Shown in pieces: positions 1-39,585 of a stretch of DNA of 39,585 nt. This DNA is from Lactiplantibacillus xiangfangensis. Lineage in GTDB: Bacteria; Bacillota; Bacilli; Lactobacillales; Lactobacillaceae. The notes under the pieces are model-generated. The model was not told the origin of the DNA and searched no databases. It saw only the letters and a list, made by a program, of their open reading frames with translations. A program made the translations under genes and the position numbers. Location: NCBI RefSeq assembly GCF_001438845.1, contig NZ_JQCL01000053.1, forward strand, positions 1-39,585. The letters are read 5' to 3'. Numbering within the stretch: the first letter of the stretch is position 1; every line of letters starts with the position of its first letter.

Positions 1-53
1 CATGGCCTTTTTGGTCCAATTATTTAAGTGGTGCACTTGAATTGTAAATCAGG
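1..53. other. possible end of an inserted element
   Basis: The minus-strand permease frame reads normally down to about base 54, then meets a stop and unrelated sequence. The first ~53 bases contain GTGGTGCACTTGAATTG, which reminds me of IS30-family ends where the transposase tail overlaps the terminal repeat. A short plus-strand frame ending SGALEL-stop (stop at 45-47) could be such a tail. The rest of the element would lie outside the window, so this is an inference. Confidence 0.25.
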
Positions 54-356
54 CTATTTTTGATACCCCTGTTTACTGACTTGTTGCCAAAAAAATCCGC
101 TACTTATATCATCATGAATAATTTGATTTGTCCCTACAGCACTAATAATTGGTAGAACCCAAAAGAAAATAATAGTCCAGTTACTACTGTCAAAACTAAT
201 CCATCTATTGTAGGTTGAAAACCAATAGTTATTACCATCGATTTGTGACAGCAACGGCAACATAGTGGCTATTACATGAACTATGACTATCCCGACACCT
301 ATTATTAAACCTCCAAAATATTTAGAAATTGCCATCCTTTTAAATATAAAATTCAT
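54..356 (-). pseudogene. N-terminal fragment of an ABC-2-type permease-like membrane protein
   Basis: 100 codons from ATG to TAG. Two hydrophobic segments are visible (about residues 15-36 and 60-78), followed by a conserved-looking stretch with DDISSGF and a Gly-Tyr-Gln-Lys end. This resembles the start of ABC-2-type permease subunits of the kind found beside lantibiotic or bacteriocin ABC transporters, which usually run to 230-250 residues with six membrane spans. Only the first third is present, and the reading ends at the junction near base 54, so I call it a truncated gene. The family call is by eye and moderate. No ATPase partner is in the window; the nearest upstream neighbour is a small secreted protein. 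Confidence 0.5.
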
Positions 357-431
357 AACTTCCTCATTTCTTAAGCCAAATTCAAAAAATACAAATACGG
401 CAATATTATAAAAGCTTCAATTTTACAGCTA

Positions 432-478
432 AAAACAGGCTAAAAAGTGATAGATACTACCACTTTTTAGCCTGTTTT
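432..478. terminator. strong bidirectional intrinsic terminator
   Basis: A perfect 18-bp inverted repeat (432-449 and 461-478) with an 11-base loop is flanked by A-rich and T-rich ends on both strands. It lies downstream of the secreted-protein gene on the minus strand and separates it from the permease fragment. Confidence 0.85.
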
Positions 479-570
479 AACACTAATGTGGGCATTGAAA
501 ATAGTTACGGATACTCAAACATTCTTCGTGTAATGACTTTTATTCATCGTAAAACATGTAATTTATATTT

Positions 571-996
571 CTAATGATCCGCGTGCCAATATCCATACGC
601 ATGACCGTTAGAATAAGAAGTTGCAGAAATATACGCTGCATTACCAGTACCATAATCTTCTACCAAACGATTGTACATATTATAGGACCGATTACGATGA
701 ACATTATAATGATGGCCATGTGAAACATCGACATTTCCAGTTCTACCAGCTTTATACGAATGCCCCCAAGCAGTTGCAGTATACCAAGGAATATTTACCG
801 TATTAGACTTCAAACCGTAACCAGATTTTGTCTGTTTTGCTTGCCTATATGATTCATCATAAGGGCTGTTCCATCTAAACTCGAAATGCACACGAGTCAA
901 ATCAGCCGCAGAAGCAACTTGAGATCCCACAGTTGCAAATAATGGAAAAATCAATAATAAAGTTATCAATAATTTTGACATATGTTTTTTCAACAT
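571..996 (-). CDS. small secreted Tyr/His/Gly-rich protein, possibly DUF2712-like
   Basis: 141 residues from the chosen ATG. A signal peptide is clear: positive start MLKKHMSK, hydrophobic core LLITLLLIFPLFA, and a cleavage-type end SQVASA-AD. The mature part is small and rich in aromatic residues, Gly and His, and ends YGYWHADH. The overall look (secreted, alternating Tyr/Ser/Gly, GxW-type end) recalls DUF2712 proteins found beside bacteriocin-type ABC transporters, and a permease fragment does lie just downstream. That assignment is weak. The start at 996 has the purine-rich site AAAAGGGGGG four bases upstream and places the signal peptide correctly. An in-frame ATG at 1059 also has GGAGGAG upstream, but its 21 extra residues would sit before the signal peptide. 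Confidence 0.6.
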   Translation of the reverse strand: MLKKHMSKLLITLLLIFPLFATVGSQVASAADLTRVHFEFRWNSPYDESYRQAKQTKSGYGLKSNTVNIPWYTATAWGHSYKAGRTGNVDVSHGHHYNVHRNRSYNMYNRLVEDYGTGNAAYISATSYSNGHAYGYWHADH

Positions 997-1212
997 AAAC
1001 CCCCCCTTTTGTGTTGTCCTACACAATCCAGAATAATTATAATCATTTGGATTTTTCATAGGAATATTGCACTCCTCCGCTCTATCATGTCCCCCACAAG
1101 ACGTTTTTTAGTTTACCATACAATATATTTTTTGAAATAGTTTTATGAAATAAACGAATTATTTTCATTAATATTTCATTTTGTTGGGCACATTAAAGGT
1201 ATTCCACAAAAA

Positions 1213-1250
1213 AATTGCAATTTCCAGACTGAAGCCCGAAAACTGCAATT
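1213..1250 (-). terminator. intrinsic terminator after dnaI
   Basis: An 11-bp stem (1213-1223 with 1240-1250, one G-U pair) is followed on the minus strand by a run of seven T. It starts 8 bases past the dnaI stop and closes the operon. Confidence 0.7.
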
Positions 1251-1257
1251 ATTTGTT

Positions 1258-2193
1258 TTATTGTTCTGGATTAAGACGGCGGTTTTGACCGACCATTTCA
1301 ATTTCAGTTGCTAAGTAGCGGACCCGTTGCATGATGCGTTGGGCCTTAACGGGTTCTTCGTCACCCTTTTGCGAAATCGTCAGGTAACCATCTTGGAGTT
1401 CCTGCATCGAGAAGTTCGATGAGAAACACGTCGGCAGTTCCTCTTGCATCCGGTATTCCAAAATCACGCCGAGGACGTCGTCACGAATCCACGTCGACGA
1501 CGCATCCGCGCCAATATCATCAATCATCAAAATCGGTGCGCGCTTAATCGCGTCCACTTTATCCGCGGAAGTATTGTTACTGATGGAACGCTTCATTTCT
1601 ACAGCGAAACTTGGAAAATGAATCAGGGTCGTTTGAAACCCATTCGTCGCTAAAGCGTTCGCCATCGCGCCTAACAAGTAGGTCTTACCAACCCCGAACG
1701 ACCCGTACAAGTACAGCCCACGGTGAAACCGCTTGGGCGCTTGGGTGTACGCGTCAATGAAGTCCATGGCAGACATTAGTGCTGCAGCACGATTTCCATC
1801 CTGATCATAAGACTGAATCGTCGCGTTCTGGATATTTTTCGGCATACTGATCGAGCGAACTCGGTGTTGCAATTCACGGGCCGCCTGCTCTTCTTGCAGT
1901 TGCGGCGTTGGTTGATAGGCAATATCAATCAAATGATTACTCATAACAAGTTCGGGTTGATACCCCGGTGCCTGGGTAGGTTCATGCTGTGCCAATTTTC
2001 GCTTTTCTTCACAAAATTCATAGAGCTTAGCCGAGGAGCGTTCGAGCGCATCCTTGGATAATTCCTTTTGGTGAGCGGCTAAAAAGCGACGAACATCCAC
2101 GTCTTGGTAGACCGCGTCCATCAAGGCTTCATAACGATGATTCAAATTACGGCGATTCATCAACATTTTTAATGTATCTGAGACATTCTCCAT
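1258..2193 (-). CDS. dnaI: primosomal protein DnaI (helicase loader ATPase)
   Basis: 311 residues. This AAA+ ATPase loads the replicative helicase (DnaC in Bacillus naming) onto DNA with DnaB and DnaD during initiation and restart. The N-terminal helicase-binding part is residues 1-~110. The AAA+ core follows: Walker A GSFGVGKT (164-171), Walker B ILMIDDIG (221-228), sensor-1 SSN (258-260) and an arginine-rich RIMQRVR segment (286-292). The N-terminal Cys/His zinc cluster described for Bacillus DnaI is largely absent here; only one Cys (residue 61) and a few His are visible in that stretch. It is the last gene of the operon, starting 3 bases after the dnaB stop, which suggests translational coupling. 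Confidence 0.95.
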   Translation of the reverse strand: MENVSDTLKMLMNRRNLNHRYEALMDAVYQDVDVRRFLAAHQKELSKDALERSSAKLYEFCEEKRKLAQHEPTQAPGYQPELVMSNHLIDIAYQPTPQLQEEQAARELQHRVRSISMPKNIQNATIQSYDQDGNRAAALMSAMDFIDAYTQAPKRFHRGLYLYGSFGVGKTYLLGAMANALATNGFQTTLIHFPSFAVEMKRSISNNTSADKVDAIKRAPILMIDDIGADASSTWIRDDVLGVILEYRMQEELPTCFSSNFSMQELQDGYLTISQKGDEEPVKAQRIMQRVRYLATEIEMVGQNRRLNPEQ

Positions 2194-2196
2194 TTT

Positions 2197-3621
2197 TTAG
2201 TCCTCCTTTTTGGAATTAGCATCTAATTTTGCGACCCGTTCGGCAAGCTGCTTCCGCTGTGCTTCAGTCAACTGATTAGCCGCTGACTTAGATTTCGGCG
2301 CCGCCTGCTTACCCTTGGTCTGTTCTTGCGCCCATTTCGGCACAATTTCTTTACGCACTGGCCGGCCGTTGTTCTGACGACGTGCGGGCCGTTTCTTCGG
2401 TTGTTGCCGCGTCTTAATGTAAGCCAACGCGGCTTCGGGCGTCGTTAAAGTATGCTGCTGCCAGTCATTTGCAACCGTTTCTAATAAGTTTCGATTCAGT
2501 GCCGCCAACTCCCGGTTTTGTAACAGGTAGAAAACAAGCATATTGATCACTGCGCTTGGCAAAACGCCCCGGTTGACTAAGTCATGAACCAACCGGTTTT
2601 CACCAGATGTGACAAAGCCGTGTTTTTCTTGTTTTAAGTCGGCCAAAAAGTCGTACGGAGTCGTACTCTTAGCGTAGCTCACTAACTGCTGTTCCGCAGC
2701 CGTCAACTGTCCCTTAACCGTAGCACTCGCCTTTGCCGGTGTCGCTGGTGCGGCCGTTTCCGCCACTGCGGGTGCACTTGGACGTTCATAGCGCCGTGCA
2801 ATCAATAACTTCAGTTGACTTTCATCAAACTGACCAGTCGTCAAACTAGCCACTTCACTAATCAACTTAGCCATTTCGATTTCGCTAATGCCATAGACCC
2901 GGCTTTCCGTAATAATCAGCTGGCGTGATCCAGCAACCTGCTTCAAGTCGACGTAGTTTTGCTTGAGCACTTGCCCTAACAATTGCCAATCGAAGTCATC
3001 GTCTCCAATGACGGGATTCGTTGGCTCCGCAGGTTCTTGCGCCGCCAACTGTGCCCGGGCTTTTTGAACCGATAGCGGTGCATCGTTTGTCACTTTTCGC
3101 CGGTCAATGTGGAAGACATCCAACAAATCAGCGGTCACGTTTTGCGCCTTTGAAAGGTCAACACTGGCCGGCGTAAAATCTGACGCTAACTGCTGATAGC
3201 GTAGCTCGCCGACCGTATCTAACAACAAGATACTTAGTAAGTCATCGGCAAAGAAATGCAAGGCAGTCATCGGAACTTGTAAGCGGTAGACGTAGACCGC
3301 ACCCAGTTCGTCTTCTTGATAGTAGCTGCGCAATAAACCGGTTGCTTCTAACTTTTTGCGGGCACTTAACACACTCGGTAGATCAGCACCCAGTACCCCT
3401 AGCAGTTCGGCGTGACTCCGCCGGTTACTGAGTTCATTTTCGGAACTTTGAAGGGAGCGTAACGCCGCATACAGGCTGTACGCCAACGGTCCAATTAACG
3501 GCAAGTACAATTCCGCCAAGACGGCTTGGTCAGCCGCACTCAATGCGGGTACGGACGGTACCACCAATCCCGTTTTAGGTGTTAACTGCGGTTCGTTATT
3601 CGTTTGCATTGCCTGCACCAT
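2197..3621 (-). CDS. dnaB: replication initiation and membrane attachment protein DnaB
   Basis: 474 residues. Firmicute DnaB works with DnaD and DnaI in helicase loading at oriC and at stalled forks, and associates with the membrane. The N-terminal third reads as winged-helix (LAELYLPLIGPLAYSLY start), followed by an Ala/Pro/Thr-rich linker near residues 285-305. A C-terminal DnaB/DnaD-type helical domain then carries the motif YDFLADLKQ. The tail is very basic and rich in Lys, Arg and Gln (about 410-474). The annotated ATG lacks a good ribosome site; the next in-frame ATG (3609) has AGG upstream, so the true start may be four codons later. It lies between nrdR (10 bases upstream) and dnaI. 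Confidence 0.92.
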   Translation of the reverse strand: MVQAMQTNNEPQLTPKTGLVVPSVPALSAADQAVLAELYLPLIGPLAYSLYAALRSLQSSENELSNRRSHAELLGVLGADLPSVLSARKKLEATGLLRSYYQEDELGAVYVYRLQVPMTALHFFADDLLSILLLDTVGELRYQQLASDFTPASVDLSKAQNVTADLLDVFHIDRRKVTNDAPLSVQKARAQLAAQEPAEPTNPVIGDDDFDWQLLGQVLKQNYVDLKQVAGSRQLIITESRVYGISEIEMAKLISEVASLTTGQFDESQLKLLIARRYERPSAPAVAETAAPATPAKASATVKGQLTAAEQQLVSYAKSTTPYDFLADLKQEKHGFVTSGENRLVHDLVNRGVLPSAVINMLVFYLLQNRELAALNRNLLETVANDWQQHTLTTPEAALAYIKTRQQPKKRPARRQNNGRPVRKEIVPKWAQEQTKGKQAAPKSKSAANQLTEAQRKQLAERVAKLDANSKKED

Positions 3622-3631
3622 TCTTTATCTT

Positions 3632-4144
3632 TTAATCTTTTTTCGTTTTCGGCGCACGACTATTCTTAGGCTGTTTGGCCAACTTGACTTTATCGCGCTC
3701 CATCATATCTTGAAGTTCGTTTAAGAAAACATGCATATCTTTGAATTGTCGATACACGCTTGCAAAACGAATGTATGAAATTTCATCGATATCCGCTAAT
3801 TTTTCCATCACGTACTCGCCAATCACTTGACTTGAAATTTCATTTTCACCTAGTGCGCGAACTTTATTTTCAACGTCATCGACAATGCTAGTCATGGTTT
3901 CCATGCTAACAGGCCGTTTTTCGGCGGACCGAATGATTCCGCGTAAAATCTTTTCGCGGTTAAATTCTTCCCGCGCACCATTCTTCTTAATAACCAATAA
4001 TGGTGTCGCTTCGACCCGTTCAAAGGTTGTAAACCGGAACCCACAATTTTCACATTCACGGCGACGGCGAATCACGCGACCGTCATCGGTCGGTCGGCTG
4101 TCAACCACGCGGGAACCATTATGATGGCAGTGTGGACATTGCAT
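3632..4144 (-). CDS. nrdR: transcriptional repressor NrdR
   Basis: 170 residues. NrdR senses ATP/dATP and represses ribonucleotide reductase genes by binding NrdR boxes. The N-terminal zinc ribbon is complete (Cys3, Cys6, Cys31, Cys34) and contains the basic loop RRRRECENC. The ATP-cone follows (about 46-136), starting [12 protein letters not shown] Lys-rich tail of ~20 residues makes it longer than the usual ~150. It sits between coaE and dnaB, the usual Lactobacillales order. No NrdR box pair is obvious in this window, so its targets lie elsewhere. Confidence 0.95.
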
Positions 4145-4184
4145 AGACTTCTCACCTCATTTTGCTAGTAGTCATAAACATTCT

Positions 4185-4781
4185 TTAATAATTTATAGTT
4201 TTCAGCCATTTTAACACGGTAGTTCTTGTTTTATCAACGTTTTCTCCGTTATCGATCACGACATCCGCCATGGCGACCTTCTTAGCCAACGGCAATTGAC
4301 TCGCAATTCGCGCCTGTGCATCCCTTTTACTGAGGTGATTACGTGCCATCAACCGCTGTAACACGACGTCCGCTGGGGCCGTAACGACCATGACCTGGTC
4401 ACAAACGTTTTGCCAACCACTTTCAAATAATAACGGGACGTCCAGGATAACCGCGCTTGGCCGCGTTTTACCAGCCGCAACCGTCGCTTTTAGCATCGCG
4501 TATTGAATGGGCAGACTCGTGATTGCCGTTAGTTCGGCCAACGCTTGGGGGTCGGAAAAGACTTTTTTGCCCAACCACGGCCGATTCAACCGACCATCCG
4601 CTAATAACACTTGGGGGCCAAAGTGCGCCGCAATCTTAGCCGTGGTCGGCTGACCGGGCCCTTCGACCTGCCAAGCGATCTTATCAGCATCCACGATGGG
4701 CAATCCCGCCTCCGCTAACATCTTAGAAACCGTTGATTTACCAGTCGCAATGCCACCAGTGAGTCCAATAATTTGTGTCAT
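4185..4781 (-). CDS. coaE: dephospho-CoA kinase
   Basis: 198 residues from ATG at 4781. CoaE phosphorylates the ribose 3'-OH of dephospho-CoA, the last step of CoA synthesis. The P-loop LTGGIATGKST is at the N-terminus, followed by the family's DADKIAWQV and the lid-region segment MARNHLSKRDAQARI. An upstream in-frame GTG (4790) exists, but the site AGGTGA lies just before the ATG and overlaps the mutM stop, so I prefer ATG. This overlap suggests coupling with mutM. Confidence 0.95.
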   Translation of the reverse strand: MTQIIGLTGGIATGKSTVSKMLAEAGLPIVDADKIAWQVEGPGQPTTAKIAAHFGPQVLLADGRLNRPWLGKKVFSDPQALAELTAITSLPIQYAMLKATVAAGKTRPSAVILDVPLLFESGWQNVCDQVMVVTAPADVVLQRLMARNHLSKRDAQARIASQLPLAKKVAMADVVIDNGENVDKTRTTVLKWLKTINY

Positions 4782-4790
4782 GGCAATCAC

Positions 4791-5615
4791 CTACAAGCGT
4801 TGTTCGTGCGGACAGAAATGAGTCCCCCGCTGAGCAACTTTGATTTTTTCAATCAGCGTCCCACAGCGTTCACACGGTTCACCTTCCCGGCCGTAAACGT
4901 GTAATTGGTTTTGGAACTGACCAGCTTCACCAAACGCCGTCGAAAATGAGTGCACGGTGGTGCCGTGACCCTTAATGGCCATCGCCATCTCATCAATAAT
5001 ACTCTGACGTAAACTAGCAATCTCTTCTTCTGTTAAAGAATTAGCTGGACGCATCGGGTGAATCTTGCTCATCCATAACGTTTCGTCCGCATAGATATTA
5101 CCAATTCCAGCGATCTTACTCTGATCAAGGAGTAATGGCTTGATCATCTTTTTTGATTTACTGAAAATAGTCGTCATATACGCCACGGTCAGCTGATCAG
5201 CGACCGGCTCGGGCCCCATTTTTTTAAGGCCACCTACCGTATTTTCTTCGCCCGTCGGCACCAGCGTCATCCGCCCAAACTTCCGGGTATCGTTATACAG
5301 TAAATCCCGATCATCGGTTAAGTGAAAAACAACGTGGGTGTGTTTCGTCTGTTCTTGACCACGCGGCGCGACGTTATACTTACCTTCCATTCGAAGGTGC
5401 GACACCATGGTCAGGCCGTTGCTGAAACGAAAGAGCAAATACTTGCCACGCCGATCGACTTTTTCAATAGTTTGTTGTTTTAAACGTTGCTTGAAGCTTT
5501 CAACATCATTATTAATGATTTTCGGCCAAAAAACATCAATACTGGCAATCGTGGCCCCCTTCACGAGGCGGTTAAGTCCCCGCCGGACCGTTTCAACTTC
5601 TGGTAATTCAGGCAT
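4791..5615 (-). CDS. mutM: formamidopyrimidine-DNA glycosylase
   Basis: 274 residues from ATG at 5615, preceded by AGGGGGA. This bifunctional glycosylase/AP lyase removes 8-oxoguanine and Fapy lesions. Catalytic Pro2-Glu3 are in MPELPEVET, and the H2TH region contains the family signature KIAGIGNIYADE. The C-terminal zinc finger has the correct spacing for three cysteines (CERC, 16 residues, C), but the fourth Cys is replaced: the end reads FCPHEQRL, giving Glu with a neighbouring His. An in-frame start 10 codons upstream would overlap polA and would not leave Pro2 at the N-terminus, so it is rejected. The gene starts 11 bases after the polA stop. Confidence 0.95.
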   Translation of the reverse strand: MPELPEVETVRRGLNRLVKGATIASIDVFWPKIINNDVESFKQRLKQQTIEKVDRRGKYLLFRFSNGLTMVSHLRMEGKYNVAPRGQEQTKHTHVVFHLTDDRDLLYNDTRKFGRMTLVPTGEENTVGGLKKMGPEPVADQLTVAYMTTIFSKSKKMIKPLLLDQSKIAGIGNIYADETLWMSKIHPMRPANSLTEEEIASLRQSIIDEMAMAIKGHGTTVHSFSTAFGEAGQFQNQLHVYGREGEPCERCGTLIEKIKVAQRGTHFCPHEQRL

Positions 5616-5626
5616 TCTGATTCCCC

Positions 5627-8275
5627 CTACTTTGCGTCGTACCACGTATCGCCAAAGTGACTTTCCACTTTCAACGGCACATCCAGCTTCACAGCTGAAT
5701 CCATCACACTTGGCACTAATTTTTCTAGCACGGGAATTTCTTCGTTCGGTGCTTCAAAGATCAATTCATCATGGACTTGCAATAACATCGTGGCTTTAAG
5801 CCCTTCCGCCTTTAACCGGTCTTGCATCTTGATCATCGCAATCTTGATGATATCCGCTGCACTCCCTTGAATTGGCGTGTTCATCGCCGTCCGTTCAGCG
5901 AACGACCGTTGATTGAAGCTCTTAGAGTTAATGTCTGGCAAGTAACGCCGCCGATGGGCAATCGTTTCAACGTACCCTTGGTCATGGGCGGTCTTAACGA
6001 CCTGATCCATGTACGCTTTAACGCCCGGATATTCGCGGAAATACGAGTCAATAAACTGCTTCGCTTGTTTACGGGTAATGCCAATATTTTGTGACAGCCC
6101 GTAATCACTAATGCCGTACACAATTCCGAAGTTCACGGCCTTCGCTTGCCGCCGAATGTTTGGCGTCACTTTTTCTGGTGAACTTATATTAAAGATCCGC
6201 ATCGCCGTTGCCGCGTGAATGTCGTCGCCCTCCTTAAAGGCTTCCTGCATATTCTCGTCACCCGTAATGTGTGCGAGCACCCGCAATTCAATCTGTGAAT
6301 AGTCAGACGAGAAAATTTGCCAACCCGCGTGACTAGGGACAAATGCTTGGCGAATCTTACGACCTTCTTCCAGCCGAACGGGAATATTTTGCAAGTTCGG
6401 GTCTACGGAAGACAACCGGCCCGTTTGCGTCAACGTCTGTAAATAACGCGTGTGGACTTTTTGATCCGACGAATGAATGGCCTCTAGCAACCCTTCAACG
6501 TAAGTCGAGTTGATTTTTGAAATCTGCCGGTATTCCAAAATGTTGGCCACAATTGGCGCTTCGGGTGCTAGCTTCTCTAACACGTCGACCGCCGTTGAAT
6601 ATCCCGTCTTAGTTTTCTTAATGACGGGTAATTTCATTTCTTCAAATAAAATGTGACCCAATTGCTTTGGTGAATTAATATTAAATTCTTCGCCAGCTTC
6701 TTGGTAAATGGTTTGTTCAATTTCACTCAGCCGTTCCTTGAACTGGCTCCCCATCGCCTTTAACGTCCCACTATCAACGGTGATGCCAGCCATTTCCATT
6801 TGTGCTAAGACAATGGCCATTGGCTTTTCAATGTCATCATAAAGTGGGGCTTGTTCGTTAGCCGTTAACTTCTTCAATAATTCTGGTTTCAAGGCAGCGA
6901 TGGCGGCTAATTTCCGGGCTAGATGGCTGAAGAAGACTTGATCATCTTCCGGGATTGCTCGTTTAACTCCTTTACCATAGACCACTTCATCACTTGGTAA
7001 ATCAGTGTAGCCGTGTTGTTCAGCCAAATTACCTAAGTCATTGCTGTTATCGTTAGTGTCCAGCAAATAAGAGACCAACAACAGGTCAAAATCGACCGTC
7101 TTTAATTCGATTCCTAGTCGGTGTAACCCAACCATCGTGCGCTTCATGTCGAAGACGTCTTTTTTAACCGTCGTGCTGCTTAACAGGCCGCTCACTTCCG
7201 GCTTCATCAGCAATTCAACGTCACGGCTAACGTACCATTTACCGTTCGCCCCAATCGCAAACCCGGCAAACGCGGACGTGTGGTAATTAGGCGTCGGCAT
7301 CTCTAAGTAGAAGTCGATTTGGTCACCTAATTGCGCCAGTTCACCTAGGTTAGCGGACGTTAACGTGGTGAAATCAATCGGCTTTTCTGGCTCGTCTGAT
7401 TGAACGTGTAATTTCTTCAAGAAGGACTGGAAATCCATTGCACTGTAAAATTCCGCCAATTGGTCGATGTCTGGCCCATCGTAGGCAAGGTCGGCTAAGC
7501 CAACTGTAATCGGCGCATCACGCTTGATCGTCGCTAACACCTTAGCGCGCGTCGCCAAGTCGTGGTCTTCAATCAAGTGGTCCTTCATCTTGCTCTTCTT
7601 CATCGCGTCGACGTTTTCGTAGACGCCTTCAATTGACCCGTATTCCTTTAACAGTTTCAGGGCCGTTTTTTCACCGACTTTAGTGACCCCCGGATAATTA
7701 TCCGATGTATCACCCGTCAATCCTTTCATATCAATGATTTGTGCTGGCGTGATCCCTAACTTTTCTTGGACGTGTTCGGGCGTATAACGCTCTACTTCAG
7801 AAACCCCTTTAACGGTCACGGCAATGGTCGTGTGGTCCGTCGTTAACTGCGTCAAATCACGGTCACCCGTAACGACCGTCGTCGTATAACCGGCGTCATC
7901 CGCCTGTTTAGACAGGGTCCCAATAATATCATCAGCTTCAAAATTTTTTAATTCATAATGTTGAATGCCATACGCATCTAGAAGCTGCTTAATGTATGGC
8001 ATTTGTTCAGAAAATTCACCCGGGGTCTTCGCACGACCGCCCTTGTAATTATCGAACATTTTAGTCCGAAACGTTGTTTTACCAGCGTCAAAGGCGACGA
8101 GCATATCAGTCGGCTCAACGGCCTTGATCATGTGGTCCAGCATGGTGTTAAACCCGTAGATGGCATTGGTATGTAACCCATCCGCGTTAGTAAAGCGTTC
8201 AAGTTGGTTATGTAACGCAAAGAACGCCCGGAACGCCACGCTGTTACCATCGATCAATAATAATTTTTTTGCCAT
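5627..8275 (-). CDS. polA: DNA polymerase I
   Basis: 882 residues from ATG at 8275 (GGGGAG nine bases upstream). It fills gaps in excision repair and removes primers. Three parts are visible. The 5'-3' exonuclease begins KLLLIDGNSVAFRAFF. A middle domain follows in the place of the 3'-5' proofreading exonuclease, where the Asp-x-Glu motif reads FYLEMPTP, so the first metal-binding Asp is gone; this is the usual state in Bacillus-type Pol I. The polymerase domain has motif A SSDYSQIELR (from ~656), motif B RRQAKAVNFGIVYG and motif C LQVHDEL (~832). It is the first gene of the polA-mutM-coaE-nrdR-dnaB-dnaI run. A start 21 codons upstream lacks family similarity. Confidence 0.96.
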   Translation of the reverse strand: MAKKLLLIDGNSVAFRAFFALHNQLERFTNADGLHTNAIYGFNTMLDHMIKAVEPTDMLVAFDAGKTTFRTKMFDNYKGGRAKTPGEFSEQMPYIKQLLDAYGIQHYELKNFEADDIIGTLSKQADDAGYTTTVVTGDRDLTQLTTDHTTIAVTVKGVSEVERYTPEHVQEKLGITPAQIIDMKGLTGDTSDNYPGVTKVGEKTALKLLKEYGSIEGVYENVDAMKKSKMKDHLIEDHDLATRAKVLATIKRDAPITVGLADLAYDGPDIDQLAEFYSAMDFQSFLKKLHVQSDEPEKPIDFTTLTSANLGELAQLGDQIDFYLEMPTPNYHTSAFAGFAIGANGKWYVSRDVELLMKPEVSGLLSSTTVKKDVFDMKRTMVGLHRLGIELKTVDFDLLLVSYLLDTNDNSNDLGNLAEQHGYTDLPSDEVVYGKGVKRAIPEDDQVFFSHLARKLAAIAALKPELLKKLTANEQAPLYDDIEKPMAIVLAQMEMAGITVDSGTLKAMGSQFKERLSEIEQTIYQEAGEEFNINSPKQLGHILFEEMKLPVIKKTKTGYSTAVDVLEKLAPEAPIVANILEYRQISKINSTYVEGLLEAIHSSDQKVHTRYLQTLTQTGRLSSVDPNLQNIPVRLEEGRKIRQAFVPSHAGWQIFSSDYSQIELRVLAHITGDENMQEAFKEGDDIHAATAMRIFNISSPEKVTPNIRRQAKAVNFGIVYGISDYGLSQNIGITRKQAKQFIDSYFREYPGVKAYMDQVVKTAHDQGYVETIAHRRRYLPDINSKSFNQRSFAERTAMNTPIQGSAADIIKIAMIKMQDRLKAEGLKATMLLQVHDELIFEAPNEEIPVLEKLVPSVMDSAVKLDVPLKVESHFGDTWYDAK

Positions 8276-8464
8276 ATTAGTTTGCTCCCCGTTTTGATAG
8301 ATTCGATTATTCGTTTTGTTCTGGTTCGCTAGTGCCAAAACGACCTCAATTACTTTGCCAAAGCTAGTGACAACTAGCCATAGTACACCTTTAATTGTAC
8401 CAAACTATTGGGTAAAACGGGCATTCGGCACTTAGAAAATTGAACGAGTGTTTGCCATTAAAAA

Positions 8465-8492
8465 AGGATTGTAGCCAGTTGGTTACAATCCT
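8465..8492 (-). terminator. intrinsic terminator after the Bax-inhibitor gene
   Basis: A 12-bp stem (8465-8476 with 8481-8492, one G-U) has the tetraloop AGTT and a T-run on the minus strand. It lies 18 bases past the stop of the membrane-protein gene. Confidence 0.8.
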
Positions 8493-8509
8493 AAAAGTTA
8501 TTTTAATTA

Positions 8510-9226
8510 TTAGTCGCGGCTTGAGCCGGCAAAGATTTGAATGAAGTACAAGAACAAGTTAACGAAGTCCAAGTACAATTGTAAAGCACCAGTAACAGCT
8601 AACCCAGTTGAAGAAACCTGGTCACCGTATTGCAAGTACATTTTCCGCATGTTGTTGCTATCCCACATGGATAACCCGGCGAAAATTAAGACACCGATAT
8701 ATGAGAAGATGTAGCTGATCATTTCGCTTTGCAAGAACAAGTTAACGATTGAAGCGACGATTAACCCAATCAAAGCGGCAAATAAATGCGTCCCTAATTT
8801 TGAGATGTCACGCTTCGTCGTATTACCAATCACGGCCATGGTTCCAAAAACGGCCGTTGCGGCGACAAAGGCCCCGCCAATCGTTGCGCCAGTATACAAC
8901 TGCAACGTGACGGACATTTCAACACCAAATACCACCGCGAAGACCATTAGTAACGTAAAGCTCATCGCAGGATTGCGTGTCGCATTTTTCTGAATCCCAC
9001 CGATCATCACAAACATGCTGACAATGAAAATCATCAAGAACCAGAATGGATGGGCCGCAAACGCACTGTTGATAGCTTCAGCGAACACTGTCATCGACAG
9101 GTAAGCCGTAATAGCGGAAACTAATACGGCTAACGCCATGAAACCGTACATCTTGGATAAGAAACTGCGTAGCCCAATCTGGGTGTTAATCGTACGCGGT
9201 TGCGGATCATTTTGAAAGTTGTTCAT
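8510..9226 (-). CDS. Bax inhibitor-1 / YccA-YetJ family membrane protein
   Basis: 238 residues with seven hydrophobic segments after a polar N-terminus. The family look is clear: FLSKMYGFMALAV at the first span, internal Gly/Ala-rich spans, and a C-terminal QLYLDFVNLFLYFIQIF segment before a short tail. Bacterial relatives include the pH-sensitive calcium-leak protein YetJ and the FtsH partner YccA; which role applies here cannot be told. It appears monocistronic, with its own terminator downstream and a long upstream region. That region holds a small hairpin (9312-9318 with 9332-9338) whose loop carries GAGGAGGT on the transcribed strand. Confidence 0.9.
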   Translation of the reverse strand: MNNFQNDPQPRTINTQIGLRSFLSKMYGFMALAVLVSAITAYLSMTVFAEAINSAFAAHPFWFLMIFIVSMFVMIGGIQKNATRNPAMSFTLLMVFAVVFGVEMSVTLQLYTGATIGGAFVAATAVFGTMAVIGNTTKRDISKLGTHLFAALIGLIVASIVNLFLQSEMISYIFSYIGVLIFAGLSMWDSNNMRKMYLQYGDQVSSTGLAVTGALQLYLDFVNLFLYFIQIFAGSSRD

Positions 9227-9512
9227 CGATTATCCCTCTTCCACCTAAAATTTAATTAGATTATTAATTCCGAGTTAAAGCTCTCATTGAGTCTTCAGAT
9301 GCCACCAACGCCTAGCGTCAGTGACCTCCTCACGCTAGTTTATCAATCAAATGCACTTTTCTAGCCATCTCAATCAGACACCTCAACTTTCTTGTCATCT
9401 AGTGTATCAGATTAGTCAGGGAAGGTAAAACAGTTTGTACTAGATAAATATATAAGATTTTCTTATATTCAGCACTTCTCAAATTACCACCAGCGACCGT
9501 AACAACCGCTTC
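9227..9512. other. gene-free upstream region of the Bax-inhibitor gene
   Basis: No credible gene here. It contains the hairpin CTAGCGT/ACGCTAG (9312-9338) in the probable leader of the Bax-inhibitor gene, and an AT dyad ATATAAG-ATTTT-CTTATAT (9450-9468). Confidence 0.5.
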
Positions 9513-9671
9513 GGCGGCCAACCTCGGTGTGCTAAGGGGAACGGTCCCAGCCACAGGACGGTCTGGAACCTCGATTCAAAGACGATACCCCACGTCTTTG
9601 AATCGTCCCGCAAGATTGACGTAAAATTCGCCCGCCAATCTTGCCGACACAGCACACCGAGGCTGCCCGCC
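9513..9671. repeat. multi-branched inverted-repeat element A
   Basis: A 21-bp outer stem (9513-9533 with 9651-9671, two mismatches; the inner 12 bp CCTCGGTGTGCT are perfect) encloses three hairpins. These are 9544-9551/9563-9570, a perfect 13-bp stem 9572-9584/9593-9605, and a perfect 9-bp stem 9610-9618/9636-9644. GC content is higher than in the surrounding intergenic DNA. It holds no gene. It could be a structured RNA or a DNA-level repeat; the strand is unknown. Confidence 0.75.
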
Positions 9672-9717
9672 TTCGCTAAAATTAGTTTTACTATTGTTAT
9701 TTTGTCGAATAATCAGA

Positions 9718-9884
9718 GGTCGGCGCGATAACATCGGTCGTGAAGGTGGTGTTGGCCGATGGTTTTTCGGTCTTACACCACGGACGGTCCGGGACAGCTG
9801 TCATTTAAAGAGTGTCCCGGGCGAGGAGCTAGACCACTTCCAGGCTAGCCCCGGTCCCACGACCACATGTTATCAGCGCCGACC
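9718..9884. repeat. multi-branched inverted-repeat element B
   Basis: Same architecture as the neighbouring element A. The long outer stem has three parts: 9718-9726 with 9876-9884, one bulged A, then 9727-9734 with 9867-9874, and further in 9736-9742 with 9858-9864. Three hairpins lie inside: 9746-9752/9775-9781 extended by 9754-9759/9767-9772; 9789-9796/9813-9820; and 9825-9832/9845-9852. A 94-codon plus-strand frame crosses it, but its sequence simply follows the stems. It shares the 14-mer GGACGGTC-n-GG-n-AC with element A on the same strand. Confidence 0.75.
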
Positions 9885-9905
9885 GGACGAGATACATAAG
9901 ACACT

Positions 9906-9944
9906 AAAAAATCCCTTAGAAGTCAGACTCCTAAAGGATTTTTT
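9906..9944 (-). terminator. intrinsic terminator after murC
   Basis: A hairpin of AAAAAATCC...TTAG pairing with CTAA...GGATTTTTT lies 45 bases past the murC stop and ends in a T-run on the minus strand. It separates murC transcription from elements A and B. Confidence 0.75.
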
Positions 9945-9988
9945 GCGCGTTATAACGAACGGGCACCAATTGCCCTAGTTATTAAAGC

Positions 9989-11302
9989 CTATTTCATTTC
10001 TTCTTCGTAACGTTTTTCGTATTTTTGAATATCGCCGGCACCCATAAAGACGACCACGGCATCGTGGTAAGCTTCCAAGGCGTGCATGTCGTCCATCGTG
10101 ATGATTTCACCGCCATTAGGTAACTTGGCTGCTAAGTCCTTCGACGAAACGTCGCCAGATTCTTCACGCGCTGAACTAAAGATGTTCGTTAAGAACACGT
10201 GATCCGCCTTGCTTAAACTCGTCGCAAAACCATCCATTAAAGCCTTCGTCCGTGAATAAGTGTGAGGTTGGAAAACTGCCAAAATTTCCTTGTCTGGATA
10301 CTTTTGACGAGCAGCATCCAAGGTTGCTTTGATTTCAGATGGATGGTGCGCATAGTCGTCGATCAGCATCATTCCGCCACCAACTTGGTGTTCAGAGAAA
10401 CGGCGTTTGACCCCACTAAAGTTCAGTAGTTCACGCCGAATTTCATCCAAGTTGACCTTTTCGAAGTAAGATACCGCAATGACAGCCGTACTGTTCAGCA
10501 CGTTATGTTCACCAAACAATGGAATTTCGAATTCGCCAAGGGATTCGTCATGGTACTTCACTTCAAAGGAAGAGCCTTTCGTGGTCCGTTTAATGTTGAC
10601 CGCCTGGAAATCATCACGGTCGCTAGTGCCGTAATAGTAAATTGGCGTTTTAACGTCTAACTTGCGGAGACTTTCGTCGTCACCCCAAGCAAAGATTCCC
10701 TTTTTAACTTGGCTACCGAACTGTTCAAATGCAGATTGAACGTCGGCTAAGTCCTTGTAATAATCTGGGTGATCAAAGTCCACGTTAGTCATGATGGCGT
10801 AGTCGGGATGGTAAGCCACAAAATGACGACGGTATTCGTCAGCTTCAAAGACGAAGAAGCGGGCATCTGGTGTCCCCTTCCCGGTCCCATCACCAATTAA
10901 GTAACTGGTTGGGGCAATGTGGCTCAAGACATGGGAGAGCAATCCGGTCGTTGACGTCTTACCGTGAGTTCCCGCTACCCCAATACTCGTGTAACCTTCC
11001 ATCAATTTACCTAAGAATTCATGGTAACGGTAAACGGGAAGCCCCATCGCACGCGCCTTTTTAATTTCAGGATGTTCGTCGGTAAAGGAATTACCAGCAA
11101 TCACCGTTAAGCCTTCATGAATGTTGTCAGCAGAAAATGGCAACATTTTAATGCCAGCGGCGGCTAACCCCTTTTGCGTAAACGTGTATTGTTCAATATC
11201 GGAACCTTCCACTTGGAAGCCCTTATCATGCAAAATTAAGGCGAGGGAACTCATCCCAGAGCCCTTGATTCCAACAAAATAATAAACCGTTGCTTTATCC
11301 AT
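9989..11302 (-). CDS. murC: UDP-N-acetylmuramate--L-alanine ligase
   Basis: 437 residues from ATG at 11302 (site GGGAG upstream). MurC adds L-Ala to UDP-MurNAc, the first amino acid of the peptidoglycan stem, using ATP in the cytoplasm. The N-terminal UDP-binding loop GIKGSGM is at 11-17 and the ATP loop GTHGKTST at 111-118. The central domain carries [12 protein letters not shown] and the C-terminal domain [11 protein letters not shown], both typical. It is third in ytpR-sftA-murC, the order also known from Bacillus subtilis. Confidence 0.96.
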
Positions 11303-11365
11303 TATTATCTTAATCTCCCGTGTTCGCAATTCATCAATTAAGCGGTGAATCGGTCTTTATTTAAA

Positions 11366-14158
11366 TTATGAGTTGGCTTGTATCTTAGTTAAATCATCCG
11401 CAGTGAAATAAATATCGCGCGGTTTGGAACCCTTGGCGGCGGAAACGTAGCCCCGTGCTTCTAGGTCGTCAATAATATTGGCCGCGCGGTTATACCCAAT
11501 CGAAAAGTTTCGCTGCAATTTGGACGTCGACATCGTGTCTTCATCAGCAATGTAGGCCAAAACCTCTGGCATCAGGTCATCTTCATTTTTAGCGGCTTCT
11601 TCGTGCTTCAACAAATTATCCGGTTGAAACTCGTAGTGCGGTGCGGCTTGGTCACGAACAAATTGGGTAATGGCATCAATTTCACGGTCCACAAAGGTCC
11701 CCTGCAAGCGCATTGGATTACTTTGACCGTTGCCTAAGTACAGCATATCACCACGACCCAACAATTGCTCCGCCCCACTCGTATCGAGGACGGTTCGTGA
11801 GTCCACCTGACTTGAAGTCATAAACGCGATCCGGGTCGGAATATTGTTCTTGATCACACCCGTAACCACGTCGACACTCGGCCGTTGCGTGGCAACTAGC
11901 AAATGAATCCCCGCAGCCCGGGCTTTCGCCGTGATGCGCGCAATGTAATCTTGGAATTCACTGGAAGCAACCATCATCAAGTCGGCTAATTCATCGATCA
12001 CGATGACGATGTAAGGCATCTTCAAGCCCGGCTCATGGTGCTCTTCCGCCAAATGGTTAAATTGTTCAATATTCCGTGCCCCGCCAGCAGCCAGACGATC
12101 GTAACGGTTGTCCATCTCATCGACGACCCACTTCAAGGCCGCTGAAGCCGCCTTAGGATCAGAGATCACTGGTGCTAACAAGTGTGGAATCTCGTTATAC
12201 GGTGCTAACTCAACGGCTTTCGGGTCAATCAATAATAATTTGACCTGTTGTGGATTAGCGCGGTATAACAATGAAACTAAAATACTATTAATGAAGACAG
12301 ACTTACCAGAACCCGTTGAACCGGCAATTAAGCCGTGCGGCATTTTACGCAAGTCCGTGACTTGTGGTTGCCCGAACAAGTCAACCCCTAACGCTACCGT
12401 TAACGGCGACTTGCTTTCTTTGAACGGTTTAGAATTTAACACTTCTGAGAGCATAACTGGCCGTGACTTCTTATTAGGAATTTCAATTCCGACCGTATTC
12501 CGACCTGGAATTGGCGCTTCAATGCGAAGCTGTTTCGCTTCCAGTGCCATCTTAATGTCATCTTCGAGGTTGGTAATCTTGCTGACCTTGATGCCCCGTG
12601 CCAATTTGACTTGGAACTGGGTAATCGTTGGACCAACTGTCCAGTCGACCACGTTAGCGTTAACTTTAAACGCACTTAGCGTTTCTTCTAAGGCGGTCGC
12701 CTTCTGTTCGATCCAGTCATCCATTTCGGATTCATCCAAAATGACCGGCGCCTTTAACAAGTCGAGCGGCGGAAAATGGTACGCCGCTAATTCCTTGGCA
12801 CCCAAGACTGGCGCCGCAGAATCACCCGTGTGTACGGCCGATTCAGGTGTTGGTTCACTAGCTGAAGCTGGCGCTGCGCTTGTCTGTTTAATAACTTCAA
12901 CCGGTTCCTGTGGTGTTTCGTCACCTGCTGCAGGTGCTGGTCGCATCCCGACTGGTTGGTAAGGTTCATCGTCATCATCAGCTGCCACCGAAGACTGAAC
13001 TGGAGTCGCTTCAGACAACGTCGTTGCGGTTTCAGAATGCGATTGCGCCTGATCCTCATCCGAACGTACTTCAGAAGTCGGCCGCTCTTGATCTTTAAAT
13101 AAGGCTAGATCAGACTGTGCATCGTGTTCAGCGCTCATGATGGCGTCTAATGACAACCCTAAGCCACGACTAGGCCGGGCCTCAGATTTAGCTTCAACCG
13201 CGACCGCACTAGCCACCGTAGCAGCTGCGCTGATCGGGTGCGTTGGTTCAAAGACCACCGTTGGCCCAGCCGGCATCGTCGCCATTACTGGGGTTGTCGG
13301 TTCAAAGACTTCCGTTGGGGCCGCAGACTGAGCGGTCTGACTAGCTACCTCATGACGCGCACTTTGAACAGCCGAAGCGGGTTCAAAGACCACCGTCGGT
13401 AACGCCGCACTGGCAATTGCCGGAACAGCAGCTTCACTAGCTGCTTCCGTAACAACAGACTGCGCTGAAGTTACACTGCTTTGCGCTGTTGACCCAACTG
13501 GTGCTGCGGCTGTCGACAACGCTTGCGTTGGTTTAAAGACCACCGTTGGCCCACTGGTCGGTTGCGCGGCCACTTGACTAGCCGGCGTCGTTGGTTCAAA
13601 AGTTTCAGTTGGTCGGTCACTAAAACCGCTTGCGTGCGGTTCAAAGACTTCGGTCGGCGCATTACTTGTCGGTTGAGCCGTTTCGTCAACGGTCGGTTTA
13701 GGCAACGGACGCTGTAAGTCAACTTCTGGTAAGTGCTCACTGGCCTCATCCGCAAACAACATAAACGAGTCCGTCGCTTTATGCAGGCTCGCTTCAATTT
13801 CAAGATAATTTTGGTCATCCTTTTGCCGAATGATCCCACCGTTCGTCATCGCATTCGTCAATTGTGCTGGAATATGTGACGGGTGAAACGACCCGTGCGT
13901 CCCACCATTAAACGGTGCGTTACTTGTCGGTTCACTAGCTTCTTTTGGACGCGCCGGCGCTTTTGAACGCACTGGTTGTACCGGTCGTGCTGCTCGTGGC
14001 GTTGGCCGGTCCGCTTGAGACGTCACCCGTGACGACTGCGAACTTGCGGTCGACGCGGCAGGAGTTGATTGACTGGCCGCTGCCGAATGATTCACTTGTG
14101 GTGTTTTTAATCGATATTTCCGGAAAAAAGCCGGGCCATCATAATGGTTCATTTTCAA
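11366..14158 (-). CDS. sftA: soluble FtsK/SpoIIIE-family DNA translocase SftA
   Basis: 930 residues. SftA is the cytosolic FtsK relative that moves chromosomal DNA away from the closing septum. No N-terminal membrane segments are present, which separates it from FtsK and SpoIIIE and matches SftA, as does its place between ytpR and murC. Residues ~25-450 are a low-complexity Ala/Pro/Ser/Thr linker containing six copies of P-T-x-x-F-x-P (from 168, 183, 204, 254, 281 and 299). The motor follows: Walker A GSTGSGKS (613-620) and Walker B VIVIDELADL (718-727). A C-terminal winged-helix gamma domain (~860-925, LQRNFSIGYNRAANIID) reads DNA polarity signals. A very short 5' gap of 22 bases links it to ytpR. 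Confidence 0.92.
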   Translation of the reverse strand: MKMNHYDGPAFFRKYRLKTPQVNHSAAASQSTPAASTASSQSSRVTSQADRPTPRAARPVQPVRSKAPARPKEASEPTSNAPFNGGTHGSFHPSHIPAQLTNAMTNGGIIRQKDDQNYLEIEASLHKATDSFMLFADEASEHLPEVDLQRPLPKPTVDETAQPTSNAPTEVFEPHASGFSDRPTETFEPTTPASQVAAQPTSGPTVVFKPTQALSTAAAPVGSTAQSSVTSAQSVVTEAASEAAVPAIASAALPTVVFEPASAVQSARHEVASQTAQSAAPTEVFEPTTPVMATMPAGPTVVFEPTHPISAAATVASAVAVEAKSEARPSRGLGLSLDAIMSAEHDAQSDLALFKDQERPTSEVRSDEDQAQSHSETATTLSEATPVQSSVAADDDDEPYQPVGMRPAPAAGDETPQEPVEVIKQTSAAPASASEPTPESAVHTGDSAAPVLGAKELAAYHFPPLDLLKAPVILDESEMDDWIEQKATALEETLSAFKVNANVVDWTVGPTITQFQVKLARGIKVSKITNLEDDIKMALEAKQLRIEAPIPGRNTVGIEIPNKKSRPVMLSEVLNSKPFKESKSPLTVALGVDLFGQPQVTDLRKMPHGLIAGSTGSGKSVFINSILVSLLYRANPQQVKLLLIDPKAVELAPYNEIPHLLAPVISDPKAASAALKWVVDEMDNRYDRLAAGGARNIEQFNHLAEEHHEPGLKMPYIVIVIDELADLMMVASSEFQDYIARITAKARAAGIHLLVATQRPSVDVVTGVIKNNIPTRIAFMTSSQVDSRTVLDTSGAEQLLGRGDMLYLGNGQSNPMRLQGTFVDREIDAITQFVRDQAAPHYEFQPDNLLKHEEAAKNEDDLMPEVLAYIADEDTMSTSKLQRNFSIGYNRAANIIDDLEARGYVSAAKGSKPRDIYFTADDLTKIQANS
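13241..13657 (-). repeat. coding repeat: six P-T-x-x-F-x-P motifs in the SftA linker
   Basis: The octapeptides PTEVFEPH, PTETFEPT, PTVVFKPT, PTVVFEPA, PTEVFEPT and PTVVFEPT are spaced 15-50 residues apart in otherwise degenerate sequence. The retained Phe and Pro suggest a short linear binding motif; the partner is unknown. Confidence 0.7.
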
Positions 14159-14180
14159 TCATCCTATTTCGTAGACATAA

Positions 14181-14822
14181 TTAGTCGGTAAATAACGTCT
14201 GGGCACGTTTGAAATCAAACGCCGCCCCGACTGGCTGGTAATCAGCTGGTAAAATTAAGGCACCGGGATGTTGTGGCGCATTCGGCAATTGTAGTTCACG
14301 GCCGGACACAATCATCCCATCACTTTCAACCCCACGTAGTTCACCAGGCCAAATAATTAGCCCATCAGGCATCATCGCCCCAACCTTAGCCACAACGACT
14401 AAGATATCAGCTTGCATGTTAGGTGAACCGCTGACGATTTGAAGTGGTTTATCCGCTCCAACCTCAGTCTTAGTCACTTGCAAGTGGTCGGACTTAGGAT
14501 GGGCTTCGGCGGATGCAACGTACCCGACAACAAATTTAGGGTCAGTATCTTGTTCCAATTCAGGGTCAAAATCATTCGTTTTTAATAAATTATTTAATTG
14601 GTCGACTTGGTCCGCTGTTAAATGGACCTGACCATTAACATCAAGCTGGCCTAACGTTTCAGAAACGTTAAAGAAATTGTAGCCAAGGGTTTGATCCGTT
14701 TTTTCGTCACTAATCCGGGTGACGGTTGCGTGCGTTTCAACTTTTTGACTCGCCGTATCTGGTCGTAAAACAGCGATTAAAGTATCGCCTAATTCAGTTG
14801 GATTATAACTTGTAATTAACAT
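14181..14822 (-). CDS. ytpR: YtpR family tRNA-binding-domain protein
   Basis: 213 residues from ATG at 14822, preceded by AAAGGGG. The N-terminal ~100 residues resemble DUF4479. The C-terminal half is an EMAP/Phe-tRNA-synthetase-beta-type OB fold: VGYVASAEAHPKSDHLQVTKTEVG, then QIVSGSPNMQ and GELRGVESDGMIVSGREL (quoted in pieces here). The function in the cell is not established; tRNA or other nucleic-acid binding is expected from the fold. First gene of ytpR-sftA-murC with its own promoter region, divergent from the small gene at 14987. Confidence 0.9.
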   Translation of the reverse strand: MLITSYNPTELGDTLIAVLRPDTASQKVETHATVTRISDEKTDQTLGYNFFNVSETLGQLDVNGQVHLTADQVDQLNNLLKTNDFDPELEQDTDPKFVVGYVASAEAHPKSDHLQVTKTEVGADKPLQIVSGSPNMQADILVVVAKVGAMMPDGLIIWPGELRGVESDGMIVSGRELQLPNAPQHPGALILPADYQPVGAAFDFKRAQTLFTD

Positions 14823-14860
14823 AGGAAACCCCTTTATATTCATTTTAGCGTTCAGATTTA

Positions 14861-14866
14861 ATTATA
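14861..14866 (-). promoter_or_regulatory. probable -10 element of the ytpR operon
   Basis: The minus strand reads TATAATTAAATCTGAAC, with TATAAT about 40 bases before the ytpR start. No good -35 is visible. The eleven bases after it recur after the divergent promoter. Confidence 0.5.
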
Positions 14867-14908
14867 GCGTATTTTTACTAAATCTTACTGATTAATTATG
14901 ACTTTTCT

Positions 14909-14936
14909 TTGTTTTATCGTCAATCATTGGTATACT
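14909..14936 (+). promoter_or_regulatory. probable promoter of the small membrane-anchored protein gene
   Basis: TTGTTT (14909-14914), a 16-base spacer and TATACT (14931-14936), ~50 bases before the ATG. The start of the predicted transcript is AAATCTGAAC, as in the opposite promoter. Confidence 0.5.
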
Positions 14937-14986
14937 AAATCTGAACAAAAAAATCCCACCAAAGTTGGTCGAAAGGAGTACGCAAC

Positions 14987-15310
14987 ATGAATAAACAATT
15001 ACAATATAGCGGCTTATTGGCAGTTGGAATGGCTGGTATCGCCGGAGGCTTTTCCATTGGCGGCCTACTAAAACGGTTGCGCCGACCAACCCCCAACCAG
15101 ATTTTAAATCAGGTCAAACGGGCCTTCCTAAAAGAAGCTCCGATTGAGGGCTCCTGGATTGAAATGAAAAAGTCCCCGTTGCAAAAATTCGCCCTACGCA
15201 CCGACGTCTACTATGGCGGTATTACCCGCTACGAAGACGGTCAACTCGTTCAATACGAATTTTTAGCCGACGCCAACACGGGAAGTATCTTAGATATTTA
15301 CCGTCTTTAA
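14987..15310 (+). CDS. small membrane-anchored protein with PepSY-like C-terminus
   Basis: 107 residues, preceded by the strong site GAAAGGAG. One hydrophobic N-terminal segment (about 8-28, Gly-rich) is followed by a basic stretch KRLRRP. The C-terminal half ends VQYEFLADANTGSILDIYRL, which has the strand pattern of a PepSY-type domain. It is probably membrane-anchored; which side the domain faces is uncertain. It is transcribed alone, ends in a strong terminator, and is divergent from ytpR. The function is unknown. Confidence 0.7.
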   Translation: MNKQLQYSGLLAVGMAGIAGGFSIGGLLKRLRRPTPNQILNQVKRAFLKEAPIEGSWIEMKKSPLQKFALRTDVYYGGITRYEDGQLVQYEFLADANTGSILDIYRL

Positions 15311-15324
15311 TTTAAAAAATTAAC

Positions 15325-15368
15325 AAATGGGTCCTTGAAACCACGCACTGGTTTTCAAGGACCCATTT
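15325..15368 (+). terminator. intrinsic terminator
   Basis: A 19-bp near-perfect stem (15325-15343 with 15349-15368, one extra T) and a T-run follow the small membrane-anchored protein gene. Confidence 0.85.
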
Positions 15369-15427
15369 TTCATGCTGTGCTACACTAAATTTATTGATAA
15401 AAATAGTTATAGAAAGAAGTTTTTCCA

Positions 15428-15883
15428 ATGTTTGTCCTACCACTAACTGAACTAGCTGTGGTCTTTATTATCTGGCTGGTTGCCTACGGACGAAAATACG
15501 TCATTCCGTTTCACGCCTTTGTAGTCTTATCCTCATTTAAGACCGGAAAGTGGGCTGTTAAGAACGTCGATCAGGCTGCCCTAGCGACCGCAACTGATAT
15601 TGAACACGCCCTTAAGCGTAACAAATTCGAAAATGCCGTCGCAAGCATCATCGTTTTAATCGCCTCAGTCGCCTTTTTACTAAGCCGTGGCGCCCCCTTC
15701 TGGGAATTTGCGCTAGCAAGTTTGATTGTTGCCTACTGTTGTTACCACTTCAATCATGAACTCCACGAAATTTTTAAAATCATCTACTGTCGGACGCACC
15801 GCGATAATTTGGAACAGTGCTACACCTTTCTCACAAAAGATTGGCAAAATTACGATCGCCAAAACGACCGGCCGATTGACTAA
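15428..15883 (+). CDS. hypothetical membrane protein
   Basis: 151 residues; I do not recognise the family. There are hydrophobic segments at the N-terminus (about 4-22, then 26-36) and two more near 68-105. A cytosolic-looking tail follows, rich in His, Cys and charged residues (CCYHFNHELHEIF... CRTHRDNLEQC). The ribosome site AGAAAG is only fair. It has its own short upstream region after a terminator, and the DNA after it is decayed. Codon use looks normal for the window. Confidence 0.6.
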   Translation: MFVLPLTELAVVFIIWLVAYGRKYVIPFHAFVVLSSFKTGKWAVKNVDQAALATATDIEHALKRNKFENAVASIIVLIASVAFLLSRGAPFWEFALASLIVAYCCYHFNHELHEIFKIIYCRTHRDNLEQCYTFLTKDWQNYDRQNDRPID

Positions 15884-15909
15884 TACTCCCTGACGAAATC
15901 ATCTAAAGA

Positions 15910-16017
15910 TTAAGGAGCCTGAAATTGCCACTCCTGGTTGTTAGTAATCCAAATTGAATACTCAGAAGTTGTCGCTAATTGCATTGGACGCGATTTGAGG
16001 CCGCTCTTTGGGTTAAA
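15910..16017 (-). pseudogene. C-terminal remnant of a decayed gene
   Basis: A 35-codon open stretch on the minus strand starts after a TGA (16018-16020) and ends in TAA. It has a protein-like sequence (FNPKSGLKSRPMQLATTS, then EYSIWITNNQEWQFQAP). The same frame upstream continues plausibly (NSVVDDNMRLGE) but is broken by stops. No start or complete gene exists, so it looks like the end of an inactivated gene. The family is not recognised. Confidence 0.35.
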
Positions 16018-16117
16018 TCACTCCCCCAATCGCATGTTATCATCAACAACCGAATTTTATATGAACACTTGGGTATCTAGTATGATACAAATCCAACCTA
16101 AGCTTTACCCTTGTTTG

Positions 16118-16286
16118 TCATAGTAGTACCTCTAGCAGCTGTCTAACCTGGTTTTGCATCCCGATCTTATACGCCGTTGATAAAAACTTAGTAACATTTC
16201 TATTGGATTTATTCAGGTAACGCTTGATGTACGTCACTATCACTTTTCGATGACAACCGTTTTGGGTTAATTTGCTGTTTATTCAT
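16118..16286 (-). pseudogene. possible frameshifted small gene
   Basis: An ATG at 16286 has a strong GGAGG site but stops after 25 codons. A second frame within it is open for more than 40 codons and encodes a basic helical sequence (VTYIKRYLNKSNRNVTKF, then LSTAYKIGMQNQVRQLLEVLL). One missing base near 16260 would join the two. An inverted repeat TTACTTCAT/ATGAAGTAA (16333-16361) lies upstream and could be an operator. The function is unknown. Confidence 0.35.
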
Positions 16287-16542
16287 TTGAACCTCCATTC
16301 TGGTGATGTATTTATCTAGTCTGATTGCAATGTTACTTCATATCCAGATGTAATGAAGTAAATATTGTTTATGTGTCATTATAGAATTCACAGTGTTTAA
16401 AACTGAAGAAAAAATATCGTGTCTATATATTCACTTACGCACTATACTAGTTAATTCCGATTATTCTAAAATTATGCATTTAAGATGGGTCACTCTCGAT
16501 TAGTGTTCCCTTTAAATACGTTGGCTTAATAATAAACTCTAC

Positions 16543-16583
16543 ATCAAAAAAGTCGCTTCCAACACGGAATCGACTTTTTTGAT
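16543..16583 (-). terminator. intrinsic terminator
   Basis: A perfect 13-bp stem (16543-16555 with 16571-16583) is extended by TTCC/GGAA in the loop. T-rich on both strands, it lies 20 bases past the stop of the membrane-protein gene on the minus strand. Confidence 0.8.
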
Positions 16584-16603
16584 AACTCAGAGGGTATAAC
16601 TTG

Positions 16604-17131
16604 TTACTTTTTTGAAATTTTAATTCTCCAATAAAAGTAAATTACGAGGCCACCAATTGTTCCCAGAACTAGTGAGGAAACGTAAATGGAAAGTGACTTT
16701 ATTCCCGTTTTATAGGTGATATGGTCAAAATAATGATTTAAAAAAAGCTGACTACCAATCAGATAGATAGTCATGTAAGCTGCTACTCTGACAGCCCCTT
16801 TTCTCAATCGTATTATATTTTGTGGAAAGCTAAGTGATTCAATTTCATCCGTATTAATATAGGATTTTGATATTGCGTCTGTGACATAACCCAATATTAT
16901 AACTAACGAGAAGAAAAGATTTATCAGACTAAACGATACTGAAGTCTCAGCCCCTTTTGAGGGTTCAATTACCAATATGAGTACGTTGCTAATCAGCATG
17001 TAGGTGAGTAGTAATAAAAAGGCATTACTACCAATCCGATTTACCGTGTGAATCTTCTTATCGTTTAAGTCCCCCTGAATTCCGAACAATATCTTTTTTG
17101 CTACTAGAAAAAATGTGCGTTCCTCATTCAT
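16604..17131 (-). CDS. four-span membrane protein, DUF3278-like
   Basis: 175 residues with four hydrophobic segments (about 35-55, 67-86, 112-130, 147-168). The opening, with GIQGDLNDKKIHTVNRIGSN before the first span, matches what I remember of DUF3278 proteins of lactobacilli (short polar start, G-x-L-D-x-x-K, then R-I-G-x-x-x-F). Many of those sit beside a small helix-turn-helix regulator; none is seen here. The start is supported by GGGAG upstream. It is alone between two AT-rich gaps and ends in a terminator. Confidence 0.65.
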   Translation of the reverse strand: MNEERTFFLVAKKILFGIQGDLNDKKIHTVNRIGSNAFLLLLTYMLISNVLILVIEPSKGAETSVSFSLINLFFSLVIILGYVTDAISKSYINTDEIESLSFPQNIIRLRKGAVRVAAYMTIYLIGSQLFLNHYFDHITYKTGIKSLSIYVSSLVLGTIGGLVIYFYWRIKISKK

Positions 17132-17558
17132 TTTCCCATCTCCCAGTAGAAATGTTATTGCTTTATAAAGAGGTTAGCGCTTTAGTGCTGGCTTCTCACG
17201 TCGAATGTTAGCATCATTAGTTATGTTTTGAAACAGAACGGTTTCAAGACTATTTCCACTTAGCCTTAAGCTATTAATAAATAAATACGAATCGAAAGGG
17301 TTAACCACACGACGATGTGCTTTGCCGGACAAAACTATTTGAAATCTAAAATAATTATGAATAAACTAATAAAATCTGTTTTTACGATTATTAATTAACT
17401 TAACGATATTTTAACCATCAAATATACTTCATATAAACGATGATTCTTGGATTTGTATACTATTCTTCAATTTTTCCAATTAAATCCTTTTCCTATACAG
17501 TTAGCACACGCATTTCAGCAACCACCCATGTGATTTCAAAAGTCCATTTTTATTCCGC
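17132..17558. other. AT-rich intergenic stretch with an operator-like dyad
   Basis: No gene seen. The dyad TTGAAAC-6-GTTTCAA (17228-17247) lies ~100 bases upstream of the DUF3278-like gene and could be a regulator site. The rest is AT-rich without clear structure. Confidence 0.4.
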
Positions 17559-19034
17559 TTAATTTTCTGATGGTAAATACCACGTTTGAATTCGCTTGAC
17601 TACTTCAGCGTCCAAATAGCGTACTTCAATCGCTTTACCGTGATTACCGGAGCGCAATTGAACCGATAAATGTGCCAAATGGGCCTTTTTCATCCAAACT
17701 GTTTGGGCACTTTCTACTGACTGAATTTTCACCCGCGGCACAACTACCTGTTCACGGGTAAATACCGAACCCGTTTGCAACACTAATAATTCTGGGGTCA
17801 TGACGGCGACTGCCGTATTGCGACTCGCATACCGCCCCTGAGCAAGCGCAATGATCAACCACACCGGCCAACTCAACAGGAATCCCGTCGTGAACTGAGG
17901 CACCCACCACTGAATAAGGCCAGTTATTAAAGCTAAGGCTGCTAGCCACAACAACCCGCTATTACGGCTAAAATGCCACCGTTGTTTAACGGCAACGTGT
18001 GTTAGTTTTGGTACATGCGTTGGCAACCAGTCGATGAATGGTGCCAACACCCCGTACGCTGCCGCCGTTTTGACAACTGGCAGGATTACTAAGGTATCAT
18101 CGTCCTCATCCTCGCCCGCCTGACCCGCCGTCAGCGCTTGGACTGTACTGAGATGTAACCATTGGCGGAGCACGCTTTGCTTAAAGCGGACGGCCTGAAT
18201 TCGATCAACGTGTACGTTGACTTCGTTGCGTTGAAAATAGCCACGCGTCATCGTTAATAGCCGATCCTCACGTCTTAACATAAAGCGGTAATACCGTTGG
18301 AGCACGTTTAAATACGAAACCAGAATTCCGAGTAACAAAATAACGACAACGAGCCCAATCAGAATCGTGCCCCGCATCGCTACTAATTGATGTTCCACCG
18401 CACTTAGATCCCGTTGTGGCAATAATTTGTGGCCCTTATCGTATACCCAACCGAGAACTAAAATTACGGGTACGATGCCAAGTGAACTGATTGCATATGC
18501 ATTTAAATCCCGTGCATTAATCTGGTAACCCAAAGCTTCACCCGGCTGATCAACAACATTAGTTTCAGCTAAGCCAGCGTCTATGGGTTCACCATGCCGG
18601 TAATGTTCAATTAGGGCACCAACGGATTGCGGTACTGCCAATAATTGGCCCTCACCCTTTTTGTCCGTCTTGCCAGCCGTTTCAATCGTCAAACTTTCTA
18701 AGTGAAACGGCTGCAAGTAGAACCACTGTTTACGCTGAATGGTCTGAATCTTAGCGTACGGAATGTGCGTGACTTGGCGGACAAAGATTCCCTGCTGAAT
18801 CGTGACACCATCGGACGCGACCACGTACTTGAAACGCCAATAACGCACTACAGCTAGCAGCAACAGCACAACTACCAGAATCACTAGGCCAATGAGGCTG
18901 AATTGCATCGCTTTGTCTGACAAGTGTAGCTTGCTCAACAACAGAAAAGCCACGATGACCACTAATATGATGTTTTGACCCGTTTGCCACAGCAACTGTA
19001 GACAAGCGGGCCAGGCTAACCGCTTAGGCTTCAT
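17559..19034 (-). CDS. ydbT: YdbT-like membrane protein with bacterial PH domains
   Basis: 491 residues. Paired hydrophobic segments alternate with three bacterial PH (bPH2/DUF304) domains. The first follows the segment near residue 65 (VVASDGVTIQQGIFVRQVTHIPYAKIQTI, quoted as VASDGVTIQQGIF and HIPYAKIQTI). The second is near 255-320 (NEVNVHVDRIQAVRFKQS). The third is C-terminal (VVVPRVKIQSVESAQT). In B. subtilis the homologous ydbS-ydbT pair belongs to the SigW envelope-stress regulon. It overlaps ydbS by 11 bases, so the two are translationally coupled. Confidence 0.9.
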   Translation of the reverse strand: MKPKRLAWPACLQLLWQTGQNIILVVIVAFLLLSKLHLSDKAMQFSLIGLVILVVVLLLLAVVRYWRFKYVVASDGVTIQQGIFVRQVTHIPYAKIQTIQRKQWFYLQPFHLESLTIETAGKTDKKGEGQLLAVPQSVGALIEHYRHGEPIDAGLAETNVVDQPGEALGYQINARDLNAYAISSLGIVPVILVLGWVYDKGHKLLPQRDLSAVEHQLVAMRGTILIGLVVVILLLGILVSYLNVLQRYYRFMLRREDRLLTMTRGYFQRNEVNVHVDRIQAVRFKQSVLRQWLHLSTVQALTAGQAGEDEDDDTLVILPVVKTAAAYGVLAPFIDWLPTHVPKLTHVAVKQRWHFSRNSGLLWLAALALITGLIQWWVPQFTTGFLLSWPVWLIIALAQGRYASRNTAVAVMTPELLVLQTGSVFTREQVVVPRVKIQSVESAQTVWMKKAHLAHLSVQLRSGNHGKAIEVRYLDAEVVKRIQTWYLPSEN

Positions 19035-19473
19035 CCCGCGCCCCCTGAGCTAAAACCATGATTCGGTCCCGTAACTGGTCCGCAACGTCACTCGTAACCC
19101 CGTCAATTTTATACCCGGACGCCGCCGTTTCCACGGTCACCGACTGTAATAAGGGACCGGCTGCCAACGTCACGTTTTGAATTCGACTGATTGGCACGGC
19201 AATTTCATGTTGGAAAATGACGCCATTTTTTAAATAGACGGCATTGTCTGTAATCCGGTACCGCCAAAAAGCGTACCGATAAGGAATCAGAGCTAACTCA
19301 ACGATCACGTCTAAAACGCTTAAAATGATGGCGGCGATCCATAACCACAACCACCAGTGCCAATACACGGAAGCCACCCATAACCCCGCACTAATGAGTA
19401 GGCCAATTGCACCGCTAATCCAAGCAGAGTAGCGCCAGACAGCCTTAATTTGCCGTGGTAACTGTTCTGTCAT
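19024..19473 (-). CDS. ydbS: YdbS-like membrane protein with one bacterial PH domain
   Basis: 149 residues. There are two adjacent hydrophobic segments (about 16-36 and 38-60), then one PH domain with the family signature VYLKNGVIFQHEIAVPISRIQNV (parts: NGVIFQHEIAVP, SRIQNV). It is first of the ydbS-ydbT pair. The two products probably form one membrane complex in envelope-stress defence, as inferred from the Bacillus pair. Confidence 0.9.
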   Translation of the reverse strand: MTEQLPRQIKAVWRYSAWISGAIGLLISAGLWVASVYWHWWLWLWIAAIILSVLDVIVELALIPYRYAFWRYRITDNAVYLKNGVIFQHEIAVPISRIQNVTLAAGPLLQSVTVETAASGYKIDGVTSDVADQLRDRIMVLAQGARDEA

Positions 19474-19539
19474 AATTAATTTTCCTCCAAACTATGAGAC
19501 TCACTCAAAGCTTACCATACTCATCGTTTGTTTAAACAG

Positions 19540-20202
19540 CTACATGCCAAACAGGCAATTATCATACAACCATTGCTTGAGTCCCACCATATTGTTAGTT
19601 CGATAAAACTTTGCTAGTTGAGACCCGTACCAGTGCATTTTGCCTTCAGGAATCATTAAAATCCCAGCCCCCGCTTGAACAAGCACCAAGTTAGCAGTAA
19701 TCAAGGCCGTTCGCTTGTTCCCATCTTCAAATAATTGCCAACGTGACAATACCAAGTTTAGGTCTAACGCGCGGTCAATCGCTGACTTGTCAGCGTTCAG
19801 GATTTTCTGAACACGCTGAATTGTCTGTTCGCTTGGTATTGGTGGCACCCAAACAGCATTCGTTAACGGGACTTGAACCTCGACGGTACGAAGCTTTCCC
19901 GAGTTCGCTTGTCCACCCTTAACGATCTGATTAATTTTTAAAATATCAGCAATCGTAACGTCGCTAGTCTGATTATCCATCAAGAACTGATACCCACGCT
20001 TCAGGTTTAACACCGTCGCCTTGTCTTCCGTCGAGACATCCCGCACCTCAAACCGATGAATAATTGCATCGGTTTGTGCCAGCGTCGTTGATAAACCCTC
20101 AAACTTACCAGTTGTGTAAACTAGTCGCGTGAGATTGTTATCAATAAGGCATTTTTCATCGTACCTCGATAATTCAAATTTAGCCGTAAACACGCTGACC
20201 AC
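19540..20202 (-). CDS. Fic-fold protein with substituted catalytic His
   Basis: 220 residues. Fic proteins usually transfer AMP to target proteins. The core motif, normally H-x-F-x-D/E-x-N-x-R, reads QLFEDGNKR (156-164): every position fits except that the catalytic His is Gln156 (codon CAA at 19735-19737). The N-terminal inhibitory motif of class II Fic proteins, S/T-x-x-x-E-G, is present as TGKFEG (31-36). The substrate-clamp region TNAVWVPPIP is also present. The protein is intact, with no stops. It is either inactive in AMP transfer or has another role. The start is GTG (20202); GTG at 20193 has better spacing to AAGG. Confidence 0.88.
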   Translation of the reverse strand: MVSVFTAKFELSRYDEKCLIDNNLTRLVYTTGKFEGLSTTLAQTDAIIHRFEVRDVSTEDKATVLNLKRGYQFLMDNQTSDVTIADILKINQIVKGGQANSGKLRTVEVQVPLTNAVWVPPIPSEQTIQRVQKILNADKSAIDRALDLNLVLSRWQLFEDGNKRTALITANLVLVQAGAGILMIPEGKMHWYGSQLAKFYRTNNMVGLKQWLYDNCLFGM

Positions 20203-20280
20203 CGCCTTTTTGCCTGATTTTCTTAAAAAGATTATAGCACGTCCAAAGTTTCAGCCATGATCAGAATCTAAACCAAAAGA

Positions 20281-20327
20281 AAACACCCTGTTCAGAAATT
20301 AAATTGAAATTTCTGAACAGGGTGTTT
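20281..20327 (-). terminator. intrinsic terminator after trmB
   Basis: A perfect 20-bp stem (20281-20300 with 20308-20327) lies 8 bases past the trmB stop and is followed on the minus strand by TTTTCTTTT. Confidence 0.85.
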
Positions 20328-20334
20328 TGAAGGC

Positions 20335-20982
20335 TTACTTTTCAGTTGGAAAAGTCGCGATAATTTTGTAAATCGGACCCTTAGCGCTGAATTTTTGTTC
20401 ATATTCTGTTTCGACGTTCTCTTCGGGTGTCACAACCGCGTGTAAGTCCAACCAGACCTGTTCAAAGTGCAAGCCGTAGTTATTCATGCTAGTCAGTGAA
20501 AATTCGAACAGGCCGCGATTATCGGTCTTAAATTCGATTTGCCCTTTTGGCTTTAAAACCTCTTGGTAAGACTGTAAGAACGTCTTATACGTCAAACGAC
20601 GCTTTTCGTGCCGCGCTTTAGGCCACGGATCAGAAAAGTTTAAGTAGACCCGATCGACTTCGTGTGGTTCAAAGAACGCCGTCACGGCTTCACCGTCAGC
20701 GTGCGCTAATTGCAAGTTAGGTAGTGGTTCTTCCACCAATTTCTTTAAAATCACCGCAATCACCGACGTTTGAATTTCGATCGCCACGTAATTAATTTCG
20801 GGATGGCGTTTGGCCATGTTAATAATAAATTGACCCTTACCACTCCCGACTTCAATTTGTAAAGGTTGTTCTTTTTCAAACCGACTTTGCCACTGACCTT
20901 TGAGCTGGGCTGGATCTTCCGTAATGAACTCCGGATGGGCAGCGATTAATTTGGGTGCCCATGGTTTATTTCTTACACGCAT
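20335..20982 (-). CDS. trmB: tRNA (guanine-N7)-methyltransferase
   Basis: 215 residues. TrmB makes m7G46 in the tRNA variable loop using SAM. The SAM loop VGSGKG is at 45-50, and the family motif DPWPKARHEKRR (118-129) is intact. The C-terminal part has TDNRGLFEFSL and a TEYEQKF segment near the end. Length is normal. It follows ytmP by 79 bases, the same pair as ytmP-trmB in Bacillus. Confidence 0.95.
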   Translation of the reverse strand: MRVRNKPWAPKLIAAHPEFITEDPAQLKGQWQSRFEKEQPLQIEVGSGKGQFIINMAKRHPEINYVAIEIQTSVIAVILKKLVEEPLPNLQLAHADGEAVTAFFEPHEVDRVYLNFSDPWPKARHEKRRLTYKTFLQSYQEVLKPKGQIEFKTDNRGLFEFSLTSMNNYGLHFEQVWLDLHAVVTPEENVETEYEQKFSAKGPIYKIIATFPTEK

Positions 20983-21061
20983 ACGTTAAATAACTCCTTA
21001 ATTATTGCCATAAAATAACCGCGAATTCCGATTGGAACCCGCGGCGCTCGGTTCAAGCCTG

Positions 21062-21847
21062 TTAAACTTCGTACTGAGAAAGTTCTTCTAAGAAAATAAT
21101 CTCATGATTCATTTGGTGATACTGGTTACGATAATAATTATCTTTAATATTCAGTAATAAATTAATTTTTGCGTACCACACGACCCGGGTCCGTAAATCG
21201 GCCGTCATGGTTTCACCGTATTCTTCAAACCACTTCTGCCAGTCGGGTAACGGGATGTACTCACAAAGGAGCATACTAATGTCTGAGGCCGGGTCCGCAA
21301 ACCGCGCCGAATCCCAATCCACCAAGTACAATTGCCGGTGGTCAGACAATAGCCAGTTCTTATGATTTAAATCACCGTGACAAACCCGATAATCAGCGAC
21401 GGGTAACGTTGGTAACGTCCCCCGTAACTCATTTAAAACGTTGGTCATTAGCGGGTGCTGACGCAAATCGTCAGGTAGGTCTTGTAAATACTCACGAATA
21501 AAATCATGGGGTGAAACGACCTGGCCACCGACCTTAGTTAACATCCGATGAAGCAACTTGGAATTGTGCACACGTGCCAATAAATGCGCCACTTTAGGCA
21601 AACGCATTTGTTGCTTTGTTAAAGTTTGACCATTCAACCACTCTTGAGCCGTTAACGTGTCACCACTCGAGATACGTTTCGTCCAGATTAATCGCGGGGT
21701 AATTTCTTCCATCGACAGCGCCGCTAAAAACGGCGAAGCATTTCGTTTTAGGAACAATCGTTGGTGATCTTTTTTGCCCATGAAAGCTTTGTTCGTATTC
21801 CCATAAATTGGATAAATATCCCAGCCGTCATCAAGTTCGAAATCCAT
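21062..21847 (-). CDS. ytmP: YtmP-like phosphotransferase (aminoglycoside/choline kinase fold)
   Basis: 261 residues from ATG at 21847. Catalytic loop CHGDLNHKNWL and metal-binding LVDWDSA are both intact, as in APH/choline-kinase-type enzymes. The substrate is not known; the choline/thiamine-kinase-like YtmP family is always near trmB. An upstream in-frame TTG (21865) is ignored because GAGAGGAG sits just before the ATG. Confidence 0.88.
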   Translation of the reverse strand: MDFELDDGWDIYPIYGNTNKAFMGKKDHQRLFLKRNASPFLAALSMEEITPRLIWTKRISSGDTLTAQEWLNGQTLTKQQMRLPKVAHLLARVHNSKLLHRMLTKVGGQVVSPHDFIREYLQDLPDDLRQHPLMTNVLNELRGTLPTLPVADYRVCHGDLNHKNWLLSDHRQLYLVDWDSARFADPASDISMLLCEYIPLPDWQKWFEEYGETMTADLRTRVVWYAKINLLLNIKDNYYRNQYHQMNHEIIFLEELSQYEV

Positions 21848-21963
21848 CAGCCCCACTCCTCTCAAAAAAATTTATTTCCGTCATTCAACTTACTTAACAA
21901 TCACATTCTAAAGACCAAAACGGCTCCCGTCAAGTCCTTTTTAACCGTTGTTACGTCGGCATT

Positions 21964-23169
21964 CTAAGCTAGTCTGAGCTTTGCGTACCAAGCAACTAAG
22001 AGATAGATTTCAATTGCGTTAATAACCAACAAAATCCCGACTTGAGCTAACGATGCGTTGCTTAACCAAAAAGCGATTAAAAAAATTATTCCCGTGACAC
22101 TGAGCACGTTCGTTAGTAATCGTTGAAAGTTAGCCAACCGTTGTTTAACGGCTAGCGGATAAATGTGCGTAAAAACTATATTATCGTAACGTTTATAAAA
22201 CGGCAACAATTGAAACCCAATTAAGTAGATAAAAACGACATCTAACGCCATAGCCAACCAGCCGTGGCCGCTGAAATACAGCAAGATGGCGCCAATCACT
22301 GTTAACCGTGCGACTAAGCCACTAAATTCGGTACCTCGGATCATCCCGCGACTAAATAAATAGCCAAACGCATGGGTTTGATCCTTTGGTAACCAGCGTA
22401 ATAGCCAGTCGAGGTAACGACGCCGTTTAACGGTCCCTTGAACCATTGGTACGTCCGTGAACAAGTTAAAGAAGCGATAAATCCCCAACATCCGGTTGGC
22501 TTCCAACTTAACATCATCCCGCCAAGCCACGACACTTTTCGGCCATAACCGCTGGTGCCATAGCCGCTGTGCAGCAGCTAGCCCTAATGCAAGCACGAGG
22601 CTAAGCCAAGGCGATACGACTAGTCCCAAGGCAAGAATTACCAAGGACACCAGCCAATTAGCTGGTTTGGACCACCGTTTCACCGCCGGATCTAACCGGT
22701 ACAAATACGTTATGGCTAACGTCATCTGACCATCTTTCAAAGCCAATTGGGTCACGAGTAACGCCAACAACGCCACTCCTGAAATTTTATCAACTAATAT
22801 TAGTAACGGAATTGTTACGATGACCAGGAAGACTTGAACAATCTGTGCAAGCCACCAGCTGTAACGCCAAGCACGGACTAAGTATCCATGGAGATCGTGC
22901 TCCCGCGGGAGTAAGAAAACCGTGTCGGCTGGTTCCAGTAACGTTGCCACCCGACCAATTCCTAAGCCACCCCACAAAATAAGCCCAACGACGACAATAA
23001 TCCACGTATCCTTAGGACCAACCGTTTTTAGCCAATTGGAATACGTCAAGCCTAAACCACCGACAAAGAACATTAACGCAATGACAAAGTGGTCGTTAAA
23101 AACTAACCGTAAATAGCGCAACATTTGCCGTAAATGGCGTTGCAAACGGTGTTGGTATAACTCATTCAT
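21964..23169 (-). CDS. ecsB: ABC transporter permease EcsB
   Basis: 401 residues with about ten hydrophobic segments grouped in pairs, and a basic N-terminus (YQHRLQRHLRQMLRYLRLVF). EcsB is the membrane part of the EcsAB exporter, needed in Bacillus for normal secretion, RasP-dependent intramembrane proteolysis and competence; its substrate is uncertain. The start ATG overlaps the end of ecsA by 8 bases, with GGGGTGA upstream. Confidence 0.92.
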   Translation of the reverse strand: MNELYQHRLQRHLRQMLRYLRLVFNDHFVIALMFFVGGLGLTYSNWLKTVGPKDTWIIVVVGLILWGGLGIGRVATLLEPADTVFLLPREHDLHGYLVRAWRYSWWLAQIVQVFLVIVTIPLLILVDKISGVALLALLVTQLALKDGQMTLAITYLYRLDPAVKRWSKPANWLVSLVILALGLVVSPWLSLVLALGLAAAQRLWHQRLWPKSVVAWRDDVKLEANRMLGIYRFFNLFTDVPMVQGTVKRRRYLDWLLRWLPKDQTHAFGYLFSRGMIRGTEFSGLVARLTVIGAILLYFSGHGWLAMALDVVFIYLIGFQLLPFYKRYDNIVFTHIYPLAVKQRLANFQRLLTNVLSVTGIIFLIAFWLSNASLAQVGILLVINAIEIYLLVAWYAKLRLA

Positions 23170-23899
23170 CACGGGTCACCCCTGTCAAACTGAGGTAAAT
23201 GTCATTCAAGGAGTCCCCGGCATCCGGATAGTTGGCTTTAATTTCCGCAAAGGTCCCCTGCGTCTGAACTTCACCGGAATGCAGTAACACAAAGCGGTCA
23301 CATGCTTTTTCAGCGGTATCCAAAACGTGGGTTGACATCAAGACGCCCGCCCCATTTTCCTTCGCCTTCTTAATGAGATGAAGTAAATCATGAACAGCCA
23401 ATGGGTCAAGTCCTAAGAACGGTTCATCAATAATAAACAATTTTGCATTTGTGATGAACGCACACACAATCATCACTTTTTGTTTCATTCCTTTAGAAAA
23501 GTTGGCTGGAAACCAATCCAACTTATTATCTAACCGAAAGATCTTTAATAAGTCGTTGGCGCGTTCCCACGCGGCTTTTTGGTCCAAACCATACGCTAAC
23601 ATGGTCATTTCCAAATGTTCTTTTAACGTTAACTCTTCATATAAGATTGGTGTTTCTGGAATATAGGCAATTTGTGCCTTGTATGCCTGGGGATCAGTCG
23701 CTAACGTCACGTCATTTAGCGCAATCTTTCCCTTCATCGGTGTTAACAACCCAATAATATGATTGATGGTCGTTGATTTACCAGCACCGTTAAGCCCAAT
23801 CAGACCGACTAATTCGCCGGGACGGACTTCAAAACTAATATCTTTTAAAACTGGAATTTGTGAATAGCCACCGACTAAGTGACTCACCGTTAATGCCAT
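23162..23899 (-). CDS. ecsA: ABC transporter ATP-binding protein EcsA
   Basis: 245 residues. Walker A GLNGAGKST (35-43), signature FSKGMKQK (134-141), Walker B LFIIDEP (154-160) and H-loop STH are all present. The signature reads Ser-Lys-Gly instead of Ser-Gly-Gly, as usual for EcsA. It is the partner of EcsB and divergent from hit, the Bacillus order. A TATAAT -10 on the minus strand lies at 23936-23941. Confidence 0.94.
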   Translation of the reverse strand: MALTVSHLVGGYSQIPVLKDISFEVRPGELVGLIGLNGAGKSTTINHIIGLLTPMKGKIALNDVTLATDPQAYKAQIAYIPETPILYEELTLKEHLEMTMLAYGLDQKAAWERANDLLKIFRLDNKLDWFPANFSKGMKQKVMIVCAFITNAKLFIIDEPFLGLDPLAVHDLLHLIKKAKENGAGVLMSTHVLDTAEKACDRFVLLHSGEVQTQGTFAEIKANYPDAGDSLNDIYLSLTGVTRDE

Positions 23900-24005
23900 G
23901 GTGTGAACCTCTTTCTGTATGGGATAAGTGCATCCATTATAGCATAGGCCCGCGCAATCTTTTACCTCGTCACCTTAGGCAAGTGCAACCGGTACCAACT
24001 CCCCT

Positions 24006-24035
24006 TTGATTGGGGTGTTTAGATTAGTGTATAAT
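24006..24035 (+). promoter_or_regulatory. promoter of hit
   Basis: TTGATT (24006-24011), 18-base spacer, TATAAT (24030-24035), 50 bases before the hit ATG. Confidence 0.7.
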
Positions 24036-24085
24036 GGAAACAACAGATTAATTAAACCAAATCTTAAATTAGAAGGTGTTATTGA

Positions 24086-24538
24086 ATGAACGCTTTTGAA
24101 CCGCAACTCGATGACGATTGTATCTTTTGTAAAATAATTAAGGGTGACATCCCTAGCTACACGATTTACGAGGATGACATGGTCAAGGCCTTCCTTGATA
24201 TTTCACAAGGCACGCCAGGTCACACCTTAGTCGTCCCTAAGACGCACGTTGCTGATATTTTTGGTTACGACCGCGACCTAGCTAGCTTAGTCTTTGCTCG
24301 GATTCCTGAAATTGCCCGGGCCATCAAAGCATCCGATGACCGAATCATTGGGATGAACATTGTCAATAACAACGGTGCGGTTGCGTACCAATCCGTCTTT
24401 CACTCCCACTTCCATCTGATTCCGCGTTACAGTGACAAGGATGACTTCCGGATGATCTTTAAAGATAACGCTAAGAAGTATGACGAAACTGACTACACCC
24501 GTTTACAAAATGCCATTAAGGCAGAATTGCAAAACTAG
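24086..24538 (+). CDS. hit: HIT family nucleotide-binding protein
   Basis: 150 residues. The histidine triad HSHFHLIPR (106-114) is intact, and the N-terminal zinc-type segment CIFCKIIKGDIPS is present. HIT proteins hydrolyse nucleotide phosphoramidates. Site AGAAGGTG lies upstream. It is followed after 14 bases by the YtxH-like gene and divergent from ecsA. Confidence 0.94.
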   Translation: MNAFEPQLDDDCIFCKIIKGDIPSYTIYEDDMVKAFLDISQGTPGHTLVVPKTHVADIFGYDRDLASLVFARIPEIARAIKASDDRIIGMNIVNNNGAVAYQSVFHSHFHLIPRYSDKDDFRMIFKDNAKKYDETDYTRLQNAIKAELQN

Positions 24539-24552
24539 GAGGCCGATTGAAT

Positions 24553-24894
24553 ATGGCAAAATTTATTCGTAACGGTCTGATTGGGATTGGCCTCAGTGCC
24601 GCTGCGTACATGTTGATCAATCGTAAGACGCCTAAGGATGTTTATCACGACGTTAAAAGTTACGTTCAAGACGTGATGGATGCGGCTGATGACTTACAAA
24701 CTGCCAGAGAAGACTTTGGTGACGCAACTAGCAACTTAAACGTCGAATTGCAACACGCAGCCGAAGTTTTCGATGATATTCAAACTGATATTGATAAGTT
24801 CCAATTTAAAATAGAACCCCACGTGGCGTTGCTCAAAAAACACGCGGATCACTTACAAGCCACCCTCGACCATTTGAGCGGTGACCAGAAGTAA
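24553..24894 (+). CDS. YtxH-like small membrane-anchored coiled-coil protein
   Basis: 113 residues from ATG at 24553. A short hydrophobic N-terminal segment (LIGIGLSAAAYMLI) is followed by a long charged heptad-like helix rich in Asp, Gln and Lys. Ribosome site GGAGG overlaps the hit stop, so the two are coupled. TTG at 24547 is also possible. The function is unknown; such proteins occur between hit and prsA in lactobacilli. Confidence 0.8.
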   Translation: MAKFIRNGLIGIGLSAAAYMLINRKTPKDVYHDVKSYVQDVMDAADDLQTAREDFGDATSNLNVELQHAAEVFDDIQTDIDKFQFKIEPHVALLKKHADHLQATLDHLSGDQK

Positions 24895-24900
24895 ATTTTT

Positions 24901-24940
24901 AGCCAACTAACCGCTTTTCAGCCGTTAGTTGGCTTTTTTG
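24901..24940 (+). terminator. intrinsic terminator after hit operon
   Basis: An 11-bp stem AGCCAACTAAC (24901-24911) pairs with 24924-24934 and is followed by a T-run. Confidence 0.85.
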
Positions 24941-25196
24941 CTAGCCTGATTGTTTGTCGAATTAGCAAACTTAGTGCCATTCCGTAAGCTTGACGGGCAC
25001 TGTTTAATTTGGTGAACTTGCATTTGCGAATCGTTTTCAAAAAATAATCAAAGCGTTACACTTGTGAAGAGGTTGTGAATTCTCTGAAAATTTTGTAAAG
25101 ATTTGCAACGAACTGCAGAAGCCGTGTCAGATATGGTATAGTAGTCTGGTAAGTCTGCTAGAGCAGAAGATTTCAAGAATAGGATGTGTTTTTGGT

Positions 25197-26099
25197 ATGA
25201 AAAAATGGCTTATTGCCTTTGCCGGAGTGTTACTGACGTTTACGTTGGCTGGCTGTGGTAGCAAGACAGTTGCATCAACTTCCGGTGGTAAAATCACTGA
25301 AAGCCAATATTACAGTAGTATGAAGGGAACTTCTTCAGGTAAGCAAGTCTTGCAACAAATGATCCTGAACAAGGTTCTTGAAAAGGAATACGGCTCAAAG
25401 GTTTCAAGTAAGTCTGTTGACAAGCAATACAACACTTACAAGTCTCAATACGGTAGTTCTTCATTTGCAACCGTCTTATCACAAAACGGTTTGACAACTA
25501 AGACCTTCAAGGAACAACTTCGTTCTAACTTGTTATTGAAGGAAGCCGTTAAAGACAAGGTTAAGATTTCTAACGCTGCTTTGAAGAAGCAATGGAAGTC
25601 TTACTCACCTAAGGTAACGGTTCAACATATTCTCGTTGCTAAGAGCGCAACTGCTGACACTGTTTTGAAGGAATTGAAGAAAGATTCCAGCCAAGCTAGC
25701 TTCACCAAGTTAGCTAAGAAGTATTCAACGGATACGACGACTAAGAACGATGGTGGGAAGATGGCTGCCTTTGACAACACCGACACGACCCAATCATCTA
25801 AATTCTTGACCGCCGCCTTCAAGCTGAAGAACGGTGAATACACGACTTCTGCAGTTAAGACCACGAACGGTTACGAAATCATTCGGATGATCAAGAACCC
25901 TGGTAAGGGTAAGATGTCTGATCACACGAAGGATTTGAAGGACCAAATTTGGAACAACGACATGAGCGACTCAACCGTCTTGCACAACGTTGTTTCTAAA
26001 GTTCTTAAGAGTGGGAATGTTTCAATCAAGGATAAAGATTTGAAGGATATCTTATCTTCATACCTTTCAACCTCATCTTCATCAAGCTCACTTAAATAA
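25197..26099 (+). CDS. prsA: foldase lipoprotein PrsA
   Basis: 300 residues. PrsA is an extracytoplasmic peptidyl-prolyl isomerase anchored by lipid and helps secreted proteins fold. Signal peptide with lipobox LAGC (Cys20). The central parvulin domain (about 135-230) starts [11 protein letters not shown] and includes GGKMAAF and a Gly-rich C-terminal strand. The flanking helical parts have many Lys/Ser, and the Ser-rich tail is typical of lactobacilli. It is monocistronic, with a 260-base upstream region and a terminator downstream. Confidence 0.95.
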
Positions 26100-26107
26100 T
26101 GCAATTT

Positions 26108-26141
26108 AAAAGACCGCGATTTTAAAATCGCGATCTTTTTT
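26108..26141 (+). terminator. intrinsic terminator after prsA
   Basis: Stem of AAAGACCGCGATTTT with AAAATCGCGATCTTT (one mismatch), then a T-run, 8 bases past the stop. Confidence 0.85.
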
Positions 26142-26212
26142 TATACTTTCATTTTTGTTAGGTAATCAGTGTCTACCAGAATAGATAAAGTTAAACTACC
26201 TTAACACTTGGC

Positions 26213-26536
26213 TTAAACACCAACTGGAATTGTCAACGTGCCACGGGACTTTTCAATCTTTAAGTTGCCCGCATCATCATATGCCATATGGTTCACGTAG
26301 TGCTCGTTGACCCCGTGCGCGTATAAAACACCCTTAAACTGAGCAATCCACTCGCGGTAAACTGTGGGATGGTGCGTTGCCAATTCATAAACGTCCGTGC
26401 AATCATACTTGTTGATCAATTGTTCCAAGTGCGAATCCAAGAAAGCCTGCCAGAAATGATAAAATGCAACCCGTTCCTTAGCTGGCATTTGCCGTACGAC
26501 CCGATCAAACTGCTGACATACCGTTGTATCAGTCAT
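26213..26536 (-). CDS. conserved-looking hypothetical protein
   Basis: 107 residues, site GGAGG well placed before the ATG. There is no signal or membrane segment. It is rich in aromatic residues and His (AFYHFWQAFLDSH, ATHHPTVYREW, EHYVNHM). I do not recognise the family. It stands alone between the prsA terminator and the terminator of the downstream dehydrogenase. Codon use is like that of its neighbours, so it is likely a real cytosolic protein. Confidence 0.7.
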   Translation of the reverse strand: MTDTTVCQQFDRVVRQMPAKERVAFYHFWQAFLDSHLEQLINKYDCTDVYELATHHPTVYREWIAQFKGVLYAHGVNEHYVNHMAYDDAGNLKIEKSRGTLTIPVGV

Positions 26537-26647
26537 GATGAATTCCTCCGTTTTGGCTCATTTCTATTGATTATACACCCGTTTGTGTGGAAGTGAGCAT
26601 ATTAATTTAAACGCTTACATAATTTTCTTTCCTTTACTGCTCACAAA

Positions 26648-26684
26648 AAACCGGATGAGCCTTTTCTCAAGCATCATCCGGTTT
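26648..26684 (-). terminator. intrinsic terminator after the dehydrogenase gene
   Basis: A perfect 11-bp stem AAACCGGATGA (26648-26658) pairs with 26674-26684, with A/T runs on both sides, 30 bases past the stop. Confidence 0.8.
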
Positions 26685-26714
26685 ATTTTAATTCATTCAA
26701 TTTTAAACTGAGGC

Positions 26715-27809
26715 TTAGTCTTCAACGGTCTCTTCCGTTGGGACGGTGACGCCAAACTCGTCACCCACAGCCTGCATTTCAGCTAAGGTCGTCTCATCAA
26801 TAGAAACACCCTGTTCAAGGTTTTCATCATAGTGGCGGTATTCGCGGTCACCAGGAATCATAATCTTCGTCCCTGGTAAATGCTTCAAGTGCCGAATCCG
26901 ATCAAACATCTTCGTGGCGTTGGCTTTAAGAACGTCTAAATCTCCAAACAACGCTGGATCAATCGTCATGAAGAACTGACTGAAGTCGTGTTTCCCCTTA
27001 TTAGTATCCGCTGATAAGGAACCTTGTGCCAAAATTCCAGTCAATAATTCAATAATGAGTGAGTTACCAAAACCCTTGTAGTTAGAGTTGACTTCGTCTT
27101 GTCCACCTAACGTGAGGACCCCGCCACCGGGACGGTCTTCTGAAAAGGCGATCTTAGCCAAGTTATCTTCGACCGTCTTAGCATCGTGTAACACGTTCCG
27201 ATTTTCATCTACGGCCCAGTCACCAGGAATTTGTTCACCCTTTTTAGCTAAGACCTGAATCTTACCACTTGAAACAACGGCGGTGGCACCATCAAACACA
27301 AATGGGTGCGGGTCTGCTGGGAATGTAAATGCCAGTGCGTTCGACCCTAAGAAAGCTTCGAGTGAGTTCGTTGGGACGACTAACGGCCGGGTATTTGTCG
27401 TTGAAATCCCAATCAGCCCTTCTTTGCAAGCCATCCGTGAGTAGTAACCGGCCGTCCCAAAGTGATTAGAGTTGCGAATGACGGCTAATGAGACTCCCAT
27501 TTGCTTGGTCTTAGCAATCAACTTTTCCATCGTGAAGGCGGACGCAATCTGCCCCATACTCTTATTCGCATCAACGAGTAAACTCGTCGGTGTTTCCTTC
27601 AAAATTTTAGGCTGGCGTTCTGGTTCCAAAGTATGATCCTTAATCATTCTTGAATACCAAGCTAGTCGCTGAATTCCGTGAGAAGAAATTCCCCGTAAGT
27701 CAGCATCAACCAACGTATCAGCCAACAACGCGCCATCTTTTGCACTAAACTTCTGTGCCTTAAACACTGATTCTAAAAATTGTCGTTCCACTTCTGCACT
27801 AATTCTCAT
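26715..27809 (-). CDS. Ldh2/MDH2-family NAD(P)-dependent malate/lactate-type dehydrogenase
   Basis: 364 residues from ATG at 27809 (site GGGAG; in-frame TTG two codons upstream rejected). The family, distinct from LDH/MDH of the Rossmann type, includes malate, ureidoglycolate, sulfolactate and diketogulonate reductases. Visible marks are DLRGISSHGIQRL (catalytic region), NSNHFGTAGYYS and the Gly-rich PGGGVLTLGG and NSNYKGFGNSL. The exact 2-oxoacid substrate cannot be read from sequence. Monocistronic. Confidence 0.88.
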   Translation of the reverse strand: MRISAEVERQFLESVFKAQKFSAKDGALLADTLVDADLRGISSHGIQRLAWYSRMIKDHTLEPERQPKILKETPTSLLVDANKSMGQIASAFTMEKLIAKTKQMGVSLAVIRNSNHFGTAGYYSRMACKEGLIGISTTNTRPLVVPTNSLEAFLGSNALAFTFPADPHPFVFDGATAVVSSGKIQVLAKKGEQIPGDWAVDENRNVLHDAKTVEDNLAKIAFSEDRPGGGVLTLGGQDEVNSNYKGFGNSLIIELLTGILAQGSLSADTNKGKHDFSQFFMTIDPALFGDLDVLKANATKMFDRIRHLKHLPGTKIMIPGDREYRHYDENLEQGVSIDETTLAEMQAVGDEFGVTVPTEETVED

Positions 27810-27815
27810 AATCAA

Positions 27816-28040
27816 TTTCTCCCTTGTATGTAAATTGCTAACAAATACATATTAATTAATATTAATTAACTTCATTAGTAAATGTTTTAAGCGTAAATTC
27901 ATTGTTTTCTAAAGGACAACTACACTAACAGTGCTAATTATGTCGCTTTAAATGAGAAATCGCAAGTAAAAATGTTGCTTAAATTTAAGTTTACTCATTT
28001 AAACGTCATAATCACCTTTGAGCCTCTTAATTGGTCATAA
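27816..28040. other. AT-rich upstream region of the dehydrogenase gene
   Basis: No gene. An inverted repeat TTTAAATGAG (27947-27956) / CTCATTTAAA (27994-28003) with the palindrome CTTAAATTTAAG between could be a regulator site. Confidence 0.35.
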
Positions 28041-28088
28041 AAATACCCATCCCCAACTGGTCACTTAACCAGTTAAGGATGGGTATTT
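28041..28088 (-). terminator. intrinsic terminator after the GGDEF gene
   Basis: Two-part hairpin: 12-bp stem 28041-28052/28077-28088 enclosing AACTGGT/ACCAGTT (28055-28061/28068-28074), 21 bases past the stop. Confidence 0.8.
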
Positions 28089-28109
28089 AGATAGGTCCTA
28101 ACACCATCA

Positions 28110-29240
28110 TTAAGCCGTCGTAATTTGCATCCGCCCATTACGTTTGGAGTGATACAAATTTTGATCGACTCGATTATAGAAATCATTATCAGTCTGGTCA
28201 TCACACGCTAACGATGACACCCCAACTGAAATTGAAATTGGAATCTGTTGATCATCAAATTTGACGTCTAAGTTATTAATCGCCGTAAAGATTTGATTAA
28301 CGATCGTGGTCGTGCTAGCTAAATCATATCCTGGAAAGACGATGTTGAACTCCTCGCCCCCGGTTCGATACAATTTAACGTTCGGATCATTTGCATCAAT
28401 CACCGTCTGAGCGACCGTCACAACGTGCTGCAATACCCGGTCACCAGCTAAGTGGCCATAAGTGTCGTTCACGTGTTTAAAATGATCGATATCAAACATC
28501 ATCATGGATAGGTTCAAATGATTTTTAGTACTATCACTAAAAAGCCCTTCAATTTCACTAGTATACGCACCGTAGTTTTCAGTTTGCGTTAGCGCATCGT
28601 GATTCGCAAACTTCGCTAAACGCAATTTGAGTTCGCTATCATTAGTGAGCATTGTGACGTACCCATATAGTAAGACTTCAAAAATAATCAGGTAGATCCA
28701 TTCTTGGAAAAAGGTCGTCCAATCCAGATTAAACTTGAGTTTCATCCAGACCCACAGCACGCCACCAAAAAATGTTGAAACCATCATGTAGTAGCCCCAA
28801 GCGTAGCGATGCTTTTGAAAATGAATGCGCGTATAATTCAACGACCAGAAAAATAGAAGTAGCGTGGCTGCATGCCCCCAAGACTGCCAGTAGAATATGG
28901 AGTGATTAAACACCATAAAGACTAGTACAACGGGAAGCAGTGCATAGTAACGCAAATGAATATTCAAAAAGTACCCGCAGAATATCAACGCGATGATTTG
29001 GAAATTCATGAATTGCCAACTAATGGACGTGCCAACGATCAGTGTCTGCATGCTAAACACAAACAGTAACATGTAAATAACACCAAACCACGCGTTCAGC
29101 ATGTCATCAGCAATATCAATATGATGCCGGTGAACCCATGAAATCATCCAATTTAAAAGCACCCAATACAATGTTAAAACGCCTAGTACGAAGAAAATAC
29201 TGGTTACAAATGGCGGTACCCGCCAGTATAACCATGTCAT
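28110..29240 (-). CDS. membrane diguanylate cyclase (GGDEF domain)
   Basis: 376 residues. Diguanylate cyclases make cyclic-di-GMP from two GTP. The N-terminal ~200 residues form several membrane spans, and the GGDEF domain runs from ~205. Metal-binding FDIDHFKHVNDTYGHLAGD begins near 249. The active loop is GGEEF (294-298), an active variant. No RxxD product-inhibition site lies five residues before it (the place reads DPNV). The gene starts 17 bases after an EAL phosphodiesterase gene, an evident operon of opposing enzymes. Confidence 0.92.
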   Translation of the reverse strand: MTWLYWRVPPFVTSIFFVLGVLTLYWVLLNWMISWVHRHHIDIADDMLNAWFGVIYMLLFVFSMQTLIVGTSISWQFMNFQIIALIFCGYFLNIHLRYYALLPVVLVFMVFNHSIFYWQSWGHAATLLLFFWSLNYTRIHFQKHRYAWGYYMMVSTFFGGVLWVWMKLKFNLDWTTFFQEWIYLIIFEVLLYGYVTMLTNDSELKLRLAKFANHDALTQTENYGAYTSEIEGLFSDSTKNHLNLSMMMFDIDHFKHVNDTYGHLAGDRVLQHVVTVAQTVIDANDPNVKLYRTGGEEFNIVFPGYDLASTTTIVNQIFTAINNLDVKFDDQQIPISISVGVSSLACDDQTDNDFYNRVDQNLYHSKRNGRMQITTA

Positions 29241-29257
29241 ATTTATCGTCCCTTCGA

Positions 29258-29935
29258 TTAATGACCATCTTTAGAATCGGTGGTCGCCGTAATTAACTGT
29301 GGTTTACCGTAGTAGTAACCCTGATGTAGATTAATTCCGGATTTTTTGGCCATTAACAAGTCGTTGCCATCTTCGATCCCTTCCAAAATAAATTCTAACT
29401 GGTAGCGATCTGCAATTTTATGCCAAAAGGAAACAGCTTGTGGAATCAAGCCAGCCTGTCCATGCATTCTCAAATTCTGCATGGCAAATTTAATCTGATC
29501 TACAAACGGTAGTAGGTGATGAATGTTATCAAATGTATTGGATCCCGTACCAACATCGTCAATGCTTAACTTAATACCGTATTGGTGGAAAAACAGACTA
29601 TATTTCTGAATTTCATCCAACGTCGGGTTTTCCGTCAACTCGATCGTTAAAGCAGCCGGGTTTAGCCGTTTCTTCAAATATATAATCGTTCCAAGCATCA
29701 AACGATCTTCCGCCTGTTCCCGATTTAAGTTCAGTGCCAATACTTGGTTAGTCGCCTTAGTGGATAATTGGTGCGCCAAAGTTTCTAACAACTGGCCCTG
29801 CTTATCAAGGGGTAGTTCTGTAAATTTTTCGGGTACGATCCAACGCCCCTGAGACTCTTTACGTAATAATAATTCATAACCAAAAACTTGTTTCTGTTGC
29901 TGATCAACTTGTGGTTGAACAAAAAAGCGATACAT
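29258..29935 (-). CDS. stand-alone EAL-domain c-di-GMP phosphodiesterase
   Basis: 225 residues, EAL domain only. Catalytic residues by eye: Glu21 in GYELLLR (the EAL signature here reads ELL), Asn69, Glu99/Glu102 in TIELTEN, Asp126-Asp127 in IDDVGTG, Lys149 in QIKFA, Glu185 and Glu188 in LEGIED, Gln205 in HQGYYYGKP. All positions needed for metal binding appear kept, so it is probably active. It is similar to the second EAL protein 2 kb away (MYR-F-F-QPQ start, LRQGYYYGKP end). First gene of an operon with the GGDEF gene. Confidence 0.92.
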   Translation of the reverse strand: MYRFFVQPQVDQQQKQVFGYELLLRKESQGRWIVPEKFTELPLDKQGQLLETLAHQLSTKATNQVLALNLNREQAEDRLMLGTIIYLKKRLNPAALTIELTENPTLDEIQKYSLFFHQYGIKLSIDDVGTGSNTFDNIHHLLPFVDQIKFAMQNLRMHGQAGLIPQAVSFWHKIADRYQLEFILEGIEDGNDLLMAKKSGINLHQGYYYGKPQLITATTDSKDGH

Positions 29936-30028
29936 CTATAGAAAACCTCATTTCCATCGTAAATTTAATTTATCCAGCTCCCCCATACATCGCTTGAGCC
30001 ACAGTTATCTTAATTTTAATAAGTTAAC

Positions 30029-31441
30029 TTAATCCTGGCCCTCATGATTAGCTTGCGCCCAACCACCAATTGCAGTGATTCGTGGTTGATCATGACCGGC
30101 CTCTGCTTCTTGAGCAACGGCCATTTGGGCCACAACATTTAAGTAGTTAAACGGATCGTCAAAGTTTGGTGAAAATAGCATATCGACGTATGCTAAGTCA
30201 TCGATCGTGTTACCGTTTTGAATGGCCACTGAAATCGTGTTGGCTGATTGCGCCACCTCGTGTGGACTCCAGAATTGTGCACCCAAAATTTTGCGATTTT
30301 CTGGATTATACGTTAACTCAATGACTAACGGATCCGTGCTTGGCATGTACTTTGGTCGCCACGTGCCTTCGTAAACCACCCGTTTAACCGGAATGTGTGA
30401 CTGCTTAGCAATTTCATACGTTAAGCCCGTCGTACCGAGCGTGTAATTGAACAACTGCATGGCTGAAGTTGCCTGCGTCCCCATGTATCGGTGCGTATTA
30501 CCGAAAACGTTCGTCCCAGCTAACGCCCCTTGACGAACCGCATTGGTTGCTAGTGGTGTGTAAGCTGACGCGCCGGTCGGGTTAAAGTTAACCACGCAAG
30601 AGTCACCAGCTGCATAAATATCGGGGTCAGACGTCTGAACATAGTCATTAATGATAATGGCACCATGTTTATCCATCTTGACTTGCCCACGGAGTAACTC
30701 GGTCGTTGGCACAAAGCCAGTCCCAACAATGGCCAAATCCGCAACAAAGTCACCCTGATTGGTTTCAATTACTAATTCGCCGTCGTCGTTACTCGTAAAG
30801 GCCGTCACTCGGTGATTGAGCTTCACGTCAACACCGTGGTCTTGTAAAACTTTAACCGCTCGATCTGACATGTCTTTACTAATATAATGGTTTAGGATTT
30901 GATCATGGGATTGAAACAGCGTAACGTCATGGTTCGTATTCGCATAACTTTCTGATAACTCAGTCCCAATATAACCAGCACAAATAATCGCAATCCGCTG
31001 ATTATCCTTGGCCGTCTTGTAAATTTCTTTGGCTTGATCGTAAGTCTTGCATAATAAGACCTTTGACTCATCAATCCCAAAGATTGGTGGTACCGCAACA
31101 CTCGAACCGGTCGTCATGATCAATTTGTCATAATGATCATCAAACACTTCGCCAGTCTTCATGTTCGCTACTTGCAAAGTCTTAGTCGCAGCATCAATTT
31201 TCAATACGTTATGTTGTGTTCGGACCGTGGCCCCAGCAGCGGTCAATTCTTCGGGTGATGAATAGAACATGTCTTCTAATTGTTGGACTTTACCACCTAA
31301 ATATAAATAAATACCACATGATAAAAACGAGATATTATCATTTCGTTCATAAACGGTGACCTCGGCCTCCGGATGATTCTTTAATATTTGTGAGGCTGCC
31401 GCAGTCCCAGCATGCGTACAAAAAACAATGATAATTTTCAT
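30029..31441 (-). CDS. NADH oxidase-type flavoprotein with altered Rossmann motifs
   Basis: 470 residues, site AGGAGGT. This is the CoA-disulfide-reductase/NADH-oxidase family. His10 and the redox Cys42 (FLSCGI) of the water-forming NADH oxidases are kept, as are TTGSS and AAGDSC. But the first Gly of both dinucleotide loops is replaced: residues 7-13 read VFCTHAG where VGCTHAG is usual, and ICAGYIGTE stands where VGAGYIGVE is usual. Codons are TTT and TGT. The tail is ~20 residues longer than usual. FAD and NADH binding may therefore differ. It sits between two EAL genes, divergent from the second. Confidence 0.88.
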   Translation of the reverse strand: MKIIIVFCTHAGTAAASQILKNHPEAEVTVYERNDNISFLSCGIYLYLGGKVQQLEDMFYSSPEELTAAGATVRTQHNVLKIDAATKTLQVANMKTGEVFDDHYDKLIMTTGSSVAVPPIFGIDESKVLLCKTYDQAKEIYKTAKDNQRIAIICAGYIGTELSESYANTNHDVTLFQSHDQILNHYISKDMSDRAVKVLQDHGVDVKLNHRVTAFTSNDDGELVIETNQGDFVADLAIVGTGFVPTTELLRGQVKMDKHGAIIINDYVQTSDPDIYAAGDSCVVNFNPTGASAYTPLATNAVRQGALAGTNVFGNTHRYMGTQATSAMQLFNYTLGTTGLTYEIAKQSHIPVKRVVYEGTWRPKYMPSTDPLVIELTYNPENRKILGAQFWSPHEVAQSANTISVAIQNGNTIDDLAYVDMLFSPNFDDPFNYLNVVAQMAVAQEAEAGHDQPRITAIGGWAQANHEGQD

Positions 31442-31769
31442 TATCAGACCTCCTAATATTGATCCAACCTATTTAGGTAAATATAAATCAACCTCAATTT
31501 TCATTATAACCATTTTTCAAAATAATTTATAGCATGAATCACGACTATCGGTCACTATTCACCAGTGAAGCTTATTTTCCGCACCCTAACAGTCTTTTCA
31601 CTTAAACTGATGGCATCTGGTTAAGCCGATTAATCAAATTGTTTTAGTGATAAAAGTCCGGTTTTCTCATCAAATATGAATTATAACGTTTCCATATACC
31701 AATATTTAGGTATAAAATAAGAACTTAGGATATTATTTGTTCCGCGAATATGATTAAGGGAGTATGTGT
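31442..31769. other. divergent intergenic region between the NADH oxidase and EAL genes
   Basis: No gene. It holds the dyad TATACC-AATATTTA-GGTATA (31695-31700 with 31709-31714) ~55 bases before the EAL start, a possible operator or part of its promoter. Confidence 0.4.
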
Positions 31770-32453
31770 ATGTATCGCTATTTTATTCAGCCACAATTAG
31801 ATAAATTTAATAATTCTTTAATTGGCTATGAAATGTTGATTCGCTATCGTGCGCATCCTGAGGACCGTTGGACCTTACCGGAAAACTTTGCTAGTATTCC
31901 GATTGACGTTCAAATTAGTCTCCTCAAAGCGACCGCTAGAGAATTGTCATTAAAGATTGCGTCAGTTTCCATCAACTTTAACCGCAAGCAATTCCTTGAC
32001 CCGGGTATTGCTGAAGCCGTTATTGATGCTCAGAAAAAACTCTTTCCAACTAAGATCGTTGTGGAGGTCACCGAGGAACCTGGCGAACACACCTATTCAA
32101 ATGCCGACATGCTTGCTCAAATCAAAGCAATTAAGGCTCACGGACTAGAATTCAGTCTCGATGACGTTGGTACGGGGATCAACGTTTACGACCACATCAA
32201 ACCGCTTCTCGATTACGCTGAGGAAATCAAGTTTGCCATGCAAAACTTCCGTAAAGAGGGCCGTGAAGATGAGATTCCAAAACAGTTGAAGTTCTGGCGT
32301 GACATCGCCCGTCAATACGACGCCCGCTTAATTTTGGAGGGTGTCGAAAACGACCCCGAAGACGCCCTCGCAAATGATTTAGAAATCCCATTACGACAAG
32401 GCTATTATTATGGTAAACCGCACTTATTCAAGTTAAAGGCCGATCGTTGTTAA
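31770..32453 (+). CDS. second stand-alone EAL-domain c-di-GMP phosphodiesterase
   Basis: 227 residues from ATG at 31770; AAGGGAG fits this start, and it aligns with the MYR start of its paralogue at 29258-29935. Kept positions: Glu in GYEML, Asn in INFNRKQ, Glu in VEVTEE, DD in LDDVGTG, Lys in EIKFAMQ, Glu in LEGVEN, Gln in RQGYYYGKP. No sensory domain. It is transcribed away from the NADH oxidase and ends in a strong shared terminator. Confidence 0.92.
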   Translation: MYRYFIQPQLDKFNNSLIGYEMLIRYRAHPEDRWTLPENFASIPIDVQISLLKATARELSLKIASVSINFNRKQFLDPGIAEAVIDAQKKLFPTKIVVEVTEEPGEHTYSNADMLAQIKAIKAHGLEFSLDDVGTGINVYDHIKPLLDYAEEIKFAMQNFRKEGREDEIPKQLKFWRDIARQYDARLILEGVENDPEDALANDLEIPLRQGYYYGKPHLFKLKADRC

Positions 32454-32509
32454 CTAAGAAGGCTGAATGGATTCCCCAATTCAGGGTTTCAGTCTAACGA
32501 GTCAATATT

Positions 32510-32569
32510 AAAAAGAAGGTTATCCTTAAAAGTAGTTTTTACGCTGCTTTTAAGGATAACCTTCTTTTT
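32510..32569. terminator. bidirectional terminator between convergent genes
   Basis: A 26-bp stem (32510-32535 with 32544-32569, one G-U) has A/T runs at both ends, between the EAL gene and the EIIA-like gene. Confidence 0.9.
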
Positions 32570-32579
32570 GGCGTTCATT

Positions 32580-33014
32580 TTAGTAAAGTCTTGCAATCGG
32601 TGTATCCACTTTAACATCCTGATTGGTTTTTATCATTTCTAGATTATCCGGCATGGACGCAATGGTTGTTAACACCTGAATTGGTTTTTTCAATTGCTGA
32701 AGTGTCATTAGATCAATCGCTACTAAGACCTGCCCTGCTTTCACGTAGTTGCCCACCCGAACTAGGGCTTCACAAGGTTGGCACCCGAGTTGCAACTGGG
32801 ACTGGCTTAACGCAACCGTCACTTGTACACCTTCACGGGTCATAATCACGATCCGTAACGCCTCAGCATCAACTTCCGTTACCGTTCCAGTCACGGGTGC
32901 AACCGCGTTTCCCTCGGCTGGTGAAATTGTAAAACCAGCTACGCCACTAGTGGTCGGCTGCACCAGTCCTGCGATTGGTGCAACTATCGTTAATTTAGTC
33001 ATCGTTTGAGTCAT
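32580..33014 (-). CDS. histidine-free EIIA-Glc-like (biotinyl/lipoyl-like barrel) protein
   Basis: 144 residues. The fold of PTS EIIA-Glc is readable: VAPIAGLVQP, EGNAVAPVTGTVTEV, REGVQVTV, and VGNYVKAGQVLVAIDL near residue 87. In active EIIA the segment LIHIGLDT carries the phosphorylated His; here it reads VTVALSQS with Ala68 at that place, and the other conserved His is Leu. The protein has no His at all, so it cannot be a phosphocarrier at the known site. The loop with V-P-D-x-V-F-A is also shortened. Start ATG with GGGGGA upstream. No PTS genes adjacent. Confidence 0.8.
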   Translation of the reverse strand: MTQTMTKLTIVAPIAGLVQPTTSGVAGFTISPAEGNAVAPVTGTVTEVDAEALRIVIMTREGVQVTVALSQSQLQLGCQPCEALVRVGNYVKAGQVLVAIDLMTLQQLKKPIQVLTTIASMPDNLEMIKTNQDVKVDTPIARLY

Positions 33015-33246
33015 TCAAACGTCCCCCACTTTTGCCCATTAACCATTCATTCGCCCGACTGGTTAACGAGCTTAATTTATGTATTGTATATAGTTTACTC
33101 GTAACCGCTATAAAATGGTACTGTTTCCACCTATATATCCGAGTAACTTTTCTAACGACACTTTTTAGTGGTCTTTGGTCATCGCAATTAATATTCGGCG
33201 ACTAGCCGGATTCATGCTATAGTTAACCAAAAACAGAGGAAAACTT
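33015..33246. other. divergent intergenic region
   Basis: Between the EIIA-like gene and the DUF2200 gene; no gene or strong structure seen. Confidence 0.4.
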
Positions 33247-33597
33247 ATGGCGAACCCTAAACTTTTACAAATGTCCTTTAGCAGAATTTACGACGCCTAC
33301 GTTCAAAAGTTAGCTCGAAAAGGCCAATCCGAACAGGACTTACGGACCACTATCACTTGGTTAACCGGCTATTCTTCAACGGCGTTACAACAACAACTTG
33401 ATAACCAAGTCTCCTTAACAACCTTTTTTACCGCAATGCCCCAGCTCAACCAGAATGCCGACAAGATTACTGGCGTGATTTGTGGTGTCCGGGTCGAGTC
33501 GATTACCGATCCACTCATGCAACGGATTCGTTACTTAGATAAACTCGTCGACGAATTAGCCCGTGGCAAGGATATGGCCAAAATACTACGTGCGTAA
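33247..33597 (+). CDS. DUF2200 family protein
   Basis: 116 residues. I recognise the DUF2200 pattern: FSRIYDAYVQKLARKGQ at the start, ITWLTGYS, a PQLN segment, and the end GVRVESITDPLMQRIRYLD...LARGKDMAKIL. Length is normal for the family. The function is unknown. It is monocistronic, site AGAGGA upstream. Confidence 0.88.
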   Translation: MANPKLLQMSFSRIYDAYVQKLARKGQSEQDLRTTITWLTGYSSTALQQQLDNQVSLTTFFTAMPQLNQNADKITGVICGVRVESITDPLMQRIRYLDKLVDELARGKDMAKILRA

Positions 33598-33610
33598 TAC
33601 TAAACAAATC

Positions 33611-33650
33611 AAAAAATGCGCCTTCAGAATTTTCTGAGGACGCATTTTTT
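33611..33650. terminator. bidirectional terminator
   Basis: A 19-base stem (33611-33629 with 33632-33650, two non-Watson-Crick pairs) is flanked by A and T runs between convergent DUF2200 and VanZ genes. Confidence 0.8.
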
Positions 33651-33665
33651 GATGATAATTTTAAT

Positions 33666-34199
33666 TTAGCTGGCCTTTTTAACGACTTGTCGCCGTGACC
33701 GTGGCCGGACAAAGACGCGTTGACCAATCGCCATAAGGCCACCACCAATAGTCACACCGATGCCGTTAGCCACAACGTCGTTAATATCACTGCTCCGATT
33801 AATCAACCAGTAGATGGACAGGTAGTGTTGTGCAACTTCGATACTCCCACCAATCATCAACCCTAGAATCGCAATGACGACGAGCGGTATCCGTGGAAGT
33901 GCCCGTTTGATCAACAGGCCCAGTGGCAATGTCAGGAGGACGTTTTCAGCAAAACCGAGGTTAGCAAACGCTAAGCGGGTTAAGTTAACCCGTCCGGTTC
34001 CCGCCGGCATGATGTAAACCGCTGAACCGTCAAAAGAAATTGGCGTGAATAGAATCACACCTAACGTGGTCAAATAGGCCAAAATTAGCAGGCGCCATCC
34101 CAACTTACGGTGACCACTATTTGAATGATGGCTTAAACTGACACCGACCAGCCCAGACAAACTTAAAATTAGTAGTAACGGTAACCAACGCATTAGCAT
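33666..34199 (-). CDS. VanZ-like membrane protein
   Basis: 177 residues from ATG at 34199 (AAAGGGG upstream; another ATG two codons later fits too). Four to five membrane spans. VanZ family marks are LGVILFTP near the second span, NLGFAENVLLTLPLGLL, GSIEVAQHYL and the late RSSDINDVVANGIGVTIG (Asp-Ile-Asn-Asp-x-x-x-N). VanZ homologues are widespread and not in themselves glycopeptide resistance genes. Confidence 0.88.
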   Translation of the reverse strand: MLMRWLPLLLILSLSGLVGVSLSHHSNSGHRKLGWRLLILAYLTTLGVILFTPISFDGSAVYIMPAGTGRVNLTRLAFANLGFAENVLLTLPLGLLIKRALPRIPLVVIAILGLMIGGSIEVAQHYLSIYWLINRSSDINDVVANGIGVTIGGGLMAIGQRVFVRPRSRRQVVKKAS

Positions 34200-34458
34200 C
34201 ACGCCCCTTTCTGTACATTTCAATGTAACGTTAGCTTATCGTAAATTTCAGTAGACAAGTAACTTTCGGGGCGAACTTTAAGCTTTCTTCGTTGCCTTAA
34301 TGAAATCTGAACTTTATGACGGTCTTTTTATCATCGATGATAATTATTTTTATACATTTATATTTCTCATAACTGAACCAATTCACCGTGAACCGGGCGT
34401 GACTATCACAAAGATAATATTCAGTGTATGCATAAAAATTTATTTTTAATGAATTTTA

Positions 34459-34487
34459 TTGTATTAATACTCATCAACGCCTATACT
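34459..34487 (+). promoter_or_regulatory. promoter of the ABC transporter gene
   Basis: TTGTAT (34459-34464), 17-base spacer, TATACT (34482-34487), 28 bases before the ATG. Confidence 0.65.
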
Positions 34488-34515
34488 AGGTTTAATTTGT
34501 AATGGAGGCGCGGCT

Positions 34516-35994
34516 ATGAAACGTCAATTTGGAAAATGGTTACTGTTGGTTGGGATATTTATATTTGGAATACTAGGACTTGCACGTCCTGCAAGTGCGG
34601 CTAGCGACACTTCCCTAGCCCGGGTAAAAGCTAAGGGGACACTCGTCATGGGAACATCCCCCAACTACCCGCCCTACGAATTTCAAATTAACCAACACGG
34701 CCAATCTAAAATTGTCGGGATGGACGTTGAAATCGGGAAACAAATCGCCAAGGACCTTGGGGTTAAACTGGTCATTAAGAAACTCTCGTTTGATTCCCTC
34801 CTCCCCGCTTTAACCACTGGAAAGGTGGATATGATCTTGTCCGGGATGAGTCCGACTCCCGCCCGTCGTAAAAACGTCGACTTCACCGACATTTATTACA
34901 CGGAAGGCGAATCCATTTTAATCAATAAGACGGATGGCGCTAAGTATAAAACCAAAGCTAACTTAGCGGGCCAAAAAGTCGCCGCTGAAACCGGGACGCT
35001 TCAATATAATTTGATCAAACAGCAGATGCCCAACGCCCAATTAACCGGGATGAGTAGCGCGGCTAACTTGATTTTAGCTTTAAAGACCCACAAAGTCGCC
35101 GCCGTCGTTAAAGGAACCGCCTCGGCAACCGCCTATGCGAAAAACGATCCGAGCTTAATGGCCATTAACGGTCACTTCAAGACGAGTAGTGCTCAGGCCG
35201 GCAACGCAATTGCGCTTAAAAAGGGCTCACCGAGCCTTAAAAATGCCATCAACCGCTCACTCACTAAAATTAAAAAACACCACTGGATCGAACAACGGTA
35301 CCTAAAGACGGCCGGTAAATATTTAAAGGTGAACACCGCCGACACGTCCATGTGGCACTACCGCGGCTACTTTCTCAAGGGGCTTCAATACACCTTGTTA
35401 ATTGCGGTTGTCGGAATTATTGGTGGTAGCCTATTAGGATTATTACTTGCACTCTTACGTTTCAGCACGATTGCTCCCCTTCGTTGGTTAGCAACGGCTT
35501 ACGTCGAATTTGTTCGGGGAACCCCTCTGATGGTTCAAATCATGTTTGTTTACTTCGGGATTGGGATCATCGTCGACGTGTCCGCGCTCAATGCTGGGAT
35601 GATTGCCATCGTGTTAAACAGTGGCGCCTACCTCAGTGAAATTATTCGGGGCGGGATTCAGTCCGTTGACTCGGGTCAAACGGAAGCTGCTGCCAGTTTA
35701 GGGCTGTCAAAGTCAGCAACGATGCGCTACGTCGTTTTACCACAGACTTTGAGAATCATTTGGCCTTCGTTGGGTAATCAGTTCATTAACTTAATTAAAG
35801 ATACGTCGATGGTCTCCATTATTGGGGTCACCGAGTTGATCTACCAACTTGGCATCGTTCAGGCCGACACGTACCGTGGCGTGGCGCCAATTGGGATTGC
35901 AATGGTCATCTACTTCGTCATTTGCTGGCTCCTGACCCGTTTACTGAGCTACTACGAACGGCGCATTAACCGTGGGCAACAACAATTCAACTAA
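34516..35994 (+). CDS. fused substrate-binding/permease protein of a polar amino acid (glutamine-type) ABC transporter
   Basis: 492 residues, site GGAGG. Signal peptide (ends PASAAS), then a type-3 solute-binding domain (about 35-275: GTLVMGTSPNYPPYEF, GMDVEIGKQIAKDLG, ADxxxSGMS-like DMILSGMSPT). The C-terminal permease domain (about 285-485) has the EAA loop EAAASLGLSKSATMRYVVLPQ. Such fusions are usual for GlnPH in Lactobacillales. No ATPase gene follows; a terminator comes 20-odd bases later, so the ATPase must be elsewhere. Confidence 0.92.
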   Translation: MKRQFGKWLLLVGIFIFGILGLARPASAASDTSLARVKAKGTLVMGTSPNYPPYEFQINQHGQSKIVGMDVEIGKQIAKDLGVKLVIKKLSFDSLLPALTTGKVDMILSGMSPTPARRKNVDFTDIYYTEGESILINKTDGAKYKTKANLAGQKVAAETGTLQYNLIKQQMPNAQLTGMSSAANLILALKTHKVAAVVKGTASATAYAKNDPSLMAINGHFKTSSAQAGNAIALKKGSPSLKNAINRSLTKIKKHHWIEQRYLKTAGKYLKVNTADTSMWHYRGYFLKGLQYTLLIAVVGIIGGSLLGLLLALLRFSTIAPLRWLATAYVEFVRGTPLMVQIMFVYFGIGIIVDVSALNAGMIAIVLNSGAYLSEIIRGGIQSVDSGQTEAAASLGLSKSATMRYVVLPQTLRIIWPSLGNQFINLIKDTSMVSIIGVTELIYQLGIVQADTYRGVAPIGIAMVIYFVICWLLTRLLSYYERRINRGQQQFN

Positions 35995-36019
35995 CGGATT
36001 ATAGCGATTATTTCGTTAC

Positions 36020-36053
36020 AAAAAGGTCTTGGAAAAAATTCCAAGACCTTTTT
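36020..36053. terminator. bidirectional terminator
   Basis: A perfect 14-bp stem AAAAAGGTCTTGGA (36020-36033) pairs with 36040-36053, between the ABC transporter gene and the surface-protein gene. Confidence 0.85.
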
Positions 36054-36083
36054 TGACGCTACCTATTCTAATTCAATTTCAGC

Positions 36084-38087
36084 TTAAAATTTTCGCCGAC
36101 TAGCTAAACCGAGTAAGCTCAATAGACCCACTAACACTGCCCCAACAACCCGTAAAAGGGATTCTTGGTCGTCAGTTTGTGGCAATTCACCACTGGCTTT
36201 TTGCGCTGCATCAGTTGGCTCTTCAAGTTTAACTAACTTGCCGCTAGCTGGCTTAACCGGTTGGGTCATGGCTTTAACGTGCGTCGTCGGTGCCACCAAT
36301 GCCGCTTCAGCCGGCTGAATACTTTCTAATTGCCCGTCTGTCGACTGTTTCTTAGCCACAACCGGCTGTGGCTGGCTAGTTGGTGATTGTACTGGTGCTT
36401 TGGCTGCAGTCCCCGGTTTAGTAGCTGGTGTATTAGTCCCACCGTTATTGCCTGGAGCTGATACAACGTTACCATTCCCCGTATCTGGGGTAGTTGGCGT
36501 CGTTATACTACCATTACCACCGTTATCTGGAGTGGTTGGTTTCGTTGTGCTGCCGTTACCGCCATTATCTGGTTTTGCCGGTGTCGTTGTATTACCGTCA
36601 CCGCCATTATCCGGAGTAGTTGGTGTTGTCGTACCGCCATTACCACCATTATCTGGGGTAGTTGGCGTCGTTGTACTGCCATTATTACCAGTATCTGGGG
36701 TAGTTGGCGTCGTTGTACTGCCATTATTACCAGTATCTGGAGTAGTCGGTGTTGTCGTACCGCCATTGCCACTGTCACCAGTATCGGGCGCTGCTACAAC
36801 CGTAATAGTTGCAGTCGCACTGACACCGTCATAACTAACTTGGACCTGGTAAGTTCCCGGTATGGTTGGATCAACATTACTGGTAATCGTAACGGCTGAG
36901 TCAGTAACCGCCACGTTTTCCCCCGTCGCCGTAGTAATCGCTTTGATAACCTGCGTCGGATCAAAAGTTTGGTTAGCCGCCGCAACAATTGGCGCTACTG
37001 AGTTCAGCGTAATCTTAGCTTGACCAACGACCGGTTGGGCCTTAATCGTTAATTCCGAGTTAGCCGTCGTTAGTTTGCCATATTGATCCTTATAACTAAC
37101 GGGTAATTGATAGACACCCGCTTTGGTGAAATCAACCCCGCTCAAATCATAAGTTAAATCAGCCGCGGTTAAGGTCGACCCATCAACCCCCGTGCCGGAC
37201 ATAAAGAGACTCTCAGGATCAAACACCTCACCGAGGATCATCGTGTGGGCCGGCTGAATGTCAAATTTAGCCGGTACGTACACCGTAACGGCAACACTCT
37301 GATTATCCGTGTTGCCGGCAATATCAGTAGTGCTGAAATCAACGGTGTAGGTCCCCGACTTAGTGACATCGACATGGTTAGTAATCAATAACTGATTGCC
37401 ACCTAGACGAGCCATCCGAGCAAAAGCGTTAACTACCGTTAGCATCAGCGGGTTACCATCTTCGTCAATGGCAGTCTTAACCAAGGACGTTGGGTCAAAG
37501 CCGTTATCGCCGACCACAATCGCTTCCGAAGCTGTCTTTAACTGAACTTTTAACTTCGTTGGGTTGAGATTGACCATGACCGTTTTAGTGACCACGTTAC
37601 CAACGATATCCGTGTAACTGATTTTCAACTGATATTGACCAGCGTGCGTCAAATCCAAGGTCGTAGGCTGATTATTCAAATCATAATAATCATACTGCAA
37701 TTGCGACGCATCAATTGGGTCACCAAACCCATCCGTGGCGTTCTCCACTAAACTCTTGGAAACAAAATAAGGTTTAGGACCAGCAATTAAGTCTACGGGT
37801 TGATCATCATTAGTTAATGTAATGCCTTCCTTAGTCTTAGCCACTGAAACGGAACCGGTCGTTGTCACAACGTTATTGGCATCATCCGTGTAAGTTGCGG
37901 AGATTTGGTAAGTCCCTGGAGTCGGGTTTGATAAATCTAATCCGCCTAAGCTTAGTGTCACTGCCTGACTGAGTTGGCCATTGGCATCGATTAAAGAATC
38001 ACCATAGCCATCCAACGCCGTCTGAAATAAGTCGGCCGCAGTAATTGAGCCGTTGGGACGGATAATAGCCCTCGGATTTAAGGTCAA
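36084..38087 (-). pseudogene. C-terminal part of a broken LPxTG surface protein
   Basis: 667 codons from the first ATG after the break. About five bacterial Ig-like repeats of ~90 residues each end in a motif such as GTYQISATYTD, GQYQLKISYTD or GTYQVQVSYDG. A Thr/Pro/Gly/Asn-rich wall-spanning repeat follows, then sortase signal LPQTD, a hydrophobic stretch and tail RRKF. There is no signal peptide. The frame is the same as the upstream fragment at 38175-39332; only the TGA at 38175-38177 separates them, and the 29 codons between are open and domain-like (FTYTEPTDNVTV). So this is the 3' part of one gene, not a separate gene. Confidence 0.85.
36483..36788 (-). repeat. 42-bp coding tandem repeat (wall-spanning region)
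   Basis: Unit starts (ATCTGG or similar, plus strand) at 36483, 36525, 36567, 36609, 36651, 36693 and 36735 are exactly 42 bases apart; the last step to 36783 is 48. Each unit encodes PD(T/N)G-x-x-G-x-TTTPTT, 14 residues. Units at 36651-36734 are nearly identical, so the array is probably length-variable between strains. Confidence 0.9.
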
Positions 38088-38174
38088 CTTTTCTTTTGAA
38101 TTAATTAACGTAAACGTGGCAACTGGTGATGGGACGGTAACATTATCGGTTGGCTCTGTATAAGTAAATATTAA

Positions 38175-39332
38175 TCAATAGGTATCTGGTTGTAACGACT
38201 CAATTGCTATTAAAGCCTGAATTGTATCATTATTAGGTGATAGTCCACTCATCACAGTGATTGTCTGACCATCATCATCTGCAACTACTAACTGCTCTAG
38301 CTTTGGCATCAATAATGTCAATGGTTTGCTAAGCTGGGTATCCTCATCAACAATATCAGCATCAGCCGGATTAGCGTCAATAATCGCAGTCTCATTTTGT
38401 ACAGTATAAGTAATTTTGCTGGGAATAACGTGCACAGTTGCCTGCCCCGTAATCGGTTGCCCCTGATCGTTTGTATAAATAACTTCAACTTGGTAATCTC
38501 CCACTCGACTCAAATCAACGGAACTTGCGAATTCAAAATCAGAAGACTGCGCATTAACATTATACTTACTTTGATCCCTACCATCAGTATCCTTAAACAT
38601 CGCAACGGTATCCATTGGATTAACAGCTACATTTGGATACGTCGTTACAGTCTTAGTTGTTAAGCTCTTAACTGTAACTGTATTAAGTTTATATAAACTA
38701 GTTGTTCCGTTACCCGCAGAATAGAGGTCTTCCAACTCCTCAGCCGTATACCCCTTCTTCGTTGTTTCATCTATCCACTGATCATCATATGGATATTGTA
38801 TCGACTTACGTAAACCAAGTGGACCATCACTGGCAAAACTAGCATTCAATCCAATTTCGGCTAAATATTCTGCACTAAATATACCAGTAGCATCAACGTT
38901 TGGGGCCACTTGCCAATCTCGTAAATCCAAACTAGTTATATTAGATGCACTGGCAAAAGCCATCATATCAGTTAATACATTACCAACTACATGCCAACCA
39001 CTGAGATCCAAGTTTGATATTCCAGTAGTACCAGCAAACATATGGTCCATGTTCGTAACTTGGCTGACTTGCCAGTCTCTGACATCAGGATTAGTGATCC
39101 GAGCATAAAAGAACATATAGTAGAAGGTAGTAACGTTTGAAACATTCCAATTTTCCAAGCCACTAAATTGAATGTTTTTTCCTTGATAATTACCAAGTTG
39201 TTCAAACATTTCCGACAAATCAGTCGCCTGATCAACATGGACATTTTCAAGTCCAGTAATGGTCTCATCATTATAGAAACGGCAAATTCTATAATTAATC
39301 CGAACAGAAATTAAAAAGCCCAAAGCAATCAC
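38175..39332 (-). pseudogene. 5'-truncated BspA-like (DUF285) part of the same surface protein
   Basis: Open for 385 codons but the first ~10 codons come from the insertion element, so the native start and signal peptide are lost. BspA/DUF285-type repeats follow, with NWNVSNVTTFYYMF, DWQVSQVTNMDHMFAG and LDLSGWHVVGNV, then DLRDWQVAPNVD. After these come Ig-like domains with VGDYQVEVIYTNDQG. It ends QPDTY then TGA; in sister domains this place is followed by a hydrophobic strand, and reading through gives xLIFTYTEPTD, so TGG to TGA is likely. Adhesin or matrix-binding role inferred. Confidence 0.85.
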
Positions 39333-39385
39333 TTACAATGGTAGTAGCTAATTCCAACCAATATAGGGAGTGATTACTTTGGGTA
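39317..39385 (+). promoter_or_regulatory. hairpin covering the transposase start
   Basis: CCCAAAGCAATCAC (39319-39332) pairs with 39370-39383 (one mismatch), extended by T-A and G-U. In a transcript reading in from outside, it would bury part of the ribosome site AGGGAG and the TTG start. Confidence 0.55.
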
Positions 39386-39585
39386 CATCTACTTTATCAC
39401 GTTTTCAACGTGGCGCACTAGCACAACTGGTCAATGAGGGGAATAAATCTTACCAAGTAATGGCTGACGCCTTAGGCGTCGCCAAAGCTACGATTAGCTA
39501 TGAGTTGGACCGGGTTAAACCTTATGATCCAGAATTAGCTCAGCAAGATGCAGATCGCAAAAGGCGGAATTGCGGTCGTCGTTCG
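39379..39585 (+). CDS. IS30-family transposase, N-terminal part
   Basis: 69 codons from TTG at 39379 to the window edge with no stop. Site AGGGAG is 8 bases upstream. The helix-turn-helix start GTSTLSRFQRGALAQLV and YQVMADALGVAKATISYEL is typical of IS30 transposases, which bind the terminal repeats. The DDE catalytic domain is outside the window. It is probably intact and identical copies may occur elsewhere in the genome. Confidence 0.9.
   Translation, partial: MGTSTLSRFQRGALAQLVNEGNKSYQVMADALGVAKATISYELDRVKPYDPELAQQDADRKRRNCGRRS

What the first reader, a model, noticed from the sequence alone, without database searches (positions are those of the whole stretch)
9513..9884. Twin multi-branched structured elements between murC and a Bax-inhibitor gene
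Seen: two adjacent ~160-base elements, each with a long outer stem (21-25 bp) closing exactly three hairpins, several perfect (13, 9, 8 bp). They differ in sequence but share a 14-mer GGACGGTC-n-GG-n-AC on the same strand (9556-9569 and 9782-9795). They lie in 760 gene-free bases after the murC terminator. Two unrelated sequences with the same fold suggest selection on structure: paired structured RNAs, or a family of DNA-level repeats/MITEs. I know no named family that fits.
Basis: partly seen in the sequence, partly recalled or inferred. Interest (0 to 1): 0.7.

Follow-up and report, generated by a model that had tools for sequence, protein, structure and literature searches.

The report
Terminator-hugging mobile cloverleaf repeat pair
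The two folded elements are one inverted pair of the same roughly 170-base cloverleaf-shaped module, a mobile repeat found perhaps a hundred times in this Lactiplantibacillus genome and also in related genera, which is often found just behind the stop signals of genes.

Summary
Modules A (9508-9676) and B (9714-9889) are diverged inverted copies of one cloverleaf module, here called E. A model built from B modules alone finds A on the opposite strand (71.8 bits). In other genera single stretches match the A model on one strand and the B model on the other. Adjacent modules there point apart in 22 of 23 cases. The fold is selected: 53 of 56 pairs show changes on both sides across 68 sequences of mean identity 54%. 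Several Lactiplantibacillus genomes give about 100 module matches; 35 of 251 genomes of the family, in 8 of 40 genera, are hit. Rfam has no match.

In Lactiplantibacillus many copies sit inside a MITE: 14-bp terminal inverted repeats, 7-9-bp duplications (13 of 21 end pairs), and an autonomous IS4-family element with the same ends in a relative. Of 95 exact ends, 21 lie just behind an intrinsic terminator. The window copy sits behind the murC terminator and lacks these ends.

What the conserved fold does, as RNA or single-stranded DNA, is unsettled.

The parts
9508..9676 (-). Module A: one copy of the E cloverleaf module, E strand on minus. Outer stem plus three hairpins, including a perfect 13-bp hairpin.
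   Evidence: R2 (A model) plus 173.4 bits (R2 was built with this copy included); R1 (B model, no A rows) minus 71.8 bits at 9508-9675; R3 minus 124.6 bits (R3 was built with this copy included); fold z -10.75
9677..9713 (.). AT-rich linker between the two divergent modules
   Evidence: Read directly; alignment of 22 copies from the same genome
9714..9889 (+). Module B: the second copy of E, E strand on plus
   Evidence: R1 plus 154 bits (R1 was built with this copy included); R3 plus 134.1 bits; fold z -8.1
9556..9569 (+).
   Evidence: Read directly; the same-strand match of the two consensuses has E 0.21
9782..9795 (+). Second copy of the 14-mer, in module B; same strand as the first, so not what the inverted homology predicts
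9906..9944 (-). Intrinsic terminator of murC; the B end of the element begins 16 bases past it
9989..11329 (-). murC, the gene whose terminator the element follows
   Evidence: orthologues
8510..9226 (-). Bax-inhibitor-family membrane protein gene, downstream neighbour
   Evidence: orthologues

Best explanation
The stretch is one copy of a large family of non-autonomous mobile elements. Its core is a divergent inverted pair of a ~170-base module, E, that folds into a three-hairpin cloverleaf. SHOWN: A and B are inverted paralogues; the fold covaries and has fixed unpaired residues; the family is multi-copy in several genera of the family. SHOWN: in Lactiplantibacillus many copies are framed by ~70-85-base ends with 14-bp terminal inverted repeats and 7-9-bp target duplications, the same ends as an IS4-family element in a relative, and a sizeable share of these ends lie just past the T-run of an intrinsic terminator. 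INFERRED: the IS4 transposase moves the framed copies in trans; landing behind a terminator keeps the insert out of genes and mostly untranscribed. INFERRED: the window copy descends from a framed insertion that lost its ends, since the sibling species keeps a degraded TIR-like end at this very site. INFERRED and weakest: the fold is kept because the E strand acts as a folded single strand (transcript or transposition-stage ssDNA) recognised by a protein through its fixed junction and hairpin-3 residues.
For: Copy number: (44 blastn matches, 40 of 118 candidates scored). Inverted homology: B model on A: minus 71.8, plus 9.1 bits; B read backwards 28.9; 79 of 81 weak profile matches on minus; (13 A modules of Lactiplantibacillus hit; in the 12 loci that hold both, on the strand opposite to B). 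Covariation: (0 of 500 shuffles reach any measure). Fixed unpaired residues. Ends: 20 left-end and 25 right-end matches in the own genome; TIR pattern 11, 34, 16 and 27 times in four genomes, reversed control 0 in all four; 13 of 21 end pairs with a duplication, control 1.4%. Transposase: (460 bits, cut-off 250). Target: (21 of 95 ends have an inward terminator, T-run always 11-27 nt away, none at 28-170; outward control 19, scattered 27-137). Site history.
Against: No relative of the IS4 transposase was found at E 1e-20 in the window's own genome, nor in G004, G009, G014, G018, so trans-mobilisation rests on shared ends. The window has no TIR at 12 of 14 or better. In 20 loci from other genera only three scattered single 12-of-14 matches were seen, so how the core spread there is unknown. 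Of five IS copies with these ends only the G020 one follows a terminator, judged by eye, and 74 of 95 ends show no detected inward terminator, so part of the pattern may be survival of harmless insertions. The convergent-gene excess shrinks against other gene pairs of the same loci (74 of 270 convergent). Orthologous copies show block changes resembling gene conversion, which can mimic compensatory change. Solo modules in tandem context are, if anything, antisense to the genes (15 to 6, p 0.08), which does not favour a read-through RNA role.
Confidence: 0.78

Rival explanations
1. REPIN-like element: the inverted pair itself is the mobile unit, moved as folded single-stranded DNA by an HUH (RAYT/TnpA-type) nuclease; the IS4 frame is a later, genus-specific addition.
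For: 22 of 23 adjacent modules in other genera are divergent pairs, some of them orthologues of each other; no pair of IS4-type ends in 20 such loci; in genus g39 similarity among copies ends at about the module edges; fixed unpaired residues and structure outlast sequence.
Against: No HUH transposase was searched for. Modules are ~170 nt, REPs 20-40 bp. Loci with one detected module are common (14 of 36 distant loci).
Confidence: 0.3
2. Host-adopted 3'-end element: the folded modules insulate or stabilise 3' ends between convergent genes, as has been proposed for some extragenic palindromes.
For: 72 of 144 classifiable copies lie between convergent genes, against 12 of 190 neighbouring gene pairs in the murC region and 74 of 270 other pairs of the same loci (p 1.6e-20 and 8e-6); terminator proximity; four copies kept in place between two sibling species at about 90% identity.
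Against: Placement is also what harmless insertion predicts (stated for pneumococcal repeats, passages seen). In 16 distant loci classified, 4 are convergent. Four of nine shared sites are re-occupied or rearranged and one element is probably inverted.
Confidence: 0.15
3. The fold is maintained by DNA-level processes (template switching between hairpin arms, gene conversion among copies) without selection.
For: Block-like differences between orthologous copies; many copies within one genome.
Against: Does not predict fixed unpaired residues or wobble pairs tilted to one strand of E in both modules (394 to 260 events, p 1.8e-7 if events are independent; per-pair sign tests only p 0.08 and 0.13).
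Confidence: 0.12
4. A pair of stand-alone small RNA genes specific to the murC region.
For: Strong folds on the E strand.
Against: About a hundred module matches in the genome; no promoter-like site in the linker at this locus (consensus scan); in 17 named murC loci a module lies between murC and its neighbour in two only (L063, L078).
Confidence: 0.04

Closest known systems
Bacterial MITEs, e.g. RUP, NEMIS/Correia, QMITE2
   Same: Short, non-coding, multi-copy, intergenic, strongly folded, with TIR and short duplications (passages of PMC10969869 and PMC3733652); here an IS with the same ends exists
   Different: The interior is an inverted pair of a covarying cloverleaf with fixed unpaired residues, found in other genera without this TIR frame
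BOX, RUP and SPRITE repeats of Streptococcus pneumoniae
   Same: BOX is modular (A-B-C); all are over-represented between convergent genes (passages of PMC3049150)
   Different: Different size and modules; no Rfam match here; insertion at the T-run of terminators is not described in the passages seen
EFAR / Efa-1 of Enterococcus faecalis
   Same: Efa-1 is 163 bp, intergenic and folded (passages of PMC2267715). From recall of an abstract not held here, EFAR target stem-loop sequences
   Different: Efa-1 is described as a pair of adjacent stem-loops, not a cloverleaf; sequences not compared. The EFAR paper is not held
REPINs with RAYT transposases
   Same: Inverted pair as a unit, extragenic repeats with within-genome populations (search listing and abstract starts only; details recalled)
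   Different: REPs are 20-40 bp palindromes; no RAYT was tested; TIR and duplications of the framed copies fit a DDE element
IS4 family of insertion sequences
   Same: The autonomous partner has a 457-aa IS4-family transposase
   Different: The repeat carries no transposase; five of six plasmid-borne relatives examined have left ends CTGAAACTTGAAAG instead

Membership tests
MITE (framed copies) | Terminal inverted repeats | tested here: met
   YTAAAGGTTGAAAG, 88 exact sites in four genomes, reversed control 0
MITE (framed copies) | Target site duplication | tested here: met
   11 of 17 framed repeats and 2 of 4 IS copies, 13 of 21 in all; control 1.4%
MITE (framed copies) | Autonomous element with the same ends | tested here: met
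   G020 IS, 1567 bp; an uninterrupted frame with the same ends also in G008; none found in the window's genome
MITE (window copy itself) | Own TIR | tested here: not met
   No 12-of-14 match in the window; the sibling's copy at the same site has a 12-of-14 end
IS4 family (partner) | Transposase matches the family model above cut-off | tested here: met
   NF049925 460 bits, cut-off 250
REPIN/RAYT | Inverted pair as the common unit | tested here: met
   22 of 23 adjacent pairs divergent, orthologous duplicates included
REPIN/RAYT | Short REPs (20-40 bp) | tested here: not met
   Modules are 160-180 nt with three hairpins
REPIN/RAYT | RAYT transposase in carrier genomes | not tested
Any Rfam 15 family | Score at or above gathering threshold | tested here: not met
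   Window and 20 distant loci: 0; best sub-threshold E in the element region 0.28
EFAR / Efa-1 | Sequence and two-stem-loop fold | not tested
   No EFAR sequence at hand

The most novel reading that the evidence does not exclude
E is an undescribed structured nucleic-acid family of the Lactobacillales: a ~170-nt cloverleaf with fixed junction and hairpin-3 residues (AGAC...GGCU on the E strand), propagated as divergent twins in up to about a hundred copies per genome, working as a folded RNA or ssDNA that a partner protein recognises, and re-packaged in Lactiplantibacillus inside an IS4-type MITE that homes to the end of transcription terminators.
Probability: 0.45. Interest if true: 0.8.

Novelty: new variant of a known kind. 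Interest (0 to 1): 0.62.

Why it matters
Small folded repeats are known in many bacteria, but an elaborate multi-branched fold kept by covariation across genera, in inverted pairs, with fixed unpaired residues, points to recognition by structure. Insertion at the end of intrinsic terminators would give a transposon many safe sites. The carriers include Levilactobacillus brevis and several Lactiplantibacillus species, so transposition, transcription and structure probing are directly testable.

Tried and rejected
Rfam: nothing at gathering level, nothing convincing below it. Plasmid and phage collections: no DNA match to the element.

A first set of module rows was contaminated by reverse-complement hits of the same palindromic elements. 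The counts are superseded and are not used here; the orthologous-pair counts were not redone.

RNA strand: wobble pairs tilt to the E strand, but this cannot tell RNA from ssDNA and is not significant pair by pair. Promoter in the linker: only a consensus scan at one locus, no support. Terminator targeting as a property of the wider IS4 group: not clear in six plasmid copies. A terminator scan within 220 nt of all module edges in Lactiplantibacillus did not separate directions (75 inward, 63 outward of 305 sides; random positions 16 and 19 of 197). The sharp signal appears when measured from exact TIR ends and near the edges in distant genera (15 of 59 edges within 60 nt, random 38 of 1098).

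My first check of the murC site used blastn only and saw the element in L063 alone; the covariance model later showed a module there in L078 too.

Papers: the listings showed no title or abstract start describing this family; only passages were read, of PMC10969869, PMC3049150, PMC3733652 and PMC2267715. Most subscription papers are absent from that library, so absence from print is not established.

Full report
OBSERVATION. They fill part of a 762-base gap between murC and a Bax-inhibitor gene, both on the minus strand; the B end begins 16 bases past the murC terminator. A covariance scan of the whole window finds these two modules only, on opposite strands.

ONE MODULE, TWICE, INVERTED. Covariance models were built from 32 B modules (R1) and 32 A modules (R2). 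In the window R1 scores 154 bits on B and 71.8 bits (E 1.5e-18) on A on the minus strand, but 9.1 on A plus; B read backwards gives 28.9. R2 finds B on minus with 50.1 bits and on plus with 2.8, though it also gives 51.8 on A read backwards, so the R1 result carries the weight. A sequence-only profile of B hits A rows 79 times on minus and twice on plus, each weakly (E up to 10 allowed, best 0.0025). In loci from other genera the same stretch is hit by R2 on one strand and R1 on the other, e.g. L364 with 111 and 108 bits. So A and B are diverged inverted copies of one module E. Adjacent modules in distant loci are divergent in 22 of 23 cases and tandem in one; 14 of 36 loci hold a single detected module. 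Some of the 36 are orthologues of each other, and three of 39 fetched distant loci (L366, L371, L411) were left out of this count. In named murC-region loci R3 shows four further adjacent pairs, all divergent: L063, L070, L072, L077.

SELECTION ON THE FOLD. With reverse-complement artefacts removed, 125 A rows and 123 B rows from six genomes have 88.0% and 87.6% Watson-Crick cells, against 73.7% and 77.2% after column shuffling. On terminal branches, changes on both sides of a Watson-Crick pair kept Watson-Crick pairing in 80 of 84 cases (A) and 81 of 92 (B). Formal counts on 32 sequences each: B 27 pairs with changes on both sides against 13.5 shuffled; A 33 against 18.3. The combined 68-sequence alignment, mean identity 0.54, has 53 of 56 pairs and 1054 cells with changes on both sides against 297 shuffled cells; 0 of 500 shuffles reach any measure. 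That alignment was fitted to the R1 structure and contains at least two palindromic artefact rows (L041 1497-1669 plus, L047 1704-1874 minus), so it leans towards the structure; slid controls pair only 34-40% of cells. Twenty-two unpaired columns are at least 85% conserved, including a motif of hairpin 3. Wobble pairs arise more on the E strand in both modules (394 against 260 events), but pair-wise sign tests are not significant.

DISTRIBUTION. The own genome has 44 blastn matches with 40 of 118 candidates scored. Each model hits 15 of 21 Lactiplantibacillus genomes at E 1e-3. In the family 35 of 251 genomes and 8 of 40 genera are hit by R2 at E 1e-6, with at most 11 candidates scored per genome. 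In the order, R3 hits 27 of 395 genomes and 11 of 80 genera; 8 of these genomes lie outside the family, with best scores of 37-51 bits, and were not inspected. Blastn with the window element saw one genus only, 13 of 41 genomes, and no plasmid or phage record.

THE MOBILE FRAME. In Lactiplantibacillus many copies carry extra ends: a left ~70-base and right ~85-base stretch ending in CTAAAGGTTGAAAG-type inverted repeats, around A-B, A alone or B alone (20 left-end and 25 right-end matches in the own genome). Exact TIR matches: 34 in G020, 27 in G011, 16 in G009, 11 in G000; reversed control none. Thirteen of 21 end-to-end pairs have a 7-9-bp duplication (11 of 17 repeats, 2 of 4 IS copies); the shuffled control is 1.4%. 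G020 holds an IS of 1567 bp whose left end matches the TIR at 13 of 14 and right end at 14 of 14, with duplication ATAGGAG and a 457-aa IS4-family transposase. Relatives of the transposase occur in 7 of 41 genomes searched at E 1e-20, five of them in this genus (G008, G011, G017, G019, G020); those in G011, G017 and G019 are interrupted; none is in the window's genome.

TARGET. Of 95 distinct TIR-pattern ends, 21 have an intrinsic terminator reading into the end, T-run start 11-27 nt away and none at 28-170; outward-reading ones number 19 and scatter from 27 to 137. The 95 include chance matches and both ends of elements, of which at most one need follow a terminator. T reaches 62-66% at positions -11 to -13. 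Copies lie between convergent genes in 72 of 144 classifiable cases (153 instances, 9 at edges), against 12 of 190 neighbouring pairs in the murC region of 13 species (p 1.6e-20) and 74 of 270 other pairs in the same loci (p 8e-6), using simple ORF calls. In tandem context twins run A to B against the genes in 29 of 39 cases (p 0.003); solo modules have E antisense in 15 of 21 (p 0.08). In 16 distant loci classified, 4 are convergent.

SITE HISTORY. In 17 named murC loci a module lies between murC and its neighbour in two: the sibling species L063, as an interior-deleted form, and Levilactobacillus cerevisiae L078, 97 bits, 117 bases past murC. In one of the others (L071) the neighbour gene was not found. 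L078 suggests that this terminator region was occupied more than once, or very long ago. The sibling copy keeps a 12-of-14 TIR-like end between terminator and element; the window has none. Among 22 loci of the sibling, 9 match fetched window-genome loci: four are true orthologues at about 90%, one (L342/L033) is likely inverted in place at 84%, four are re-occupied or rearranged.

JUDGEMENT. Shown: a mobile, multi-copy, structure-conserved family, inverted twin architecture, IS4-type frame with shared ends, terminator-proximal insertion for a share of ends. Inferred: trans-mobilisation, the reason for terminator choice, and the function of the fold.

Noticed in passing
window 9227-9430, minus strand: The leader of the Bax-inhibitor gene holds a block (ACAAACTGTTTTACCTTCCCTGACTAATCTGATACACTA and following) closely similar, by eye, in the Lactiplantibacillus loci printed, amid otherwise diverged intergenic sequence; no Rfam match. 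Possible conserved promoter and 5' leader.
   Followed up: no
L063:5182-5352: A second module fragment near murC in the sibling species also lies beside a 12-of-14 TIR match.
   Followed up: partly
L078:7862-8030: Levilactobacillus cerevisiae has an E module in its own murC to Bax-inhibitor gap.
   Followed up: partly
G007 (L. fabifermentans) and G015 (L. mudanjiangensis): Large diverged subfamilies: 128 and 130, and 128 and 126 module matches with R1 and R2, about the scoring cap, while blastn gave 4 and 1.
   Followed up: no
L344-L349 (plasmids of lactic acid bacteria): IS4-family relatives at about 49-51% identity; five of six have left ends CTGAAACTTGAAAG, and one (L344) sits after a T-run with a duplicated flank.
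   Followed up: partly
L342 and L033: An element apparently inverted in place between two sibling species (84% identity in reverse complement, L033 the best match of L342 among fetched loci).
   Followed up: partly
G298, G373, G394, G322, G404, G434, G440, G562: Weak but full-length R3 matches outside the family, up to four per genome with six candidates scored.
   Followed up: no
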